DNA of 64,000 nucleotides from Thermosulfurimonas marina (GTDB taxonomy: Bacteria > Desulfobacterota > Thermodesulfobacteria > Thermodesulfobacteriales > Thermodesulfobacteriaceae). The stretch spans positions 620,001 through 684,000 of the forward strand of contig NZ_CP042909.1 in the NCBI RefSeq assembly GCF_012317585.1. Reading direction: 5' to 3'. The position numbers and the translations under genes are program-made. The notes under the pieces are model-generated. The model made no database searches. It was not told the DNA's origin and saw only the letters and a list, made by a program, of their open reading frames with translations. Shown here piece by piece: positions 1-64,000 of the stretch (its first letter is position 1; each line of letters begins with the position of its first letter).

Positions 1-86
1 CCTACGGCCAGCACCAGGACTACCAGGCCCACCGCCAGGGCCCAACACAAGTATCGAAATACTCGATCCGGGTCGGCCAAACGCAT
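1..86 (-). CDS. pstC: Phosphate ABC transporter permease PstC, N-terminal fragment
   Basis: The gene starts with ATG at 86 and runs off the left edge of the window, so only about 28 residues are visible. They begin MRLADPDRVFRYLCWALAVG and pass into a hydrophobic first membrane segment. The position directly downstream of pstS, on the same strand and 43 bases away, is what suggests the phosphate permease subunit PstC. The visible residues alone do not prove the family. Confidence 0.6.
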   Translation of the reverse strand, partial: MRLADPDRVFRYLCWALAVGLVVLVLAV

Positions 87-129
87 AGTCAGTCTCTTTT
101 ACCAGAGCCCCCGGGGAGGACAAGTCCCC

Positions 130-1185
130 CTATTTTCCGGGACAGCCCCCAAGGATGGGTTTTCCTTGATAGGTGATGGAACGGATCAGCCCTTCATCGA
201 TCCGGACCAGGTTTTCCGGAAGACGGGCATAAAGCAGACTTTCATTGTATTGCTGGCCCTCATGCACACACCACCAGAGGAGGTCCACCAAGGCCTTGGC
301 CCGTTCAAAGGAGCGCCCGTTATAGGCCTGTTCCTTGTAGACCAGGATCCAGGTGAGGGCTGAAAGGGGATAACCGTCGGGGGCGTCGGTATTGACCAGG
401 ATGATCCGCGTGTCCGGGGGAATCTTGGTCTTGGCCGCGGCAGAGATGGCCTTAAGGGTGGGAAGGATGAAATTCCCGGACTTGTTTTGGAGGGCCACCA
501 CGGGAAGGTGGTTCTGGTGAGCGTAGGCCAGTTCGATATAGCCGATGGCCCCGGGGAGCTGTTTTAGATAACCGGTGACCCCCTCGTTACCTTTGCCTCC
601 CAGACCCGTGGGCCAGCGCACGGCCTTGCCATAGCCCACGCGCTTTTTCCACTCCGGGCTCACCTGGGCCAGGTAGTAGGTAAAATTGAAGGTGGTCCCG
701 GAGCCGTCGGAACGATGGACCACCACGATGGGCAAACCCGGAAGGCGCAGGCCCGGATTGAGCTTGACAATCCGGGGATCGTTCCACCTGCGGATCTTTC
801 CCAGAAAGATGTCCGCCAGGACCTCCGGGGTAAGCTTGAGTCCGGAGGGTACCCCGGGGAGGTTGTAGGAGATCACCACGGCCCCTAAGGCCATGGGGAT
901 ATGTAAAATCTCGGCCGGGGCCTTGGCCAGTTCCTCCTCGGTCATGGGGGCGTCTGAGGCCCCGAAATCCACGGTGCGGGCCAGAATCTGGCGGATACCT
1001 CCCCCGGAGCCGATGGACTGATAGTTCACTTTTATCCCGGTCTTCTGGTAGTACACATAGAACCATTTAGAATAGAGAGGGTAGGGAAAAGTGGCTCCGG
1101 CCCCAAGGAGGGTTATCTTTTCCGCCAGAGCCGATCCGGAGAAAGCTCCCAGAAGAAGGACCAGGACCCAAATCCATTTCCGCAT
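130..1185 (-). CDS. pstS: Phosphate ABC transporter substrate-binding protein PstS
   Basis: PstS is the periplasmic phosphate receptor of the high-affinity Pst transporter. The 351-residue protein opens with a signal peptide (residues 1-21, ending SALA). The mature part has the PstS phosphate-binding stretches: GAGATFPYPLYSKW near residue 28, GSGGGIRQ near 59 with DFGASDAPM after it, and RSDGSGTTF near 158. An AAGGAGG-like ribosome site lies just before the ATG at 1185. It follows phoB and phoR on the same strand with a 30-base gap and is followed by a likely pstC, so sensing and uptake form one transcription unit. No clear Pho box is visible upstream. Confidence 0.95.
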   Translation of the reverse strand: MRKWIWVLVLLLGAFSGSALAEKITLLGAGATFPYPLYSKWFYVYYQKTGIKVNYQSIGSGGGIRQILARTVDFGASDAPMTEEELAKAPAEILHIPMALGAVVISYNLPGVPSGLKLTPEVLADIFLGKIRRWNDPRIVKLNPGLRLPGLPIVVVHRSDGSGTTFNFTYYLAQVSPEWKKRVGYGKAVRWPTGLGGKGNEGVTGYLKQLPGAIGYIELAYAHQNHLPVVALQNKSGNFILPTLKAISAAAKTKIPPDTRIILVNTDAPDGYPLSALTWILVYKEQAYNGRSFERAKALVDLLWWCVHEGQQYNESLLYARLPENLVRIDEGLIRSITYQGKPILGGCPGK

Positions 1186-1215
1186 AAAGAACCTCCTTCA
1201 GATTTTGGAAATATC

Positions 1216-2274
1216 CTATCCTTTTCCTGTGGCAAAATTTTGAACCTCCGGCGACGAAACCGGGAGCAGAAAGACGAAGGTGGCCCCCTGCCCGGAGGGC
1301 TCCAGAAGAAGATCCCCTCCCTGGAGGCACACCAGGCGCCGGGCCAGGGCCAGGCCCAGGCCCAGGCCCGGAGAATTTTTCCCCCGCACCAGGGGCTCAA
1401 AGATCCGGGACCGCAGCTCCTCCGGCACCCCCGGCCCTTCGTCCCGAATAGCTATCCGGACTTTCTTTCCCTGACTGCGCACCTCTATGATGATCCGGCC
1501 CCCCTCCGGACTGTAACGCACGGCGTTTTCCAGCACCTTGAGGAGGGCCTGTACCAGATAGTCCGGGTCTCCCCGCACCGTAAGATCTTTTTCCGGATGG
1601 ATTTCCAGCCGGAGGCCCTTGGGCTGAAGGAGGGGTTCGGCCGCCCGGCGTAGGGCCTGAAGGAGGGCCGCCACCGGAAGGGCTTCGCACCGGAGATCTC
1701 GACCGGAAAGGCGCGAAAGTTCCAGAAGTTCTTTGACCAGGCGGGTGAGGCGGTGGAGATGCTCCCGAATGGCCGAGAGGATCTCCCGAGGATAGCCTTC
1801 GGCCGGAAGCTCCTCCTCCAGGGCCTCCACATATCCCTGGAGGGCCGTAAGAGGGGTGCGAAATTCATGGGCCAGGGTGGAGGCCAGGAAGCGGAGCTCT
1901 TTCTCCAGGGTGCGCTCTCGGGTGACCTCCACCAGGGCGAGGACCGCAAGCTCCGAGGATATGCGCCGGCCGAGCACCCGGAAGGCTCTTTCCCGGTACT
2001 CGACCTCCTCTTCTACTTCGCCCTCCTCAAAGAGCCGACGATGGATCTCTACCAGTTCCGAAAAGGGAAGTTCGAGGAGATGCTGGAGTTCTCCAGAGGG
2101 GGAAAGGGCCTTCAAGGCCCGGCTGGACCAGGGTACTCCCCGCTGGCGGTCCACCACGGCCGCCGGAAGAGGCCATTCCTGCAGGATCTCCTCTAAGGGC
2201 AAAGAGGCCCCTTCTTCAGAGACCGGCGCCGGAGAAGGGGCCTTTTTGCCCAGGAATTTACGCCACAAACTCAT
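1216..2274 (-). CDS. phoR: Phosphate regulon sensor histidine kinase PhoR, apparently soluble
   Basis: This histidine kinase (352 residues) would phosphorylate PhoB when phosphate is scarce. A PAS-like region covers roughly residues 25-125. The H-box AHEFRTPLTAL carries the phospho-accepting His136. The ATP domain shows the N-box ENAVRYSPEGG, the G1 motif DEGPGVP and the G2 motif GLGLGLALAR. The start ATG at 2274 overlaps the phoB stop as ATGA, which is preferred over a longer frame reaching back into phoB. No membrane-spanning segment is visible, unlike typical PhoR proteins, so sensing probably goes through the Pst complex or a soluble partner. The name rests on the phoB/pstS neighbourhood. 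Confidence 0.85.
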   Translation of the reverse strand: MSLWRKFLGKKAPSPAPVSEEGASLPLEEILQEWPLPAAVVDRQRGVPWSSRALKALSPSGELQHLLELPFSELVEIHRRLFEEGEVEEEVEYRERAFRVLGRRISSELAVLALVEVTRERTLEKELRFLASTLAHEFRTPLTALQGYVEALEEELPAEGYPREILSAIREHLHRLTRLVKELLELSRLSGRDLRCEALPVAALLQALRRAAEPLLQPKGLRLEIHPEKDLTVRGDPDYLVQALLKVLENAVRYSPEGGRIIIEVRSQGKKVRIAIRDEGPGVPEELRSRIFEPLVRGKNSPGLGLGLALARRLVCLQGGDLLLEPSGQGATFVFLLPVSSPEVQNFATGKG

Positions 2275-2960
2275 TCTCCCGAAAGAGAGCGCAGACGATA
2301 TCCCACCCCCCAGATGGTTTCCAGAAGGGAGGCCGCGGGCCCCAGTTTCTTTCGCAGTCGTTTCACATGGGTGTCCACGGTGCGGGCGTAGCCTTGGTAG
2401 GTGTATCCCCAAACCTTTTCCAGAAGGGTCTCCCGAGAGAAGACCCGCCCCGGGGCCTCCATAAAGGTCTGCAGAAGTTTAAATTCCATGGGGGTGAGCC
2501 TTACTTCCTGGCCTTCTACCTCGGCCCGAAATTCCTCGGGGAAAAGCCGCAAGGGACCGTGGGCCAGGATCTGGCCTTCCGAAGGAGGCCGCAGGCGTTT
2601 AAGGATGGCCTTGGCCCGCAGTACCAGCTCCCGGGGGCTAAAAGGCTTGACCACATAGTCATCGGCCCCCAGTTCAAACCCTAAAACCCGATCCACTTCT
2701 TCTCCCCGGGCGGAGACGATGATCACCGGGACCCGGGAAAGCTCCTTCCGAAACCGAAGAAACTTCAGGATCTCCAGTCCGTCCTGGTCGGGGAGCATGA
2801 GATCCAGGATCACCAGGTCCGGAAATCCATGGGCCAGCCGACGAAAGGCCTCAGAGGCGCTTCCGGCCACCTCGGCCCGGAACCCCTCCCGCTCAAAGGC
2901 CCGTCGCTCAAGTTCTGCCACCTCCGGCTCATCTTCTACAATAAGGACTCGGGCGGCCAT
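2271..2960 (-). CDS. phoB: Phosphate regulon response regulator PhoB (OmpR/PhoB family)
   Basis: This 229-residue two-domain regulator has a receiver domain with acidic residues E9-D10, phosphorylation site D53 in the stretch ILDLMLPD, and the conserved lysine K105 in VVKPFSPREL. A winged-helix DNA-binding domain fills residues 128-229 and ends with the family stretch TVDTHVKRLRKKLG. It is the first gene of the minus-strand unit phoB-phoR-pstS-pstC and probably activates this same operon. It diverges from the Fur-family gene across a 126-base gap. Confidence 0.93.
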   Translation of the reverse strand: MAARVLIVEDEPEVAELERRAFEREGFRAEVAGSASEAFRRLAHGFPDLVILDLMLPDQDGLEILKFLRFRKELSRVPVIIVSARGEEVDRVLGFELGADDYVVKPFSPRELVLRAKAILKRLRPPSEGQILAHGPLRLFPEEFRAEVEGQEVRLTPMEFKLLQTFMEAPGRVFSRETLLEKVWGYTYQGYARTVDTHVKRLRKKLGPAASLLETIWGVGYRLRSLSGE

Positions 2961-3027
2961 TTTTAAACATTCTACCGGATTCGCCCCCCTTCCGTAAGGC
3001 CTCGGCCTTAAAAACCTTTCCTCATCC

Positions 3028-3055
3028 TTGACAATTTCCGAGGAAGGTTTAAGTT
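3028..3055 (+). promoter_or_regulatory. Candidate sigma-70 promoter of the fur-feoA-feoB operon
   Basis: A perfect -35 box TTGACA (3028-3033) is followed after 16 bases by TAAGTT (3050-3055) as a weak -10. Transcription would start near 3062, about 25 bases before the chosen ATG of the regulator gene. The same TTGACA/TAAGTT pairing is seen before tRNA-Asn in this window. Confidence 0.55.
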
Positions 3056-3076
3056 ATTGCAACAAATTTTCAATAA
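3054..3076 (+). promoter_or_regulatory. Inverted repeat, candidate autoregulatory operator of the Fur-family gene
   Basis: TTATTG (3054-3059) and CAATAA (3071-3076) form an inverted repeat in a 23-base AT-rich block, with further symmetric matches inside. It overlaps the putative -10/start region of fur-feoA-feoB, where a Fur or PerR repressor would bind. It is not a canonical Fur box; the role is inferred from symmetry and position. Confidence 0.4.
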
Positions 3077-3086
3077 GGAAGGCCTT

Positions 3087-3527
3087 ATGTCGCAGCCTTC
3101 GGAGATGGAAATTTTCCGGGAATTCATTCGCAAAAAAGGTCTCCGCTATACCCCGGAAAGGGAGATCATTCTGCGGGAAATTCTTAAGATCCACGATCAC
3201 TTCGATGTGGACGAGCTTTATCTCCGTCTCCGCAATCAGGGACATCGCATCTCCAAGGCCTCCATTTATCGTACCCTGCCTCTTCTTATCGAGTGTGGTC
3301 TGGTCCAGGAGGTCTATCAGGAGGACGGCCACATGCACTACGAGCACATTTACGGACATGAGCCGCATGCCCACTTTCGCTGTCTCTCCTGCCGTCGGGT
3401 GGAGGAATTCCAGGACGAACGCCTGGAGGAGGTGGCTGAAGAATTCCGGAGGAAACACGGCGCGGAGATCAAGAGGGTGCGCTACGAACTTCTGGGCTAT
3501 TGTGCAGCCTGTCTTAAGGAGGGCTAG
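3087..3527 (+). CDS. Fur/PerR-family metal-dependent transcriptional regulator
   Basis: This 146-residue regulator has an N-terminal winged helix (RYTPEREIIL, and ISKASIYRTL as recognition helix) and a C-terminal dimerisation domain. The latter holds the histidine-rich metal site HEHIYGHEPHAHF and two Cys pairs, CLSC and CAAC, for structural zinc. The ATG at 3087 is chosen because AAGGAAGG sits a few bases upstream; a TTG ten codons earlier lacks such a site. It heads an apparent operon with feoA (2 bases after the stop) and feoB, so iron-responsive Fur function is likely. A PerR-type peroxide sensor cannot be excluded. Confidence 0.88.
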   Translation: MSQPSEMEIFREFIRKKGLRYTPEREIILREILKIHDHFDVDELYLRLRNQGHRISKASIYRTLPLLIECGLVQEVYQEDGHMHYEHIYGHEPHAHFRCLSCRRVEEFQDERLEEVAEEFRRKHGAEIKRVRYELLGYCAACLKEG

Positions 3528-3529
3528 GG

Positions 3530-3834
3530 ATGGGGTTTAGGTGGCGTTGGCGGTGGGGCCGGGGAAAGAAAGGCTGTAAAAAGGGGCCGGGGTCATGCCC
3601 CCGCATGGAAAATCTGGTTACCCTCGACGAATTGCGGACCGGGGAGGAAGGCCTTATCGTCAAGGTTTTGGGAAACGGGGCCTTTCGGCAGCGTCTTCTG
3701 GAGATGGGGTTTTTGCCCGGAACCCGCATCCGGGTTATCCGTTACGCCCCCCTTGAGGACCCGGTGGAATACGAAATCAAGGGCTACCACGTGGCTTTGC
3801 GACACGAAGAGGCGGCCAAGGTCCTGGTGGAGAA

Positions 3835-3850
<16 letters not shown>
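3530..3850 (+). CDS. feoA: Ferrous iron transport protein FeoA
   Basis: FeoA is the small SH3-like cytosolic partner of FeoB. The FeoA domain begins near residue 26 (MENLVTLDEL) and includes the typical stretch LLEMGFLPGTRIRVI. The frame opens at ATG 3530 after a GGAGGG site and adds about 25 residues rich in Arg, Trp, Gly and two Cys before the domain. An internal ATG at 3605 would give a standard-length FeoA of about 81 residues, so the start is uncertain. The gene overlaps feoB by 16 bases, which suggests coupled translation. Confidence 0.85.
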
Positions 3851-7178
<3,328 letters not shown>

Positions 7179-7190
7179 TAACTTCAAGGT

Positions 7191-7266
7191 TCCCCGGTAG
7201 CTCAATCGGCAGAGCATCGGGCTGTTAACCCGAGGGTTGCAGGTTCGAGTCCTGCCCGGGGAGCCA
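7191..7266 (+). tRNA. tRNA-Asn (anticodon GUU)
   Basis: The 76-base cloverleaf has the acceptor stem TCCCCGG pairing with CCGGGGA, a G discriminator and an encoded CCA (7264-7266). The anticodon loop CTGTTAA carries GTT, and the T loop has GGTTCGAGTCC. The left terminal repeat of the adjacent insertion sequence begins only six bases beyond the CCA. Confidence 0.96.
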
Positions 7267-7310
7267 TTTTGACTCAACTTTGACACCCCGGGCAAAAAAA
7301 TTCGCTTGTA

Positions 7311-8828
7311 TCAACGGTTTCCGGGCATACTACCCCCGCATTCCACAACATCCTCTCCTCCCACCTCAAGAACCCTCCCTGGTACCCTTATCCCCACCGC
7401 CTTGAATACCTCATAGGCCTTCCCCTCAAGTTCCGTCCTCACCAAGTAATTCCTCCCATCCACCGTAACCTCCACCGCCTTAAGCCGCTCAAGATCCGTC
7501 ATCACCTCCTGATAACTTCCCTCGTAGCCAACCTCCCTCAGCCTCCTCATCAGCACCACCTCCAGCACAAAGGCCAAAAAACATACCATGATGTGCCCCC
7601 GAATCCGCTTCTCCGTCCAGTGATACACCGGCCTAAGATCCAGACCGCTTTTCATCTCCCGAAAGGCCCTCTCTACCTGCCAAAGTCCCCTATACGCCAA
7701 AGCCGCCTCCTCCACACTTAACCCCGCATTCGTCTCAAGCACATACTTCCCATCATATCTAGCCTCCTCCTCCAAAACCTCCCGATCAACAACCGCCGAA
7801 CTCCCCTCCACCTTCAAATACCGACGATAACCCCGGTTTCCTATAAGCCCCTTAAGACCCCCGGCCCTGAGCTTCTCCTCAAGCTTCCCTACCATCTCCT
7901 CACGGGAAAGCCTCTCCCTCTCCGCCTCCTCCGGATTGAAACAAATCAGATAACGCCTCCCCTCATGCCAGACTTCCTTCACCTTAAGGTTACCCTTCAC
8001 CTCCCGACTCACCATCCCCCGGTCCGCCACAAGAATGACCCGCCTTATCCTGAACCGATTCTGTAAGTCTTTTAGCACCACCCGAAAGGTCTCTACGTCC
8101 GCCGTAGCCCCCGGAAATACCTCGTGGGCTATCGGTATCCCCTCCCGCGTCATAAGAAACCCCAATATCACCTGCACCCTGTCCGGACGATGATCCTTCG
8201 AAAATCCATACTCGCAAAACCCCTCCGCCCCTCTCCCCTCAAAATACACGCTCGCCGTGTCCCAAAACACCAAATCAAGCTCCAAATGAAATAGATCCCT
8301 TATCCTCTCAAAAAGCTTCTCCTCTATTTCCTCCTTATGATCGGCCAGAAAATCAAGAGCCCGGTAGAAATGGTGTAGCTTAAGCCTTTCAAACTCCGGC
8401 CGATAGACTGTCTCCTTCCATCGGCTGACCCCGAGTTTTGAGGCCGGATCACAGAGCCGGTTCAAAACCATGGCAAAAACCGCTTCCTCCACATCTATGG
8501 CAATCTCCGTTCCGGCAAGAAGCTCCTTCAGTATGCTACTAAGCTTAAGATCTTCCCAAAGTCTTCTGAAAATCAAAGCCGGACCAAAGTCCTTGGCCCA
8601 TTGGGCCTGAATGCTTCGAGCCTGAGCTTCTATCCATTGTCTCCGGGAAAACTTGGCCAGCCCCTCTATCAGCTTATCCAGTTCTCCCTCTTGGAGTTTT
8701 TTCAGGCGCCCCAGGTTGGCCACGATCCTCTGGCGTACCTTTCCGTTGACCCGCTTGCCCTCCACAATATAGAGGTAGGTTCTAGTGGACCCGTCCTTGT
8801 TTTTGAAGGTTTTGGTTCGGATATACAT
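7311..8828 (-). CDS. IS1634-family transposase
   Basis: This 505-residue DDE transposase has the arrangement typical of the IS1634 branch of the IS4 superfamily. The first catalytic Asp lies in the stretch LVFWDTASVYF, the second in VILVADRGMVS, and the Glu in the region YRGLWQVERAFREMKSGLDL, where YxxxW..E/R spacing resembles the YREK signature. The reading frame is full length and unbroken, so the element may still be active. The start at 8828 is ten bases from a perfect 10-base palindrome. Confidence 0.9.
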   Translation of the reverse strand: MYIRTKTFKNKDGSTRTYLYIVEGKRVNGKVRQRIVANLGRLKKLQEGELDKLIEGLAKFSRRQWIEAQARSIQAQWAKDFGPALIFRRLWEDLKLSSILKELLAGTEIAIDVEEAVFAMVLNRLCDPASKLGVSRWKETVYRPEFERLKLHHFYRALDFLADHKEEIEEKLFERIRDLFHLELDLVFWDTASVYFEGRGAEGFCEYGFSKDHRPDRVQVILGFLMTREGIPIAHEVFPGATADVETFRVVLKDLQNRFRIRRVILVADRGMVSREVKGNLKVKEVWHEGRRYLICFNPEEAERERLSREEMVGKLEEKLRAGGLKGLIGNRGYRRYLKVEGSSAVVDREVLEEEARYDGKYVLETNAGLSVEEAALAYRGLWQVERAFREMKSGLDLRPVYHWTEKRIRGHIMVCFLAFVLEVVLMRRLREVGYEGSYQEVMTDLERLKAVEVTVDGRNYLVRTELEGKAYEVFKAVGIRVPGRVLEVGGEDVVECGGSMPGNR

Positions 8829-8950
8829 AGCACTAACATGCTAGCATTATCTCTCTTTATATCAAGAGGTAATTCTTGTATACGTAGCACAACATTTGAA
8901 AATAAAAACAGTAGAGCATGAAAAGAGAGGGGAAAATAGAGGGCATTTTT

Positions 8951-9100
8951 GGGGTATTTTGGACCGAAAATGCTTACTTCAGATTCGTCGATCCTTCCCG
9001 ACTGTCAAACCCAAGTTTTAGCTTTTACAATTTAGGGGCCATTTCGGGCCGGAAATGCTCACTTCAGATTCGTCGACCCTTCGTGACTGTCAAACTTGAG
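8951..9100. repeat. Tandem copies of the IS right subterminal segment
   Basis: Two related blocks, 8951-9015 and 9035-9100, share long matches such as ACTTCAGATTCGTCGA and GACTGTCAAAC, with a period of about 84 bases. The second ends in the terminal repeat of the element; the first ends in a degraded version. This may be a remnant of a second element copy or a double end used for transposase binding. Confidence 0.7.
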
Positions 9101-9162
9101 GTAAACTCTTTGATGGTGCCTTGTACTTCCTGTGGCTTAGGGGCCTTCTGAATTTTGCTCAT
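9064..9162 (-). pseudogene. 5' fragment of a second transposase-like gene cut by the IS end
   Basis: Reading from ATG 9162 on the minus strand, a GGAGG ribosome site stands nine bases upstream and the product begins MSKIQKAPKPQEVQGTIKEF. After about 21 codons the frame enters the IS terminal repeat at 9100 and stops at 9064. A proper start signal with an abrupt end in an IS terminus suggests a gene truncated by insertion. The family is not recognisable from 21 residues; a transposase is guessed from the neighbouring inverted repeats. Confidence 0.45.
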
Positions 9163-9163
9163 G

Positions 9164-9222
9164 GTGTCCACCCTCCTTTTTGTGATTTGGTCATTTTACA
9201 ATTTCCACAATTGGGTGGACAC
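9164..9222. repeat. 10-base inverted repeat GTGTCCACCC/GGGTGGACAC at the island edge
   Basis: GTGTCCACCC (9164-9173) and GGGTGGACAC (9213-9222) are perfect inverted arms separated by 39 AT-rich bases. The inner arm overlaps the ribosome site of the truncated gene; the outer arm lies within the last codons of rmlD, changing its C-terminus to STQLWKL. The outer arm therefore looks like the terminus of a mobile element inserted at the end of rmlD. Confidence 0.55.
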
Positions 9223-10065
9223 TCCCCCTATAAACTCCTTTAGAGCTTCTTCCCAAGGTCTAAGTTCAATACCCTTTACACTTTTTAACGGACTCCAGAG
9301 GGGTCTTTTAGCCTTTGTTTTAAATTCCGTATGTTTGACAGGTTCTATGCTTGCGTCAACCCCCGCATACTCAAGGATTTTTTTTGCAAATTCGTACCAG
9401 GAGCAGTATCCTAAATTTGTAACGTGATAGGTGCCAAAAGGTCTTTCCTCTAAAATCAATTTCCATATCTCCCTTGCCGCATCAAGGGTATAAGTTGGGG
9501 ACATAAAGATATCGTCAACTACCCTCAAGGGTTCTCCCGCTTTTGCTTTTTTAAGAATTGTGTAAACGAAGTTTCCCCCCTTTCCGCTTGCCCCTGCTTT
9601 CCCATAAAGGCTTGCAACCCTAACTATGTAGTACTTATCAAGGTAATTCTTAACTATAAGCTCACCTGCATATTTGGATATACCGTATATGTTTATGGGA
9701 TTAGGTAAATCTTCCTCGGTATAGGGTTCTTTTTCTGTTATCTTTGCTCCGTCAAATACGTAGTCTGTACTTATGTGAACAAGGATAGAATCCATGCTCT
9801 TACACACTTCTACAAGGTTTTTCACCCCTACAGCGTTAATAAAAAAGGCTTTTTCGGGCTCATCTTCACAGAGGTCCGTCTTGTGAAAAGCGGCTGTGTT
9901 TATAATAACATCTGGTTCAAGAGAAGTTAATACACTAAATACAGAATCTTTATCCGTTATTTCAATATCTGAATGTGTTAAACCCACCAATTTGACGAGT
10001 CCTGGCTTAGCGTTTACTATGTCCTGTCCAAGCTGACCACTTGCTCCTATAACAACCACCTTCAT
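9196..10065 (-). CDS. rmlD: dTDP-4-dehydrorhamnose reductase
   Basis: RmlD makes dTDP-L-rhamnose with NAD(P)H, the last step of the pathway. The 289-residue SDR shows the nucleotide-binding stretch GASGQLGQDIV, the STDYVFDG motif and the catalytic YGISK (YxxxK). The ATG at 10065 overlaps the stop of the upstream epimerase gene as ATGA and is preferred to a frame start 12 codons earlier. The final residues (GVSTQLWKL) are encoded by an inverted-repeat mobile-element end, so the natural C-terminus was probably replaced, without touching the catalytic fold. It is the last gene of the operon. Confidence 0.92.
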   Translation of the reverse strand: MKVVVIGASGQLGQDIVNAKPGLVKLVGLTHSDIEITDKDSVFSVLTSLEPDVIINTAAFHKTDLCEDEPEKAFFINAVGVKNLVEVCKSMDSILVHISTDYVFDGAKITEKEPYTEEDLPNPINIYGISKYAGELIVKNYLDKYYIVRVASLYGKAGASGKGGNFVYTILKKAKAGEPLRVVDDIFMSPTYTLDAAREIWKLILEERPFGTYHVTNLGYCSWYEFAKKILEYAGVDASIEPVKHTEFKTKAKRPLWSPLKSVKGIELRPWEEALKEFIGGVSTQLWKL

Positions 10066-11048
10066 ACCATAACACCTTTCTGTATAAGTTTCTTGTACCA
10101 CTCAACGGTTATGGTCGTCGGGTCATCCGGATCAAGGCTCCCGGATTTAAGAGCTTCCCATATCTCAACGGCCCCCCTCTCTGCGTTGTAGTCCGGTTTG
10201 AAGCCAAGCACTTCCCTTATCTTTTTGAAGCTTACCCTGTAACTCCTGTGGTCAGGCAACCCGTACCACTCGTACTCAAAGGGTATCCCTATAGCCTGTG
10301 CGACCCTCTTTGCAAGGTCAAATATCTGATAGTTTTGCTCATCAGAACCAACATTAAAAACTTCTCTGTTCACTTTTTCTTTGGGAGATTCCAGGGCCAA
10401 TAACATTGCCCTTGAAGTATCCTTTACATGTACGAAGGGTCTCCATTGGGTTCCATCCCTAAGAATCGGAATTCTTCCATTTTTAAAGAATCCTCTAACC
10501 ATACCGTTTATGGCGAGGTCAAACCTCATCCTCGGGGATAAACCATAAACCGTAGCCTGCCTGAGTATAACAACGGTAAATTTATCGTCCGCAAGATTGA
10601 GTATGTCTCTCTCCGCTTTAAGGTTAGCTTTAGCGTATGTAGTTAAAGGATTTGTCGGTGATGTCTCATCCACGACTTCATCTTGAAAGCCGTAAACACT
10701 GCACGAAGAAGGAAGTATATATCTCTTCACGCCCATGAGTTTTGCCAGTGTAGCAACTCTAAATCTACCAAGGTAATTTATTGACCATGTTTTTACCGGG
10801 TCCAGTTCACCCGAAGGATCGTTGGATAGGGCTGCCAGGTCTATCACCGCATAAACATCCTTCAATATTTCTTTTTCAAAGAACCTTATATCCTCCTCAA
10901 GGATTCTCAGATTTTCACTTTCAGGAGGTAACCTGTCTCTTCCGAAGAAGAACCTATCAAGAGCTAGCACATTGTAGCCTTTCTCAAGGAGCATGGGGAC
11001 AAGGACACTTCCGATATAACCTCCTGCACCCGTTACAAGCACTCTCAT
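10062..11048 (-). CDS. NAD-dependent sugar epimerase/dehydratase (extended SDR) with altered active site
   Basis: The 328-residue protein has the Rossmann motif GAGGYIGSVL and the extended-SDR stretch SSCSVYGFQDE, so it probably binds a nucleotide sugar. The expected YxxxK is YAKAN here: Asn stands where the catalytic Lys normally is, with another Lys two residues later (YAKANLK). It lacks the TDEVYG motif of RmlB, so it is not a clear dTDP-glucose 4,6-dehydratase. It sits between rmlC and rmlD with ATGA overlaps on both sides. Substrate unknown; GalE-like epimerisation of a second O-antigen sugar is possible. Confidence 0.75.
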   Translation of the reverse strand: MRVLVTGAGGYIGSVLVPMLLEKGYNVLALDRFFFGRDRLPPESENLRILEEDIRFFEKEILKDVYAVIDLAALSNDPSGELDPVKTWSINYLGRFRVATLAKLMGVKRYILPSSCSVYGFQDEVVDETSPTNPLTTYAKANLKAERDILNLADDKFTVVILRQATVYGLSPRMRFDLAINGMVRGFFKNGRIPILRDGTQWRPFVHVKDTSRAMLLALESPKEKVNREVFNVGSDEQNYQIFDLAKRVAQAIGIPFEYEWYGLPDHRSYRVSFKKIREVLGFKPDYNAERGAVEIWEALKSGSLDPDDPTTITVEWYKKLIQKGVMV

Positions 11049-11611
11049 AACTCACCTCCATAGACAAAATTGTTCTCCGCATCCCTTAACCTCGGCTGTT
11101 TTCTATCCTTCTCGGAAAGGATGGGGTCTTCTATGGGCCACTCAATTCCGAGGTCCGGGTCGTTCCATATAATTCCTCTGTCCAGCTCCGGGGCATATTC
11201 CTTGGTAACTTTATAAATAACCTCCGTCCCGTCTTCCAGAGCCACAAAACCGTGGGCGAACCCGGGAGGAACCCAGAGCATAAGCTTGTTCTCTTCAGAG
11301 AGTTCTACTGCTACCCATTTCCCGTACCAGGGGGAGCCTTTTCTTATATCTACAGCAACGTCCCATATCCTCCCCCTCATACATCTGACGAGTTTTCCCT
11401 GCTCCATGGGTCTCAGCTGGTAATGGAGCCCTCTTAAGACTCCCCTCTGGGACCTTGAATGGTTGTCCTGGACAAAATCGTACGGAATCCTGTTGGCTTT
11501 GAACTCTGAAGCTTTGTAGGTTTCCATAAAAAAGCCTCTCTCGTCACCAAAGACCTTCGGTTTAACGAGTATGACGTCTGGAATTTCAAGGGGCTTGAAC
11601 TCAAAGGGCAT
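11045..11611 (-). CDS. rmlC: dTDP-4-dehydrorhamnose 3,5-epimerase
   Basis: RmlC epimerises dTDP-4-keto-6-deoxyglucose at C3 and C5. The 188-residue cupin contains the conserved stretch GVLRGLHYQLRP with the catalytic His, then VRCMRGRIWDVAVDIR, and the typical FAHGFVALED. The length is normal. It overlaps the start of the next gene by four bases (ATGA) and the end of the oxidase gene by 11 bases. Confidence 0.95.
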   Translation of the reverse strand: MPFEFKPLEIPDVILVKPKVFGDERGFFMETYKASEFKANRIPYDFVQDNHSRSQRGVLRGLHYQLRPMEQGKLVRCMRGRIWDVAVDIRKGSPWYGKWVAVELSEENKLMLWVPPGFAHGFVALEDGTEVIYKVTKEYAPELDRGIIWNDPDLGIEWPIEDPILSEKDRKQPRLRDAENNFVYGGEL

Positions 11612-12803
11612 TCCTTCTTACCTCCTGCAAGATATAGTTATTTACAACATATTCGGAAAAGGCAAAGGCGCTTGTGAAGGCCGGCGATATGGCATTCAAT
11701 ATGTGAACGCTATTTCCTTCCTTTATAACAAGGAAGTCCATAACGAGCTCCTTCTTTTCCCAGTCCACAAGTTGTGGTCTTATACCCACCTTGTCGGAGG
11801 GTTCAATATCTTCTATAGAGAGCCCCTCAACCATAGGTTCTATGTCTTTGAAGAAGAATCTGTCCAGATACTTCCTAGGTTCTGTTAAAGCAACGTTCCT
11901 GAATTTTTCGTTTACGAAGAAGAGGTAGGCATCCTGCCACAAAATCTTCAGAGCTTCTCTGTCTATATCCCTCAGAAGACCGTAGTTTTCCCTCCCTAAG
12001 GCCGGTATTGCAGTTGGACCGATGTAAACATCCCCATTATAGCTTTTAGTAAAGTGAACTCCCAAAAACGGGTTTCTTATGTCGGGCACGGGATATATGT
12101 TTCCCCTTACCAGATATCTTTTTTCCTTCTTTAGCTTTTTATAAGTCCCCTTGAAGGGAATTATCCTGTACTTTAATCCGACCCCAAATTCATGAGCTAT
12201 TCTATCAGCGTAAGCTCCCCCGCAATTTATAAAAGTTTCAAACCTTAAACTTCCTCTGTTTGTCAGGATTTCCTTAGAGCTCTTTAACTTTTCAAACTTA
12301 ACTCCTTTAAGGATTTTAACCTTCCCACTTTCCGTAAGTTCCTTTTCAATAGCCTCCAGTATTTTTATGGGATTTACAACAGCTGTCAGTGGAGAGTACA
12401 GTGCAAGCTCAACGGTTCTTGCATAAGGTTCTATCTCTTTAACCCCACTCTCATCCACGAGTTCAACTCTGGCTCCGTTCCTCAGAGCTCTGTTATAAAG
12501 CTCCTTTAATACCTGTATCTCACTCTCACTTTTCGTTACTATAACTTTACCCGTTTCCAGTATGGGTATTCCTTTTTCCTTACAGTATTCCCTCATCAGG
12601 AGATTGCCCTTTAAACAGAACCTGGCTTTAAGGCTGTCGGGAGTGTAATATATGCCTGCGTGTAAGACCCCGCTGTTCCTGCCTGAGGCGTGGACCCCTA
12701 AATCCTTCTCTTTCTCTATAATTGTTATCTCATCCGCCCCTTTTTCTAATAGTTTTCTAGCAATGGAAAGCCCTAAAATACCGCCACCACATATAACTAT
12801 CAT
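11601..12803 (-). CDS. FAD-dependent oxidoreductase, L-2-hydroxyglutarate oxidase (LhgO)-like
   Basis: The 400-residue protein is a DAO-type flavoenzyme. The N-terminus has the dinucleotide fold [17 protein letters not shown] (residues 5-21) and the stretch [13 protein letters not shown], which is characteristic of L-2-hydroxyglutarate dehydrogenase/oxidase. LhgO oxidises L-2-hydroxyglutarate to 2-oxoglutarate and feeds electrons to the membrane quinone pool. Its place between rmlA and rmlC, with overlapping ends on both sides, is unexpected for a carbon-metabolism repair enzyme. It may act on a hydroxyacid group of the polysaccharide; that is inference. Confidence 0.8.
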
Positions 12804-13675
12804 TCCTCTGCAATCCTCATAAGATACTTTCCATACTCAGTCTTGCTCATGGTCTTTGCAAGCTTTATTAACTGCTCCCTATCAATCCATCCGTTCCTGT
12901 AGGCTATCTCCTCTATACACCCTATCATCAAGCCCGTTTTCTTCTCTATGGTCTCCACAAACTCTCCCGCTTCAAGAAAGCTGTCGTGCGTTCCTGCATC
13001 GAACCAGGCAAAACCCCTGCCGAGTATTTTAACCCTCAGCTTCCCTCTCTTCAGATACTCCTCATTTACCGAGGTTATCTCCAGCTCTCCCCTCTTTGAG
13101 GGTTTTACCCTCTTTGCTATTTCTACCACCTCCTCGTCGTAAAAGTAAGCCCCCACAACGGCATAATTGGACCTCGGTTTTTTTGGTTTTTCCTCAAGGG
13201 AGATAACGTTTCCCTTTTCATCAAACTCCACAACACCGAACCTCTCCGGGTCCTTTACGTAGTATCCAAAAACGTAAGCTCCTCCCCTCTCCTGTACCTC
13301 CTTCATAGCCTCCTTCATTATCTTCGGAAGATCATGACCGAAAAATATATTGTCCCCTAGAAGGTAGAAAACTTTATCGCCGTTTATAAACTTCTCCCCC
13401 AGTATGAGGCCTTCCGCAAGCCCCCTCGGCTTTTCCTGAATAGCGTATTCTATACTCATACCCAGCTGGCTCCCATCACCGAGTAGTTTTTTAAAACTTT
13501 CTAAGTCCTGAGGATTCACGACCAGAAGAACCTCCCTTATCCTGAGCAGCATAACAAGAGAAAGGGGATAGTAAATCATCGGCTTGTTGTAAATGGGAAG
13601 AAGATGCTTATTAACCACTTTCGTAACGGGATATAACCTTGTTCCACTACCTCCTGCAAGGATGATTGATTTCAT
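12800..13675 (-). CDS. rmlA: Glucose-1-phosphate thymidylyltransferase
   Basis: RmlA makes dTDP-glucose from glucose-1-phosphate and dTTP. The 291-residue enzyme opens with the signature [13 protein letters not shown] and [14 protein letters not shown], followed by [12 protein letters not shown]. The C-terminal end [20 protein letters not shown] is typical. A four-base overlap joins it to the LhgO-like gene. It marks the upstream border of the moderately AT-rich rml block. No rmlB is present in the window. Confidence 0.96.
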
Positions 13676-13678
13676 TTG

Positions 13679-14509
13679 TTAGCCTCCTATACCGAGCTTT
13701 TCTAAAGTTTTTTTATTTATTTCTTTTCTTTCTTTATCAAAAAACCAGCCCCATTTGTTAAAATAATAAATAGCTGATTTTATGTGATAAGTTAACAATT
13801 TCCAATTCTTGTATGAACCTTTTCCAAACTCATGATATATATAAACATGTGGATAATATACAGTTTTAGAAAATTTATAAATTCTTCTTGATAAATCCGT
13901 ATCTTCCAAATACATAAAAAATCTTTCATCAAACAAACCAACTTTTTCTAAAACTTGAGTTCTTATAAACATAAAACACCCAGAAAGGTGAGAGACTACC
14001 ATCATTTTGTTATATCCGGTAAATCTAAGCTCATAGATTTCATTCCTTTTTTCTATATATTTTTTAAATGGTGGAAAGTTTAAGAATCTTCTTCCAAATA
14101 AATCAAAAGGAGTTGGCAAGAGTTTACAAAGATATTGGATTTTTCCATCGGGATATAACACTTTTGGCATAACAAGACCAACATCTGTATTTTCTTCCAT
14201 AAATTTATAAAGCTCTTCTAATACGCCTTTTTCAAAATATACATCCGGATTTAATACAAGATGATAAGGTACTTTCTCCTCTATGGATTTTCTTAAAGCT
14301 ATATTGTGAGCTTTTCCAAAACCCAAATTTTTCCCATTAAAAATATATTCTATTCTATTATCATGATTTTTAAATTTTGATAAAATGTTTTTGGGTGAAT
14401 TATCTATTAGAAATATTTTGTGTACCAAATTGCTTGTAATAACACTGTTAAGACATTTTTTTAACATATTTTCAGGTGTATTGTATAAGACAACAGATAT
14501 ATTTAACAC
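13679..14509 (-). CDS. Family 2 glycosyltransferase (rhamnosyltransferase-like)
   Basis: The 276-residue protein has a GT-A fold front end (ISVVLYNTPENMLKKCLNSV), a donor-site stretch LVLNPDVYF and the C-terminal FDERFFMYLEDTDLSRR that is typical of WbbL-like rhamnosyltransferases. It probably adds one sugar of the O-antigen repeat at the inner membrane. The coding sequence is very AT-rich compared with the rml genes just downstream, suggesting a different source. Three bases separate its stop from the rmlA start. Confidence 0.85.
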   Translation of the reverse strand: MLNISVVLYNTPENMLKKCLNSVITSNLVHKIFLIDNSPKNILSKFKNHDNRIEYIFNGKNLGFGKAHNIALRKSIEEKVPYHLVLNPDVYFEKGVLEELYKFMEENTDVGLVMPKVLYPDGKIQYLCKLLPTPFDLFGRRFLNFPPFKKYIEKRNEIYELRFTGYNKMMVVSHLSGCFMFIRTQVLEKVGLFDERFFMYLEDTDLSRRIYKFSKTVYYPHVYIYHEFGKGSYKNWKLLTYHIKSAIYYFNKWGWFFDKERKEINKKTLEKLGIGG

Positions 14510-14510
14510 T

Positions 14511-15662
14511 TTAAAGCTCCTCCTTTATAATCTTCCAAAACAAATTAGATATTTTTTTTATATCAAACTTAATGCTGTGTGCTTTTAGCATTTCTTTTAA
14601 ATGTCTTCTATCTTTTTCAGATAAATTATAGATTTCCAATACTAAATTAACAAACTCATTTGTATTAAAAGGAGAAGCAAGATATGGATAATTAGAAGGT
14701 AAAGTTTCTCTTAATCCTTTAATATTAAAAGCAATTACTGGAATTCCAATAGACATTGATTCCAAAGCTACACGAGAAAATGTTTCTGAACGTGATGTTA
14801 TCGTTACACAATTTGAGTATTTCAAATATTTAAAAATATTTTTAGTAACACCTGTTATATATACTCTATCATCTAATCCTTCTTGCTTAAGTTTGGAAAT
14901 AAATTCATATCTATCTTTATCATATAAAAAATCACCTATAATTACAAATGCTATATCATCTTGTCCTTTAAAATTTTTTATTATATCTAAAAACAAATCA
15001 AATCCCTTTATTTTAGTTAGAATCCCTACATTTGAAACAATAAAGTTGTATTTATTTATAAATTGGAGAAATCTATCTTCTGGATTTTCCTTGATTAAAT
15101 AAGCGATTTCCTCAAAATTAATTCCATTTGGAATAACAAAAATATTTTTATTACAACCTAATTTATCCTTAATCCATTTTTCTTGGTCATTGTTAACTAC
15201 TAATATTTTGTCTGCTAAGCATATAGTTTTCTTCCTGAGAAATTTAAATGCTCTAAACGTTTCTTCATACTCGTGGACATAAAGAATAATCTTATAGTTA
15301 AAGATTCTTTTTAAAAGGCTTGAAACAATTAAAGCCCTGCTATTTGCTGCACTATTTATAACAATAAGATTCGGTTTTATATATATTAAATAATAAATTA
15401 TTTTAGGAATTGCCATAATTCTTTGAGCCAAATCCACAAATGAGTTTTTACTCGGATAAGGTGTAATTATTTTCATATTATTTATATATTTTGCAAATTC
15501 TTTCTTTAAATCGTTGAACCTTAACCCTAATAAACAAACTTCAGAATCAATATAACTGGGTTTATTCTTTATTAATTCTAATAAAGCTTTTGGAGCACCT
15601 GAAGAATTTAAAGAATGGCTAATAAGTAGAATTTTCTTTTTAATCATATTCGATATTGGCAT
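14511..15662 (-). CDS. Family 4 (GT-B) glycosyltransferase
   Basis: The 383-residue protein has an N-terminal acceptor domain (LLISHSLNSSGAPKALLEL) and a C-terminal donor domain with the E-x7-E-like stretch ETFSRVALESMSIGIPVIAF, as in GT1/GT4 retaining transferases. ATG 15662 is favoured over an ATG five codons later because AAGGAG precedes it at good spacing. It overlaps the 3' end of the wzy-like gene by 23 bases. Sugar and acceptor are unknown. Confidence 0.85.
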   Translation of the reverse strand: MPISNMIKKKILLISHSLNSSGAPKALLELIKNKPSYIDSEVCLLGLRFNDLKKEFAKYINNMKIITPYPSKNSFVDLAQRIMAIPKIIYYLIYIKPNLIVINSAANSRALIVSSLLKRIFNYKIILYVHEYEETFRAFKFLRKKTICLADKILVVNNDQEKWIKDKLGCNKNIFVIPNGINFEEIAYLIKENPEDRFLQFINKYNFIVSNVGILTKIKGFDLFLDIIKNFKGQDDIAFVIIGDFLYDKDRYEFISKLKQEGLDDRVYITGVTKNIFKYLKYSNCVTITSRSETFSRVALESMSIGIPVIAFNIKGLRETLPSNYPYLASPFNTNEFVNLVLEIYNLSEKDRRHLKEMLKAHSIKFDIKKISNLFWKIIKEEL

Positions 15663-16894
15663 TAAAATTTCTCCTTAGAAAATATGATTTTTTTAAAAAA
15701 ATTAAAGAATATATTGCAACGAATATAAAAAATACTTCGGTATTAAAATAACCTGTTCCTCGAATAAATAAGTCAATAAAAAAACCTGCAATTATACCAT
15801 AAAAATATGTCGATTTTGATATTTTCACAGGGTAAATTAATAGAAATTTTATAAACCAGTATATATATAAAATTAGAATCCCAATTCCTAAAATTCCAAA
15901 TTCTGTAATTAGTTTAGAAGCCACAAAACTACCATTTTCTAAGTTTAAAATCTTACCAGTAATTTTTTCAATTACATAACTATAGTCACTCAAATAAGTT
16001 TCTTGTGTACCAAGCATCTGAAAGCCTAATCCAAAACCGTAATTCGCTTTAAAATTATAAAAAGCCAACTTCCAACCTTGTAAATATACCAAAGTGGAAA
16101 GGTTTTCTATTTTTTCATCATTTGAAATAACACCAATTATTCTTTCATAAAAGTAAGGATTTTTAAGTAATTCAAATAAACCACTAAACCAAATTAAAAA
16201 GATTATTAAATATGATAATATAAAATATCTCTTTTTGTATAAATTTTTTTAAAAAAAAAAACAAGGTGGTTAATAAAGTACTAATTAATAGAGTTGCTGA
16301 AGGTAATAAAAAAGATAAAAGGCTAGCATTTATTAAAACAAATAATCCTTTTTTAAAGTTAGTTACTAAAATATACGGAATTAAAAATATATTTATAGCT
16401 AAAGCAAGATGACTAGGTTCCGATATAGGAAAAACAGGTTTGTTTAATAAACCATAATTACAAAAAGAAGGATCATAAAATTTACTTAAAAATCCAACAG
16501 TAAATAAAGTATTTAGAATTACAAAAGTAATTTTTTCAATTTCAAAAATACTCAATTTGATAAATTTTTTACTCAGTAAATAAGAAGCTATTAACATAAA
16601 ATAGAAAGGTAGTAAGGATAATAATGGTTTTATATACCCTGTTTTAAAATATATAATAATAGATATTAGATGTAAAAATACTAATATAAACATAAGAATT
16701 AAAAGCAACTCTATATTTATTTTAAATTTGCGAAAATTAAACATAATAACTATCACGCAAGCTAAAAGCAAACCTACTGTAACGGAAGAGGTATTAAAAC
16801 ATACAAATATAAATTCTGGTAAAAAAATTAATAGTAATATTTCTAAAGTTAAAATTAAATTTCCTGAAAAGGTATATTTCATTTTTTGACCCAT
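15640..16894 (-). pseudogene. O-antigen polymerase/ligase-like membrane protein (Wzy-like), frameshifted at a homopolymer
   Basis: Two adjoining reading frames together make one polytopic membrane protein. The front (16184-16894, 236 residues) carries about seven hydrophobic segments; the back (open from about 16248 to 15640, over 200 residues) carries the rest, including a stretch YGFGLGFQMLGTQETYLSDY that resembles the large loop of O-antigen ligase/polymerase proteins. They meet at a run of 11 T and 7 A on the coding strand (16244-16261). One extra base there separates them; a +1 correction gives FFFLKKNLYKKRY with no gap. It may be a sequencing error, a decayed gene, a phase-variation switch or a slippage site. 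Confidence 0.75.
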
Positions 16895-17931
16895 AAATAC
16901 TTAAAAGCCTTTAAACATCCCAAAATATAATTTTTATCCCTTTGCACAATCGCCTTAATAAGCCTGACAAATCGTATTAAAATAATAGATACCATTTCTA
17001 TTTTACTATGGTATTTTCTCGAATACATTAACATTCCTCTCGTATAGAAATATACTGCTTTTTGACTATTTCTTCCGATAGATGTCCCTCCTTTATCATA
17101 AACGGTTACATCCTTGATAACTAAAAATTTATATCCTTTTTTAGTTGCGTATGTGCACCAATCAGCTTCTTCCCAATATAAAAAATAATCTTCTGGAAGT
17201 AATCCTATCTCTTTGAAAGTATGTAAATAAGTTATTAAACTCCCTCCAGAAATAAATGAAATTTTATTAATTTCTTTCGAACTTTTTACAGGTTTAACTG
17301 TACCCACAAATGGCAATATTTTCCATCCACCAAATAGTAAGAGTACATTTATATTATTATAATCTTTTATGATTGTTCCAAAAATGTTTTTATTATTTTT
17401 TAAGTTTTTTTCAAACTCAATAATTTTGCAAATAGATTGTTTTTCAACTACCATATCAGGATTTAATAACCATATTAATGTATTTTCCAAATCGACTTCT
17501 TTTTTTAAAAGATACCTTATAGCCACATTATTTCCACCGGCAAAGCCTAAATTTTCTCCTGATTGAATAAAAATAAGAGGGTATCTGGTAGTAATTCCTT
17601 CTGGGATTTTATCCATCAAACTTTCTTCAAGCTCAGGATTTCCTCCCTTTTCTGCTTCTTCACGGTTGTAGTAAACATAAGGAATTGGCTTTTTAACAGG
17701 TGGAAAAGAAAGATATCTTAAAGGATGGTTAGGATTAACCCACACATCAAGCTTACCTTCAACCCATGCTTTTATGTATTCCATAGAGTTGTTTGGTGAG
17801 TTATTATCCACCACTATAACCTGATAATTAGGATAATCATTTCTTAATACACTCTCCAAACACTCAATCGTATCCGCCCAGCCGTTGTAATTAAGAACTA
17901 TTATGTAAACTTTAGGAAAACTTCTATTCAT
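16879..17931 (-). CDS. Family 2 glycosyltransferase
   Basis: The 350-residue protein opens with VYIIVLNYNGWADTIECLESV, a GT2 signature, then VIVVDNNS and the donor-site stretch LIWLLNPDMVVEK. It has an unusual insertion of about 60 residues between the first strand pair and the GENLGFAGGNNVAI motif (residues about 60-115, rich in Pro and charged residues). The closing WEEADWCTYATKKGYKF is typical of rhamnosyl/galactofuranosyl-type GT2 enzymes. It overlaps the wzy-like gene by 16 bases and the sulfotransferase gene by 8. Confidence 0.85.
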   Translation of the reverse strand: MNRSFPKVYIIVLNYNGWADTIECLESVLRNDYPNYQVIVVDNNSPNNSMEYIKAWVEGKLDVWVNPNHPLRYLSFPPVKKPIPYVYYNREEAEKGGNPELEESLMDKIPEGITTRYPLIFIQSGENLGFAGGNNVAIRYLLKKEVDLENTLIWLLNPDMVVEKQSICKIIEFEKNLKNNKNIFGTIIKDYNNINVLLLFGGWKILPFVGTVKPVKSSKEINKISFISGGSLITYLHTFKEIGLLPEDYFLYWEEADWCTYATKKGYKFLVIKDVTVYDKGGTSIGRNSQKAVYFYTRGMLMYSRKYHSKIEMVSIILIRFVRLIKAIVQRDKNYILGCLKAFKYLWVKK

Positions 17932-18805
17932 ACCAAATCCTTAAATCTTTTTCCAAGATAATTTCTAAATCTTTAATGTCATCTATAAAATATTGAGATA
18001 ATAATTTCTTCCTGACGTTCCTACTTAGTTCAGGAGGTTTCATAGGCTTCTGATTAATTTTATCTAAAGTCATCAAAATCTTTTGTCTTAATTTTTTACT
18101 TGGCATTAGAAATTTTCCTACTTTCTTTACATAGTTAGGTTTGTATATAAAATCTCTCAACATTTTTAACCTAGGCATGCTTGCTGGATTACTTTTGATA
18201 TTAAGATCCAGAACTACTTTTGTATCTACCTCTAAAAATTTCAACAGAGATTTAATTGTCTTTTCTCTATCCTTCAGAAATTCTGTTTCAAATATAATGA
18301 AAAACATATTTTCCTTTGAAAAGAATTTTAGATACCGTTTTATTTGTTTGGCATATAATCCTCTATCTATATAACTAAAATGGTTTTTATGGAATTCATT
18401 TATTTTTATTCTCTCTTCCTCTAATTCTATAGCCCTTTCAAAGGTTTCTGTTTCATACCCTCGTCTATAACTCATCCAATAATGAGAATATGCTCTATCT
18501 ACCGGATTTCTTAACATAAATATTATCTTGACATCCTTTCCTAAGTGTTTATATATCCTTTCAGGAACATATTCAAAATACATATATTCTGGATCAATCT
18601 CACCTACAGCTTTTTCTCCATTCCACTTTCCAAAAAACTCTTTCTCATAGTAATCTAAACCTTTTTTATATTTAGAATTATCTTGAAAAAATTTGGTTTC
18701 TTTTATTTCAGGAAGATATATTTCTGGATGCTGGATTAATATATCGTGCAATGTTGTAGTTCCTGCCTTTTGAGCACCTACACATAGAAAGTTAGGTAAT
18801 GGCAT
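17924..18805 (-). CDS. PAPS-dependent sulfotransferase
   Basis: The 293-residue protein has the two PAPS-binding signatures: the 5'-phosphosulfate loop FLCVGAQKAGTTTLHDIL at residues 6-23 and the 3'-phosphate motif MLRNPVDRAYSHYWMSYR. These are typical of the heparan-sulfate/NodH type of sulfotransferase. It should move sulfate from PAPS onto a sugar hydroxyl of the surface polysaccharide. ATG 18805 is chosen because AGGAGGAA lies six bases upstream. It sits between a glycosyltransferase and an acetyltransferase in the O-antigen operon. The acceptor is unknown. Confidence 0.9.
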   Translation of the reverse strand: MPLPNFLCVGAQKAGTTTLHDILIQHPEIYLPEIKETKFFQDNSKYKKGLDYYEKEFFGKWNGEKAVGEIDPEYMYFEYVPERIYKHLGKDVKIIFMLRNPVDRAYSHYWMSYRRGYETETFERAIELEEERIKINEFHKNHFSYIDRGLYAKQIKRYLKFFSKENMFFIIFETEFLKDREKTIKSLLKFLEVDTKVVLDLNIKSNPASMPRLKMLRDFIYKPNYVKKVGKFLMPSKKLRQKILMTLDKINQKPMKPPELSRNVRKKLLSQYFIDDIKDLEIILEKDLRIWYE

Positions 18806-18816
18806 CAATGTTCCTC

Positions 18817-19392
18817 CTATTTACGATATTTAATAATCTTAGCTGGAACCCCTCCTACTACAGCGTAAGGAGGGACATCTTTAGTAACAACTGCTCCAGC
18901 AGCTACTATAGCCCCCTTTCCTATTTTTACTCCTTTAGTGATTATAGCTCCATGGCCAATCCATACATCATCCTCTATAACAACAGGTGCTGTGCTGATT
19001 CCTTGTTGAATCATGGGAAGATCTGTTCTATTAAATTTGTGGTCTGTATCTCTGATTGAAACATTATGTGCTATCATAACATTATTACCGATAATAATTT
19101 TTTCGTTAACTCCAATTACTGAGTATGAACCTATAAATGAGTTCTTTCCTATTTCTAAGATTCCAGAACCTTGAATAATCGTATTGCTTCTTATATTAGC
19201 TTTTTCCTTTAATATAATTCTTAAAGGTTTGTTATTTATCCAAAAAAATATACATTTAACATCTTTCTGAACAAATGCCCCTCTTTCTATCTTCACAAAG
19301 GGAAAGTATTTGACTTTAAAAACAATAGTCCACCATTTATTCGATAATTTTTGTATCAACTTAGTATAAATTTTACACAACTTCAGAAACAT
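18817..19392 (-). CDS. Hexapeptide-repeat acyltransferase (WbbJ/CatB type)
   Basis: The 191-residue protein is a left-handed beta-helix acyltransferase. The C-terminal half has the motif sequence DTDHKF, then [20 protein letters not shown] and [17 protein letters not shown], standard for O-acetyltransferases acting on sugars. The N-terminal 90 residues are less typical but carry further hexapeptide turns. It probably O-acetylates the repeat unit. It overlaps the wzx start of the upstream gene by ten bases. Confidence 0.85.
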
Positions 19393-20741
19393 CTTCTCTC
19401 CAGAAAGTTCGGAAGATAAAAAAACCTTAATTTATAATTCACTTTTAAATATAAAATGCAAAGTATGTTCCAAAGAGTTACAGTTATAGCTGTAGAAATT
19501 GCAGCTCCTAATAACCCATATTTTGGTATCAAAATAAAATTTAATACTATATTCACTAAAGTTGATAGTAAAGCAGTGTAAAGTAATATTCTCTGGTTAT
19601 TAGTCATATTTAATATATATCCAACACTCCCACTTGCAGCATTAACAAACTGTCCTAACGAAAGTATTACAAGCGCCATGGCTCCTTTCTTGAACTCCTC
19701 TCCGAATATACCCATAAAGAACTCCGGGAAGAATATATATAACACAAGTATGGGAGCCGAGTTCCAGAATATTAACTTAGTAGATTGCTGAGCTACCTTT
19801 TTTAGCCCTTCCAGGTCATTCTTTCCCCAGAACTCGGCAAACTTGGGTGCTGCAATTGAATTTATTGCCATCAAAGTGAAACTAGTAATTGTAGAAAGCC
19901 TCACCGCTACATTATAAATTCCTACCTCCTCTTCCGTCCTCCACATCCCGAGCATTATCGTATCCGTCCAGGACATTATCATAGAAAGAGAGCTTGACAT
20001 GAGCATGGGAAAAGAAACAGAGAGGATATCCCTAAGAGAAATATCTTCTCGTATCCCGTTTGTTTTAACGAATTCTCTTTGGAGAAGTAAGGAACTTAAC
20101 AAGAACGCTATTCCTATTCCGATAACATAAGCATAGATGACCGCTTCTGTACTTTTGATATGTAAATAGGTGAAGAAGATTCCAAGGAAGAATAAGGCAA
20201 TAAGAAATGGCAGCAAATTTTGAAATATCGTGTATTCCTTTATTTTTTTAAAAGCCCTTAGGCTTTCCGAGTTTATGTACAGCAACACAAAAGGAATCAC
20301 TGCCAAGACTGTAAACCTCAAGTAAGGAGTTAAATAACTTTTACCGAAAACCTTTTCGGAAAGCACAGGAGCCAGGAAGTAGAGAGCAACGGAAAGGGAT
20401 AGAGAAAAGGGGACAACCAGAATTAATGATTTGAGATATATACTTCTCGCGGTTGCTCCCTTCCCCTGAGCGTTGTACTGAGCTATGAACCTCAAAAGTG
20501 CCGTGTCAAGTCCCAGCCTACCTATAACAGAGGTTATCTGGAGAACGGTAAGGCATAGGGCAAATATACCCCATGCCCCCGCACCGAGGTTTCTCGTAAC
20601 AGAAAGGGTAAAGATGTAGGCTACGGCAAAGCCTAAAACCCTTAGAACGAAGAAGGTCAAGCTTCCCTTTATCAGCTCCTTAAGATGAGGGTCTCCATTT
20701 ATCCTTGCTTTAAACTTCTCCACAGCAGGAATATCTATCAT
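19383..20741 (-). CDS. wzx: O-antigen flippase Wzx (polysaccharide biosynthesis MATE-like family)
   Basis: The 452-residue protein has 12-14 hydrophobic segments and the early stretch [22 protein letters not shown] followed by [17 protein letters not shown], typical of lipid-linked repeat-unit flippases. It would move the finished O-unit across the inner membrane before Wzy polymerises it. It is the first gene of the minus-strand operon; no strong ribosome site is visible. It is less AT-rich than the following five genes. Confidence 0.88.
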
Positions 20742-20862
20742 GGCGATTTAGCTTTGTAAACTTCTTCCAGAATACCCGTAAAAGGACAAGGCGGGTTTGA
20801 ATTGTGGGCCTCTCGGGTTAAGATGAAGCCGTCAGATTTGACCAAAAGGGGCCAGGACCGAG

Positions 20863-21252
20863 ATGCTCGAGAAGGCTACGCGGAAACAGTTGGTTCTCCT
20901 GCAGACCACCTCCGGGCTTTATCTAGGTTTGGTCTGCTTCCATCACGGCTTTGAGAGCCTCAACTTTGTTTTAGAAAAACGAGAATTTTTCGATTTTGAG
21001 TGGCCGGCCTTTGTAGCTGCGGACTCCGGGGGGTTGCGACCGGTCCTCCTGGGCCTGGAACATATCGTAGTGCAGCGCCAGAATGTGGTCTGGTACAGCA
21101 CCGAGGTCCCGGAAAGCCTGGCCCTCCAATATCGGCGCCAGTTGCCCCAGCCTCCGCCGGAGCCGGATCGCCCCTCTCCTCCCCGTCCGGAAAGGCCTTC
21201 TTCCAAGGACAAGGTGGTCACTTTTCCTGGGGTGAAAGACGATGATAAATAA
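20863..21252 (+). CDS. Conserved hypothetical protein, 129 residues
   Basis: I do not recognise a named family. The front two thirds look like a small mixed alpha/beta domain ([20 protein letters not shown]), with a proline-rich tail ([19 protein letters not shown]) and a charged end. The composition matches the GC-rich host, not the island. It ends 11 bases inside rpe, so the two are probably co-transcribed, but this gives no clear hint of function. Confidence 0.6.
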
Positions 21253-21925
21253 AGGGATCCGCATTGCCCCTTCCCTCCTTTCGGCGGATTTTGCGCGTTT
21301 GGCCGAAGAGGTGCGGGCGGTGGAGGCCGCCGGGGCCGACCTTCTTCATCTGGACGTGATGGATGGGCACTTTGTCCCCAATCTGACCTTTGGCCCCCCG
21401 GTGATCGCGGCCTTAAGGCCCTACACCCGGCTGCCCTTTGACGTTCATCTCATGATCGAAGAGCCGGACCGGTATCTGGCCGAATTTGCCCGGGCCGGGG
21501 CGGACCTCATTTCCGTGCATGCCGAGGCCTGTCGCCATCTTCACCGTACGGTCTCCCGCATCCGGGAGCTGGGGAAAAAGGCCGGGGTGGCCCTCAATCC
21601 CGCCACTCCGCTCGAGGTCCTTGAGTGGGTCCTTCCGGAGCTGGACTTCGTGCTGATTATGAGCGTTAATCCCGGTTTTGGCGGCCAGCGCTATATTCCC
21701 CAGATCACCGAAAAGATCCGGAGGCTTGCCCAAATGATCGCTAAAAGAGGGCTTGCGGTCACCATTGAGGTGGACGGAGGGGTAGGACCGGAGACCGCCG
21801 GGCAGGTGGCCGCAGCCGGGGCCCAAATCCTGGTGGCGGGTTCAGCAGTCTTCGGGGCCGGAGACTACGCCGGGGCCATCCGGGCTATCCGGCAAGCGGC
21901 GGAGAAGGCTTGCGAGAAGGGTTAG
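21242..21925 (+). CDS. rpe: Ribulose-phosphate 3-epimerase
   Basis: Rpe interconverts ribulose-5-phosphate and xylulose-5-phosphate in the pentose phosphate pathway. The 227-residue TIM barrel shows [13 protein letters not shown], the metal-binding [27 protein letters not shown] and the phosphate loop [10 protein letters not shown]. The length is normal. Its 3' end overlaps the convergent pgsA by 84 bases. Confidence 0.97.
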
Positions 21926-22567
21926 AGGGAAATAGAAGACCAGCCCGCCGTAAGGAAGCCACCAGAAGGCTTGAGAGCTCGGGAAAAGGGCAAGCAGGAT
22001 CACCGCCGGAAGAAGCCCGATCCCTAGCCGCAGGGCCTCTTTGGCCGAAAGACCCCTTAGTCCTTCCCGTAGGTAGGGCCAGGCGCTGAGCCAGGTGAGG
22101 GCCGCAGCCAGCCAGGCTACCAAGCTCCCAAAACTCCAGGCCCTTTCAGGATCAAAAAATACAAAGGCCAGGATTACCAGCCCGGCCCCGGCCATCTGGA
22201 AAGCGGTCTTCACTCGAGCCAACGGCCAGACGGAAAGCCTTCGTCCGCTTCCTCTGAGGCTCCCCACCAAGATCTCCCGCAGGAGGATTAGGGCCACCGG
22301 GAGATAGGAGAGATAACGCAGGTGCACCATAAGGAGGTAGATGGCCGTCACAAAAACCTTGTCGGCCACCGGGTCAAGCAGGGTCCCCAGGCGAGAGGGG
22401 CGGGTGCGCCGGGCCAGCCAGCCATCTAGATAGTCCGTAAGGCCCAGGAAAGAGCCCACCCCCACCGCGGTGAGTTTCATTTCCGGCCCCCCGTAAAGGA
22501 GCACGCAGGGAAGGGGTAAAAGGAGGACCCGCAGGAAGGTGAGACGGTTGGGGGTGACGCGGAACAT
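21842..22567 (-). CDS. pgsA: CDP-alcohol phosphatidyltransferase, PgsA-like
   Basis: This membrane enzyme makes phosphatidylglycerol phosphate from CDP-diacylglycerol and glycerol-3-phosphate, if the PgsA assignment is right. The CDP-alcohol motif DGxxAR...G...D...D is seen as [20 protein letters not shown] followed by ADK. The 241-residue protein has about eight hydrophobic segments, more than a minimal PgsA, with extra helices at the C-terminus. ATG 22567 overlaps the stop of the zinc-finger gene by one base. The tail overlaps rpe convergently. Confidence 0.85.
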
Positions 22568-22845
22568 TATTCCACCGCCGAGAGCATCTCCCAGCGCTCC
22601 TGACAGGCGCGGCACCGTTCTGCCCAGGGCACAGTCTCCAGGCGCTTGAGACGCAACCACTGGCCACAGTCCACGCAGCGGCCGTATTCTCCGCGTTCCA
22701 TGCGCGCTAAGGCCTGCCGGATGCGCTCGGGAAGCCCGCTCTTCTCACACCCCCGACTTTCACACTCCCGGAGCCGACGCTCCAGGACCTCCCGAAAGCG
22801 GGCCAGTTCCTCCGGCTTAAGGGGACGCCTTTCCGAAAAGAACAC
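22567..22845 (-). CDS. DksA/TraR-family zinc-finger protein
   Basis: The 92-residue protein has a helical front and a C4-type zinc finger formed by CVDCGQWL and CRACQ, as in TraR/DksA transcription factors that bind in the RNA polymerase secondary channel. It lacks most of the long coiled coil of E. coli DksA, so it is a short TraR/YbiI-like version. It shares a stop/start junction with pgsA and follows a BCAM0308-like gene by three bases. Confidence 0.8.
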   Translation of the reverse strand: MFFSERRPLKPEELARFREVLERRLRECESRGCEKSGLPERIRQALARMERGEYGRCVDCGQWLRLKRLETVPWAERCRACQERWEMLSAVE

Positions 22846-22848
22846 CCT

Positions 22849-23355
22849 TTACCTCTCCCAATAAATTCGTACCAGTTTGTCACCTTCCGACCAGCGGAAG
22901 GTGAGATTGCCTTTGTAGGCCCGGTAAATGGCCCGACCCAGGCGCTGGGCCAGATGATCCGTAGTGGTTTCAATGACCGTGCGTCCGTCTTCCTCATACA
23001 TGGTGATGATCTGGTGGAGAGGATTAACCCCTCGGGCCCGCTCTACTTCGTTCTGGATAATGCGCATGATCTCTTCCCGATGTTTTTCATAAAAGGGCCC
23101 GGAAAGATAAAGATAGCCCATGGCGTAATGATCCAAGGCTTTACGGCATCCGGGACAGATAATCTTGGGAACGAAATCTGTGTCCTTATATTCTTCATAG
23201 AATTCCTCGTCGATTAGCCAACGCTTGTCCCGAAAGACGGCGTGACAGCGAGGGCAGATAGCCTCTCCGGCTGGAGCTTCATCGGTGAGATAGGGGTCTT
23301 CGCTGGTCTGATATTCGTGCCGTTCACGCAGCCATTTGTCTCCCTTGCGGGCCAT
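22849..23355 (-). CDS. BCAM0308/NMD3-like zinc-binding protein
   Basis: The 168-residue protein has two CxxC pairs, CPRCHAVF and CPGCRKALD, about 48 residues apart, and the surrounding stretch typical of the BCAM0308 family, whose role is unknown. The C-terminal part is a small alpha/beta domain with RLGRAIYRAYKG. A zinc ribbon acting with RNA or protein is plausible but not shown. It is followed immediately by the DksA/TraR-type gene. Confidence 0.65.
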   Translation of the reverse strand: MARKGDKWLRERHEYQTSEDPYLTDEAPAGEAICPRCHAVFRDKRWLIDEEFYEEYKDTDFVPKIICPGCRKALDHYAMGYLYLSGPFYEKHREEIMRIIQNEVERARGVNPLHQIITMYEEDGRTVIETTTDHLAQRLGRAIYRAYKGNLTFRWSEGDKLVRIYWER

Positions 23356-23359
23356 AATC

Positions 23360-23989
23360 TCACCCCCTTAAAGAGTCTTTTTTGCGGCGCCAGCGCCCCG
23401 CGCGCGGGTTGACGAACTCGGCTATGGTCTGCACATAGAGATCCGGACTTTTTAAAAGGACTTCGCCCCGCCTCATTCCCGGAAGAAGGAGAAGCTTTTT
23501 TGCATGGGCTGGAGATAAAGTAAACATCCTTTCGGCCTCAGGAAAGGGGAAAGAGTCTTCCAGTTGGGGGTGAAAGAGGAGGTGCGGTTTGCGCAAGGCG
23601 GAAAGAAGCCCCGAGGCCTCCTCCCGATCTTCGGCCCGGAGGCTGTCGAGGATCAGCCCCCGGATCTCCGCGCCCAAGTCCCGGGAGAGCCTGAGGGCCC
23701 AGAGCCCTCCCCGCCCTTCTCCCCAGACCCACCATTGAAGCACCCGGGACTTCACCGGGGAGTTTGACCGAAGGTCCTCAAAAGCCGTAAGAATTTCCGT
23801 ATAGCCCGGAAAGCTCTCGGGAAGCACCACGGAAAATTCCTCGAGGAGGAGTTTTTCCGCCAGGGACTCCACGGTGGAGGAGCGGCTCTCGGGCAGGAGG
23901 AGAAGCCCCGGGGAGGGCCGTGGGGGAAAGAAGACCTTAAAGAAAATCCCCCCGGCCTCCAGGCGTTCTATAGAGGCCGATCCCGCCAT
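23360..23989 (-). CDS. Alpha/beta-hydrolase-like protein of unknown role
   Basis: The 209-residue protein starts at the ATG at 23989, which overlaps the upstream gene by 22 bases; a longer frame has 18 low-complexity residues and is less likely. The order GLLLLPESRSS, the stretch WWVWGEGRGGLWALRLS (position of a nucleophile elbow, but with Glu where Ser is expected: GEGRGG) and LILDSLRAED resembles an alpha/beta-hydrolase fold. The missing nucleophile suggests a non-enzymatic protein or another chemistry. The function is not known. Confidence 0.5.
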   Translation of the reverse strand: MAGSASIERLEAGGIFFKVFFPPRPSPGLLLLPESRSSTVESLAEKLLLEEFSVVLPESFPGYTEILTAFEDLRSNSPVKSRVLQWWVWGEGRGGLWALRLSRDLGAEIRGLILDSLRAEDREEASGLLSALRKPHLLFHPQLEDSFPFPEAERMFTLSPAHAKKLLLLPGMRRGEVLLKSPDLYVQTIAEFVNPRAGRWRRKKDSLRG

Positions 23990-24450
23990 AACTCCTCCAG
24001 CCTTTCGGCCTCTTCCTCCCGCCGGCGGACTTCCTCTTCCCACTGTATTCGCCGTTCATAAAGGGGGACCTCGGTGGCCAGAAAGCGTTCGGCAAACTCC
24101 GGATGGGAAAGATAATCTAAGGCCGCCCGCAGGAAATTTTCTTTAAGGGAAAAGAAAACCGCCTCTCTTTCCCGCTCGTCCACGAAGTGCCGTTCTTTGC
24201 GATATCGATAGTAAAAGAGGCCTTCTTCGCGGACGAAGCGCTCATAGAGCTCCGGTGAGGAGAAGTGCTCCCGGCTCGGGCGGATGGGGATCTGGATAAG
24301 GAGTCCTACCAGCCAGCGGTCTCCGGCCAGCCGACGGGAATAGTCCCAGATCTCCAGCCGCAGTCCGTTGGGAAGTTCCCGTATCTCTACACACTCCCCA
24401 GGCCACAGGGGCTGGTGTTTCTCGCTCGGAGGCAACCACTGGTAAGCCAT
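23968..24450 (-). CDS. Conserved hypothetical protein, 160 residues
   Basis: No family is recognised. The sequence starts MAYQWLPPSEKHQPLWPGEC, continues with a beta-rich region (RLEIWDYSRRL, WLVGLLIQIPI) and ends in a strongly charged helix that may be a coiled coil (residues about 130-155). No signal peptide or membrane segment is visible. It is the first gene of a compact minus-strand run with the hydrolase-like, BCAM0308-like, zinc-finger and pgsA genes. Confidence 0.6.
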   Translation of the reverse strand: MAYQWLPPSEKHQPLWPGECVEIRELPNGLRLEIWDYSRRLAGDRWLVGLLIQIPIRPSREHFSSPELYERFVREEGLFYYRYRKERHFVDEREREAVFFSLKENFLRAALDYLSHPEFAERFLATEVPLYERRIQWEEEVRRREEEAERLEELWRDRPL

Positions 24451-24531
24451 ATCAGATCCCGCTTCACACGCCCCCTTTTCCTAGCACATCTTCCTCCTGA
24501 GGTCTCTTTTAACAAATTTTAGCTAGGTCCC

Positions 24532-24568
24532 AAAAAAACTTGGCCAGGTTGTCTCGTTGCTGCCAAGT
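24532..24568 (-). terminator. Rho-independent terminator after purH
   Basis: On the minus strand, ACTTGGC (24568-24562) pairs with GCCAAGT (24544-24538) around a loop of about 17 bases, followed by a run of seven T (24538-24532). It directly follows the transformylase stop. Confidence 0.65.
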
Positions 24569-24573
24569 CATGA

Positions 24574-25869
24574 CTAATGCTTAAAGACCCGTTGGCCGGT
24601 GAAGACCATGGCTACCGGGGGCTCGGCCTCGTTACAGGCTTCAATGGATTCCCAGTCCCGCAGGGAGCCTCCGGGCTGAATGATGGCCGAAATGCCCTCG
24701 CGAATGGCTACATCCACCGCGTCCCGGAAGGGGAAGAAGGCATCGGAGACCATAACCGAGCCCGGAAGCCCGGCCCGGGCCGCCCGGGTCTCCTCATCGA
24801 TTTCAATCTTCTGGGATTCTGGACGCTGACCCTTACGGATCTCCAGTTCCAGTTGCTTATAGGGAATACCGTAGCGGTCGTAGCAAAGAAGATCGGCGTA
24901 CTTGGTGTAGGCCTTGAAGATGGCGATCTCCGTAACTCCCACCCGATCCTGCTCCCCGGTACCAATAGCCACCGTGCACTCATCCTTCACGAAAAGGACG
25001 GAGTTAGAGGTCACTCCCATCTCCACCGCCCAACCAAAAAGCATATCGCGGATCTCCCGCTCGGTGGGTTCACGCCGGCAGCGCACCTCTGTACCATCGG
25101 GTTTTTTGGCCACCGCAGGCTTTAAGTCCTCCGGCCCGCGGACCCGATTGATCTGAGACTGCTGGACGATGAGTCCCCCGTCGATAAGGCTCTTGAATTC
25201 CACTACCGGCACTCCCCAGTATTCCTCCAGACGATCTATGCGCCGGATGCGGATGATGCGCAGGTTCTTACGCTTTTTCAGGATCTCCACCGCTCCTTCC
25301 TCGTACTCCGGAGCGGCCACCACCTCGAAATACTGCTCGCTGATGGCCTCGGCACAGGCCTTGTCCACCGGCCGGTTCAAGGCAAGGGCCCCGCCGAAGG
25401 CCGCAATGCGGTCGGCTCGAAAGGCCCGCACAAAGGCCTCGGCAATACTCTCTCCGTAAGCCACGCCGCAAGGATTGTTGTGTTTTACGATTACGCAGCA
25501 GGGCTTCTTGGAAAGATAACGCAGGATGTTTAGGGCGTTGTCCACATCGGTAAGATTGGTCTTGCTGGGGTGTTTACCGAACTGGAGCATATCCTCTTCC
25601 CGGAGACTGGAGACCAACCCCCATCCGGGCTGGATATACTCACATTCCCCGAGTACCAGGTTGCCATTTACCAGTTCGTAAAGGGCCGCCTCCTGGTCGG
25701 GATTTTCCCCGTAGCGCAACCCCCGCTCTTCGATTACTCCGGGCTCCACTTCGATCTTCCAGGTGCGTTTGCGGTAAACCAGGGTCTGATCCCCGAAGGT
25801 GATGCGGATCTCCGGTGGGAAATGGTCTCCTTTGATCTCCCGGTACATCTTCTTCAGGTCTTCGGCCAC
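24574..25869 (-). CDS. purH: AICAR transformylase, stand-alone (PurH C-terminal domain type)
   Basis: The enzyme formylates AICAR with 10-formyl-THF in purine synthesis. The 431-residue protein aligns by eye with the transformylase half of PurH: RYGENPDQEAALYE, KTNLTDVDNALNIL, VKHNNPCGVAYGESI with the catalytic Lys-His, and the end SDAFFPFRDAVDVA with IQPGGSLRD. The IMP cyclohydrolase (MGS-like) N-terminal domain of the usual bifunctional enzyme is absent; that step must be done elsewhere. The start is GTG 25869. A promoter is visible at 25930-25901. Confidence 0.9.
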   Translation of the reverse strand: MAEDLKKMYREIKGDHFPPEIRITFGDQTLVYRKRTWKIEVEPGVIEERGLRYGENPDQEAALYELVNGNLVLGECEYIQPGWGLVSSLREEDMLQFGKHPSKTNLTDVDNALNILRYLSKKPCCVIVKHNNPCGVAYGESIAEAFVRAFRADRIAAFGGALALNRPVDKACAEAISEQYFEVVAAPEYEEGAVEILKKRKNLRIIRIRRIDRLEEYWGVPVVEFKSLIDGGLIVQQSQINRVRGPEDLKPAVAKKPDGTEVRCRREPTEREIRDMLFGWAVEMGVTSNSVLFVKDECTVAIGTGEQDRVGVTEIAIFKAYTKYADLLCYDRYGIPYKQLELEIRKGQRPESQKIEIDEETRAARAGLPGSVMVSDAFFPFRDAVDVAIREGISAIIQPGGSLRDWESIEACNEAEPPVAMVFTGQRVFKH

Positions 25870-25900
25870 GATCGCACCCCCTGCCGGAAATTTTTTCTCA

Positions 25901-25930
25901 AGGATAGCCCCGAAGGACCTTCCCCGTCAA
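25901..25930 (-). promoter_or_regulatory. Candidate promoter of the AICAR transformylase gene
   Basis: On the minus strand, TTGACG (25930-25925) and TATCCT (25906-25901) are separated by 18 bases, about 32 bases upstream of the GTG start. It lies between the helicase stop and the gene. Confidence 0.45.
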
Positions 25931-25937
25931 ATGGTAT

Positions 25938-27221
25938 TTACCTCCGGGAGCGAGGACGGCCCTTTCCCGGACGGGGCCTGCGGCGAGGGGCAGCGCCTTT
26001 CCCTCCCAGTTCCTCCCGCACCAGGGCCGGGGAGACCAGCCATTCCTCCTCCGGCTCGGGATAGAGGACCTCCATGCGGCGTCCCAGAAGTTCTTCAATG
26101 GCTTCCAAGAAAAAGGCCCCGGTTTCGTCACAGAGGGAGAGGATCTCGCCGGATTCCTTGCGGATCCGGGCCGCCCGCTGAAGGAAATCACTGGGGACTT
26201 CCGGAAGATCGTAATTGATGATGAGTTCCAGTTCCGGGTCCTGGATGAAGCGGCAGCCGGCATCGGTGGCCACCAACAACCGGTAATCCCCCCGGGCAAA
26301 GCCTTTAAGGAAGTTGAGCCGCAGGGGAAGGGGAAGCTCTGGTTTCAAAAAGGCCGCCTTAAGGCCCACAGCCTTGAGATCGTCGGTAAGACGCTGGGCA
26401 GTGACTTTTTCATTTACAAAGATCAGGGCCCGGGGCCAGCCCTTCTGCCGCAGGATTCCTAAAAGAAGGGGCCATTTTTCCTCCTCCGAAACGTGTATTA
26501 CCGCCAGCTTCAGCCCGGAAAAATCCCTCCTCCCCTCCTCTACATAGATTTCTTCCGGCTCCCGGGTGATCTCTGCGGCTACCTCCAGGGCCGGGTAGGA
26601 GAGGTCTCCCAAAAGAACGAGAGTCTGACGCCGGTCCGGCGGGGGAAGCTTACCCAGAAGCTGGCGCACAAAGGTCTGACTACGGGAGACCATAACCTCA
26701 AGTTCGTCCACGACCAGGAGGCGCAACCCGTGAAAGCGCAGAAGATTCCATTTGAGGAGGCGGGAGAGTCCGTCAGGAGTGGTAAAAAGGAGATGGGGCC
26801 CCTTTTCCACCTCCGGGAGTTCGGCCTCGAGATGGGGGCCCTCTCCGGAAAAGACCGCTACCCGATGTTCCAGGCCCTCCAGGAGCCTCCGGGCCCAGTC
26901 GGCCAAGGCCCGGGCCCGTTCCGGGCTCGAGGTCACCACCAGGGCCACCGGACGGGCTTCTTCGTTTCCGTTTCCGGAAAGGAGGCGGTTGGCCGCCCAA
27001 AGGACGGTAAGAAGACCCTTGCCACTTCCCCGCCGGGCCCTCAGGATGAGGTCTCGGCCACGGAGGACCTCCGAAAAAGCCAGGTCCTGCAGAATGGTGG
27101 TGCGGGTGATCCCCGAGGCGGAAAGACGCTCCTTTAGAAGAGGATGAAGGGGAAACTGGGCCAGAGGCCGCCCGTGAAGCGGAACCGCCAGAGCCTTAAT
27201 CTCACCTGCCCCACTCTCCAT
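25938..27221 (-). CDS. DEAD/DEAH-box-like RNA helicase with degenerate motifs
   Basis: The 427-residue protein keeps a helicase core: motif I region ARRGSGKG (normally AxTGxGKT), motif II as DELE in LLVVDELEVMV (normally DEAD), motif III-like LLGDLSY, and a motif VI-like QRAARIRK. A basic tail (RRRPRPGKGRPRSRR) may bind RNA. Several changes at catalytic positions put ATPase activity in doubt. ATG 27221 is chosen; the frame extends back into the tRNA-Leu gene and that extension is rejected. It may act in ribosome or RNA handling. Confidence 0.75.
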   Translation of the reverse strand: MESGAGEIKALAVPLHGRPLAQFPLHPLLKERLSASGITRTTILQDLAFSEVLRGRDLILRARRGSGKGLLTVLWAANRLLSGNGNEEARPVALVVTSSPERARALADWARRLLEGLEHRVAVFSGEGPHLEAELPEVEKGPHLLFTTPDGLSRLLKWNLLRFHGLRLLVVDELEVMVSRSQTFVRQLLGKLPPPDRRQTLVLLGDLSYPALEVAAEITREPEEIYVEEGRRDFSGLKLAVIHVSEEEKWPLLLGILRQKGWPRALIFVNEKVTAQRLTDDLKAVGLKAAFLKPELPLPLRLNFLKGFARGDYRLLVATDAGCRFIQDPELELIINYDLPEVPSDFLQRAARIRKESGEILSLCDETGAFFLEAIEELLGRRMEVLYPEPEEEWLVSPALVREELGGKGAAPRRRPRPGKGRPRSRR

Positions 27222-27243
27222 AGGGACCCCGAGGAGCCGCTCT

Positions 27244-27330
27244 TGGTGCCGAGGGCGGGACTCGAACCCGCACGGGGGTATCCCCACTGGATCCTGAATC
27301 CAGCGCGTCTACCAATTCCGCCACCTCGGC
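27244..27330 (-). tRNA. tRNA-Leu (anticodon CAG)
   Basis: The 87-base class II tRNA has the acceptor stem GCCGAGG/CCTCGGC, an A discriminator and encoded CCA (27246-27244). The anticodon loop reads TTCAGGA with CAG in the middle, and the long variable arm and GGTTCGAGTCC T-arm are as expected for leucine. Confidence 0.96.
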
Positions 27331-27339
27331 TCCCTTTAA

Positions 27340-27368
27340 GGAATAATGCCCAACCCGAAAACTGTCAA
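27340..27368 (-). promoter_or_regulatory. Promoter of tRNA-Leu
   Basis: On the minus strand a perfect TTGACA (27368-27363) is followed after 17 bases by TATTCC (27345-27340). Transcription would begin just before the mature tRNA end at 27330. Confidence 0.65.
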
Positions 27369-27428
27369 CTTGGACTTGCCAAAAAGGGCGCAAGCTTTTA
27401 GGGTGGAAGAAAATCCCGGAGGAAGAGG

Positions 27429-28004
27429 GTGAAGGCGGTAGAAAAGGAGCGCCAAACCCGGGAGACGGAAGTCCGCTTGAAGCTGGACCCTCGGGGAGGG
27501 GCGGTAAGGGTGGAGACTCCGGTGGGATTTCTGAACCACATGCTGGAGCTCTTGGCCTATCATGCCGGCTGGGGGTTGGAGCTTTCTGCCCGGGGGGATC
27601 TTGAGGTAGATGCCCACCACACGGTGGAAGATGTGGGGATCGTACTGGGGGAGGCCCTAGAGGAAGCCCTGGGAGACCGTGCGGGTCTTTCCCGCTACGG
27701 GGAAGCCACGGTGCCCATGGAGGAGGCCCTGGCCCAGGCGGTGGTAGATCTGGTCCGGCGGCCCTTTTTCCGCTTCGAAGGCCGCTTTCCGGCCGAAAGG
27801 GTAGGACAATTTGACCTGGAGCTCGTGCCGGAGTTTCTCAAGGCCCTGGCCATGAATGGAAGGTTTACCCTCCATGTGCGGCTTTTTTACGGGGAAAACG
27901 CCCACCATATGGCTGAAGCAGTGTTTAAGGCCCTGGCCGTGGCCCTTTCCCGGGCCCTGAGTCCCTTGGAAGGAGGGCCCCGTTCCACCAAGGGAGTCCT
28001 TTGA
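27429..28004 (+). CDS. hisB: Imidazoleglycerol-phosphate dehydratase
   Basis: HisB catalyses the dehydration of imidazoleglycerol phosphate in histidine synthesis. The 191-residue protein has the two manganese-binding repeats: LNHMLELLAYHAG with DAHHTVEDVGI, and the later MNGRFTLHVRLFYGENAHHMAEAVFKAL region. It is the monofunctional type, without the phosphatase domain. The start is GTG 27429 after GGAAGAG. hisA lies two genes downstream. Confidence 0.95.
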   Translation: MKAVEKERQTRETEVRLKLDPRGGAVRVETPVGFLNHMLELLAYHAGWGLELSARGDLEVDAHHTVEDVGIVLGEALEEALGDRAGLSRYGEATVPMEEALAQAVVDLVRRPFFRFEGRFPAERVGQFDLELVPEFLKALAMNGRFTLHVRLFYGENAHHMAEAVFKALAVALSRALSPLEGGPRSTKGVL

Positions 28005-28014
28005 GGAGGCTGAC

Positions 28015-28656
28015 ATGCGTTGGAAGGGGCTTCTGGTATTTTTGGCCATCGTTTTTCTTTCCGCCTGTGCCCGGAGGGTGTCTTCCCCGGTGCTCAAGGC
28101 CCCGAGAACGGTGGCGGTACTGCCCTTTGAGGCCGTCTGTGAGCCGGAAGGAATTCTCTTTCCCTGTCCGGTAAAGGAAATCGCCGGCGGAGAGATTGCC
28201 CCTGAGGCTCCAGAGGTCCTGGATAATCTCCTGCGGGAAATGCTTTCCGGAAGGCCGGGCTTCCGGTTCGTCTCGAGGGAGGAATATCAGGCCCTGCGGG
28301 AGGAGTTTCTGGCTCAAACGGAAAGGCCCACCTTGGTAGAGTGGGCCCGGTTTTTGGGAAAGCGCCTTTCGGTGGAGGCCCTGCTCTATGCCCGGGTCTT
28401 TCGCTACCAGGAAAGGTGGGGTCGGGGCTATGCCGTGGAACGCCCGGCTTCGGTAGCCTTTGCCCTGGTCCTCTTTGAGGCCCGAAGTGGAAGGATCCTC
28501 TGGAAGGCTTGGTTTGACGAGACCCAGCAGCCTTTGAGTGAAAACCTTTTTAAGATCCGCCTTTACGGTGGAGTGCGCTGGCTTACCGCCCGGGAGTTGG
28601 CCCAGAGGGGGCTGCGGCAGCTCCTCAAGGACTTTCCCTATCCCTCAGGCTCTTAG
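28015..28656 (+). CDS. Putative lipoprotein between hisB and hisA
   Basis: The 213-residue protein has a lipoprotein signal peptide with lipobox LSAC (Cys18) and should be membrane-anchored on the periplasmic side. The rest looks like a compact alpha/beta domain: TVAVLPFEAVC near residue 36, VSREEYQALREEF, and FALVLFEARSGRILWKAWF, an order seen in LpoB/CsgG-like or DUF799-like outer membrane lipoproteins. The function is not known. A GAGGAGG site precedes the ATG. Its place in a histidine operon is probably incidental. Confidence 0.7.
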   Translation: MRWKGLLVFLAIVFLSACARRVSSPVLKAPRTVAVLPFEAVCEPEGILFPCPVKEIAGGEIAPEAPEVLDNLLREMLSGRPGFRFVSREEYQALREEFLAQTERPTLVEWARFLGKRLSVEALLYARVFRYQERWGRGYAVERPASVAFALVLFEARSGRILWKAWFDETQQPLSENLFKIRLYGGVRWLTARELAQRGLRQLLKDFPYPSGS

Positions 28657-28665
28657 GAGGTTGCC

Positions 28666-29388
28666 ATGCTGGTCATTCCGGCCATTGATCTCAAGGACGG
28701 CCGTTGCGTGCGCCTCTACCAGGGGGACTACAGTCAAGAGACAGTTTACGGGGAGGATCCGGTGAGCCAGATCCGGGCCTTTGCCGAGGCCGGGGCGGAA
28801 AAGATCCACATCGTGGACCTTTCCGGGGCCCGAGAAGGCCGCCCGGTGCACTTTGAGCTCGTGGTGGAGATGGCCCGGGCGGTCCGGGTGCCGGTAGAGG
28901 TGGGGGGAGGGATTCGGGATCTGGCCACCATTGAAGCTTATCTTTCCGCCGGGGTCTTTCAGGTCATTCTGGGGACCGTGGCCTGCCGGGCCCCGGAACT
29001 GGTGCGGGAGGCCGCCCGGGCCTTTCCGGGACGCATCCTGGTGAGTCTCGACGTGCGGGGGGAAAGGGTGGCGGTCTCCGGCTGGACCGAGGCCGAGAAT
29101 CTCTCTTATCTGGAGCTGGCTCAAAGGCTGGAAGAGGCCGGGGTGGCGGGGATCATCTTTACGGAGATCGAAAGAGACGGAACCGGAGAGGGAGTCTATA
29201 CCGGGCGTCTGGAAAGACTTTTGGAGGTGGTGAGTCTTCCCGTGACTCTGGCTGGCGGAGTGGCTAGACTGGAGGATATTCTGCGTCTCAAGCCCCTCGA
29301 AAAAAGGGGGCTTTCCGGAGTAATTGTGGGCCGGGCCCTTTACGAGGGAACCCTGGACCTCCGGGAGGCCCTGAGGGCAGCCCGCTAG
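28666..29388 (+). CDS. hisA: Phosphoribosylformimino-5-aminoimidazole carboxamide ribotide isomerase
   Basis: HisA performs the Amadori rearrangement of ProFAR in histidine synthesis. The 240-residue TIM barrel shows the catalytic Asp pair: D8 in PAIDLKDGRCVRLYQGD and the second in EIERDGTGEG. The phosphate-binding stretches VEVGGGIRD and VTLAGGVARLED are present. The length is typical. Confidence 0.96.
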   Translation: MLVIPAIDLKDGRCVRLYQGDYSQETVYGEDPVSQIRAFAEAGAEKIHIVDLSGAREGRPVHFELVVEMARAVRVPVEVGGGIRDLATIEAYLSAGVFQVILGTVACRAPELVREAARAFPGRILVSLDVRGERVAVSGWTEAENLSYLELAQRLEEAGVAGIIFTEIERDGTGEGVYTGRLERLLEVVSLPVTLAGGVARLEDILRLKPLEKRGLSGVIVGRALYEGTLDLREALRAAR

Positions 29389-29389
29389 C

Positions 29390-31378
29390 ATGGAAGGCCC
29401 GGAGATTCGGGACCGCATCGCCGAGGTGATCCAGCACGGACGTCCGCAGGCGGCCTTCGTTCTGGGACAAAAGGGCAAGCGCCTGCGGGTCCTTCTCCCC
29501 TCAGGAAAGGAAGAGACGGTCTCCTCTGGCCAAACTCTCCTCGTCTCCCGAAAGACCTACCCTCGGCTTTCCCGGCAGGAAATCTTGGATCTCCTGGCCC
29601 AGAGCGAGGCCCGCCGGCAGGCCCTGGCCGAGGAACTCGACCTTTCCGAGATCTGGGAACTGGTAGAGGGGGAGGCCGAAAGCTTTGACCCCTTTGAGCT
29701 GGCCGAAATCTATTTTGGTTCCGGGGTAGAGGAGGACCAGGTGGCGGCCCTGGTGCGGGCCGTGCTGGCCGACCGTCTCTATTTCCGCCTACGCGACGGG
29801 CGTATCACCGTGCACTCTCGGGAGGAGGTGGAGCGCCTCCTTCTGGCCCGCAAGCGAGAGGAAGAACGCCTGAGGCGCCTGAGCCTCGGAGAGAGGTTTT
29901 TAGGGGCCCTGGTGCGCGGAGAAAGTCCCCCGGAGATCCCCGAAGAAATTAGGGCCTACTATCTTTCCGCCCTGCGGGACTACTGTCTTTTTGGAGAGGA
30001 AGCCCCCAAGGCCAAGGAGATCAAGGAAATCCTCTCCCGCCTCAAGGCCACCGGACCGGAGACCCCTTTCCGGCTCCTGGTAAGGGCCGGGGTCTTTGAG
30101 GAGGACGAAAACCTCGAAATCTTGCGCTTTCGTCTTCCGGTGGAATTTCCGGAGGAGGTCCTGGAGGAGGCCGAAGGTCTTTTTCCCGAAGAGATCCCCC
30201 GAGAGGACTTCAACGGGCTAGAGACCTTTACCATCGACGCCGAGGATACCCGCGACTTTGACGATGCCCTTTCCCTGGAAAGGCAGGAAGGGAAGTTGGT
30301 GGTGGGGGTACACATCACCGACGTGGCCTCGGTGGTCCCCCCCGACTCGCGCACTCTCTCCGAGGCCCGGCGCCGGGGCCAGACCCTCTATCTTCCCGAA
30401 AGGATCATCCCCATGCTCCCCCCGGTGCTTTCCGAGGAGCGCTTAAGTCTCCGGGAGGGAGAACGCCGACCGGCCCTTTCCTTTTTTCTCCATTTTTCCC
30501 CGGAAGGGAAACTCCTCCGGACGGAGATCCGGCTTACAGAGATTCGGGTAAGCCGTCGGCTCACCTATGAGGAGGTGGATCAGGCTCTGGCGGAGGGAAA
30601 GGAGCCCTTTTTTACCCTCCACACCCTGGCCCGGGCCTTTCAGGAGGAGCGTCGTCGGCAGGGGGCCTTTGCGGTCACCCTCCCGGAGGTGGTCATCCGG
30701 GTGGAGGAGGGGGAGATTCGTTTGGAGCGCCTGGAGTTTACGGCCGCCCGGGAGCTGGTGGCCGAATGCATGATCGCCGCCAACTACGCCGCGGCCCGCT
30801 TTCTTCACGAAAGGGGGATCCCGGCCCTCTATCGGTACCAGAAGGAGCCCCTGGAAAGGATCCTCAAGGAGGGAGAAGAGGCCGATCTGGTGCGGGCCTT
30901 TCAGCAATTGCGCTTTCTGGTAAGGGGGGAACTGGGACTCTCTCCGGAATTTCATCACGGCCTGGGGCTTCCAGCCTACACCACGGTAACCTCCCCCATC
31001 CGGCGGCTCTTGGATCTTTTGATGCAACACCAGATCCGAGCGGCCCTCCTGGGGCGCACTCCGCCCTTCTCCGAAGAGGCCCTGCGGGAGATCCTGGTGG
31101 AGCTGGAGGAGGTCCAGGCCGCAGCCGCTCAGGTGCGCACCCGCACTCAGCGCTACTGGCTCCTCAAGTATCTTCGGCTCCACTTTCAGGGGCGCACTCT
31201 GCCGGCCCTGGTGCTGGAGGCCGGAGAAAGACGGGCTCGGGTTCTCCTTCCGGATCTTATGCTTCCGGCCGAACTGCCCCTTCCTCCGGGCCACGGCCTC
31301 CGGGTCGGAGAGGAGATCCGGGTCAAGGTCCAGAGGGTTCACCCTCGGCTGGAGGTCCTCAAACTCGCTTTGGCTTAA
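29390..31378 (+). CDS. RNase II/R-family exoribonuclease (RNB domain)
   Basis: The 662-residue protein has an RNB catalytic domain with the Asp cluster in FTIDAEDTRDFDDALSLE (about residues 283-300), which binds magnesium for 3'-5' RNA hydrolysis. Later stretches PLRLLDLL-type (TSPIRRLLDLLMQHQIRA) are typical of RNase II/R. The N-terminal region is unlike classical cold-shock domains, and the C-terminal S1-like part is short. It matches the shorter RNase II-like branch seen in cyanobacteria and deltaproteobacteria. It starts two bases after hisA. Confidence 0.88.
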   Translation: MEGPEIRDRIAEVIQHGRPQAAFVLGQKGKRLRVLLPSGKEETVSSGQTLLVSRKTYPRLSRQEILDLLAQSEARRQALAEELDLSEIWELVEGEAESFDPFELAEIYFGSGVEEDQVAALVRAVLADRLYFRLRDGRITVHSREEVERLLLARKREEERLRRLSLGERFLGALVRGESPPEIPEEIRAYYLSALRDYCLFGEEAPKAKEIKEILSRLKATGPETPFRLLVRAGVFEEDENLEILRFRLPVEFPEEVLEEAEGLFPEEIPREDFNGLETFTIDAEDTRDFDDALSLERQEGKLVVGVHITDVASVVPPDSRTLSEARRRGQTLYLPERIIPMLPPVLSEERLSLREGERRPALSFFLHFSPEGKLLRTEIRLTEIRVSRRLTYEEVDQALAEGKEPFFTLHTLARAFQEERRRQGAFAVTLPEVVIRVEEGEIRLERLEFTAARELVAECMIAANYAAARFLHERGIPALYRYQKEPLERILKEGEEADLVRAFQQLRFLVRGELGLSPEFHHGLGLPAYTTVTSPIRRLLDLLMQHQIRAALLGRTPPFSEEALREILVELEEVQAAAAQVRTRTQRYWLLKYLRLHFQGRTLPALVLEAGERRARVLLPDLMLPAELPLPPGHGLRVGEEIRVKVQRVHPRLEVLKLALA

Positions 31379-32292
31379 AGACTTTCGGGATCCACCTCCA
31401 CGCGGTTGCCCCCCGAGCGCTTGGCGCGGTACATGGCCTCGTCGGCCCGGCGCACCAGATCGTCGGCGCTCTTGCGGGGATTTTCCACGGGAAGGAGCTT
31501 GGCCACCCCTATGGAAAGGGTGGTGGGAGAAAAACCCGCCTCACGGTAGTTTTCTAGGATCCTTTCGGCCACCTTTGCCGCCTGACGGGTGTCGGTATGG
31601 GGAAGGAGGACCACAAACTCGTCTCCTCCGTAACGGAAGGCCTGGTCCACTTTCTCTCGAGTGCAGCGGCAGAGGATGTCCGCTAGGGCCTTGAGGAGGA
31701 GGTCTCCGTCCCGATGCCCCCGGGTGTCGTTATAGAGTTTGAAACGATCCACATCGATCATGAGTAGGGAAAGGGGATAGTCCTGGCGCAAGGCCCGAAT
31801 AGTCTCCTCCAGCAGACGTTCTTCGAAGTAGCGGCGGTTGAAGATGTCTGTAAGGACGTCGCGGATGGAAAGGGCTTGCAACTCCTCCTTGAGTTTCCAC
31901 TCCCGCAGGAGACGGGCCAGTCGGGCCTCAAATTCCTCAAAAGAAAAGGGCTTCTGGATGAGATCGTCCGCCCCGGCCAGAACTACATCTACGTAGCCGT
32001 AATCCCGGGCGTAGCCGGTCATGGCCAGGATTATGGTCTCCGGTTCCCTTTCCTTGATGCGCCGGATGAGGGTAAGACCGTCCAGCCCGGGCATGACCAG
32101 ATCGGTGATCACGATCTCAAAGGGCCCCTTTTCTTCAAAAAGGCGCAGGGCTTCTTCCCCGTCCCGGGCCTCCACCACCGGAAGCCCCAGGCCGGAAAGA
32201 TACTCTCTCAGCAGCACCCGGACGTCGTCCTCGTCGTCAACAACGAGGAACTTTGGTGGGTGAGGAAGGCTTTCCAATACGTCCCGCAGCAT
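31375..32292 (-). CDS. Response regulator with GGDEF domain (diguanylate cyclase)
   Basis: The 305-residue protein joins a receiver domain (residues about 13-130; acidic pocket VVDDEDD, phospho-Asp in [13 protein letters not shown], Lys in [10 protein letters not shown]) to a GGDEF domain (about 140-300) with an intact active site [14 protein letters not shown]. It should make c-di-GMP on phosphorylation. The RxxD inhibitory site is not clear. ATG 32292 overlaps the Nudix gene end by 56 bases; a later start is possible. The convergent RNase gene overlaps its 3' end by four bases. Confidence 0.9.
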
Positions 32293-32728
32293 CCCTGATC
32301 TCCAGATAATCCCTTAAGATCTCTCCGTGATCGAAGGCCAGCTCCGACCACGGAAGCTCCTCCACGGCAAAGGCCCGGGCCTCGGCGGCGTCGTCTCCGC
32401 CCCGAGGTTCCCCCTCCGCTCGAGCCACATAGACGGTGGTGATGGTGTGGAAGCGAGGGTCCCTCCCGGGCCGGGAATAGGTATAGAACTGACAGAGAAG
32501 GGTTACGGAAAGCCCGGTCTCCTCCTGGGCCTCCCGCAAGGCCGCCTCCTCGAGACTCTCCCCATAGTCCACAAAGCCTCCGGGAAGGGCCCAGCCGTAA
32601 GGGGGATTTTTCCGGCGCACCAGGACGATCCCCCCGGGGGTCTCGATGATGAGGTCCACCGTGGGGAAAGGATTACGATATTTTTCTACTTCCTTCCCGC
32701 AGTGGGGGCAGAGGAGATGGGTTTTCAT
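32237..32728 (-). CDS. Nudix hydrolase with N-terminal zinc ribbon
   Basis: The 163-residue protein has a Cys pair at the N-terminus ([11 protein letters not shown]), like NADH pyrophosphatase-type and ADP-ribose Nudix proteins. The Nudix box is intact: [20 protein letters not shown] followed by TGL. It probably hydrolyses a nucleoside diphosphate derivative; the substrate is not evident. The gene overlaps the upstream phosphatase gene by four bases. Confidence 0.88.
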
Positions 32729-33510
32729 ACAGGCACTTCCTTGGAAGTAAATTTTACCAAAAATTCGTGAATTTGACCATTGCTGGCCACCACATGTTTT
32801 TTAAAGGGGTGATAGGGCTCTCCCCGGTAGTCACTCACCCGGCCTCCGGCCTCTTCCACCAGGAGGACTCCGGCCGCGGTGTCCCAGGGTTTGAGGAGGG
32901 GCTCCCAGAAGCCGTCAAAGCGGCCACAGGCTACATAGGCCAGGTCGAGGGAGGCCGCCCCGGCCCGCCGGATGCCCTGAACCCGCACCAGAAACTCCCG
33001 AAAAAGGCGCAACACCTGGTCCGGGGCTTCATGGATATTGTAGGGAAAGCCCGTAGCCAGCAGGGCCTTTTCCGGATCCGCGGTCTCCGAGACCCGGATG
33101 GGGGCCCCGTTCAGGGTGGCCCCCAGCCCCCGGGCCGCAGAAAAGAGTTCCCCGAGCATGGGGTGATAGACTACCCCCACCAGGGGTCTTTCGTCCTCCA
33201 TAAGGGCCACCGAGACTCCGAACCAGGGGAATCCATGAGCGTAATTGGTGGTCCCGTCCAGGGGGTCCACCAGCCAGTAAAGTCCTCGGGTCTCGGTGCG
33301 GAAGATTTCCTCGGCGAGCACCGGGATCTCCGGGGTGTGCTTGCGGAGGACTTCCACCGCAAGGCGCTCTGCTTCGGGATCGGCTTCGGTGACCAGGTCG
33401 ATCTTGCCTTTGTGTTCCACCCGGTGGGGTTTGAAGAGGTGTTCTCGGAGGAATTTTCCGGCGCGTTGGGCGGCTTCTTCGGCCACCTCCCGCAAGCGAG
33501 AAAGATCCAT
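32725..33510 (-). CDS. Inositol monophosphatase-family phosphatase
   Basis: The 261-residue enzyme has the metal-binding motifs of the family: the acidic pair in LAEEIF (residue about 70), [19 protein letters not shown], and the C-terminal [14 protein letters not shown]. It may dephosphorylate inositol phosphate, fructose-1,6-bisphosphate or an archaeal-type mixed substrate. ATG 33510 is favoured over GTG 33519 because GGGGGTG sits at good spacing. It overlaps the Nudix gene as ATGA-like. Confidence 0.9.
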
Positions 33511-33573
33511 AAAAAACACCCCCGGCCCGCGATTTGGCTGCGGAGTATAACCGTCTTCCGGGGGTTTGCAAGC

Positions 33574-33592
33574 GGCCCGCCTCCGGCGGGCC
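33574..33592 (-). terminator. GC-rich hairpin after the tandem lipoprotein genes
   Basis: GGCCCGCC (33574-33581) and GGCGGGCC (33585-33592) form a perfect 8-base stem with a 3-base loop. It follows the last lipoprotein gene on the minus strand. No T-run follows it on that strand, so it may be a pause or RNA-stability element rather than a classical terminator. Confidence 0.45.
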
Positions 33593-33605
33593 CTAAAAAC
33601 TAGCC

Positions 33606-33989
33606 TCAGCAGGGGAATTCGTTGAGGATATAGCCGTGGTTTTCGAGCTTTTCCCGAAGATTGATGCGGGCCTCGTCATCCAGACTATAATAGGCCCGGA
33701 CGAAGGCCGCGGTGGAGCGCTCGGGGCCACAGGCGGCCTCAAAGAGTTCCCGCTGTTTTTCTTCCGGAAGGCGGGCCTCTTTGAGGATCTTCCGGAACTC
33801 CCCTTTCAAGCAAAACTTCTGAAAGAGCTTACTTGAGCCCCATTTCCGGCTTCCGATCATGATCCAGGGGCGCTGAGGGGAATCCGGGGGAATGACCGGC
33901 TCGGTCACATCCAGGAGGTAGAGGGCCTTGGGGGCACAGGCCCAAAGCAAACCCAGAAAGATCAAGGGTAAAAAGTAGCGGACTTTCAT
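33606..33989 (-). CDS. Small lipoprotein, paralogue of the adjacent gene (copy 2)
   Basis: The 127-residue protein has a lipoprotein signal peptide with Cys18 in LLWACAP. The mature part contains WIMIGSRKWGSS, KEARLPEEK and FEAACGPERS, and ends HGYILNEFPC. The same pattern is found in the preceding gene, so this is a tandem duplication. Three conserved cysteines (apart from the lipid Cys) are shared. The family and function are unknown. The gene follows its paralogue by ten bases in a TetR-led operon. Confidence 0.75.
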   Translation of the reverse strand: MKVRYFLPLIFLGLLWACAPKALYLLDVTEPVIPPDSPQRPWIMIGSRKWGSSKLFQKFCLKGEFRKILKEARLPEEKQRELFEAACGPERSTAAFVRAYYSLDDEARINLREKLENHGYILNEFPC

Positions 33990-33999
33990 GGTTACCTCC

Positions 34000-34374
34000 T
34001 TAACATCCGTAATCGTTTAGGGTGTATCCGTGCCTTTCAAAGGCCCGCTTGAGGCGGTCCCGGGCCTCAGGGGCGAGTTCCTCATAGTAGATAGTGAGAA
34101 ATCCTTCGGCCGAGGCCTTGGGGCCGCAGGCGGCCTCCAAGAGTTTGCGCGCGGTTTTCTCCGGAAGGCGGGCCTCCTTGAGGATCTCCCGGAGCTCTCC
34201 CTCTTTACAGAGACGCTTTTCCAGGCTCTCGGAGCCTACCCCTTTGGCCCCGATAATTACCCAAGGCCGATCGGTGTTTCCGTAAGGGTTGGCGGACTCC
34301 TGGTAGAGATAAACTCCCCGGCCTCCACAGGCGAAAAGCCCCAGAAGAAGCCATCCTAAGAGGACCTTTTTCAT
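34000..34374 (-). CDS. Small lipoprotein, paralogue of the adjacent gene (copy 1)
   Basis: The 124-residue protein has lipobox LFAC near residue 16 and a periplasmic domain with WVIIGAKGVGSESL, KEARLPEKTARKLLEAACGP and the C-terminal HGYTLNDYGC. The match with the neighbouring gene is strong over residues 40-124. The start overlaps the tetR stop as ATGA, so it is co-regulated with that gene. No function is known; an envelope-stress or resistance role is a guess from the regulator. Confidence 0.75.
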   Translation of the reverse strand: MKKVLLGWLLLGLFACGGRGVYLYQESANPYGNTDRPWVIIGAKGVGSESLEKRLCKEGELREILKEARLPEKTARKLLEAACGPKASAEGFLTIYYEELAPEARDRLKRAFERHGYTLNDYGC

Positions 34375-34970
34375 ATCTTTTCACCTCCTTTTTCGAAGGG
34401 CATTAGGGCTTCAAGAAGGGTCATCACCTTGCGGAGCGGCCCTCCCTCTTTTTTGAGCCGACAAAGGAGGATGGCCCCCTCCAGCGCGGCTATGAGGAAA
34501 AGGGCCAGATCCTCCGGAGAGTGCTCCCGGCAGAGACACCCCCGGGCCTGGGCCTCGCGCAGGACCCCGGCCAGGGAGGTCTTCCACTCCTCAAAGGTCT
34601 CCTCAATGAAATCCCGGATGGGCCCGGGGCGGTTGGCTACTTCAATGGCCGTATTTCCGAAAAGACAGCCGGTATGGAAGCCTTCCTGAGAGAGTTTTTC
34701 ATATATCTTTTCCAAAAATCGCCGCAGGGCCGCCCGCGGAGGCTCCTGGGCGAAGGCCTCCCGGAGAAACCGCTTGAAGTCCTCCCGGGCCTTGTCCAGG
34801 GCGGCCAGGGCCAGGGCCTCCTTGCTCGGAAAGTGAAAGTAAAGGGCCCCCTTGCTCACCCCGGCCGCAGCCTCGATGTCGGAGATGCTGGTCTCGGCCA
34901 GCCCCCTTTCCTGAAAGAGCCTCAGGGCCTCTCTAAGGATCTTTTCCCGGGTGGCCTGTCCTCCCCTCAT
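34371..34970 (-). CDS. TetR/AcrR-family transcriptional regulator
   Basis: The 199-residue repressor has the N-terminal HTH typical of TetR proteins: TREKILREALRLFQERG, then ISDIEAAAGVSKGALYFHF. The C-terminal ligand domain is all-helical. ATG 34970 is chosen because GGAGGAAAG sits directly upstream; a frame start 20 codons earlier has no such site and would cover the operator. A palindrome at 34981-34996 is a likely binding site. It heads an operon with two lipoproteins. Confidence 0.93.
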   Translation of the reverse strand: MRGGQATREKILREALRLFQERGLAETSISDIEAAAGVSKGALYFHFPSKEALALAALDKAREDFKRFLREAFAQEPPRAALRRFLEKIYEKLSQEGFHTGCLFGNTAIEVANRPGPIRDFIEETFEEWKTSLAGVLREAQARGCLCREHSPEDLALFLIAALEGAILLCRLKKEGGPLRKVMTLLEALMPFEKGGEKI

Positions 34971-34980
34971 CTTTCCTCCA

Positions 34981-34996
34981 AACCGACCGTTCGGTT
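34981..34996. promoter_or_regulatory. Palindromic operator upstream of the TetR-family gene
   Basis: AACCGA...TCGGTT forms the arms of AACCGACCGTTCGGTT, ten bases upstream of the TetR start codon. ACCGA/TCGGT arms are typical of AcrR-type TetR binding sites. Autorepression is inferred. Confidence 0.65.
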
Positions 34997-35045
34997 TTTT
35001 TAAGATATAAAATTTGAGAGCCTCTGTCAAGGTTTGCTGAAAACT

Positions 35046-36347
35046 TTAGGCCCCGCCGCGCAGAAGCTTTTCGGCCCGGGAAAAGACCTTGATGGCGCAG
35101 TATTCCCCACACATGGTGCAGGCCTTGCTTCTCGAGGCCCCGCCTTCCATGCGATAACGCCGGGCCTTTTCCGGATCGAGCGAAAGCCGGATCTGGGCCT
35201 CCCAGTCAAGCGCCGCCCGGGCCCGGGCCATGGCCAGGTCCTTCTCCAGGGCCCCAGGGATCCCCTTGGCCAGATCCGCCACATGGGCCGCGATCTTGGC
35301 GGCGATCACCCCCTCGCGCACGTCCTCCACCGTGGGCAGCCGCAGATGTTCCGCCGGGGTCACGTAACACAGAAAATCCGCCCCGGAGGCTCCGGCCAGC
35401 GCCCCACCGATAGCCCCCACCAGGTGGTCATAACCGGGGGCAATGTCCGTAGGAAGCGGCCCCAAGACATAGAAAGGGGCCCCGTGACAGAGGCGCTTTT
35501 CAAGAAGCACATTGGCCTCGATCTGGTTAAGGGGCACGTGTCCCGGCCCTTCGATCATCACCTGGACTCCGGCCTCCCATGCTCGTTGAGTGAGTTCTCC
35601 CAGAATGATCAACTCCTGGATCTGCGGTCCGTCGGTGGCGTCTGCCAGACAGCCCGGACGAATACCATCTCCCAGGGAGAGGGTGACCTCATACTCCCGG
35701 GCAATCTCCAGCAGGCGGTCGAAATATTCGTAGAGGGGGTTTTCTCGATTGTTGTAAATCATCCACTCCACCAGGAAAGAACCCCCGCGGGAGACCACCC
35801 CCAGCACCCGGCGGCGCTTTTCCAGGCGTTCGAGCACTTCCCGGGTCACCCCACAGTGGACGGTCATGAAATCCACTCCGTCTTCGGCGTGACGGACTAT
35901 GGCCTCAAAGATCTCGTCTACGGTCATCTCCACAATGGCCTTTTTCTTCTTCTCCACCGCCTCCACCGCAGCCTGGTAAATGGGGACCGTCCCTAAGGGC
36001 ACCGGACAGTGCTCCCGGATAAGGCGACGCACTTCGTCTATGGGGCCCCCGGTGGAAAGATCCATCACCGTGTCCGCTCCGGCCGCCAGGGCCACCCGCA
36101 ACTTCTCAAGCTCTTTTTCCGGGTCCGGAGCGTCCTTCGAGGTCCCCAGATTGGCGTTTATCTTGGTGGTAAGCCCCTCTCCTATGGCGCAGGGCTTTTC
36201 CAGACGTACTTTTCGGTTCCAGGGGATAACCACCCGGCCCTCGGCCAGCTTCCGAGCCAGGTCCTCGGGGGCCACCGCCTCTCGTTCGGCCACCTTTCGA
36301 ATTTCCTCCGGGATCTCTCCCCGGGCCACCCGCTCCTTTAAAGTCAT
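35046..36347 (-). CDS. thiC: Phosphomethylpyrimidine synthase ThiC
   Basis: ThiC turns AIR into HMP-phosphate for thiamine, using a [4Fe-4S] cluster and SAM. The 433-residue protein has the C-terminal cluster motif CTMCGEYCAIKVF and the typical stretches TVMDLSTGG, VDFMTVHCG and EGPGHVPLNQIEANV. ATG 36347 follows AAGGAGAA; an earlier in-frame codon lacks this. No TPP riboswitch is visible in the short leader. Confidence 0.97.
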   Translation of the reverse strand: MTLKERVARGEIPEEIRKVAEREAVAPEDLARKLAEGRVVIPWNRKVRLEKPCAIGEGLTTKINANLGTSKDAPDPEKELEKLRVALAAGADTVMDLSTGGPIDEVRRLIREHCPVPLGTVPIYQAAVEAVEKKKKAIVEMTVDEIFEAIVRHAEDGVDFMTVHCGVTREVLERLEKRRRVLGVVSRGGSFLVEWMIYNNRENPLYEYFDRLLEIAREYEVTLSLGDGIRPGCLADATDGPQIQELIILGELTQRAWEAGVQVMIEGPGHVPLNQIEANVLLEKRLCHGAPFYVLGPLPTDIAPGYDHLVGAIGGALAGASGADFLCYVTPAEHLRLPTVEDVREGVIAAKIAAHVADLAKGIPGALEKDLAMARARAALDWEAQIRLSLDPEKARRYRMEGGASRSKACTMCGEYCAIKVFSRAEKLLRGGA

Positions 36348-36421
36348 GCTAGTTCTCCTTTTCACAAATTAGACCTCTTTACGTGACTATTATAACCTGT
36401 TTCTGGGAAACGCCCAGGAGA

Positions 36422-36964
36422 TTATGAGGAAGATGGAGTTTCCAAGATGACGGCGTCGCGCCCGTCGATTTCTTTAAGGAGCACGTTTACGTGTTCTTCG
36501 GGGCGGGTTTCTACCCGAAAACCCGCATAATTGGGTTCAATGGGCAATTCCCGGTGTCCACGGTCCACCAATACCGCCAGTTCCACCCTTCGGGGACGCC
36601 CGAAGTCCATAAGGGCGTCGAGGGCCGCCCGCACGGTGCGCCCGGTGTAGATGACGTCGTCCACCAGCAGGACTTCGAGGTCGTCAAGGGAGACGGGGAT
36701 TTCCGTGGCCCGGACCTCGGGATGAAAGGAGATGCGGCTCCAGTCATCCCGGTAGAGACTAATGTCCAGGGTCCCCACCGGGACCTTCACCCCTTCAATT
36801 TCCTGGAAGAGGCGCTGTAGGCGACGGGCCAGGGGCACTCCCCCGGTCCGAATCCCCACCAAGAGGAGGTCTCCTCCCCCGCGGTGTCTTTCCAGGATTT
36901 CGTGGGCCAGACGCCGAAGGGTGCGCTCGATCTCCTTTTCCGTGGCCAGAATTTTTTGGGCCAT
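36422..36964 (-). CDS. pyrR: PyrR: pyrimidine operon regulator / uracil phosphoribosyltransferase
   Basis: The 180-residue protein is a type I phosphoribosyltransferase with the PRPP loop VLLVDDVIYTGRTVRAALDAL-type motif (VDDVIYTGRT) and the PyrR stretches VGIRTGGVPLARRL and DISLYRDDW. It should bind pyr mRNA in response to UMP and also make UMP from uracil. No pyr genes are adjacent. It diverges from aspS. Confidence 0.93.
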   Translation of the reverse strand: MAQKILATEKEIERTLRRLAHEILERHRGGGDLLLVGIRTGGVPLARRLQRLFQEIEGVKVPVGTLDISLYRDDWSRISFHPEVRATEIPVSLDDLEVLLVDDVIYTGRTVRAALDALMDFGRPRRVELAVLVDRGHRELPIEPNYAGFRVETRPEEHVNVLLKEIDGRDAVILETPSSS

Positions 36965-37000
36965 ATTTTAATCAAAACATGCTTTGCGGCTTACGCAAGG

Positions 37001-37029
37001 TTGACTTGCCCGCGGCCCTGGGGTTTTAT
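37001..37029 (+). promoter_or_regulatory. Candidate promoter of aspS
   Basis: TTGACT (37001-37006), a 17-base spacer and TTTTAT (37024-37029) lie about 27 bases upstream of the aspS ATG, in the gap divergent to pyrR. Confidence 0.5.
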
Positions 37030-37055
37030 TGGAGGGGCTTTGGAGGAGGCGGAAA

Positions 37056-38834
37056 ATGAAGCTCAAGCGCACGCACCCTTGCGGGATTTTGCGCCCGGAT
37101 CATCTGGGCCAGGAGGTGGTCCTCTGCGGATGGGTCCTGCGGCGGCGGGATCACGGAGGGGTGATCTTTATTGATCTCCGGGATCGGTCCGGGATGGTGC
37201 AGGTGGTCTTTGAACCCGGCACGGCCCCTGAGGCTCACGAGACGGCCCATCGCCTGCGGCCGGAATACGTTTTGGCGGTGCGGGGGCGGGTGCGCCGGCG
37301 GCCCCAGGGCATGGAAAACCCCAAGATCCCCACCGGAGAGATTGAGGTGGAGGCTCAGGAGCTGGAAATCCTCAATCCATCGAAGACTCCGCCCTTTCCC
37401 CTGGACGAAGAGGTCCCGGTCTCCGAGCCGGTGCGCCTGCGTTACCGGTATCTGGATATGCGACGGCCTGGGGGGCTGGAGCCCTTCATCCTGCGCCATC
37501 GGGTGGCTCAGGCCGCCCGCGAGTTTCTGAATGCCCAGGGTTTCCTGGAGATCGAGACCCCTTTTCTTACCAAGAGCACCCCGGAAGGGGCCCGGGACTA
37601 TCTGGTGCCCTCCCGGCTCTATCCGGGAAAGTTTTACGCCCTTCCTCAGTCCCCTCAGCTCTTTAAGCAGATCCTCATGGTGGCCGGGGTGGAGCGATAC
37701 TATCAGATCGTGCGCTGTTTTCGGGACGAAGATCTGCGGGCCGATCGGCAGCCGGAATTTACCCAGCTCGACCTGGAGATGTCTTTCGTGGACGAGTCCG
37801 AGGTCATGGATCTCACCGAGGCCCTGGTCGTCCATATCTTTCGTGAGGCCCTGGGGGTAGAGCTTGAGCGTCCTTTTCCGCGGCTGACCTACGCCGAAGC
37901 CCTCTCCCGTTACGGGACCGACCGGCCGGATCTGCGCTTCGGACTAGAGCTTTACGAGGTCTCCTCGGTCTTTGAGGGGACGAACTTCAAGGTCTTTGCC
38001 GAGATCCTTTCCCGGGGCGGAATCATCAAGGGACTCTGCGCCCCGGCGGATTTCTCCCGCAAGGAACTCGACGAGCTTACGGCCTTTGTGGGAGAATTCG
38101 GGGCCAAGGGGCTGGCCTGGATCAAGGTGCGACCGGAGGGTTTTCAGTCCCCCATCGTGAAATTTTTTGAGGAGGGCCGCCTGGAACGCTTGCGGGAGAT
38201 CTTCCGGCCTGAGCCCGGCTCCACCCTCTTTTTCGTGGCCGACCGGCCGGAAGTGGTCAACGAGGCTCTGGCGGAGCTCCGCCGGGAGGTGGCTCGGCGC
38301 TTGGGTCTCCTTCCCCGGGGTAAATTTTCCTTTTGCTGGATTACGGACTTTCCTCTGGTAGAATGGGACGAAGAGGAGGGGCGTTTCGTAGCCGTACACC
38401 ACCCCTTCACCTCTCCTAAAGAGGAAGATCTGCCGCTCCTGGAGGAGGCTCCGGAACGGGTGCGCTCGCGGGCCTACGACCTGGTCCTCAACGGGGTAGA
38501 GGTAGGAGGGGGCAGCATCCGTATCCATCGTAAAGAGGTTCAGGAACGGGTCTTCCGTCTCCTGCAAATTTCCGAGGAAGAGGCCCGGGAGAAGTTTGGC
38601 TTTTTGCTGGAGGCCCTGGAATACGGGGCCCCGCCCCACGGAGGACTGGCCTTTGGCTTTGATCGGCTGGTGATGCTCATGGGGGGCTACCGGAGCATCC
38701 GTGAGGTAATCGCCTTTCCCAAGACTCAGCGGGCCCAGTGTCTCCTTACCGGGGCTCCTGCAGAGGTTTCCATGGCCCAACTCCTTGAGCTTCACCTTCT
38801 TCCGGGCTGGGAGAAGGAGGAAGGTGGGGGCTAA
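37056..38834 (+). CDS. aspS: Aspartyl-tRNA synthetase (bacterial type)
   Basis: The 592-residue class II enzyme has an N-terminal OB-fold anticodon domain (VVLCGWVLRRRDHGGVIFID), the catalytic core with motif 2 RCFRDEDLRADRQPEFTQLD and motif 3 AFGFDRLVMLM, and the bacterial GAD insertion in between. ATG 37056 follows GGAGGAGG and replaces a frame start nine codons earlier. Whether it is Asp-specific or also charges tRNA-Asn is unclear; a tRNA-Asn gene is in the window but asnS is not seen. Confidence 0.96.
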   Translation: MKLKRTHPCGILRPDHLGQEVVLCGWVLRRRDHGGVIFIDLRDRSGMVQVVFEPGTAPEAHETAHRLRPEYVLAVRGRVRRRPQGMENPKIPTGEIEVEAQELEILNPSKTPPFPLDEEVPVSEPVRLRYRYLDMRRPGGLEPFILRHRVAQAAREFLNAQGFLEIETPFLTKSTPEGARDYLVPSRLYPGKFYALPQSPQLFKQILMVAGVERYYQIVRCFRDEDLRADRQPEFTQLDLEMSFVDESEVMDLTEALVVHIFREALGVELERPFPRLTYAEALSRYGTDRPDLRFGLELYEVSSVFEGTNFKVFAEILSRGGIIKGLCAPADFSRKELDELTAFVGEFGAKGLAWIKVRPEGFQSPIVKFFEEGRLERLREIFRPEPGSTLFFVADRPEVVNEALAELRREVARRLGLLPRGKFSFCWITDFPLVEWDEEEGRFVAVHHPFTSPKEEDLPLLEEAPERVRSRAYDLVLNGVEVGGGSIRIHRKEVQERVFRLLQISEEEAREKFGFLLEALEYGAPPHGGLAFGFDRLVMLMGGYRSIREVIAFPKTQRAQCLLTGAPAEVSMAQLLELHLLPGWEKEEGGG

Positions 38835-41022
38835 GTTTGTCCTGGTAGCTAATCGCCTTCCGGTAAGCGTCACCCGCACCGAGGAAGGTTTTCTCTTTAA
38901 GCCCAGTGTGGGCGGGCTGGCTACAGCCCTTTCCTCCATTTCTACGGAAAAGATCCTTTGGGTGGGCTGGCCGGGGCTTCCGGCCGAAGACTTTGCCGGG
39001 CACGAAAAGAAGGTCTTCTCCGAACTGGAAAGTCTGGGCTGTTACCCGGTCTGTCTCTCGCGGGAAGAAATAGAAGTCTTTTATCACGGTTTTGCTAACC
39101 GCACCCTCTGGCCCCTCTGCCACTACTTCCTCCAGTACACCATCTTCGAGGCCGCCTACTGGGAAGGTTACCGAGAGGTCAATCGGAAGTACGCCGAGAC
39201 GGTGGCCGAACTGGCCGACGAAGAGGCCACGGTCTGGGTGCACGATTATCAACTCTTTTTGGTGCCGGGCTTTCTTCGCCGACTTCTTCCCCGGGCGAGA
39301 ATCGGGTTTTTTCTGCATATCCCCTTCCCCTCCTATGAGGTCTTTCGGGTCCTTCCCTGGAGGCGGGAGATCCTGGAGGGCCTTTTAGGGGCGGATCTGG
39401 TGGGTTTCCATACCTACGAATATACCCGACACTTTTTGAGCAGTCTCCGGCGCCTCCTGGGTTATGAACATCAACTGGGTCTGGTGACCACCGAGACCCG
39501 GGCGGTCAAGGTGGAGGTCTTTCCCATCAGCATCGACTATCAGAAGTTTGCCCGGGCCGCGGAAGATTCCGAAGTCCAGGCCCGGATCGAGGCCCTGCGG
39601 CGGGAGGTGGGCGAACGGCGCCTGATTCTCTCTGTGGATCGCCTGGACTATACCAAGGGCATCCCCCAGAGACTCTGGGCCTACGAGGCCTTTCTTGAAC
39701 GCTATCCGGAGTGGCGGGAGCAGGTGGTCCTGGTCCTGGTAGGGGTTCCCTCGCGCACCGAAGTGGAACATTATCAGGAACTCAAGAGCGAAGTGGACGA
39801 ACTCATCGGGCGGATTAACGGGCGCTTCGGGACCCTGGGCTGGACTCCCGTACACTATCTCTATCGAAGTCTGGATTTTCCGGAGCTTGCGGCCCTTTAC
39901 TGGCTGGCGGAGGTGGCCCTAGTCACCCCCCTCAGAGACGGAATGAACCTCATCGCCAAGGAATATGTGGCCACGGTGCCTGAGGACCGGGGGGTTCTCA
40001 TCCTCTCGGAGATGGCCGGGGCGGCGGCCGAACTTTCCGAGGCCATGCTGGTCAATCCCTTCAGTCAGGAAGACCTGGTGCGGGCCCTGCACGAGGCCCT
40101 CTCCCTCCCCCGGGACGAGAAGATCGAGCGTAACCGGCGGATGAAAGAGCGCCTGCGGCGCTACGATGTACATCGCTGGGCCCGGGAATTCCTTTCGGCC
40201 CTGGAAGAGACCCGTAAACTCCAGGAGAGCTTCGTGTCCCACCGCCTCGTTGGAGCCCCTCGAGAGGAGGTCCTTTCGGCCTTCGGCCGGGCCCAAAACC
40301 CCATCCTTTTTCTGGACTACGATGGAACCCTTACGGGTTTTGTGGCTCGCCCGGAAAGGGCCGTGCCGGATGCCTCCCTGCGGGACCTCCTTCAGCGCCT
40401 GGCCCAGGTGGCCCGGGTAGTCCTCATCAGCGGCCGGGACCCCGAGACCCTTGAGCGGTGGTTTGGGGATCTTCCCCTTACTCTGGTGGCCGAACACGGG
40501 GTCTTTGTGCGCCGGGATTCCACCTGGGAGATTACCGGAGAATATACGGAGGACTGGAAGGAGACGGTGCGTCCCATCCTGGAACTTTATGCGGACCGCA
40601 CCCCCGGGGCCTTCGTGGAGGAGAAGCGCTACAGCCTGGTCTGGCACTACCGCCTGGCGGAGTCGGAGCTGGGGGAGATGCGGGCCCACGAACTCAAGGA
40701 GGCCCTGCTGGATCTGGTACAACCCCTGGGGCTCATGGTGCTTGAGGGGCAGAAGGTGCTCGAGGTCAAACCCCGGGAGATCAACAAGGGGACCATGGCC
40801 CGGCGGATCCTGGCCGAAGGGGCCTACGATTTCGTGCTGGCCATGGGAGACGACTGGACGGACGAGTATCTTTTTGAGGCTTTGCCTCCGGAAAGTTTTA
40901 CGGTAAAAATCGGTTACGGACTTACGCGGGCCCGCTATCGCCTGGAAGGGGTGGCCGAGGCCCGCCGCTTTCTGGAGGAGCTGTGGCGGAGAAAAAGTTC
41001 CGGCACCCCGGGCCCTTCGTAG
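38824..41022 (+). CDS. otsAB: Bifunctional trehalose-6-phosphate synthase/phosphatase (OtsA-OtsB fusion)
   Basis: The 732-residue protein has an OtsA domain (GT20, about residues 1-470) with FVLVANRLPVSV, VGGLATAL, WVHDYQLFLVPGFLR and DRLDYTKGIPQRL, followed by an OtsB-type HAD phosphatase (about 480-725) with FLDYDGTLTGF and the late MGDDWTDEYLFEAL. It therefore makes trehalose from UDP-glucose and glucose-6-phosphate in one polypeptide. GTG 38824 follows GGAGGA and overlaps aspS by 11 bases. It begins a trehalose gene cluster. Confidence 0.94.
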   Translation: MGAKFVLVANRLPVSVTRTEEGFLFKPSVGGLATALSSISTEKILWVGWPGLPAEDFAGHEKKVFSELESLGCYPVCLSREEIEVFYHGFANRTLWPLCHYFLQYTIFEAAYWEGYREVNRKYAETVAELADEEATVWVHDYQLFLVPGFLRRLLPRARIGFFLHIPFPSYEVFRVLPWRREILEGLLGADLVGFHTYEYTRHFLSSLRRLLGYEHQLGLVTTETRAVKVEVFPISIDYQKFARAAEDSEVQARIEALRREVGERRLILSVDRLDYTKGIPQRLWAYEAFLERYPEWREQVVLVLVGVPSRTEVEHYQELKSEVDELIGRINGRFGTLGWTPVHYLYRSLDFPELAALYWLAEVALVTPLRDGMNLIAKEYVATVPEDRGVLILSEMAGAAAELSEAMLVNPFSQEDLVRALHEALSLPRDEKIERNRRMKERLRRYDVHRWAREFLSALEETRKLQESFVSHRLVGAPREEVLSAFGRAQNPILFLDYDGTLTGFVARPERAVPDASLRDLLQRLAQVARVVLISGRDPETLERWFGDLPLTLVAEHGVFVRRDSTWEITGEYTEDWKETVRPILELYADRTPGAFVEEKRYSLVWHYRLAESELGEMRAHELKEALLDLVQPLGLMVLEGQKVLEVKPREINKGTMARRILAEGAYDFVLAMGDDWTDEYLFEALPPESFTVKIGYGLTRARYRLEGVAEARRFLEELWRRKSSGTPGPS

Positions 41023-41702
41023 TCAAAGACTGCGCCCTGGTCTCCGTTTCTACCGGGGAAAAGGCCTTTACCCTGGCCGAACTGGCGGAAAAACTCAAAC
41101 GCATTGAGCCTGCTTGCATTTATCACCACTTCTGGGCCCGGCACCTGCGCCCCTCCTTCGATCACCCGGAGTTCCACAACGACTTTGCGGCCTGGGTCCA
41201 TCAGGAGCTGCGCGATCGGGTGCTAGCCGAGCGTCTAAACCTCATCGCCCCTTATGAGCACTCTTCCATTGAGGACCTTCGGGAGGCCCTCCTTCTTTAT
41301 TTCCAGGAAAGGATCTTTGAGGACGAACACTTGGGCTGGCGCAAGGCCGAAAGCCCCTTCTATTTCGTAAAGAGCCAGCTGGTGATCTTCGATACCGGAA
41401 TCCGCCTCGAGTGGCCCCACGAGATCGTCGACCTCCTGGAGTCCCTTTCTCCGGGGAGCATCTTCTATCACTTCATCGATGCCCGCAGGCGCCATCCGCA
41501 GGGACTTGACGATTTTCGGGACTGGTTGCGCAAATTTCCCCCGGATTTTCAACCCCTTTCCGACCTCATTGCCCGTATAGATCCCTTCTTCCTTTCCCTT
41601 TACGAAATCAAGGATTTTCTGCTGCGGCACATCCAGAGTTTTTGTGCCCGACTTCACGCCATAAGAGAGCACTATGAGCGAGAATTCGGAAGGTCTTCTT
41701 GA
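40983..41702 (+). CDS. DUF5752-family protein in a trehalose cluster
   Basis: The 239-residue protein belongs, by its stretches PACIYHHFWARHLRPSF and GSIFYHFIDARRRHPQGLDDF, to DUF5752, which has no known activity. The two similar halves (IYHHFW... near residue 40 and FYHFIDAR near 160) suggest an internal repeat with conserved His, Phe and Asp. GTG 40983 follows GGAGGAG inside the otsAB end, and the 3' end overlaps the next gene by 29 bases. The tight packing suggests a role in trehalose metabolism or its control. Confidence 0.8.
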   Translation: MAEKKFRHPGPFVVKDCALVSVSTGEKAFTLAELAEKLKRIEPACIYHHFWARHLRPSFDHPEFHNDFAAWVHQELRDRVLAERLNLIAPYEHSSIEDLREALLLYFQERIFEDEHLGWRKAESPFYFVKSQLVIFDTGIRLEWPHEIVDLLESLSPGSIFYHFIDARRRHPQGLDDFRDWLRKFPPDFQPLSDLIARIDPFFLSLYEIKDFLLRHIQSFCARLHAIREHYEREFGRSS

Positions 41703-42975
41703 ACGCTACGCCCAGGTAGCCGGGGCCGAGGTCATCGAGCAGATGCGGGCCCTGGCGGAGCGTCTACGGGGAGCCCGAATCGTTCACGTCAACTCTACGG
41801 CCTACGGGGGCGGGGTGGCGGAGATCCTGCACTCCATGGTTCCCCTTATGCGGGCCCTGGGGCTCGAGGTTTCCTGGGAGGTCATTCAAGGCCCACCGGA
41901 ATTTTTTGAGGTTACCAAGAGCTTCCATAACGCCCTCCAGGGCCGCCGGATCTCTCTCACCGAGGAGCAACTGCGGCTCTACGAGGAGATCAATCGTCGG
42001 GAGGCCGAGCGCCTGGAGGAAAAGCTCCGGGAGGCGGAATTTGTAGTCGTCCACGATCCTCAGCCCGCCTATCTCATCAAATATGTTTCCCGGAGGAAGG
42101 GTTACTGGATCTGGCGCTGCCACATCGACCTTTCCCGGCCCTTTTATCCGGTCTGGCGTTTTCTGGAAAAGGTGGTGATTAATTACCACGCCAGTATCTT
42201 TTCCATGCCGGAATTCAGCCAGCCCCTTCCGCATCCCCAGTATATTATTCCCCCGAGCATTGACCCCTTTTCCGAAAAAAACCGGGAACTCACCCCGGAA
42301 GAAATCTTCGAGGTCTATCGGGAGCTAGGGCTGGATGCCTCCCGGCCCATGGTGGTCCAAATCTCCCGCTTCGATCCCTTCAAGGACCCTCTGGGGGTTA
42401 TCCGGGCCGCGGAGCTGGCCCGGAAGTTTGTACCCTTTCAGCTGGTGCTGGCCGGAGGGGGGGCGGCCGACGATCCTGAGGGAGAAAGGGTATATCAGGA
42501 GGTGGTTCAGGCGGCCCGGGGCAAGCCGGATGTTTATGTCTTCAAACTCCCGCCCACGGCCCATAGGACCATTAACGCCCTGCAACGGGCCGCGGATATC
42601 GTGCTTCAGAAGTCCCTGCGGGAGGGCTTTGGCCTTACGGTTACGGAGGCCATGTGGAAGGGCAAACCGGTGATCGGGGGAGCCACCGGGGGGATCCGCC
42701 TCCAGGTGGTCAACCACCATACCGGCTTTTTGGTGAACACCCCGGAGGGGGCGGCCCTGCGCATCCGCTACCTTCTCTTTTATGAAGAAAAACGCCAGGA
42801 GATGGGGCACAAGGCCCGGGAATTTGTGCGCCAGAATTTTCTTATCACCCGCCATGTGCGGGACTACCTGGCCCTCATGCTTTCAATCTGTATGGGGAGT
42901 CCGGATCGGGTGGAACTTGAGGCCGGCAAAGCCTGTGAGTTGCGACCCGGAGGGCTAGAGCGACCGCTGCTATGA
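41674..42975 (+). CDS. treT: Trehalose glycosyltransferring synthase TreT-like (GT4)
   Basis: TreT makes trehalose from a nucleotide sugar (ADP- or UDP-glucose) and glucose. The 433-residue protein has the TreT front stretch IVHVNSTAYGGGVAEILHSM, a donor domain with MVVQISRFDPFKDPLGVI and the C-terminal REGFGLTVTEAMWKGKPVIGG. It is about 20 residues longer than usual. Its last 101 bases overlap the convergent pdxA gene. With otsAB it gives two trehalose routes in one cluster. Confidence 0.9.
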   Translation: MSENSEGLLERYAQVAGAEVIEQMRALAERLRGARIVHVNSTAYGGGVAEILHSMVPLMRALGLEVSWEVIQGPPEFFEVTKSFHNALQGRRISLTEEQLRLYEEINRREAERLEEKLREAEFVVVHDPQPAYLIKYVSRRKGYWIWRCHIDLSRPFYPVWRFLEKVVINYHASIFSMPEFSQPLPHPQYIIPPSIDPFSEKNRELTPEEIFEVYRELGLDASRPMVVQISRFDPFKDPLGVIRAAELARKFVPFQLVLAGGGAADDPEGERVYQEVVQAARGKPDVYVFKLPPTAHRTINALQRAADIVLQKSLREGFGLTVTEAMWKGKPVIGGATGGIRLQVVNHHTGFLVNTPEGAALRIRYLLFYEEKRQEMGHKAREFVRQNFLITRHVRDYLALMLSICMGSPDRVELEAGKACELRPGGLERPLL

Positions 42976-43915
42976 GACTTGCCGGGTCGGCCCGGCCCGT
43001 TCCGGCGATCTCATAGGCGGTCCCGTGATCCACCGAGGTGCGCACGATGGGAAGCCCCAGGGTCACGTTGACCCCATCGCGGAAATGAAGAAGTTTGAAG
43101 GGGATGAGCCCCTGGTCGTGATAGAGGGCCACCACCAGGTCAAACTCTCCGGAGGCGGCCCGGAAAAAGAGGCTGTCTGCGGGAAAGGGCCCCTCAAGGG
43201 GAAGCCCCTCTCTGCGGGCGGCCTCCACCGCAGGGGCCAGGATCCGGGCCTCCTCGTCTCCGAAAAGTCCCCCCTCTCCGGCATGAGGGTTTAAGGCCGA
43301 AAGGGCCAGGCGCGGTCTTTTTATCCCCAGGTCTTCTTGGAGAAAGCGATGGGCCAGACGGGCGGCCCGAAGGATGGCCTCTGGAGAAAGCCTCTTTAGG
43401 GCCTCCTTGAGGGCCAGATGGGTGGTGACCAGGACCACCCGCAGGCGTTCGCCCCAAAAGGCCATGGCCACCTCCCGGGCCCCGGTGAGGGCGGCCAGCA
43501 TCTCGGTGTGTCCGGGATAGGGCTCCCCGGCTGCGGCGAGCCCCTCCTTGGAGATGGGACCGGTGACCAGGGCCGCGGCCTGTCCGGAAAGGCAGAGCCT
43601 CACCCCCTCCCGGATGTAACGCACCATGGCCTGAAATCCCTCGAGGGTGGGCTTTCCGGGCTGGACCGAAAGCTCCGAAAGGGAAAGGAGGTTTAACCTC
43701 CCGGCCCGGGCCTCCTCCGGGGTCTTTACCAGGGAAAGGGGAGGAGAAAGGCCCAGGATCCGGGCCCGCTCCCGGAGCACTCGGGCGTCTCCCAGAACGA
43801 GGATCCGGGCGGGAAGGCGCACCAAATCCCTAGCTCCGGCCAGGATTACATCCGGGCCCACCCCAGCCGGACAGCCCATGGTGAGGACCAGAAGGGGTTC
43901 TTCTTGACGCCTCAT
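42875..43915 (-). CDS. pdxA: 4-hydroxythreonine-4-phosphate dehydrogenase
   Basis: PdxA works in pyridoxal phosphate synthesis (DXP-dependent route). The 346-residue protein has the start [14 protein letters not shown], the metal-site stretch [17 protein letters not shown], and the closing [16 protein letters not shown] and [15 protein letters not shown]. It is slightly long, with a tail [15 protein letters not shown] lying in the overlap with TreT. It diverges from proS. Confidence 0.95.
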
Positions 43916-43966
43916 GTCCTAAAGTTTAGCCTAACTCCTGAGCCTTCGCCCGGAAAGGAGGTCTGC

Positions 43967-45661
43967 ATGCGGCTTTCACGTTACTTTCTCCCCACCCTGC
44001 GGGAGGACCCCTCGGAGGCCGAGGTGGTAAGCCACCGGCTCATGTTACGGGCCGGGATGATCCGCCGCCTGGCCTCGGGAATCTATACCTGGCTACCCTT
44101 CGGCCTGCGGGCCCTGCGCAAGGTGGAAAATATCATCCGCGAAGAGATGGACCGGGCCGGGGCCCAGGAGATCCTCATGCCCCTGGTCCAGCCGGCGGAA
44201 CTCTGGCAGGAGACCGGCCGCTGGGGGAACTTCGGACCGGAACTTTTGCGCTTCAAGGACCGACGAGAGCACGAATTCTGCCTTGGCCCCACCCACGAAG
44301 AGGTGGTCACGGATATCGTGCGCAAGGAGGTCCGTTCCTACCGGGACCTTCCTTTAATCCTTTACCAGATCGCCCCCAAGTTTCGAGACGAGATCCGGCC
44401 CCGTTTTGGGATCATGCGGGCTCGGGAATTCCTCATGAAAGACGCCTACAGCTTTGACGCCGACGAGGAGGGGCTCGAGCGGAGCTACCGCCTCATGTAC
44501 GAGACCTACGAGAGGATCTTTTCCCGCTGCGGCCTGCGCTTCCGGGCCGTGCTCGCCGACACCGGGGCCATCGGCGGAAGCGAATCCCACGAGTTTATGG
44601 TGCTGGCCGAGACCGGAGAGGATCGTCTGGCCCTCTGTGAGGCCTGCGGCTATGCGGCCAACGTGGAGTTGGCCGAGGTCAAACGGGTCTATGCCTATCC
44701 CGAAGAGCCGGAAAGGCCGCTCGAGAAGGTGCCCACCCCTGGGGTAAAGAGTGTGGAGGAGGTGGCCGAGTTTCTGGGGATTTCCCCCCAAAAATTGGTC
44801 AAGACCCTCCTTTTCCGGGCTGGAAAGGAGGTGGTGGCCGTTCTCATCCGGGGCGATCTGGAACTCAACGAGGTCAAGCTGCGCAATCTTCTGGGGGTTC
44901 CGGCGGTGGAGATGGCCGATGCCGAAACCGTGGAGCGTCTTACCGGGGCCCCGGTGGGTTTTGCCGGACCGGTGGGTCTTTCCGGGGTCCGCTTGCTCGC
45001 CGACCTTTCGGTCCAGGGGCTCAAAAACTTTGTCACCGGGGCCAATGAGGCCGACGCCCATTACGTCAATGTGAACTATGGTCGGGATTTTCCCGAGCCG
45101 GAATTTTACGATCTCTCCGTGGCCCAGGAGGGGGACCCCTGTCCCCGTTGCGGAAGGCCTCTGGGCCTCACCCGGGGAATCGAAGTCGGGCATATCTTCA
45201 AGCTGGGCACCAAGTATAGCGAGGCCATGGGGGCCACTTTCCTCGATCGCCAAGGCCGACAGCGCCCCCTGATCATGGGCTGTTACGGAATTGGTGTGGG
45301 CCGCACCGTGGCTGCGGCCATCGAGCAGAATCACGATGAGGCCGGGATCATCTTTCCCCGGGAGATTGCCCCCTTTGAGGCCGTAATTCTCACCCTGGGG
45401 CCGGAGTCCGAGCTCCTGGAGGCCGCGGAGGGGATTTATCGGGGTCTCCAGGCCGAAGGTCTGGAAGTCCTCTGGGACGACCGGGACGAGCGCCCGGGAG
45501 TGAAATTTAAAGATGCGGACCTCATCGGAATCCCCTACCAGGTGATCCTGGGTAAGAAATTTAAAGAGACCGGCCGAGTGGAACTTAAAGAGCGGGCCAG
45601 CGGCCAGAGGGAGGAACTCCCTCCCGAGGCCCTCCCGGCCAGACTCAAGGAGGGACCATGA
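43967..45661 (+). CDS. proS: Prolyl-tRNA synthetase (bacterial type with editing domain)
   Basis: The 564-residue class II enzyme has motif 2 around [21 protein letters not shown], an YbaK-like editing insertion (about residues 230-390, including [17 protein letters not shown]), and motif 3 near [16 protein letters not shown] 43967 follows AAAGGAGG and is preferred over a frame start 21 codons earlier. The stop overlaps the next gene by four bases. Confidence 0.97.
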
Positions 45662-45975
45662 TCCTCCTGGTGATCGACCGGCCCGAGGCCTGGGAGCGCT
45701 TCGTGGAAAGGGTCCAGGATCTTCCCCGGGACAAGCGGGGTTACGTCCTACTGGTGCGTGACGAGGGGGTAACCCGGTGTCTGGGCTGTGAGCCGGGGCT
45801 CTTTCCTCATTTTCACCAGTTCGTGCTTGACGGGGGACGGGCCGCCATCGGCCTCAACTCCCTCAAACGGTTCGGGATTCCGGAAACCCGCCCGCCGGAA
45901 CTTTTTGAGCGCGTGGACGAAGAGGCCCTGGAAAAAGAACTCCTTTCCCGGGGTTATAGGCGAGAGAGGCTCTAG
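45658..45975 (+). CDS. Small conserved protein, 105 residues
   Basis: No family is recognised. The sequence [22 protein letters not shown] and the later [20 protein letters not shown] suggest a compact alpha/beta domain with a CxxC pair (CLGC) that might bind metal. It overlaps proS by four bases and precedes the DUF1614 gene by one base, so it is probably co-transcribed with both. Confidence 0.6.
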
Positions 45976-45976
45976 T

Positions 45977-46651
45977 ATGCTTATTTTCAGTCCTTTCGCC
46001 TTGCTTTTTTTCTTTTTTCTTTTCGGACTCCTCCTTTTTCTCTTTCTATTCGTGCATCTGGGGCTCATTACTCTGGCCGCGGGAAAGATCGGTCTTTCGG
46101 CCAACCAGGTCTTTCTCTTTCTTTTGGCCTCCCTTGTCGGCAGTCAGGTGAATCTTCCCCTGGCCCGGGTGCGCCGAGAGGTGGATATCCTAGAGGAGAC
46201 CATCGTGCGCTTTTTCGGGGTCCCTTATGCCGTGCCGCGTCTTTCCGAGGAACGCTACACGGTGATCGCCCTCAACGTGGGCGGAGGGCTTATCCCCGTC
46301 CTTCTTTCCCTTTACCTGTGGATAAAAAACGGACTTTTCCTTTCGCCGGTGGTGGGAACGGCCCTGGTGGCTGCGGTGGCCTTTCGGCTGGCCCGTCCGG
46401 TCCCGGGAGTGGGGATCGCCGTGCCCTTCCTCATTCCGCCCATCGTAGCTGCACTTTTTGCCGTGCTCTTTTCCCCGCAGAAGGCCCCGGCCGTGGCCTA
46501 CATCTCCGGTACCCTCGGGACCCTCATCGGGGCCGATCTCCTACACCTGCGAGATATACCGCGCCTACGCACTCCGGTGGCCTCCATCGGTGGGGCCGGG
46601 ACCTTTGACGGGATCTTCCTTACCGGGATCGTGGCCGTCCTCCTGGCCTGA
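45977..46651 (+). CDS. DUF1614-family membrane protein
   Basis: The 224-residue protein has about seven hydrophobic segments, a charged loop near residue 65 (RVRREVDILEET) and the stretches LNVGGGLIPVLLSLYL and SIGGAGTFDGIFLTGI at the end, which mark DUF1614, a family with no known activity. ATG 45977 is the first codon after the upstream stop; the frame's earlier part overlaps the upstream gene and is rejected. Its neighbours give no clear clue. Confidence 0.75.
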   Translation: MLIFSPFALLFFFFLFGLLLFLFLFVHLGLITLAAGKIGLSANQVFLFLLASLVGSQVNLPLARVRREVDILEETIVRFFGVPYAVPRLSEERYTVIALNVGGGLIPVLLSLYLWIKNGLFLSPVVGTALVAAVAFRLARPVPGVGIAVPFLIPPIVAALFAVLFSPQKAPAVAYISGTLGTLIGADLLHLRDIPRLRTPVASIGGAGTFDGIFLTGIVAVLLA

Positions 46652-46699
46652 TCAGGAATAGTGCTTGCGGGTCTTCCAAAAAGCGGGTAAGAAACTTCC

Positions 46700-47890
46700 A
46701 TGCTTCCCAATCGCCAGGGGAAATTCGGACCTTTCGGCGGGCGCTTTGTGCCCGAGACTTTAATGCCGGCGCTTGCCGAGCTGGAAGAGGCCTACCGGCG
46801 TTTCAAGCGCGATTCCGGGTTCCGGCGGGAACTTTCCTGGTATCTTCGGGAGTACGCCGGCCGGCCCACCCCCCTTTATCCTGCCCGCCGGCTTTCCGAG
46901 GCCCTGGGAGGGCACCTCAAGATCTATCTCAAACGGGAAGACCTCCTGCACACCGGGGCCCACAAGATCAACAACACCCTGGGGCAGGCCCTCCTGGCCA
47001 AACGCATGGGCAAGCGGCGGATCATCGCCGAGACCGGGGCCGGACAGCATGGGGTAGCCACGGCCACCGCCGCGGCCCTTCTGGGCCTGGAATGTGTGGT
47101 CTACATGGGGGCCAAGGACACCGTGCGCCAGGCCATGAATGTCTTCCGGATGGAACTTCTCGGGGCCCGGGTGGTGCCGGTGCACTCCGGCACCCAAACT
47201 CTGAAAGACGCCATCAACGAGGCCATCCGCGACTGGGTGACCCACGTGGAGGATACCTTCTACATCATCGGTTCGGTGGTGGGGCCCCACCCTTACCCTA
47301 TGATGGTGCGCGATTTTCAGAGCGTAATTGGGCGGGAGGCCCGACGACAGATCCTGAAACTGGAAGGGCGTCTTCCGGATCTGGTTATCGCCTGCGTGGG
47401 TGGGGGCTCCAACGCCATGGGCATTTTTTACCCCTTTGTCAAGGACCAGGCGGTGAAACTGGTGGGGGTGGAGGCCGCCGGAGAGGGGCTCCAGACGGAC
47501 AAACATTCGGCCACCCTTACCGCAGGTGAGCCCGGGGTCCTTCACGGCATGATGACCTACCTCCTTCAGGACCGGGTGGGCCAGATCAAGGGAGCCCATT
47601 CCATTGCTCCCGGGTTGGACTATCCCGGGGTGGGTCCGGAGCACGCCTTTCTCAAAGAATGCGGTCGGGCGGAGTATGTGGCTGTGGACGACCAGGAGGC
47701 CCTTTCGGCCTTCCGTCTTCTCTCTGAGACCGAGGGCATCATCCCTGCGCTGGAAAGTGCTCATGCCGTGGCTTATCTGGCGAAAATTGCCGACCGTCTC
47801 CCCCGGGGCAGTGTGGTCCTCGTCAATCTCTCCGGCCGGGGCGACAAGGACGTGGCCGCGGTAAAGGAGTACCTTGAGGAGAGGAGATGA
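46700..47890 (+). CDS. trpB: Tryptophan synthase beta chain
   Basis: TrpB joins indole to L-serine with PLP. The 396-residue protein has [13 protein letters not shown] at the start, the PLP-lysine motif [31 protein letters not shown] and the phosphate loop [10 protein letters not shown]. It is a TrpB1-type chain (normal length). It overlaps trpA by four bases. Confidence 0.98.
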
Positions 47891-48690
47891 TCGGGGCGGA
47901 AAGGGTAAGGAAGGCCATTGAAGAGGCCCATCGGGCCGGGCGAGCGGCCCTTATCCCCTATTTTTGCGCCTGGGATCCGGATCTGGAGACCACCCGGGCC
48001 CTTCTCTGGGCTGCGGCCGAGGCCGGGGCCTCGGTAGTGGAGCTGGGCTTTCCCTTCTCCGACCCTCTGGCCGACGGCCCCATCATTCAGGCGGCCACCC
48101 AGCGGGCTCTGAAACACCGGCCCACGCTGGAGGCCTTCCTGGAGTTCGTGGCCGCACTTTACGCCGAAGGCTATCCTTTGCCCGTGGTGGTCATGGGCTA
48201 TTACAATCCCTTTTTCCGGTTCGGGCTTTCCCGCTTTGTTCAGGCGGCCCGAGAGGCCGGGCTCGGGGGGGCCATCATTCCGGATCTTCCTCTGGAAGAG
48301 GCCCGCCCCTGGTTAAGGGAGGCCCGCCGTGCGGGGCTGGCGGCGGTTCTCCTCGCCGCCCCTACCACCCCACCCGAGCGCCTAGAACGCATTGCCCGGG
48401 CCTCAAGCGGGTTTCTTTACTATGTTTCGGTCACCGGGATTACCGGAGTCCGGGAACGTCTTCCGGAGGATCTGGCCCTGCGACTTGATCTGGCCCGGGA
48501 GATCTCCCCGGTCCCGGTGGCCGTAGGGTTCGGTATTTCGAAACCGGAACACGTAAGACTGCTTTCTCCCCATGCCCACGCTTTGGTGGTGGGAAGCGCC
48601 CTGGTGCGCATCGTGGAGGAAGAGGGCCGAAGGGCCCCGAAACGCGTCCAAAAGGTCCTTTCGGAGCTGGTTTCCGCGGCCGAAAGATGA
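47887..48690 (+). CDS. trpA: Tryptophan synthase alpha chain
   Basis: TrpA cleaves indoleglycerol phosphate and channels indole to TrpB. The 267-residue TIM barrel has [11 protein letters not shown], the catalytic Glu in [16 protein letters not shown], and the phosphate sites GFGISKPEH and ALVVGSALV. It overlaps trpB by 4 bases and aroB by 4 bases, a tight translationally coupled run. Confidence 0.97.
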
Positions 48691-49769
48691 GAGTCCTGCG
48701 GGTGGAGACCGCCGAGCCTTATGAGATCCTCATCGGAGGGGGTCTCCTTACGGAGATTCCTCAGGATCTTCCCCAGGTCCTGGAGACGCGCCATCTAGCC
48801 CTCATTACCGATGAGACGGTGCGGGATCTGGTGGCCGAGGACCTGGCCCGGATCCTCACCGAGGCCGGATTTCGGACGGAAATCTTCAGTTTCCCTCCGG
48901 GCGAGGCCTCCAAAAACATGGAGACCGTGGTGCAACTTTCTCGGTCCATGGTGCGCGCCGGATTCGACCGGCGTTCGGCGGTCCTGGCCGTGGGCGGAGG
49001 GGTGGTGGGGGATGTGGCCGGGTTCCTGGCCTCCATTTACCTGCGAGGGGTGCCCTACGTGCAGGTACCCACCACGCTTCTGGCCCAGGTGGACAGTTCC
49101 GTCGGAGGAAAGACCGGGGTGGATCTCCCGGAGGGCAAAAATCTCCTGGGTACCTTCTACCAACCCCGGCGGGTCTATATTGACTACGGGGTGCTCACCA
49201 CCCTTCCCCTTTCCCATCTCCGAAACGGGCTGGCCGAGGTGGTCAAATATGGGGCGGCCCTGGACCGGGGGCTCTTTGAGTTCCTTGAGGCGCAGGCCGA
49301 AGCTCTTTTGGCCTATCATCCCGAGCCCCTGGAAGAGATCATTTATCAGAGTTGCCGGCTCAAGGCCGAGGTGGTCTCCCGGGACGAGCGGGAGGCCGGG
49401 CTTCGCCGGGTCCTGAACTTTGGACATACCCTGGGACACGCCCTTGAGGCGGCCCTGAATTACCAGATCCTGCACGGAGAGGCCGTGGCCGTGGGGATGG
49501 TGGCCGCGGCCCGGCTTTCGGAGGCCCTGGGAGTGGCGGAGGAGCCGGTAGCCGAAAGGCTTGAGGCCCTGCTTTTGCGTCTGGGGCTTCCGGTGCGGCT
49601 TCCCGAGGGGGTGGCCCCGGAGGCCCTTCCGGCCTTCCTTTCCGCCGACAAAAAGGTCTGGCACGGACGTCTCACCATGGTCCTCCTGCGCCGCCTGGGA
49701 GAGTTTGTCTTTTATGAGGATCCTCCGCGGGAAAGCTTGCTTGAGGTCCTAAAAGAAATCTCGATATGA
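48687..49769 (+). CDS. aroB: 3-dehydroquinate synthase
   Basis: AroB makes 3-dehydroquinate in the shikimate pathway, which feeds tryptophan synthesis encoded just upstream. The 360-residue enzyme has the NAD and metal sites: GGGVVGDVAGFLAS, QVPTTLLAQVDSSVGGKTGV, FYQPRRVYID, and the metal His in NFGHTLGHALE. The length is typical. Confidence 0.97.
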   Translation: MRVLRVETAEPYEILIGGGLLTEIPQDLPQVLETRHLALITDETVRDLVAEDLARILTEAGFRTEIFSFPPGEASKNMETVVQLSRSMVRAGFDRRSAVLAVGGGVVGDVAGFLASIYLRGVPYVQVPTTLLAQVDSSVGGKTGVDLPEGKNLLGTFYQPRRVYIDYGVLTTLPLSHLRNGLAEVVKYGAALDRGLFEFLEAQAEALLAYHPEPLEEIIYQSCRLKAEVVSRDEREAGLRRVLNFGHTLGHALEAALNYQILHGEAVAVGMVAAARLSEALGVAEEPVAERLEALLLRLGLPVRLPEGVAPEALPAFLSADKKVWHGRLTMVLLRRLGEFVFYEDPPRESLLEVLKEISI

Positions 49770-49788
49770 AGGTTGCGGGAGGGACGAA

Positions 49789-50607
49789 ATGTTTCCGGAG
49801 CTCTCCTTTGTGAAGATGCAGGCCTCGGGAAACGATTTTCTGCTTATAAATAATTTTTCCCGGAGGATTTTGCCGGAGGAGGCCCCGGTTCTGGCCCGCA
49901 GGCTTTGCCGGAGGAGGCTTTCCGTAGGGGCTGACGGGCTCATCCTGCTTGAACCCCCGGAGGATCCGACTCACGCCTTCCGCTGGCGTTTTTTTAATGC
50001 CGATGGCTCCGAGGCGGAGATGTGTGGAAACGGAGGCCGTTGCGCGGCCCGCTTCGCGGTGGAAGAGGGGCTGGCTCGCCCGGTGCTCTCCTTTGAGACC
50101 CGGGCCGGGATCATCCGGGCCAGGGTGCAAGGGTCCCGGGTGAAGGTGGCCCTTACCCCGCCTAAGGATCTGTCCCTGGGGCTTAAACTTTTGGTGGAGG
50201 GAAAGCCCCTTGAGGTACATTTTGTAAATACCGGCGTGCCGCATGCGGTGGTCCTGGTAGAGGATCTGGAAGCCGCTCCGGTGAACTCTTTGGGGCCGGC
50301 CCTGAGATATCACGAACGTTTTTCTCCGGCGGGGACCAACGTGAATTTCGTTGAGATCCTTTCCGAGGAAGAGATCGCCGTGCGGACTTACGAGCGAGGG
50401 GTGGAGGGAGAGACCCTGGCCTGTGGTACCGGAGCGGCGGCCAGTGCCCTCATTGCTGCTGAACTGGGGAAGGTGCGTTTTCCGGTGCGGATACGGACCC
50501 GGGGAGGGGAAATCCTGACCATTCATCGGGAAGAGACCCTCTTTTTGGAAGGGGAAACCCGGCGCATCTACCGCGGTCTTCTTCACCCGGAGGCCCTGCT
50601 CGACTAG
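49789..50607 (+). CDS. dapF: Diaminopimelate epimerase
   Basis: DapF turns LL- into meso-diaminopimelate for lysine and peptidoglycan. The 272-residue protein has the two catalytic Cys motifs: MCGNGGRCAARFAV and ETLACGTGAAASA. The start stretch KMQASGNDFLLINN is also typical. Confidence 0.97.
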   Translation: MFPELSFVKMQASGNDFLLINNFSRRILPEEAPVLARRLCRRRLSVGADGLILLEPPEDPTHAFRWRFFNADGSEAEMCGNGGRCAARFAVEEGLARPVLSFETRAGIIRARVQGSRVKVALTPPKDLSLGLKLLVEGKPLEVHFVNTGVPHAVVLVEDLEAAPVNSLGPALRYHERFSPAGTNVNFVEILSEEEIAVRTYERGVEGETLACGTGAAASALIAAELGKVRFPVRIRTRGGEILTIHREETLFLEGETRRIYRGLLHPEALLD

Positions 50608-50650
50608 CCCTTCCTCGGGTGATAGAATGGACCCAAAAAGGAGGCTCTGT

Positions 50651-51511
50651 ATGTCTAAATTTTTGGCGATCCTCTGGTTACTCTTTCTTTGGGCCGCTCC
50701 CCTTTCGGCCAAGGACAACCCCGTAGTGGCCAAGGTGGGTCCTTATACCCTTACGCGGGCAGATTTTGAGCGGGAGGTAGAGGGGAATCCCCAGCTCAAG
50801 GCCCTGATTACCGTGAAACCGGAGATGAAAAAGATCCTCCTTGAACGATGGGTGGAGGTCAATCTTCTGGCCTTAGGGGGCAAGGAGGCCGGACTGGAAA
50901 AGGATCCCGAGGTTCGAGCCCAGATTGAAGAACAGATCCGCCTGATCCTGGCCCAGAACTTTTATCGGAAGAAGGTCCTTTCCGGCCTTAAGGTCACCGA
51001 GGGCGAGGCCCAGCAGTACTATCTCAAACACAAAAAGGACTACAGCCTGCCCGAGCGCATTCAGGCCCGCCACATCCTGATTCGGGTCCCGGAAAAGGCC
51101 TCCCCCAAGGAAGAGGCCGCGGCCCGGGCCCAGATTGAGAAGATCCGCCGGCAGATCCTGGCCGGGGCGGACTTCGCCAAGATGGCCCGCCAGTACTCCC
51201 AGGATCCGGGGACCAAAGAAAAGGGAGGCGATCTGGGGCTCTTTTCTCGGGGTCAGATGATCCCCGAATTCGAGGAGGCGGTCTTCAAACTCAAGGTGGG
51301 GGAACTCAGCCCTCCCATTCGCACCCGGTTTGGTTACCATCTGGTACGGGTGGAGGCGCGGGTCCCGGCCCAGGTCCAGCCTTATGAAAAGGTAAAAGAA
51401 CAGGTCAAAAAAGACCTCCTGGAAGAAAAGAAGACCGAGCGTCTTTCCGCCCTCCTTTCCCGGCTCCGTAAGAAATATCCGGTAGAATTGCATCCGGAGA
51501 ACCTTCCGTGA
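50651..51511 (+). CDS. Periplasmic parvulin-type peptidyl-prolyl isomerase (SurA/PrsA-like)
   Basis: The 286-residue protein has a signal peptide (to about residue 20, ending APLSA), an N-terminal SurA-like helical chaperone region and a parvulin domain (about residues 130-225) with QARHILIRV, FAKMARQYSQDPG, GGDLGLFSRGQMIPEFEEAV and TRFGYHLVRV. It would fold outer membrane proteins. ATG 50651 follows AAAAAGGAGG; the frame's first eight codons precede this site. Confidence 0.9.
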   Translation: MSKFLAILWLLFLWAAPLSAKDNPVVAKVGPYTLTRADFEREVEGNPQLKALITVKPEMKKILLERWVEVNLLALGGKEAGLEKDPEVRAQIEEQIRLILAQNFYRKKVLSGLKVTEGEAQQYYLKHKKDYSLPERIQARHILIRVPEKASPKEEAAARAQIEKIRRQILAGADFAKMARQYSQDPGTKEKGGDLGLFSRGQMIPEFEEAVFKLKVGELSPPIRTRFGYHLVRVEARVPAQVQPYEKVKEQVKKDLLEEKKTERLSALLSRLRKKYPVELHPENLP

Positions 51512-52071
51512 GGTTAGATCCCTGGTGCAGGAGCCTTCCGGAGCCTCTGGCCCGGGAGGTGCTCCGGGCCCCGGAAAGACATATCCTCTTTTTGGACATA
51601 GAGACCGAGGGGCTTTCCAAGGAACGCAACGGATTGACCGTGCTGGGAACCATGGTGGGACGTTGCTATCGGGCCTTTGTGGCCGGACACAATCTGGAAA
51701 AAGGTCCGGCCTATCTGGGGCGCTTTCCGGTGTGGGTGACCTTCGGGGGCTCTACCTTTGATCTTCCTTTCCTCCGGGCCCACTTTCCGCATCTCCCCGC
51801 CCCGGCCCTCCACATCGATCTTTGTCGGGTCTTTCGGCATCTGGGCTACCGGGGAGGGCTCAAGAAACTGGAGATACGTTTCGGGCTTTCCCGGAAGACC
51901 CAGGGTCTTACGGGTTATCATGCGGTAAGGCTTTGGCAGCGCTGGCAGCGGGAGAGAGATCGGCGCGCCCTGCGGCTCCTTCTCCATTACAATCGGGAAG
52001 ATGTGGCCAATCTGCGCCCTCTTCTGGAGATCGCGGCGGCCAAATTAGGCCGGGAGGCCCCTCTTGGATAA
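51508..52071 (+). CDS. RNase H-like exonuclease (DEDD, YprB-type)
   Basis: The 187-residue protein has the three motifs of a DEDD 3'-5' exonuclease: ILFLDIETEGL (Asp-x-Glu), the stretch GSTFDLPFLRA (second Asp) and the end HYNREDVANL (Tyr-x4-Asp type). It resembles the YprB/RNase_H_2 family. Start codon GTG 51508 overlaps the PPIase stop by four bases. Substrate unknown. It precedes the c-di-AMP synthase gene. Confidence 0.8.
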   Translation: MRLDPWCRSLPEPLAREVLRAPERHILFLDIETEGLSKERNGLTVLGTMVGRCYRAFVAGHNLEKGPAYLGRFPVWVTFGGSTFDLPFLRAHFPHLPAPALHIDLCRVFRHLGYRGGLKKLEIRFGLSRKTQGLTGYHAVRLWQRWQRERDRRALRLLLHYNREDVANLRPLLEIAAAKLGREAPLG

Positions 52072-53044
52072 GGAAAAACTGAGGATTTCCGTCACGGAGA
52101 AGTTTCTGGGTTACGCTGCAGACCTCAGCGAGACTTTGCCCTCCAGCGCCATACTGGTCTATGCGGATGTCTTCCCCGGAGGGGAGGAACTGGCCCGCTT
52201 TTTGGAACATGTCCGGGGGCACCGGGTGGTCCTGGTGACCCGGGAGGCCGGCTTTGAGGGCCCGGAGGGCACCGAGGTGATTGAGGTCCCAGGAATTAAG
52301 CTCACCCGGCTGGGGCAGATCAAAGTGGCGGTGCTTATCGGCGTGGCTCGGGGCCTTTTCAACCACGAGGATCTCCTCATCTGTCTTTCCGGAGTGGCGG
52401 AAAGCGGACACCTCGACAGCCTTTTTATCCTGGATCTGGAAAGCGAATTTGAGATCTTTGCCGTCTCCCAGCTGGAGGATCTGCGGGAAATTGTGCGGCC
52501 CGAAGTCTTTCAGCGGGTGCTTTCTCTGGCCATTGTGTTGGCCACCCAGGGTCGCGAAGGACGACCGGTGGGGACCTGTTTCATCCTGGGGGACTCCGAT
52601 GAGGTCCTTCAGCACTGCGACCAGATGGTGATCAATCCCTTTAAGGGCTATCCCGAAAATGAGCGCAACATCCTGGACCCCCGCCTGGAGGAGACGGTCA
52701 AGGAGTTCGCCCTGCTTGACGGGGCCTTTGTCATTCGGGGCGACGGAGTTATTGAGAGTGCCGGGGCCTATATCCGCACCGGGGTGGTAAGTGAAGATAT
52801 TCCCAGTGGGCTGGGGGCCCGGCACCGTTCGGCCGCGGCCATCACGGCCCTCACCCGGGCGGTGGCCATAACCGTAAGTGAGTCCACGGGCACGGTGACC
52901 GTTTTTCGTAACGGAAAGATCGTGATGGAGATCGAAAAACCTCATCCTTTGGGGCCGGAGACCGAATGGCAGCGGGCCTTCTATGCCGGCCCTCGGGCGC
53001 CTTCGGAATGGCCCCACCAGAAAAAGATCTCCAAAATCCCTTAA
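52064..53044 (+). CDS. Diadenylate cyclase, DacZ-like (pyruvate-kinase-C-like + DAC domain)
   Basis: The protein should make c-di-AMP from two ATP. The 326 residues split into an N-terminal domain (about 1-140) with the layout of the pyruvate kinase C-terminal domain, as in archaeal DacZ, and a DAC catalytic domain (about 150-295). The latter has both signature motifs: DGA at 219-221 (LLDGAFVIRGDG) and RHR at 253-255 (GLGARHRSAAAITALTRA). It lacks the membrane helices of CdaA and the HhH domain of DisA, so it is cytosolic. The start TTG 52064 follows GGGAGG and overlaps the upstream gene by eight bases. Confidence 0.85.
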   Translation: MDKEKLRISVTEKFLGYAADLSETLPSSAILVYADVFPGGEELARFLEHVRGHRVVLVTREAGFEGPEGTEVIEVPGIKLTRLGQIKVAVLIGVARGLFNHEDLLICLSGVAESGHLDSLFILDLESEFEIFAVSQLEDLREIVRPEVFQRVLSLAIVLATQGREGRPVGTCFILGDSDEVLQHCDQMVINPFKGYPENERNILDPRLEETVKEFALLDGAFVIRGDGVIESAGAYIRTGVVSEDIPSGLGARHRSAAAITALTRAVAITVSESTGTVTVFRNGKIVMEIEKPHPLGPETEWQRAFYAGPRAPSEWPHQKKISKIP

Positions 53045-53054
53045 GGAGGATGTG

Positions 53055-54560
53055 ATGCGCAACCGGATCGTCTGGCTATTTATCGGGCTCCTGCTTCTGG
53101 TCTCTTTTCCGGCTTCGGCGGAGCCGGGGATCTGGGACTCCCTTTTTAAGGTCAAAAAGGTGGAACCGGCTAAACCGTCCCCAACACCTCCTCCGGCGGC
53201 CTCGGAAAAGGATCTGGCTGTAGCCCAGGCCCTTTCCCGGGCCTTTGCCGCTGTGGTCAAACGGGCGGCTCCGGCCGTGGTCTTTATTGAGGTGGAAAAG
53301 ACCGTGGTGCGCAAGGAGCCCCATCCCTTTCCCTTCGGCCCTTTCCCTTTTGACTTTTTTGGGGACGACTTCCTGCGGCGCTTCTTTCCGCAGCTACCCC
53401 GGAAATATAAGCAACGAGGGGCCGGCTCCGGTTTCATTGTCACCCCTGATGGCTATATCTACACCAACAATCACGTGGTGGCCGACGCCGACCGGGTCAT
53501 CGTCAAGCTTGCCGACGGGCGGACCTTCAAAGGTAAGGTGGTGGGAAAGGATCCCCAGTCCGATGTAGCCGTGCTCAAGATCGATGGCCAGAATCTTCCT
53601 ACGGTGCCTCTCGGGGACTCGGACAAGATCCAGGTGGGGGAATGGGTGATCGCCATCGGAAACCCCTTCGGGCTGAGTCACACCGTGACCGTGGGGGTGG
53701 TGAGCGCCAAGGGAAGAAGCGGCCTGGGAATTACGGACTATGAAGACTTTATCCAGACGGATGCGGCCATCAATCCCGGAAATTCCGGAGGCCCCCTTCT
53801 CAACCTCCGGGGAGAAGTGATCGGGATGAACACGGCTATCTTTACTCGCTCCGGGGGCTACATGGGAATCGGTTTTGCTATTCCCATCAACATCGTAAAA
53901 CTGGTAGCCGAACAGCTCATCAAGCAGGGCAAGGTGGTCCGGGGCTGGCTGGGGGTGGTGGTTCAGGATCTTACCCCTGCTCTGGCCGAGGAATTTGGAC
54001 TTAAAAGTACGGAGGGGACTCTGGTGGCCGAGGTGATGAAGGGCTCTCCGGCAGACCGGGCGGGTCTCCAGCGCGGGGATGTGATCGTAGAATACGAGGG
54101 AAAACCGGTGCGCAACTCCTCCGAATTGCGCACATACGTAGGGCTCACCCATCCGGGGACCACGGTCACCATGAAGGTCCTGCGCAACGGCCGTCCGGTC
54201 ACCCTCAAGGTGACCATCGGGGAGTATCCCAAACGGGAGGAGCTTTCTTCAGCCGCCCCGGAGATTCAGAAGTTCCTGGAGGCCTTAGGCTTTGAGGTGC
54301 GGGAGCTCACCCCGGATCTGGCCCAAGAACTGGGTTATTCGGTAAGACATGGGGTAATCGTGGCCGCGGTGGCCCCCGGAAGCCCTGCGGCCATGGCCGA
54401 TCTGCGGCCGGGCCTTCTGATTGAAGAGGTCAATCGCCGGCCGGTAAAGACCCTGGAGGAATTTTACCGGGCCCTTGAGCCTTCCCTCAAAAGCGGCCGG
54501 GTCCTTCTCCTGGTTCGTGACCAGCACTTCCGCCGTTTTGTAGTTCTTTCCGTGCGCTAA
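53055..54560 (+). CDS. degP: HtrA/DegP-family periplasmic serine protease
   Basis: The 501-residue protein has a signal peptide (ending FPASA), a linker, and a trypsin-like domain with the catalytic triad in TNNHVVADAD (His), SDVAVLKI (Asp) and NPGNSGGPLLN (Ser). Two PDZ domains follow (about residues 300-385 and 415-500), both with GSPA-type binding loops. It degrades or refolds damaged envelope proteins. ATG 53055 follows AAGGAGGATG; an earlier frame start lies in the upstream gene. Confidence 0.95.
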   Translation: MRNRIVWLFIGLLLLVSFPASAEPGIWDSLFKVKKVEPAKPSPTPPPAASEKDLAVAQALSRAFAAVVKRAAPAVVFIEVEKTVVRKEPHPFPFGPFPFDFFGDDFLRRFFPQLPRKYKQRGAGSGFIVTPDGYIYTNNHVVADADRVIVKLADGRTFKGKVVGKDPQSDVAVLKIDGQNLPTVPLGDSDKIQVGEWVIAIGNPFGLSHTVTVGVVSAKGRSGLGITDYEDFIQTDAAINPGNSGGPLLNLRGEVIGMNTAIFTRSGGYMGIGFAIPINIVKLVAEQLIKQGKVVRGWLGVVVQDLTPALAEEFGLKSTEGTLVAEVMKGSPADRAGLQRGDVIVEYEGKPVRNSSELRTYVGLTHPGTTVTMKVLRNGRPVTLKVTIGEYPKREELSSAAPEIQKFLEALGFEVRELTPDLAQELGYSVRHGVIVAAVAPGSPAAMADLRPGLLIEEVNRRPVKTLEEFYRALEPSLKSGRVLLLVRDQHFRRFVVLSVR

Positions 54561-54583
54561 GCCTTTTTGGGTCAAGTCCTCTC

Positions 54584-54612
54584 AGGGCCCTGGAAAAGGG
54601 CCCTTGTTTTTT
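54584..54612 (+). terminator. Rho-independent terminator after degP
   Basis: AGGGCCC (54584-54590) pairs with GGGCCCT (54598-54604) around a 7-base loop and is followed by TGTTTTTT. It ends the trpB-to-degP run. Confidence 0.8.
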
Positions 54613-54615
54613 CTT

Positions 54616-54646
54616 TTGTCAATTTATTGACAATAATTTATATAAT
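54616..54646 (+). promoter_or_regulatory. Rex-like palindrome and promoter upstream of yedF
   Basis: TTGTCAATTTATTGACAA (54616-54633) is a perfect 7+7 inverted repeat with a 4-base centre. It differs from the Rex consensus TTGTGAAN4TTCACAA in one base per arm. Its left arm TTGTCA can act as a -35 box, with TATAAT (54641-54646) as -10 at a long 19-base spacing. Control of yedF by the NADH-sensing repressor Rex, or another regulator, is inferred. Confidence 0.55.
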
Positions 54647-54722
54647 ATATTTGCTTTCGATGAGGTTGATTGTGTACCAAAATATGTTTAACTTGGAACC
54701 ACAACGGCAAGGAGGTCTGGCC

Positions 54723-55319
54723 ATGGTGGAAAAGGACTGTCGCGGATTGGCCTGTCCCCAGCCGGTACTGGAGACCAAAGAGGCCCTGGAGGGCCTCAGA
54801 GAGGGGGAGGTCCTGCGGGTTCTGGTGGACAATGAGGCTGCAGTCAAAAATGTCTCGCGCTTTGCAGAGACTCAGGGTCACCGAGTGGAGGCTTTTAAGG
54901 AGGGGGACTATTTTGTGGTGGAGATTGAAAAGAGAGGGGCTGGAGTCCCGGTGGGAGAGATCTCTTGTGAGCGTCCCGAAGGGGAGTATTGGGCTATCCT
55001 TTTCCCTTCAGATCGCATAGGGGATGCAGAACCGGAGTTGGGTTGCAGACTGGTGGCTTCCTTTTTTAAGGGGCTGCGGGAAATGCAGCCGAAGCCCCAG
55101 GTCATTCTTTTTTATACTAAAGGGGTCTTTCTCCTCACGGAGGATTCTCCGGTTTTGGAGGATCTTCAGCATTTAGAAAAGGAGGGAGTAGAGATCTTGG
55201 CCTGCGGGACCTGTGTGGAATATTACGGCTTGGGAGATCGTCTCCGTGTAGGAAAACTTACCAACATGTATGAGGCCATGCTGACCCTCGGCCGAGCCAC
55301 AAAGATCATCCGCCTTTAA
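54723..55319 (+). CDS. yedF: YedF-like sulfurtransferase protein (TusA + DsrE-like domains)
   Basis: The 198-residue protein has an N-terminal TusA domain with the CPxP motif DCRGLACPQPVLETKEAL (residues 6-23) and a C-terminal DsrE-like domain with VILFYTKGVFLLTEDSPV and LACGTCVEYYGL. YedF proteins handle sulfane sulfur and are linked to selenium metabolism. ATG 54723 follows AAGGAGG; a long frame extension upstream is rejected. The operator-like palindrome and terminator before it make this a separately controlled gene. Confidence 0.88.
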   Translation: MVEKDCRGLACPQPVLETKEALEGLREGEVLRVLVDNEAAVKNVSRFAETQGHRVEAFKEGDYFVVEIEKRGAGVPVGEISCERPEGEYWAILFPSDRIGDAEPELGCRLVASFFKGLREMQPKPQVILFYTKGVFLLTEDSPVLEDLQHLEKEGVEILACGTCVEYYGLGDRLRVGKLTNMYEAMLTLGRATKIIRL

Positions 55320-55385
55320 GCTGCCTTTCTCTATCCTCTCCAAGAAAAGAGATTATAATTTTCCAAAAAGGTAAGGAAGGAGATC

Positions 55386-55640
55386 ATGTTTTTCTGGTGG
55401 AGTATCTTTTTGATTTGGATGGGGGCCTCTAGGGTCTGGGCGGCTGAGGGGCATGAGGAGGGCCCCTCGAAGGTGGCCCTAATCACCGGGCTGGCCCTTC
55501 TCGGGCTTTTGGCCTCCACGGCCACGGTGGGTCGCTTGATGATAAAGGGAAAGGCCTCGCGGCGTCTTCATCATCTCCTGGCCTATCTTACCCTCCTTCT
55601 GGCCCTGGTACATGCGGTTTATAATCTCTTTTTGCATTAG
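55386..55640 (+). CDS. Small membrane protein, 84 residues
   Basis: No family is recognised. The protein starts with a signal-anchor or signal peptide (MFFWWSIFLIWMGASRVWA, with cleavage possible after AWA/AA) followed by a His-rich linker (EGHEEGP) and two membrane helices, the second bracketed by HH...H...H (HHLLAYLTLLLALVHAVYN). The histidine spacing would fit a haem or metal site. It ends ten bases before smpB. Confidence 0.6.
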   Translation: MFFWWSIFLIWMGASRVWAAEGHEEGPSKVALITGLALLGLLASTATVGRLMIKGKASRRLHHLLAYLTLLLALVHAVYNLFLH

Positions 55641-55649
55641 GAGAACCTT

Positions 55650-56105
55650 ATGGAAAAGACCGTAGCCACCAACAAAAAGGCCCGCTATCTTTATGAAATT
55701 GAGGAGACCTATGAGGCGGGGCTTGTCCTTACCGGTCCGGAGGTAAAGTCCCTGCGGATGGGCCGGGCCAATCTAGCCGACAGTTTTGCCCGAGTGGTAA
55801 ATGGAGAGGTCTATCTTTATAACCTGCATATAAGTCCTTATCCCTTTTCCCGGGAGGCCCAGTTCGAAGATCCACGCCGGACCCGCAAGCTCCTTCTCCA
55901 CAAAAAGGAGATTGAGCGTCTGGCCGGGAAGGTGGCCGAAAGGGGCTATACCTTGGTGCCCCTGCGGGTGTATTTTAAAGATGGCTGGGCCAAGGTGGAG
56001 CTGGCCTTGGCTAAAGGGAAAAAGCTCCACGACCGGCGGGAGACCATTAAACGCCGGGAGGAGGAGAGAGCTCTGCGCCGACGTTTCAAAGGCAAGATCC
56101 GCTAG
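55650..56105 (+). CDS. smpB: SsrA-binding protein SmpB
   Basis: SmpB binds tmRNA and delivers it to stalled ribosomes. The 151-residue protein has [20 protein letters not shown] at the start, [17 protein letters not shown] and the basic C-terminal tail [19 protein letters not shown]. The tmRNA gene lies 63 bases downstream, as in many bacteria. Confidence 0.97.
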
Positions 56106-56168
56106 ATACATGGACAACCCCCTCGAAGGGAGTTATTTTTAAAAATGTCGGTACGTTCTTTAATAGTT

Positions 56169-56528
56169 GGGGGCGAAGTGGGCTCGACGGGGGTGTGTAG
56201 GCCTGAACGGCGTGCCGAGGTCCCCACCGCCTCGTTAAAAAGGTGGGAAAAACACAAGTGCCGACGAGTACGCCTACGCTCTGGCGGCCTAAAGAATAGA
56301 GCCGCCCGCTCCGGAAGAGACCTCGGCCCGCGGGTCCTCCGGGGCGACCGGTTAGCGGGCTGGGTGAAAGGGAGTGCCTGCCTCCCTTTCACTGAGAATC
56401 CTGCAGGCTGGGTGAAGGGGGAGCGCCCGGGTCTTCCCCTTCACCGAGAATGACTACCCGGGCTACGCACGTAGAAGTTCAGGCTGAAGCACTCTCGGAC
56501 GCGGGTTCGATTCCCGCCGCCTCCACCA
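56169..56528 (+). ncRNA. ssrA: Transfer-messenger RNA (tmRNA, ssrA)
   Basis: The 360-base gene starts GGGGGCG and ends with CGCCTCC, an A discriminator and CCA (56526-56528), so the two ends form a tRNA-like acceptor stem; the T arm GGTTCGATTCC is present. The tag reading frame, from about 56245 to the TAA at 56290-56292, encodes an ending ADEYAYALAA, matching the usual YALAA degradation signal. Hairpins between 56330 and 56450 are consistent with pseudoknots. SmpB is next to it. Confidence 0.95.
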
Positions 56529-56546
56529 TTTTTTTGAAAACCAGGC

Positions 56547-56930
56547 TTAATCTCCAGAGCCCCTTTCTACGGTGATCACCGTATGGACGTTTCCCCGGGG
56601 ATGGAAGTCTCCTACCACTTTGAGTTTACGGGGTTCAAGGAGTCGCCAGAGGGCGTCGAAGATCTCGTTGGTGGCCGCTTCATGCGAAATATAGCGGGTA
56701 CGGAACTTGTTTAGCCAAAGCTTGAGGGAGCGCAATTCCACGATTTTTTGGTCCGGGATGTAGGAGATCTTGATGGTGGCGAAATCCGGATACCCGGAGC
56801 GGGGACAGAGACAGGTAAACTCCGGGAAAGTGATTTCGATGAGGTAGTCTCGGTCCGGATAGGGGTTGGGCCAGGCCTCGAGCTCGGCCTCCTCAATGGC
56901 CCGTTCTCCGTAGCGTTTTTCTTCCTTCAT
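56547..56930 (-). CDS. queF: NADPH-dependent 7-cyano-7-deazaguanine reductase (QueF, type I)
   Basis: QueF reduces preQ0 to preQ1 for queuosine. The 127-residue protein is the short, type I form, with the catalytic Cys in [16 protein letters not shown] and the QueF signature [17 protein letters not shown] 56930 follows GGAGGAG; a TTG four codons earlier is rejected. It faces the tmRNA gene tail to tail with 18 bases between. Confidence 0.94.
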
Positions 56931-56991
56931 GGGCTCCTCCAAGCGGGATCTTAAAAAGTTTACTCCTCCTTGAGCCAGCTTCCAGTCTTAA

Positions 56992-58284
56992 TTAGCGCAG
57001 GTAAGGGTTGAAGTAGCCGAAGCGCAGACCGGGAAAGCGCCGCTTGAGTTCCGAAAGCCAGGGACGGATTCCCAAGGCCTCCTGAGGGGGGATCTCCATC
57101 TCCGAAAGAAACCACAGGGGATCAATGGCCAGGTTGCGCAGTTGCAGAAAATCCACCCCTAGGGCCAGGATCTCGCTCAGGGCCTCCAATTCCTGGGGCT
57201 GGTCGGTGAAACCCGGAAAAACAAAGTAATTAAGAGACACAAAGCGTCCGGCGGTCTTGAGGACCCGAAGGCTTTCTTTAACTTCCGAAAGGCTCCAGCC
57301 CCGGGGCCGGAAGTAGCGTTGGTGGTATTCAGGCCGGGCGCTGGCCAGGCTGATCCGGGCACTGTCGAGCCCCGCTCGAATCAGGCGCGTGAGGGCCTCG
57401 GGTCGGCTTCCGTTAGTGTTGAGGTTGATGGTCCCCCGGTTGGTGGCTCCACGGATAAGGTGAAGGGCCTTCTCGATCACCTGGGCCTCAAGGAGGGGCT
57501 CCCCTTCGCAACCCTGGCCGAAGGAGACCATCACCGGTCCCGGACGGCGGAGATGGGGGACCATAGCCTCGGCGATCTCTTCGGGGGTGGGGGTAAAGTC
57601 TATCCTTTCCTGGGCCACATGGGGGCCTTCGGGGGGCTGTTCCGAAAGGCAGCCCAGACACCGGGCATTGCAGGCCCGAGAGACGGGCACCGGGGCCTCA
57701 AAGCGTCTCAAAACGAAGTTGCGGGCTGCGGGACATTGATAACGCCTCACGCAATTTTCTACCAGATGGCGCACCAGGCGATTTCCCGGAAAGCTCTTTA
57801 ACATTTTAGTGGCCGCAAGCTCGATCCTTTGAGGATTAAACCCGCGGGCCTCCTGGCGCCGGTCCCAGTCGGAGCGAAAGGCCGTGGCCCAGAAGCGTCC
57901 TTGCCACCAGCCTACACAGGCGTAGGAATAGAGGGGAAGGGGCGGAAGATCCTCCTGGGCCGGCTCATAAGGGGCGAGATAAAGCTGGGTGTGAGCCGGA
58001 GCCAGGAAGGCCGCCACGGCCAGGGCCGGCTCTCCGGGCTGGAAGGGATTTTCCGTAAGAACCAGGGGGGTGCCCGTTTGGGGATCCAGGCCCACGGGAT
58101 GTCGATCCGGAAGCACATAGAGGGCCGAGCCCTCGGGAAGGGGGATGAAGTCTTCCGGTTCGGGAAGGACCAGATCCCATCCTGAAAGCCCGAGGGCCAG
58201 AAGCTCCGGATGTTCATAGATGTGGCCTTGGCGGTCGGCAAAAAGAAGCCGCGGCGGCCCTTCGGGATGAGGATAGACCTTCAT
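56992..58284 (-). CDS. Radical SAM protein of unknown substrate
   Basis: The 430-residue protein has a radical SAM cluster motif CNARCLGC (CxxxCxxC) near residue 195, preceded by a 190-residue N-terminal part that has no recognised domain. The core continues with SFGQGCEGEPLLE, as in enzymes of the MoaA/PqqE-like AdoMet branch. The closing RFGYFNPYLR has no clear extra cluster motif. Substrate unknown. The start ATG 58284 is a guess; a longer frame exists. It is not in an operon with the queF gene by evidence of a gap of 61 bases. Confidence 0.8.
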   Translation of the reverse strand: MKVYPHPEGPPRLLFADRQGHIYEHPELLALGLSGWDLVLPEPEDFIPLPEGSALYVLPDRHPVGLDPQTGTPLVLTENPFQPGEPALAVAAFLAPAHTQLYLAPYEPAQEDLPPLPLYSYACVGWWQGRFWATAFRSDWDRRQEARGFNPQRIELAATKMLKSFPGNRLVRHLVENCVRRYQCPAARNFVLRRFEAPVPVSRACNARCLGCLSEQPPEGPHVAQERIDFTPTPEEIAEAMVPHLRRPGPVMVSFGQGCEGEPLLEAQVIEKALHLIRGATNRGTINLNTNGSRPEALTRLIRAGLDSARISLASARPEYHQRYFRPRGWSLSEVKESLRVLKTAGRFVSLNYFVFPGFTDQPQELEALSEILALGVDFLQLRNLAIDPLWFLSEMEIPPQEALGIRPWLSELKRRFPGLRFGYFNPYLR

Positions 58285-58536
58285 CTCCGCCAGTTTATCT
58301 CCTTCCCATCCCCCTTCCAACTTTTCATCCCTACTTCTAGACCCGGCCCAGCATCGTGAAACGGCCTATGCCCTCTGACAAAATGGTTCATGCGCTTGAA
58401 AGACCTGAGAGACAAGCCCTTGAGTCTTGAAAGTTTGGGGAAAGGAGGGAGCCGGTTTACAAAAATGTAAGCTTAATTTTTTCGGAAAGGGCGGCGGAAT
58501 CGAGCGAGGCCTTGGGCCTCTTTCCCCGGCAGACTC

Positions 58537-58552
58537 TGGCATAGATCTTGAT
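58537..58552 (+). promoter_or_regulatory. Possible sigma-54 promoter upstream of amt
   Basis: TGGCATAGATCTTGAT resembles the -24/-12 consensus TGGCACG-N4-TTGCA, with the GG and TTG in the right places but GA instead of GC at -12. It lies 31 bases before the amt ATG. Ammonium transporter genes are often sigma-54 controlled, so it is plausible but imperfect. The rest of the 298-base gap 58285-58582 shows nothing else clear. Confidence 0.3.
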
Positions 58553-58582
58553 AAGGATCCAGAAAAAAAGGAGGGCAGCTTC

Positions 58583-59761
58583 ATGGTAGACAAGGGGGAC
58601 ACTCTGTTTTTGTTGATCTCCGCAGCCCTGGTTCTTCTTATGACCCCGGCGCTGGCGGTCTTCTATGGAGGCCTGGTGCGGAGAAAAAATGTCCTTTCGG
58701 TGATTATCCAGAGTCTATTTATGATCTCTTTGGTAACTTTGGAATGGATTTATGTGGGTTATAGCCTTTCTTTTGGACCAGATATTCATGGGATCATCGG
58801 AAGTCTTAAATACTGGGCCTTAAGGGGTCTGGGCTTCTCCCCCAATTCTCACTACGCTTCCACGGTCCCCGAACCGGTTTTCATGATCTACCAAGGTATG
58901 TTTGCGGTGATTACCCCCGCCCTCATTACCGGGGCCTTCGCCGAAAGGGTGCGTTTTCGGGCCTTTGTCCTTTTCAGTCTTTTGTGGGCCCTGCTGGTTT
59001 ATAATCCCCTGTGTCACTGGATCTGGGGCGGAGGCTGGCTCTCCAGGCTAGGGACTTTAGATTTTGCCGGGGGTCTGGTGGTACACGCGAGCTGTGGGGC
59101 TGCGGCCCTGGTCATGGCTCTGGTAGCCGGGGCCCGGAAAGGGAGCAAGCAGGAGCCCTTTATCCCTCATAACCTTCCCCTTACGGTCATCGGAACCGGG
59201 CTTCTCTGGTTCGGCTGGTTCGGATTTAACGCGGGAAGCGCGCTGGCGGTGAATCATACCGCCATCCAGGCCTTCATTAATACCCATACCGCTGCGGCCA
59301 CGGGAATGCTCTTCTGGGTGCTTGCCGAGTGGCTAAAGCAGGGCAAGCCTACCACGCTGGGGGCCTGCTCCGGGGCCATCGCCGGACTGGCCACCATCAC
59401 TCCGGCGGCAGGCTTCGTTTCCACTCAAGGGGCGGTACTCATCGGGTCCCTGGCCGGGACGGTCTGTTACTTTGCGGTGCTGGCCAAGAACCGTCTAGGC
59501 TATGATGATGCCCTGGATGTAGTGGGGATTCATGGAGTAGGGGGTGTCTTGGGGACCCTGCTTGCGGGCCTTCTCTCTCCTCAGGTGAGGTTTTTCCCTC
59601 AGGTTATCGGGGCCGTGGCTACGGTGACTTATACTTTAGGGGTCACCTTCTTCCTAGCCAAGGTGGTGGACCTGCTAGTAGGTCTGCGGGTGGACGAAGA
59701 AACGGAATACACCGGATTGGATATCACCGAGCACGGGGAGGAGGCTTATGTTCTAGGCTAG
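58583..59761 (+). CDS. amt: Ammonium transporter Amt
   Basis: The 392-residue protein has about 11 membrane segments and the Amt motifs: DFAGGLVVHASCGAAALVMA with the first pore His, and VVGIHGVGGVLGTLLAG with the second. It should carry ammonium inward. ATG 58583 follows AAAGGAGG; the frame extends 52 codons upstream without a start signal. A P-II gene (glnK/glnB) is not adjacent. It overlaps the convergent folC by nine bases. Confidence 0.95.
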   Translation: MVDKGDTLFLLISAALVLLMTPALAVFYGGLVRRKNVLSVIIQSLFMISLVTLEWIYVGYSLSFGPDIHGIIGSLKYWALRGLGFSPNSHYASTVPEPVFMIYQGMFAVITPALITGAFAERVRFRAFVLFSLLWALLVYNPLCHWIWGGGWLSRLGTLDFAGGLVVHASCGAAALVMALVAGARKGSKQEPFIPHNLPLTVIGTGLLWFGWFGFNAGSALAVNHTAIQAFINTHTAAATGMLFWVLAEWLKQGKPTTLGACSGAIAGLATITPAAGFVSTQGAVLIGSLAGTVCYFAVLAKNRLGYDDALDVVGIHGVGGVLGTLLAGLLSPQVRFFPQVIGAVATVTYTLGVTFFLAKVVDLLVGLRVDEETEYTGLDITEHGEEAYVLG

Positions 59762-61015
59762 AAGGCGACGCAGGGCGCCCACCAGGTAAAGGGAGCCGGT
59801 GATGACCACCGGCTCTCTCTGGGAGAGGGCCTGGGAGAGGGCCTCCTGGGGGCCGGAGAATACCGTGCGGGAATGGAGGGCTTGGGGAAGTCTAGCCCTC
59901 CATTCCTCTAGGGTTACAGGATGCCGCGGCCCGGGAGGCTCACAAAGATAGATGCGCCGGGCCCGGGGGGCTAGTTTTTTCAGCATGCGGAGATAGGGCT
60001 TGTCTCCCCCTTCGTTGGTGGCCCCAAAGATGAGCGTATATTCTCGGATTCCCCGCCTTTCCAGAGAGCGCAGGAGGTTTTTAACCCCTTCTTCGTTGTG
60101 GGCCCCGTCTAGGATGACCCCCGGTCCTACGGGAAAATATTCGAAACGCCCGGGCCACTTTAAGGAGGCCAGGGCCTCCCGGAGGGGCGTTTCCTTAAGC
60201 TCGAAGAGGCCTTTTTCTTCGAGGACTTCCAGGCTGGCCAGGGCCAGGGCCAGATTGTAGCGCTGGAAGTCTCCGGAAAGGGCTAGGGGAAGCCGGGAAA
60301 GACGCCAGCGTCTTCCCGAAAAGGAAAGACCGGAGATGCTTTGGCGGACCCGGAAATCCCGGCCAAAGAGATAGACCGGGGCCTGGAGCCTTCGGGTTCG
60401 ATCCAGGACGACCTCCCGGGCCTTTGGGGGAAGCCTTCCGATCACCGTGGGCACTCCGGGCTTGATAATTCCGGCCTTTTCCCTGGCGATGGCTGCCAGG
60501 GTTTTTCCCAGAAATTGCATGTGGTCCCGGGCTACGGTAGTGATGACCGCCACTTCGGGGCGGAGCACGTTGGTGGCGTCAAGGCGCCCTCCCAGACCAC
60601 ACTCGATCACCGCGAGATCTACTTTTTCCTCGGCAAAAAAGAGAAAGGCCGCCGCGGTGGTGATCTCAAAATAGGTCACCGGGATCCCCAGCTCTTCCAC
60701 GCTCGCCCGGATGCGGGCAAGGATCTGGGCCAGGCGCTCCAGGGAGATTTCCTTTCCGTTGAGGCGGAACCTTTCGGTGACGGAAACCAGGTGCGGAGAG
60801 GTATAAAGACCGGTGCGAAGGCCATGGGCGGAAAGGACGCCAGCTACAATGGCCGCTGTAGAGCCCTTACCGTTAGTTCCCGCAAGATGCACGCTGGGAA
60901 AACGCCTTTCCGGATTCCCTAGGGCCGAAAGAAGGGCCCATATCCGTTTAAGCCCCGGTTTTATACCGTGAAACTGATGTTGGTTGAGCCAGGCCAGAAG
61001 GCTTTCCGGGGACAT
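59753..61015 (-). CDS. folC: Folylpolyglutamate synthase / dihydrofolate synthase
   Basis: FolC adds glutamate to dihydropteroate and to folates. The 420-residue Mur-ligase-like protein has the P-loop VHLAGTNGKGSTAAI, the stretch YFEITTAAAFLFFAEEKVDL and GGRLDATNV, and the later VILDGAHNEEGV. The length is typical. Confidence 0.96.
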   Translation of the reverse strand: MSPESLLAWLNQHQFHGIKPGLKRIWALLSALGNPERRFPSVHLAGTNGKGSTAAIVAGVLSAHGLRTGLYTSPHLVSVTERFRLNGKEISLERLAQILARIRASVEELGIPVTYFEITTAAAFLFFAEEKVDLAVIECGLGGRLDATNVLRPEVAVITTVARDHMQFLGKTLAAIAREKAGIIKPGVPTVIGRLPPKAREVVLDRTRRLQAPVYLFGRDFRVRQSISGLSFSGRRWRLSRLPLALSGDFQRYNLALALASLEVLEEKGLFELKETPLREALASLKWPGRFEYFPVGPGVILDGAHNEEGVKNLLRSLERRGIREYTLIFGATNEGGDKPYLRMLKKLAPRARRIYLCEPPGPRHPVTLEEWRARLPQALHSRTVFSGPQEALSQALSQREPVVITGSLYLVGALRRLLA

Positions 61016-61115
61016 GCCCCAAACTTAAAACCAGGGCCCTTTCCCTTCAATCCCCTTGTAGAAAGGATTTCTAAATGTTAAAGAGTTGAAATTAAGTCTT
61101 CGAAAGGGAGAAGAA

Positions 61116-61661
61116 ATGTTTTCGCGGCCTCAGGATTGCGTGCTGGTGCTGATTGATCCCCAGGAGCGCCTACTTGGAGCGGTTACGGGGCGGGAGAGGT
61201 TGGTGCGCAACCTAGTCCTTCTTCTTCGGGCCGCTCGAATCTTTGAGGTTCCGGTGGTGGCCACCACCCAGTATCGAAAGGGGCTGGGGAACTATGTTCC
61301 GGAGGTAAAGGAACTTCTGGAAGGACTTGAACCCTTTGACAAAATGGAGTTTAGTGTTTTTAAAAATCCGGCCATTGCCGAGCGCCTTCGTAGCCTGAGG
61401 CGCCAAACCTTGGTCCTTTGTGGAGCCGAAACCCATATTTGCGTCTATCAGTCCGCCCTTTCGGCCCTGGAAGAGGGCTTTCGGGTGGTCGTGGTGGGAG
61501 ACGCCACTTCCTCCCGCACCCAGGAAAACCACCTTTACGGATTGGGAAGGATGCGGGATCTGGGAGCGGCGGTGGTCTCCACGGAGATGTTGATTTATGA
61601 GTGGTTGGGTAAGGCCGGGACCCCGGCCTTTAAGGAACTTTTGCCTTATTTGAAAGACTAG
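61116..61661 (+). CDS. Isochorismatase-family cysteine hydrolase
   Basis: The 181-residue protein has the family catalytic residues: Asp in [11 protein letters not shown], Lys near [10 protein letters not shown], and the nucleophilic Cys in [15 protein letters not shown]. Substrates of this family range from nicotinamide to isochorismate; here it is unknown. ATG 61116 follows GGGAGAAGAA; a frame ten codons longer lacks such a site. It precedes the acetyl-CoA synthetase gene by 20 bases. Confidence 0.88.
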
Positions 61662-61681
61662 AGACCCCTAGGAGGTGGATC

Positions 61682-63670
61682 ATGGGCGGACACAGCAAGA
61701 TCGAGTCGGTGCTGAAAGAGGAGCGCATCTTTTATCCTCCCCAGAAGGGGCGGGACGAGGCCTACATTTCCTCAAAGTATGAGTATCAGGAGATCTATAA
61801 GTACTCCCTTGAGGACCCGGACGGCTTCTGGAGCGAACGGGCCAAGGAGCTCATTACCTGGTTTCGCTACTGGGACCGCACCTGTTACTGGGACTTCCAT
61901 AAGCCCGAGATCCGCTGGTTCGAGGGAGGAAAACTCAACGCCTGCTACAACTGCCTGGACCGACACCTCGAAGGCCCCAACCGGAATAAGGCGGCCATCA
62001 TCTGGCAGGGAGAGCCGGACGACGAGGTCCGGGTCTACACCTACCAGATGCTCCACCGGGAAGTCTCCCGCTTTGCCAATGTGCTCAAAAAGCTCGGGGT
62101 AAAGAAGGGAGATCGGGTCTCCCTTTACCTTCCCATGATCCCCGAGCTTCCCATCGTTATGTTGGCCTGTGCCCGGATCGGGGCCATTCACTCCGTAGTC
62201 TTCGGGGGCTTTTCCGCCGAAGCCTTGAAGACCCGCATCCAGGACTGCGAGGCCAAGATCCTCATTACCGTTGACGGTTACTGGCGGGCGGGCAGGAAGG
62301 TGGAGGCCAAGAAGAACGCTGACGAGGCCCTCAAGGATTGTCCTACGGTTGAAAAATGCATTGTGGTCCGGCGCCTGGGAAACGAGGTGAACTGGGTGGA
62401 GGGCCGCGATCTCTGGTATCACGAGCTCATTAACGATCCCGAGATCTCCGACGAGTGCCCCTGCGAGGAGATGGACGCCGAGGATATTCTCTTCATCCTT
62501 TACACCTCCGGTTCCACCGGAAAGCCCAAGGGGGTCTTTCACACCACCGGAGGTTACCTGGTCTATGTGGCCCATACCCTCCAGTGGGTTTTCGATCTCA
62601 AGCCGGAAGACATCTTCTGGTGCACGGCGGACATCGGCTGGATCACCGGACACTCCTATATCGTCTATGGACCGCTGGCCCTGGGGGCCACGGAGATCAT
62701 GTACGAAGGGGTGCCTACCTATCCCCATCCGGGGCGTTTCTGGGAGTTGGTCCAGAAATTTAAGGTCACCCTCTTTTACACCGCACCTACGGTAATCAGG
62801 GCCCTCATGCGGGCCGGAGATGAATGGCCTCACAAATACGATCTTTCGAGCCTGAGGATCCTCGGTACGGTGGGAGAGCCCATCAACCCCGAGGCCTGGC
62901 TCTGGTACCACAAGCATGTGGGCCGTAGCCGCTGCCCCATTGTGGATACTTGGTGGCAGACGGAGACTGGAGGGTTCCTCATTTCCCCTCTTCCGTATGC
63001 CATACCTCAAAAGCCGGGTTCGGCCACCTTTCCGCTTCCGGGGGTGGAACCGGTCATCCTCCGGGACGACGGGACCGAGGCCGATGTGAACGAAGGGGGA
63101 CACCTCTGCATGAAACGGGCCTGGCCCGGCATGCTCCGGGGGGTTTGGGGCAATCCTGAACGGTTCAAGGAAGTTTATTTCAGCCGCTTTCCTGGGCTCT
63201 ATTACACTGGAGACGGGGCCCGGCGGGACGAAGACGGCTACATCTGGATCATTGGACGGCTGGATGACGTGATCAATGTTTCCGGGCACCGTCTGGGGAC
63301 CATGGAGTTGGAAAGTGCTCTGGTGGCCCATCCGGCGGTGGCCGAGGCGGCGGTCATCGGAGTGCCCCACGAGGTCAAGGGAGAGACCATTTACGCCTTT
63401 GTGATTCTGCGGGAGGGTTATCAGCCTTCGGAGGAGCTGGCCAACGACCTGCGTCAGCACGTGCGCAAGCTCATCGGCCCCATCGCCACTCCGGAGTTCA
63501 TCCAGTTCGTCCCCGGGCTTCCCAAGACCCGGAGCGGAAAGATCATGCGCCGGATCCTCCGGAAGATCGCTACCGGTCAGTACGAGGACCTCGGAGACAC
63601 CTCCACTCTGGCCGATCCCTCGGTAGTGGAGGAACTCATCCGCACGCGCAAGGAAATGGAGAAAAAATAA
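61682..63670 (+). CDS. acs: Acetyl-coenzyme A synthetase (AMP-forming)
   Basis: Acs activates acetate with ATP and CoA. The 662-residue protein has the AMP-binding motif [36 protein letters not shown], the [10 protein letters not shown] signature, the [15 protein letters not shown] region and the catalytic Lys in [11 protein letters not shown], the acetylation site. The start follows GGAGGTGG. A sirtuin gene follows, which could deacetylate this Lys, as is common in acs-containing clusters. Confidence 0.97.
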
Positions 63671-63695
63671 TCTTTCCCCTTTTTGCCTTTTCCTT

Positions 63696-63727
63696 GGGCG
63701 GGCTTAAGAGCCCGCCCTTTTTGTTTT
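63696..63727 (+). terminator. Rho-independent terminator after acs
   Basis: GGGCGGGCT (63696-63704) pairs with AGCCCGCCC (63709-63717) around a TAAG loop and is followed by TTTTTGTTTT. This strong terminator separates acs from the next gene. Confidence 0.88.
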
Positions 63728-63739
63728 AAAATTCAGGAT

Positions 63740-64000
63740 ATGCGGTTTCAGAGGCTGGTTATCCTTACCGGAGCGGGGATTTCGGCCGAGTCCGGAATTC
63801 CCACCTTTCGGGACCCAGGAGGGCTTTGGGAAAGGTATTCTCTGGAGGAAGTGGCCACCCCGGAGGGTTTCCGGCGCAATCCTCGTCTGGTGCACGAGTT
63901 TTACAATGCCCGAAGACGCGATCTCCTTCGGGTAAGGCCCAATCCGGCCCACCGGGCCCTGGCTGAACTGGAAAGGCGTTTTCCGGGGGAGGTCCTCCTG
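63740..64000 (+). CDS. NAD-dependent protein deacylase (sirtuin), N-terminal part
   Basis: The gene starts with ATG 63740 and runs off the right edge after 87 codons. The N-terminal NAD-binding signature [18 protein letters not shown] is clear, followed by [17 protein letters not shown]. Sirtuins remove acyl groups from lysines, including that of Acs; the gene sits just downstream of acs. The rest of the gene cannot be seen. Confidence 0.9.

Follow-up and report, generated by a model that had tools for sequence, protein, structure and literature searches.

A gene of Thermosulfurimonas marina encodes what is most plausibly, with a probability of about 0.75, an accessory soluble diadenylate cyclase of the DacZ class, which would operate beside the membrane enzyme CdaA, feed a K+ control circuit and possibly be tied to protein-damage stress. 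The gene, dacZ, lies in a stretch of 64,000 nucleotides (the window, to which all coordinates without a locus label refer) of a 1.76 Mb genome in a single contig, and it is closely packed on one strand with ppiC, a nuclease gene and htrA. The features of the locus are as follows.

50627 to 51511, forward strand: ppiC, a PPIC/parvulin-type peptidyl-prolyl isomerase with a signal-like N-terminus (domain search)
51508 to 52071, forward strand: RNase_H_2 (DEDD-type) nuclease gene (Pfam), whose end overlaps the start of dacZ by 8 bp
52064 to 53044, forward strand: dacZ, a bacterial DacZ-type diadenylate cyclase of 326 residues, a complete open reading frame with a TTG start
52064 to 52483, forward strand: PK_C-like N-terminal (DacZ_P) domain, residues 1-140 (Pfam PF21755, AlphaFold2, Foldseek)
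52541 to 52921, forward strand: DAC catalytic domain, residues 160-286 (PF02457, Foldseek matches to DisA and CdaA)
52718 to 52726, forward strand: DGA motif, residues 219-221 (from the sequence; D and G invariant in the alignment)
52820 to 52828, forward strand: RHR motif, residues 253-255 (from the sequence; R and H invariant in the alignment)
53055 to 54560, forward strand: htrA/degP, encoding a PDZ-domain serine protease whose N-terminus is signal-like; no other Do-family protease was found in the genome
54584 to 54604, forward strand: terminator-like hairpin followed by a T run, 24 bp past the htrA stop

The start of dacZ is preceded by a GGGAGG Shine-Dalgarno-like site, and close relatives of the gene have likewise kept TTG or GTG starts behind GGAGG. 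The hairpin after htrA probably marks the end of the operon. Elsewhere in the window a tmRNA gene with the tag ADEYAYALAA (56169-56528) stands close behind smpB (55650-56105). The neighbours named in the original prediction are present, the gene of the DEDD-type nuclease preceding dacZ and that of the HtrA/DegP protease following it, and its description of the host as a Gram-negative type of bacterium fits the nearest named relatives of the genome, which are Thermosulfurimonas (Thermodesulfobacteriota).

The assignment to the DacZ class follows from domain, profile and structural comparisons. In Pfam searches the DAC family (PF02457) matches residues 160-286 with 76.9 bits against a cut-off of 27, and DacZ_P (PF21755) matches residues 12-130 with 39.2 bits against a curated cut-off of 27.4. 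Pfam detects in the protein neither the N-terminal transmembrane CdaA_N domain, which is found in the other DAC protein of the genome (L001), nor a C-terminal HhH region of the DisA type, the DAC domain being itself C-terminal. The best NCBIfam model is that of DacZ (128.1 bits, versus 44, 42, 31 and 24 for CdaM, CdaA, CdaS and DisA), but this score is below the curated cut-off of 430 bits of the haloarchaeal DacZ equivalog (NF041371), so the protein is not a haloarchaeal DacZ orthologue in the narrow sense. Profile scores are 156-160 bits to haloarchaeal DacZ versus 53 to the CdaA of the same genome, to which identity is only 39% over 77 residues; the DAC part is 40-41% identical to annotated haloarchaeal (Haladaptatus) DacZ. 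A spacer between NPF and DGA is common to the protein and haloarchaeal DacZ, and CdaA is without it.

Structural modelling agrees with this assignment. The AlphaFold2 model of the whole protein, built from 33 homologues (pLDDT 86.2, pTM 0.83), matches DisA best and also CdaA in Foldseek, in both cases through the DAC domain. When the first 140 residues are folded alone (pLDDT 88.1), the top Foldseek matches in the PDB are all pyruvate kinases, with E-values from 4e-7 and a query-normalised TM of about 0.6; the sequence profile alone gives a weak match to the C-terminal region of pyruvate kinase (E 0.02). Since the matches are all to pyruvate kinases and agree with PF21755, they confirm the PK_C fold that the original prediction had proposed for the front domain in place of CdaA helices or a DisA-like HhH region, and together with the DAC and DacZ_P domains they bear out its identification of the protein as DacZ-like. 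The protein is therefore placed in the DacZ class, with DAC and PK_C-like folds and intact motifs, by both its sequence and its model.

The DAC domain had also been predicted to be intact, and D219, G220, R253 and H254 are indeed invariant across the 33 homologues in the alignment. An alternative in which the protein is a catalytically dead DAC homologue that serves as a nucleotide sensor could draw on the variability of the third RHR position within the family and on the DAC score, which is about half of the 146.8 bits of CdaA; it is nevertheless highly unlikely, given the invariance of the four key residues and the occurrence of DacZ as the sole DAC protein in two well-assembled Desulfobacterota genomes (97% and 99% complete) and as the only one found in genomes of Opitutales, Armatimonadetes and some Planctomycetota. 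Its presence as the only DAC in such genomes suggests that DacZ makes c-di-AMP.

In the organism studied here DacZ is a second cyclase, because the genome also carries a canonical CdaA with CdaA_N helices (G000:C1, about 1743012), whose gene follows folP and precedes a YbbR-like (CdaR) gene. Formation of c-di-AMP at a DAC-DAC interface is established for the family, and the PK_C domain of pyruvate kinase binds fructose-1,6-bisphosphate. We infer that the DAC domain of DacZ would join two ATP molecules into c-di-AMP at such an interface, as a second source beside CdaA, while the PK_C-like domain, for which Braun et al. (PMC6741144) suggested a regulatory role, probably adjusts this activity through a small cytosolic ligand or a partner that it binds. 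Together with the output of CdaA, the product would most likely act on K+ proteins with RCK_C domains. Phosphodiesterases and receptors had been proposed as a check on a c-di-AMP system and were sought family by family in the genome. On the receptor side this yielded, by homology, a KtrA/TrkA-like RCK protein adjoining TrkH and an RCK-domain K+ channel, both carrying RCK_C. Among the four DHH proteins of the genome, one is a Mn-dependent pyrophosphatase, one looks like RecJ by its length and sequence, and one, a DHH-DHHA1 protein encoded beside truB, is similar to NrnA at a score under the cut-off and is the candidate NrnA/DhhP-like phosphodiesterase by which c-di-AMP would possibly be removed. 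The fourth has the DHH domain alone (L066:964-2010, 348 residues, without DHHA1), with weak similarity to the N-terminal part of the model for A-adding tRNA nucleotidyltransferase; it is possibly a phosphodiesterase. The sole match to 7TMR-HDED is under the cut-off, in an open reading frame that by eye resembles flagellar FliD, so no PgpH was found in the genome. A search of the window and of the K+ and cdaA loci for a c-di-AMP (ydaO) riboswitch gave none.

The taxonomic spread of the family, which had also been proposed as a check, is broad. DacZ_P is found in 6/6 sampled genomes of the Thermosulfurimonas genus (the present one included), in two more genera of its family and in two genera of the sister family (Thermodesulfatator-like), and it is absent from two large genera of the order (Thermodesulfobacterium-like) among the genomes sampled. 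Across the phylum it exceeds the cut-off in 54 of 395 sampled genomes, in many families, and it occurs in at least six other bacterial phyla, with named loci in Planctomycetota, Verrucomicrobiota, Spirochaetota, Nitrospinota/Tectomicrobia, Nitrospirota, Aminicenantes and Armatimonadota. Within the two DacZ-bearing families of the order, every carrier also has CdaA except for one genome that is 64% complete. Outside the phylum, genomes with both enzymes and genomes with DacZ only are found, completeness figures being available for the phylum alone.

The sister genera that lack dacZ carry ppiC, the nuclease gene and htrA in an unchanged order, from which dacZ is cleanly absent, and they still carry CdaA; dacZ is thus dispensable there. 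The operon does not require dacZ, and the adjacency of the nuclease is no evidence of a joint function. This bears directly on the proposal of a nucleic-acid surveillance or defence module made up of the DEDD nuclease, DacZ and HtrA, which would account for the close spacing and the gene overlaps seen in this order. The nuclease adjoins dacZ only in Thermodesulfobacteriales among the loci compared, the cluster without dacZ in sister genera makes the exonuclease link local to this order, and none of the neighbours examined was recognised as a defence gene. We give such a module almost no credence, and as a general link it is ruled out by the confinement of the adjacency to Thermodesulfobacteriales. 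In Thermodesulfatator-like genomes a gene for a protein of 352 residues lies between dacZ and htrA (L028:8948-10006); the protein has S30AE (ribosome hibernation) and sigma-70 region 4 domains and no NCBIfam match.

The linkage of dacZ to genes of protein quality control recurs more widely. The linked htrA is the sole Do-family protease in 3/3 checked genomes of the order (the present one, G008 and G032). In Nitrospinota/Tectomicrobia, htrA is directly upstream of dacZ in all 17 DacZ_P carriers among the 18 genomes searched, many of the pairs overlapping or sitting a few bases apart, and it is also upstream in a Desulfobacterota genome of another family (G344); the order of the genes is reversed in the present order, where it is dacZ-htrA or dacZ-x-htrA. 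In ten loci from three Desulfobacterota families dacZ is directly upstream of clpB; seven of the ten have rpoH no more than about 170 bp away on the other strand, and an eighth has it at a distance of about 1.5 kb. At the one such locus where identities were checked, ClpB and RpoH pass the NCBIfam cut-offs. In a further family rpoH is 1.2-1.4 kb and dnaJ about 5 kb from dacZ, and some dacZ loci have nearby RpoS-like sigma genes that score under the RpoS cut-off. On the DacZ tree the htrA-linked rows require at least three state changes, and the AU test rejects a tree in which the two main htrA-linked groups form one clade (p = 0.005). A rough Poisson estimate puts the chance of at least three such adjacencies at 1e-5 to 2e-4, a figure for a class of neighbour picked post hoc and with independent contexts that were assumed, not counted.

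The placement of dacZ beside htrA, clpB and rpoH suggests that the second supply of c-di-AMP is tied to the protein-damage response, either by being produced with it or by serving it. The original prediction had seen a hint that c-di-AMP is tied to envelope stress or to RNA/DNA surveillance; the recurrent linkage to htrA, clpB and rpoH lends indirect support to the former, and the latter is unsupported, given the restriction of the nuclease link to this order and the occurrence of nuclease and htrA without dacZ. A stronger version, in which DacZ is in several lineages a proteostasis-coupled second synthase, so that damaged protein would raise c-di-AMP through DacZ with HtrA or ClpB and apart from the supply from CdaA, is tentative and rather doubtful. 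Direct contact with HtrA is unlikely, because export is probable for HtrA and a cytosolic location is predicted for DacZ. No sigma-32-type promoter was found by a simple pattern search of the ten regions upstream of dacZ-clpB, eight of which have a TTGACA-N15-18-TTA site of the sigma-70-like, housekeeping type. Many lineages have unrelated dacZ neighbours, for example genes for MgtE, an SSF sodium symporter, Lnt and glycosyltransferases. Given the lack of a sigma-32 site in these regions and the unlike neighbours in many lineages, the link to protein damage is held here as a hypothesis. In two Planctomycetota a gene for an MgtE-type Mg2+ transporter is directly upstream of dacZ (L032:6171-7544 and L035:5156-6538), as identified by its domains in the first case and by similarity to the first in the second.

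These last observations are also what would be expected if DacZ were an ordinary accessory cyclase for osmotic and K+ control, like haloarchaeal DacZ, and its protein-quality-control neighbours were passengers of stable housekeeping operons, uninformative about its role. The ppiC-nuclease-htrA operon without dacZ, the position of dacZ-clpB upstream of ispE-prs-rplY-pth (names given by eye from translations), the sigma-70-like promoters and the osmotic role of DacZ in Haloferax (PMC6741144) all fit this reading, to which we assign roughly even odds; set against it are the repeated gain or loss of htrA adjacency on the tree, in reversed orders and at a low, post hoc chance estimate, and the fact that the htrA copy linked to dacZ is the only one of the Do family in this genome.

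Another kind of input to the cyclase is suggested by its fusions. A PTS EIIA_2 domain is fused ahead of DacZ_P-DAC in Opitutales/Verrucomicrobiota and in Spirochaetes (L040:7434-8861, L051:7488-8852, L056:7521-8864, L060:6933-8822 and L061:7293-8636), a likely route by which phosphotransfer acts on the synthesis of c-di-AMP. The fusions fit a metabolic or K+ input, since K+ transport in E. coli is under the control of EIIA-Ntr proteins. An apparent DacZ fusion of 864 residues in another genome (G047; L020:1-2367, L151:6523-9117) was rejected as an artefact, its added N-terminal frame being antisense to ychF.

The occurrence of an archaeal-style cyclase in a bacterium, presented by implication as novel in the original prediction, is not new. 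The DacZ/CdaZ branch was reported in 2019 to include bacterial proteins, so that the family is not exclusively archaeal, and a PK_C fold was predicted for their N-termini (Braun et al. 2019, PMC6741144); DacZ_P is moreover a curated Pfam family and common in bacteria. The present protein does not differ in kind from the bacterial DacZ_P-DAC proteins already described, which have the same architecture (PF21755; bacterial branch in Fig. A1 of Braun et al. 2019). The euryarchaeal DacZ proteins, that of Haloferax volcanii among them, likewise combine an N-terminal PK_C-like domain with a C-terminal DAC domain of the same subtype, whereas in the bacterial protein the N-domain is of the DacZ_P form, an NPFxGY...ER spacer is conserved and the gene lies beside htrA instead of in the mscS2 operon of haloarchaea; the protein is here also a second cyclase, while Haloferax DacZ is the sole cyclase there and essential (PMC6741144). 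CdaA of the same genome shares a DAC domain with DGA and RHR motifs but has membrane helices at its N-terminus and lies in the folP-cdaA-ybbR (cdaR) context, and DisA shares the DAC fold but carries it N-terminally, ahead of a C-terminal HhH region that is lacking here. Galperin's 2023 paper in J Bacteriol ('All DACs in a row') reportedly classifies DAC architectures including a DacZ_N superfamily. The bacterial-DacZ literature examined contained no mention of linkage between dacZ and htrA, and searches of the literature on c-di-AMP together with HtrA or ClpB listed no title or abstract that reports such a linkage.

Archaeal-type DacZ is widespread in diderm bacteria, mostly together with CdaA and, in some lineages, with no other cyclase found, and the EIIA fusions suggest that DacZ receives a further input. 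The recurrent linkage to htrA, clpB and rpoH offers a testable tie between c-di-AMP and protein-damage stress; if DacZ is in fact proteostasis-coupled, it would tie the control of K+ and turgor to protein damage.
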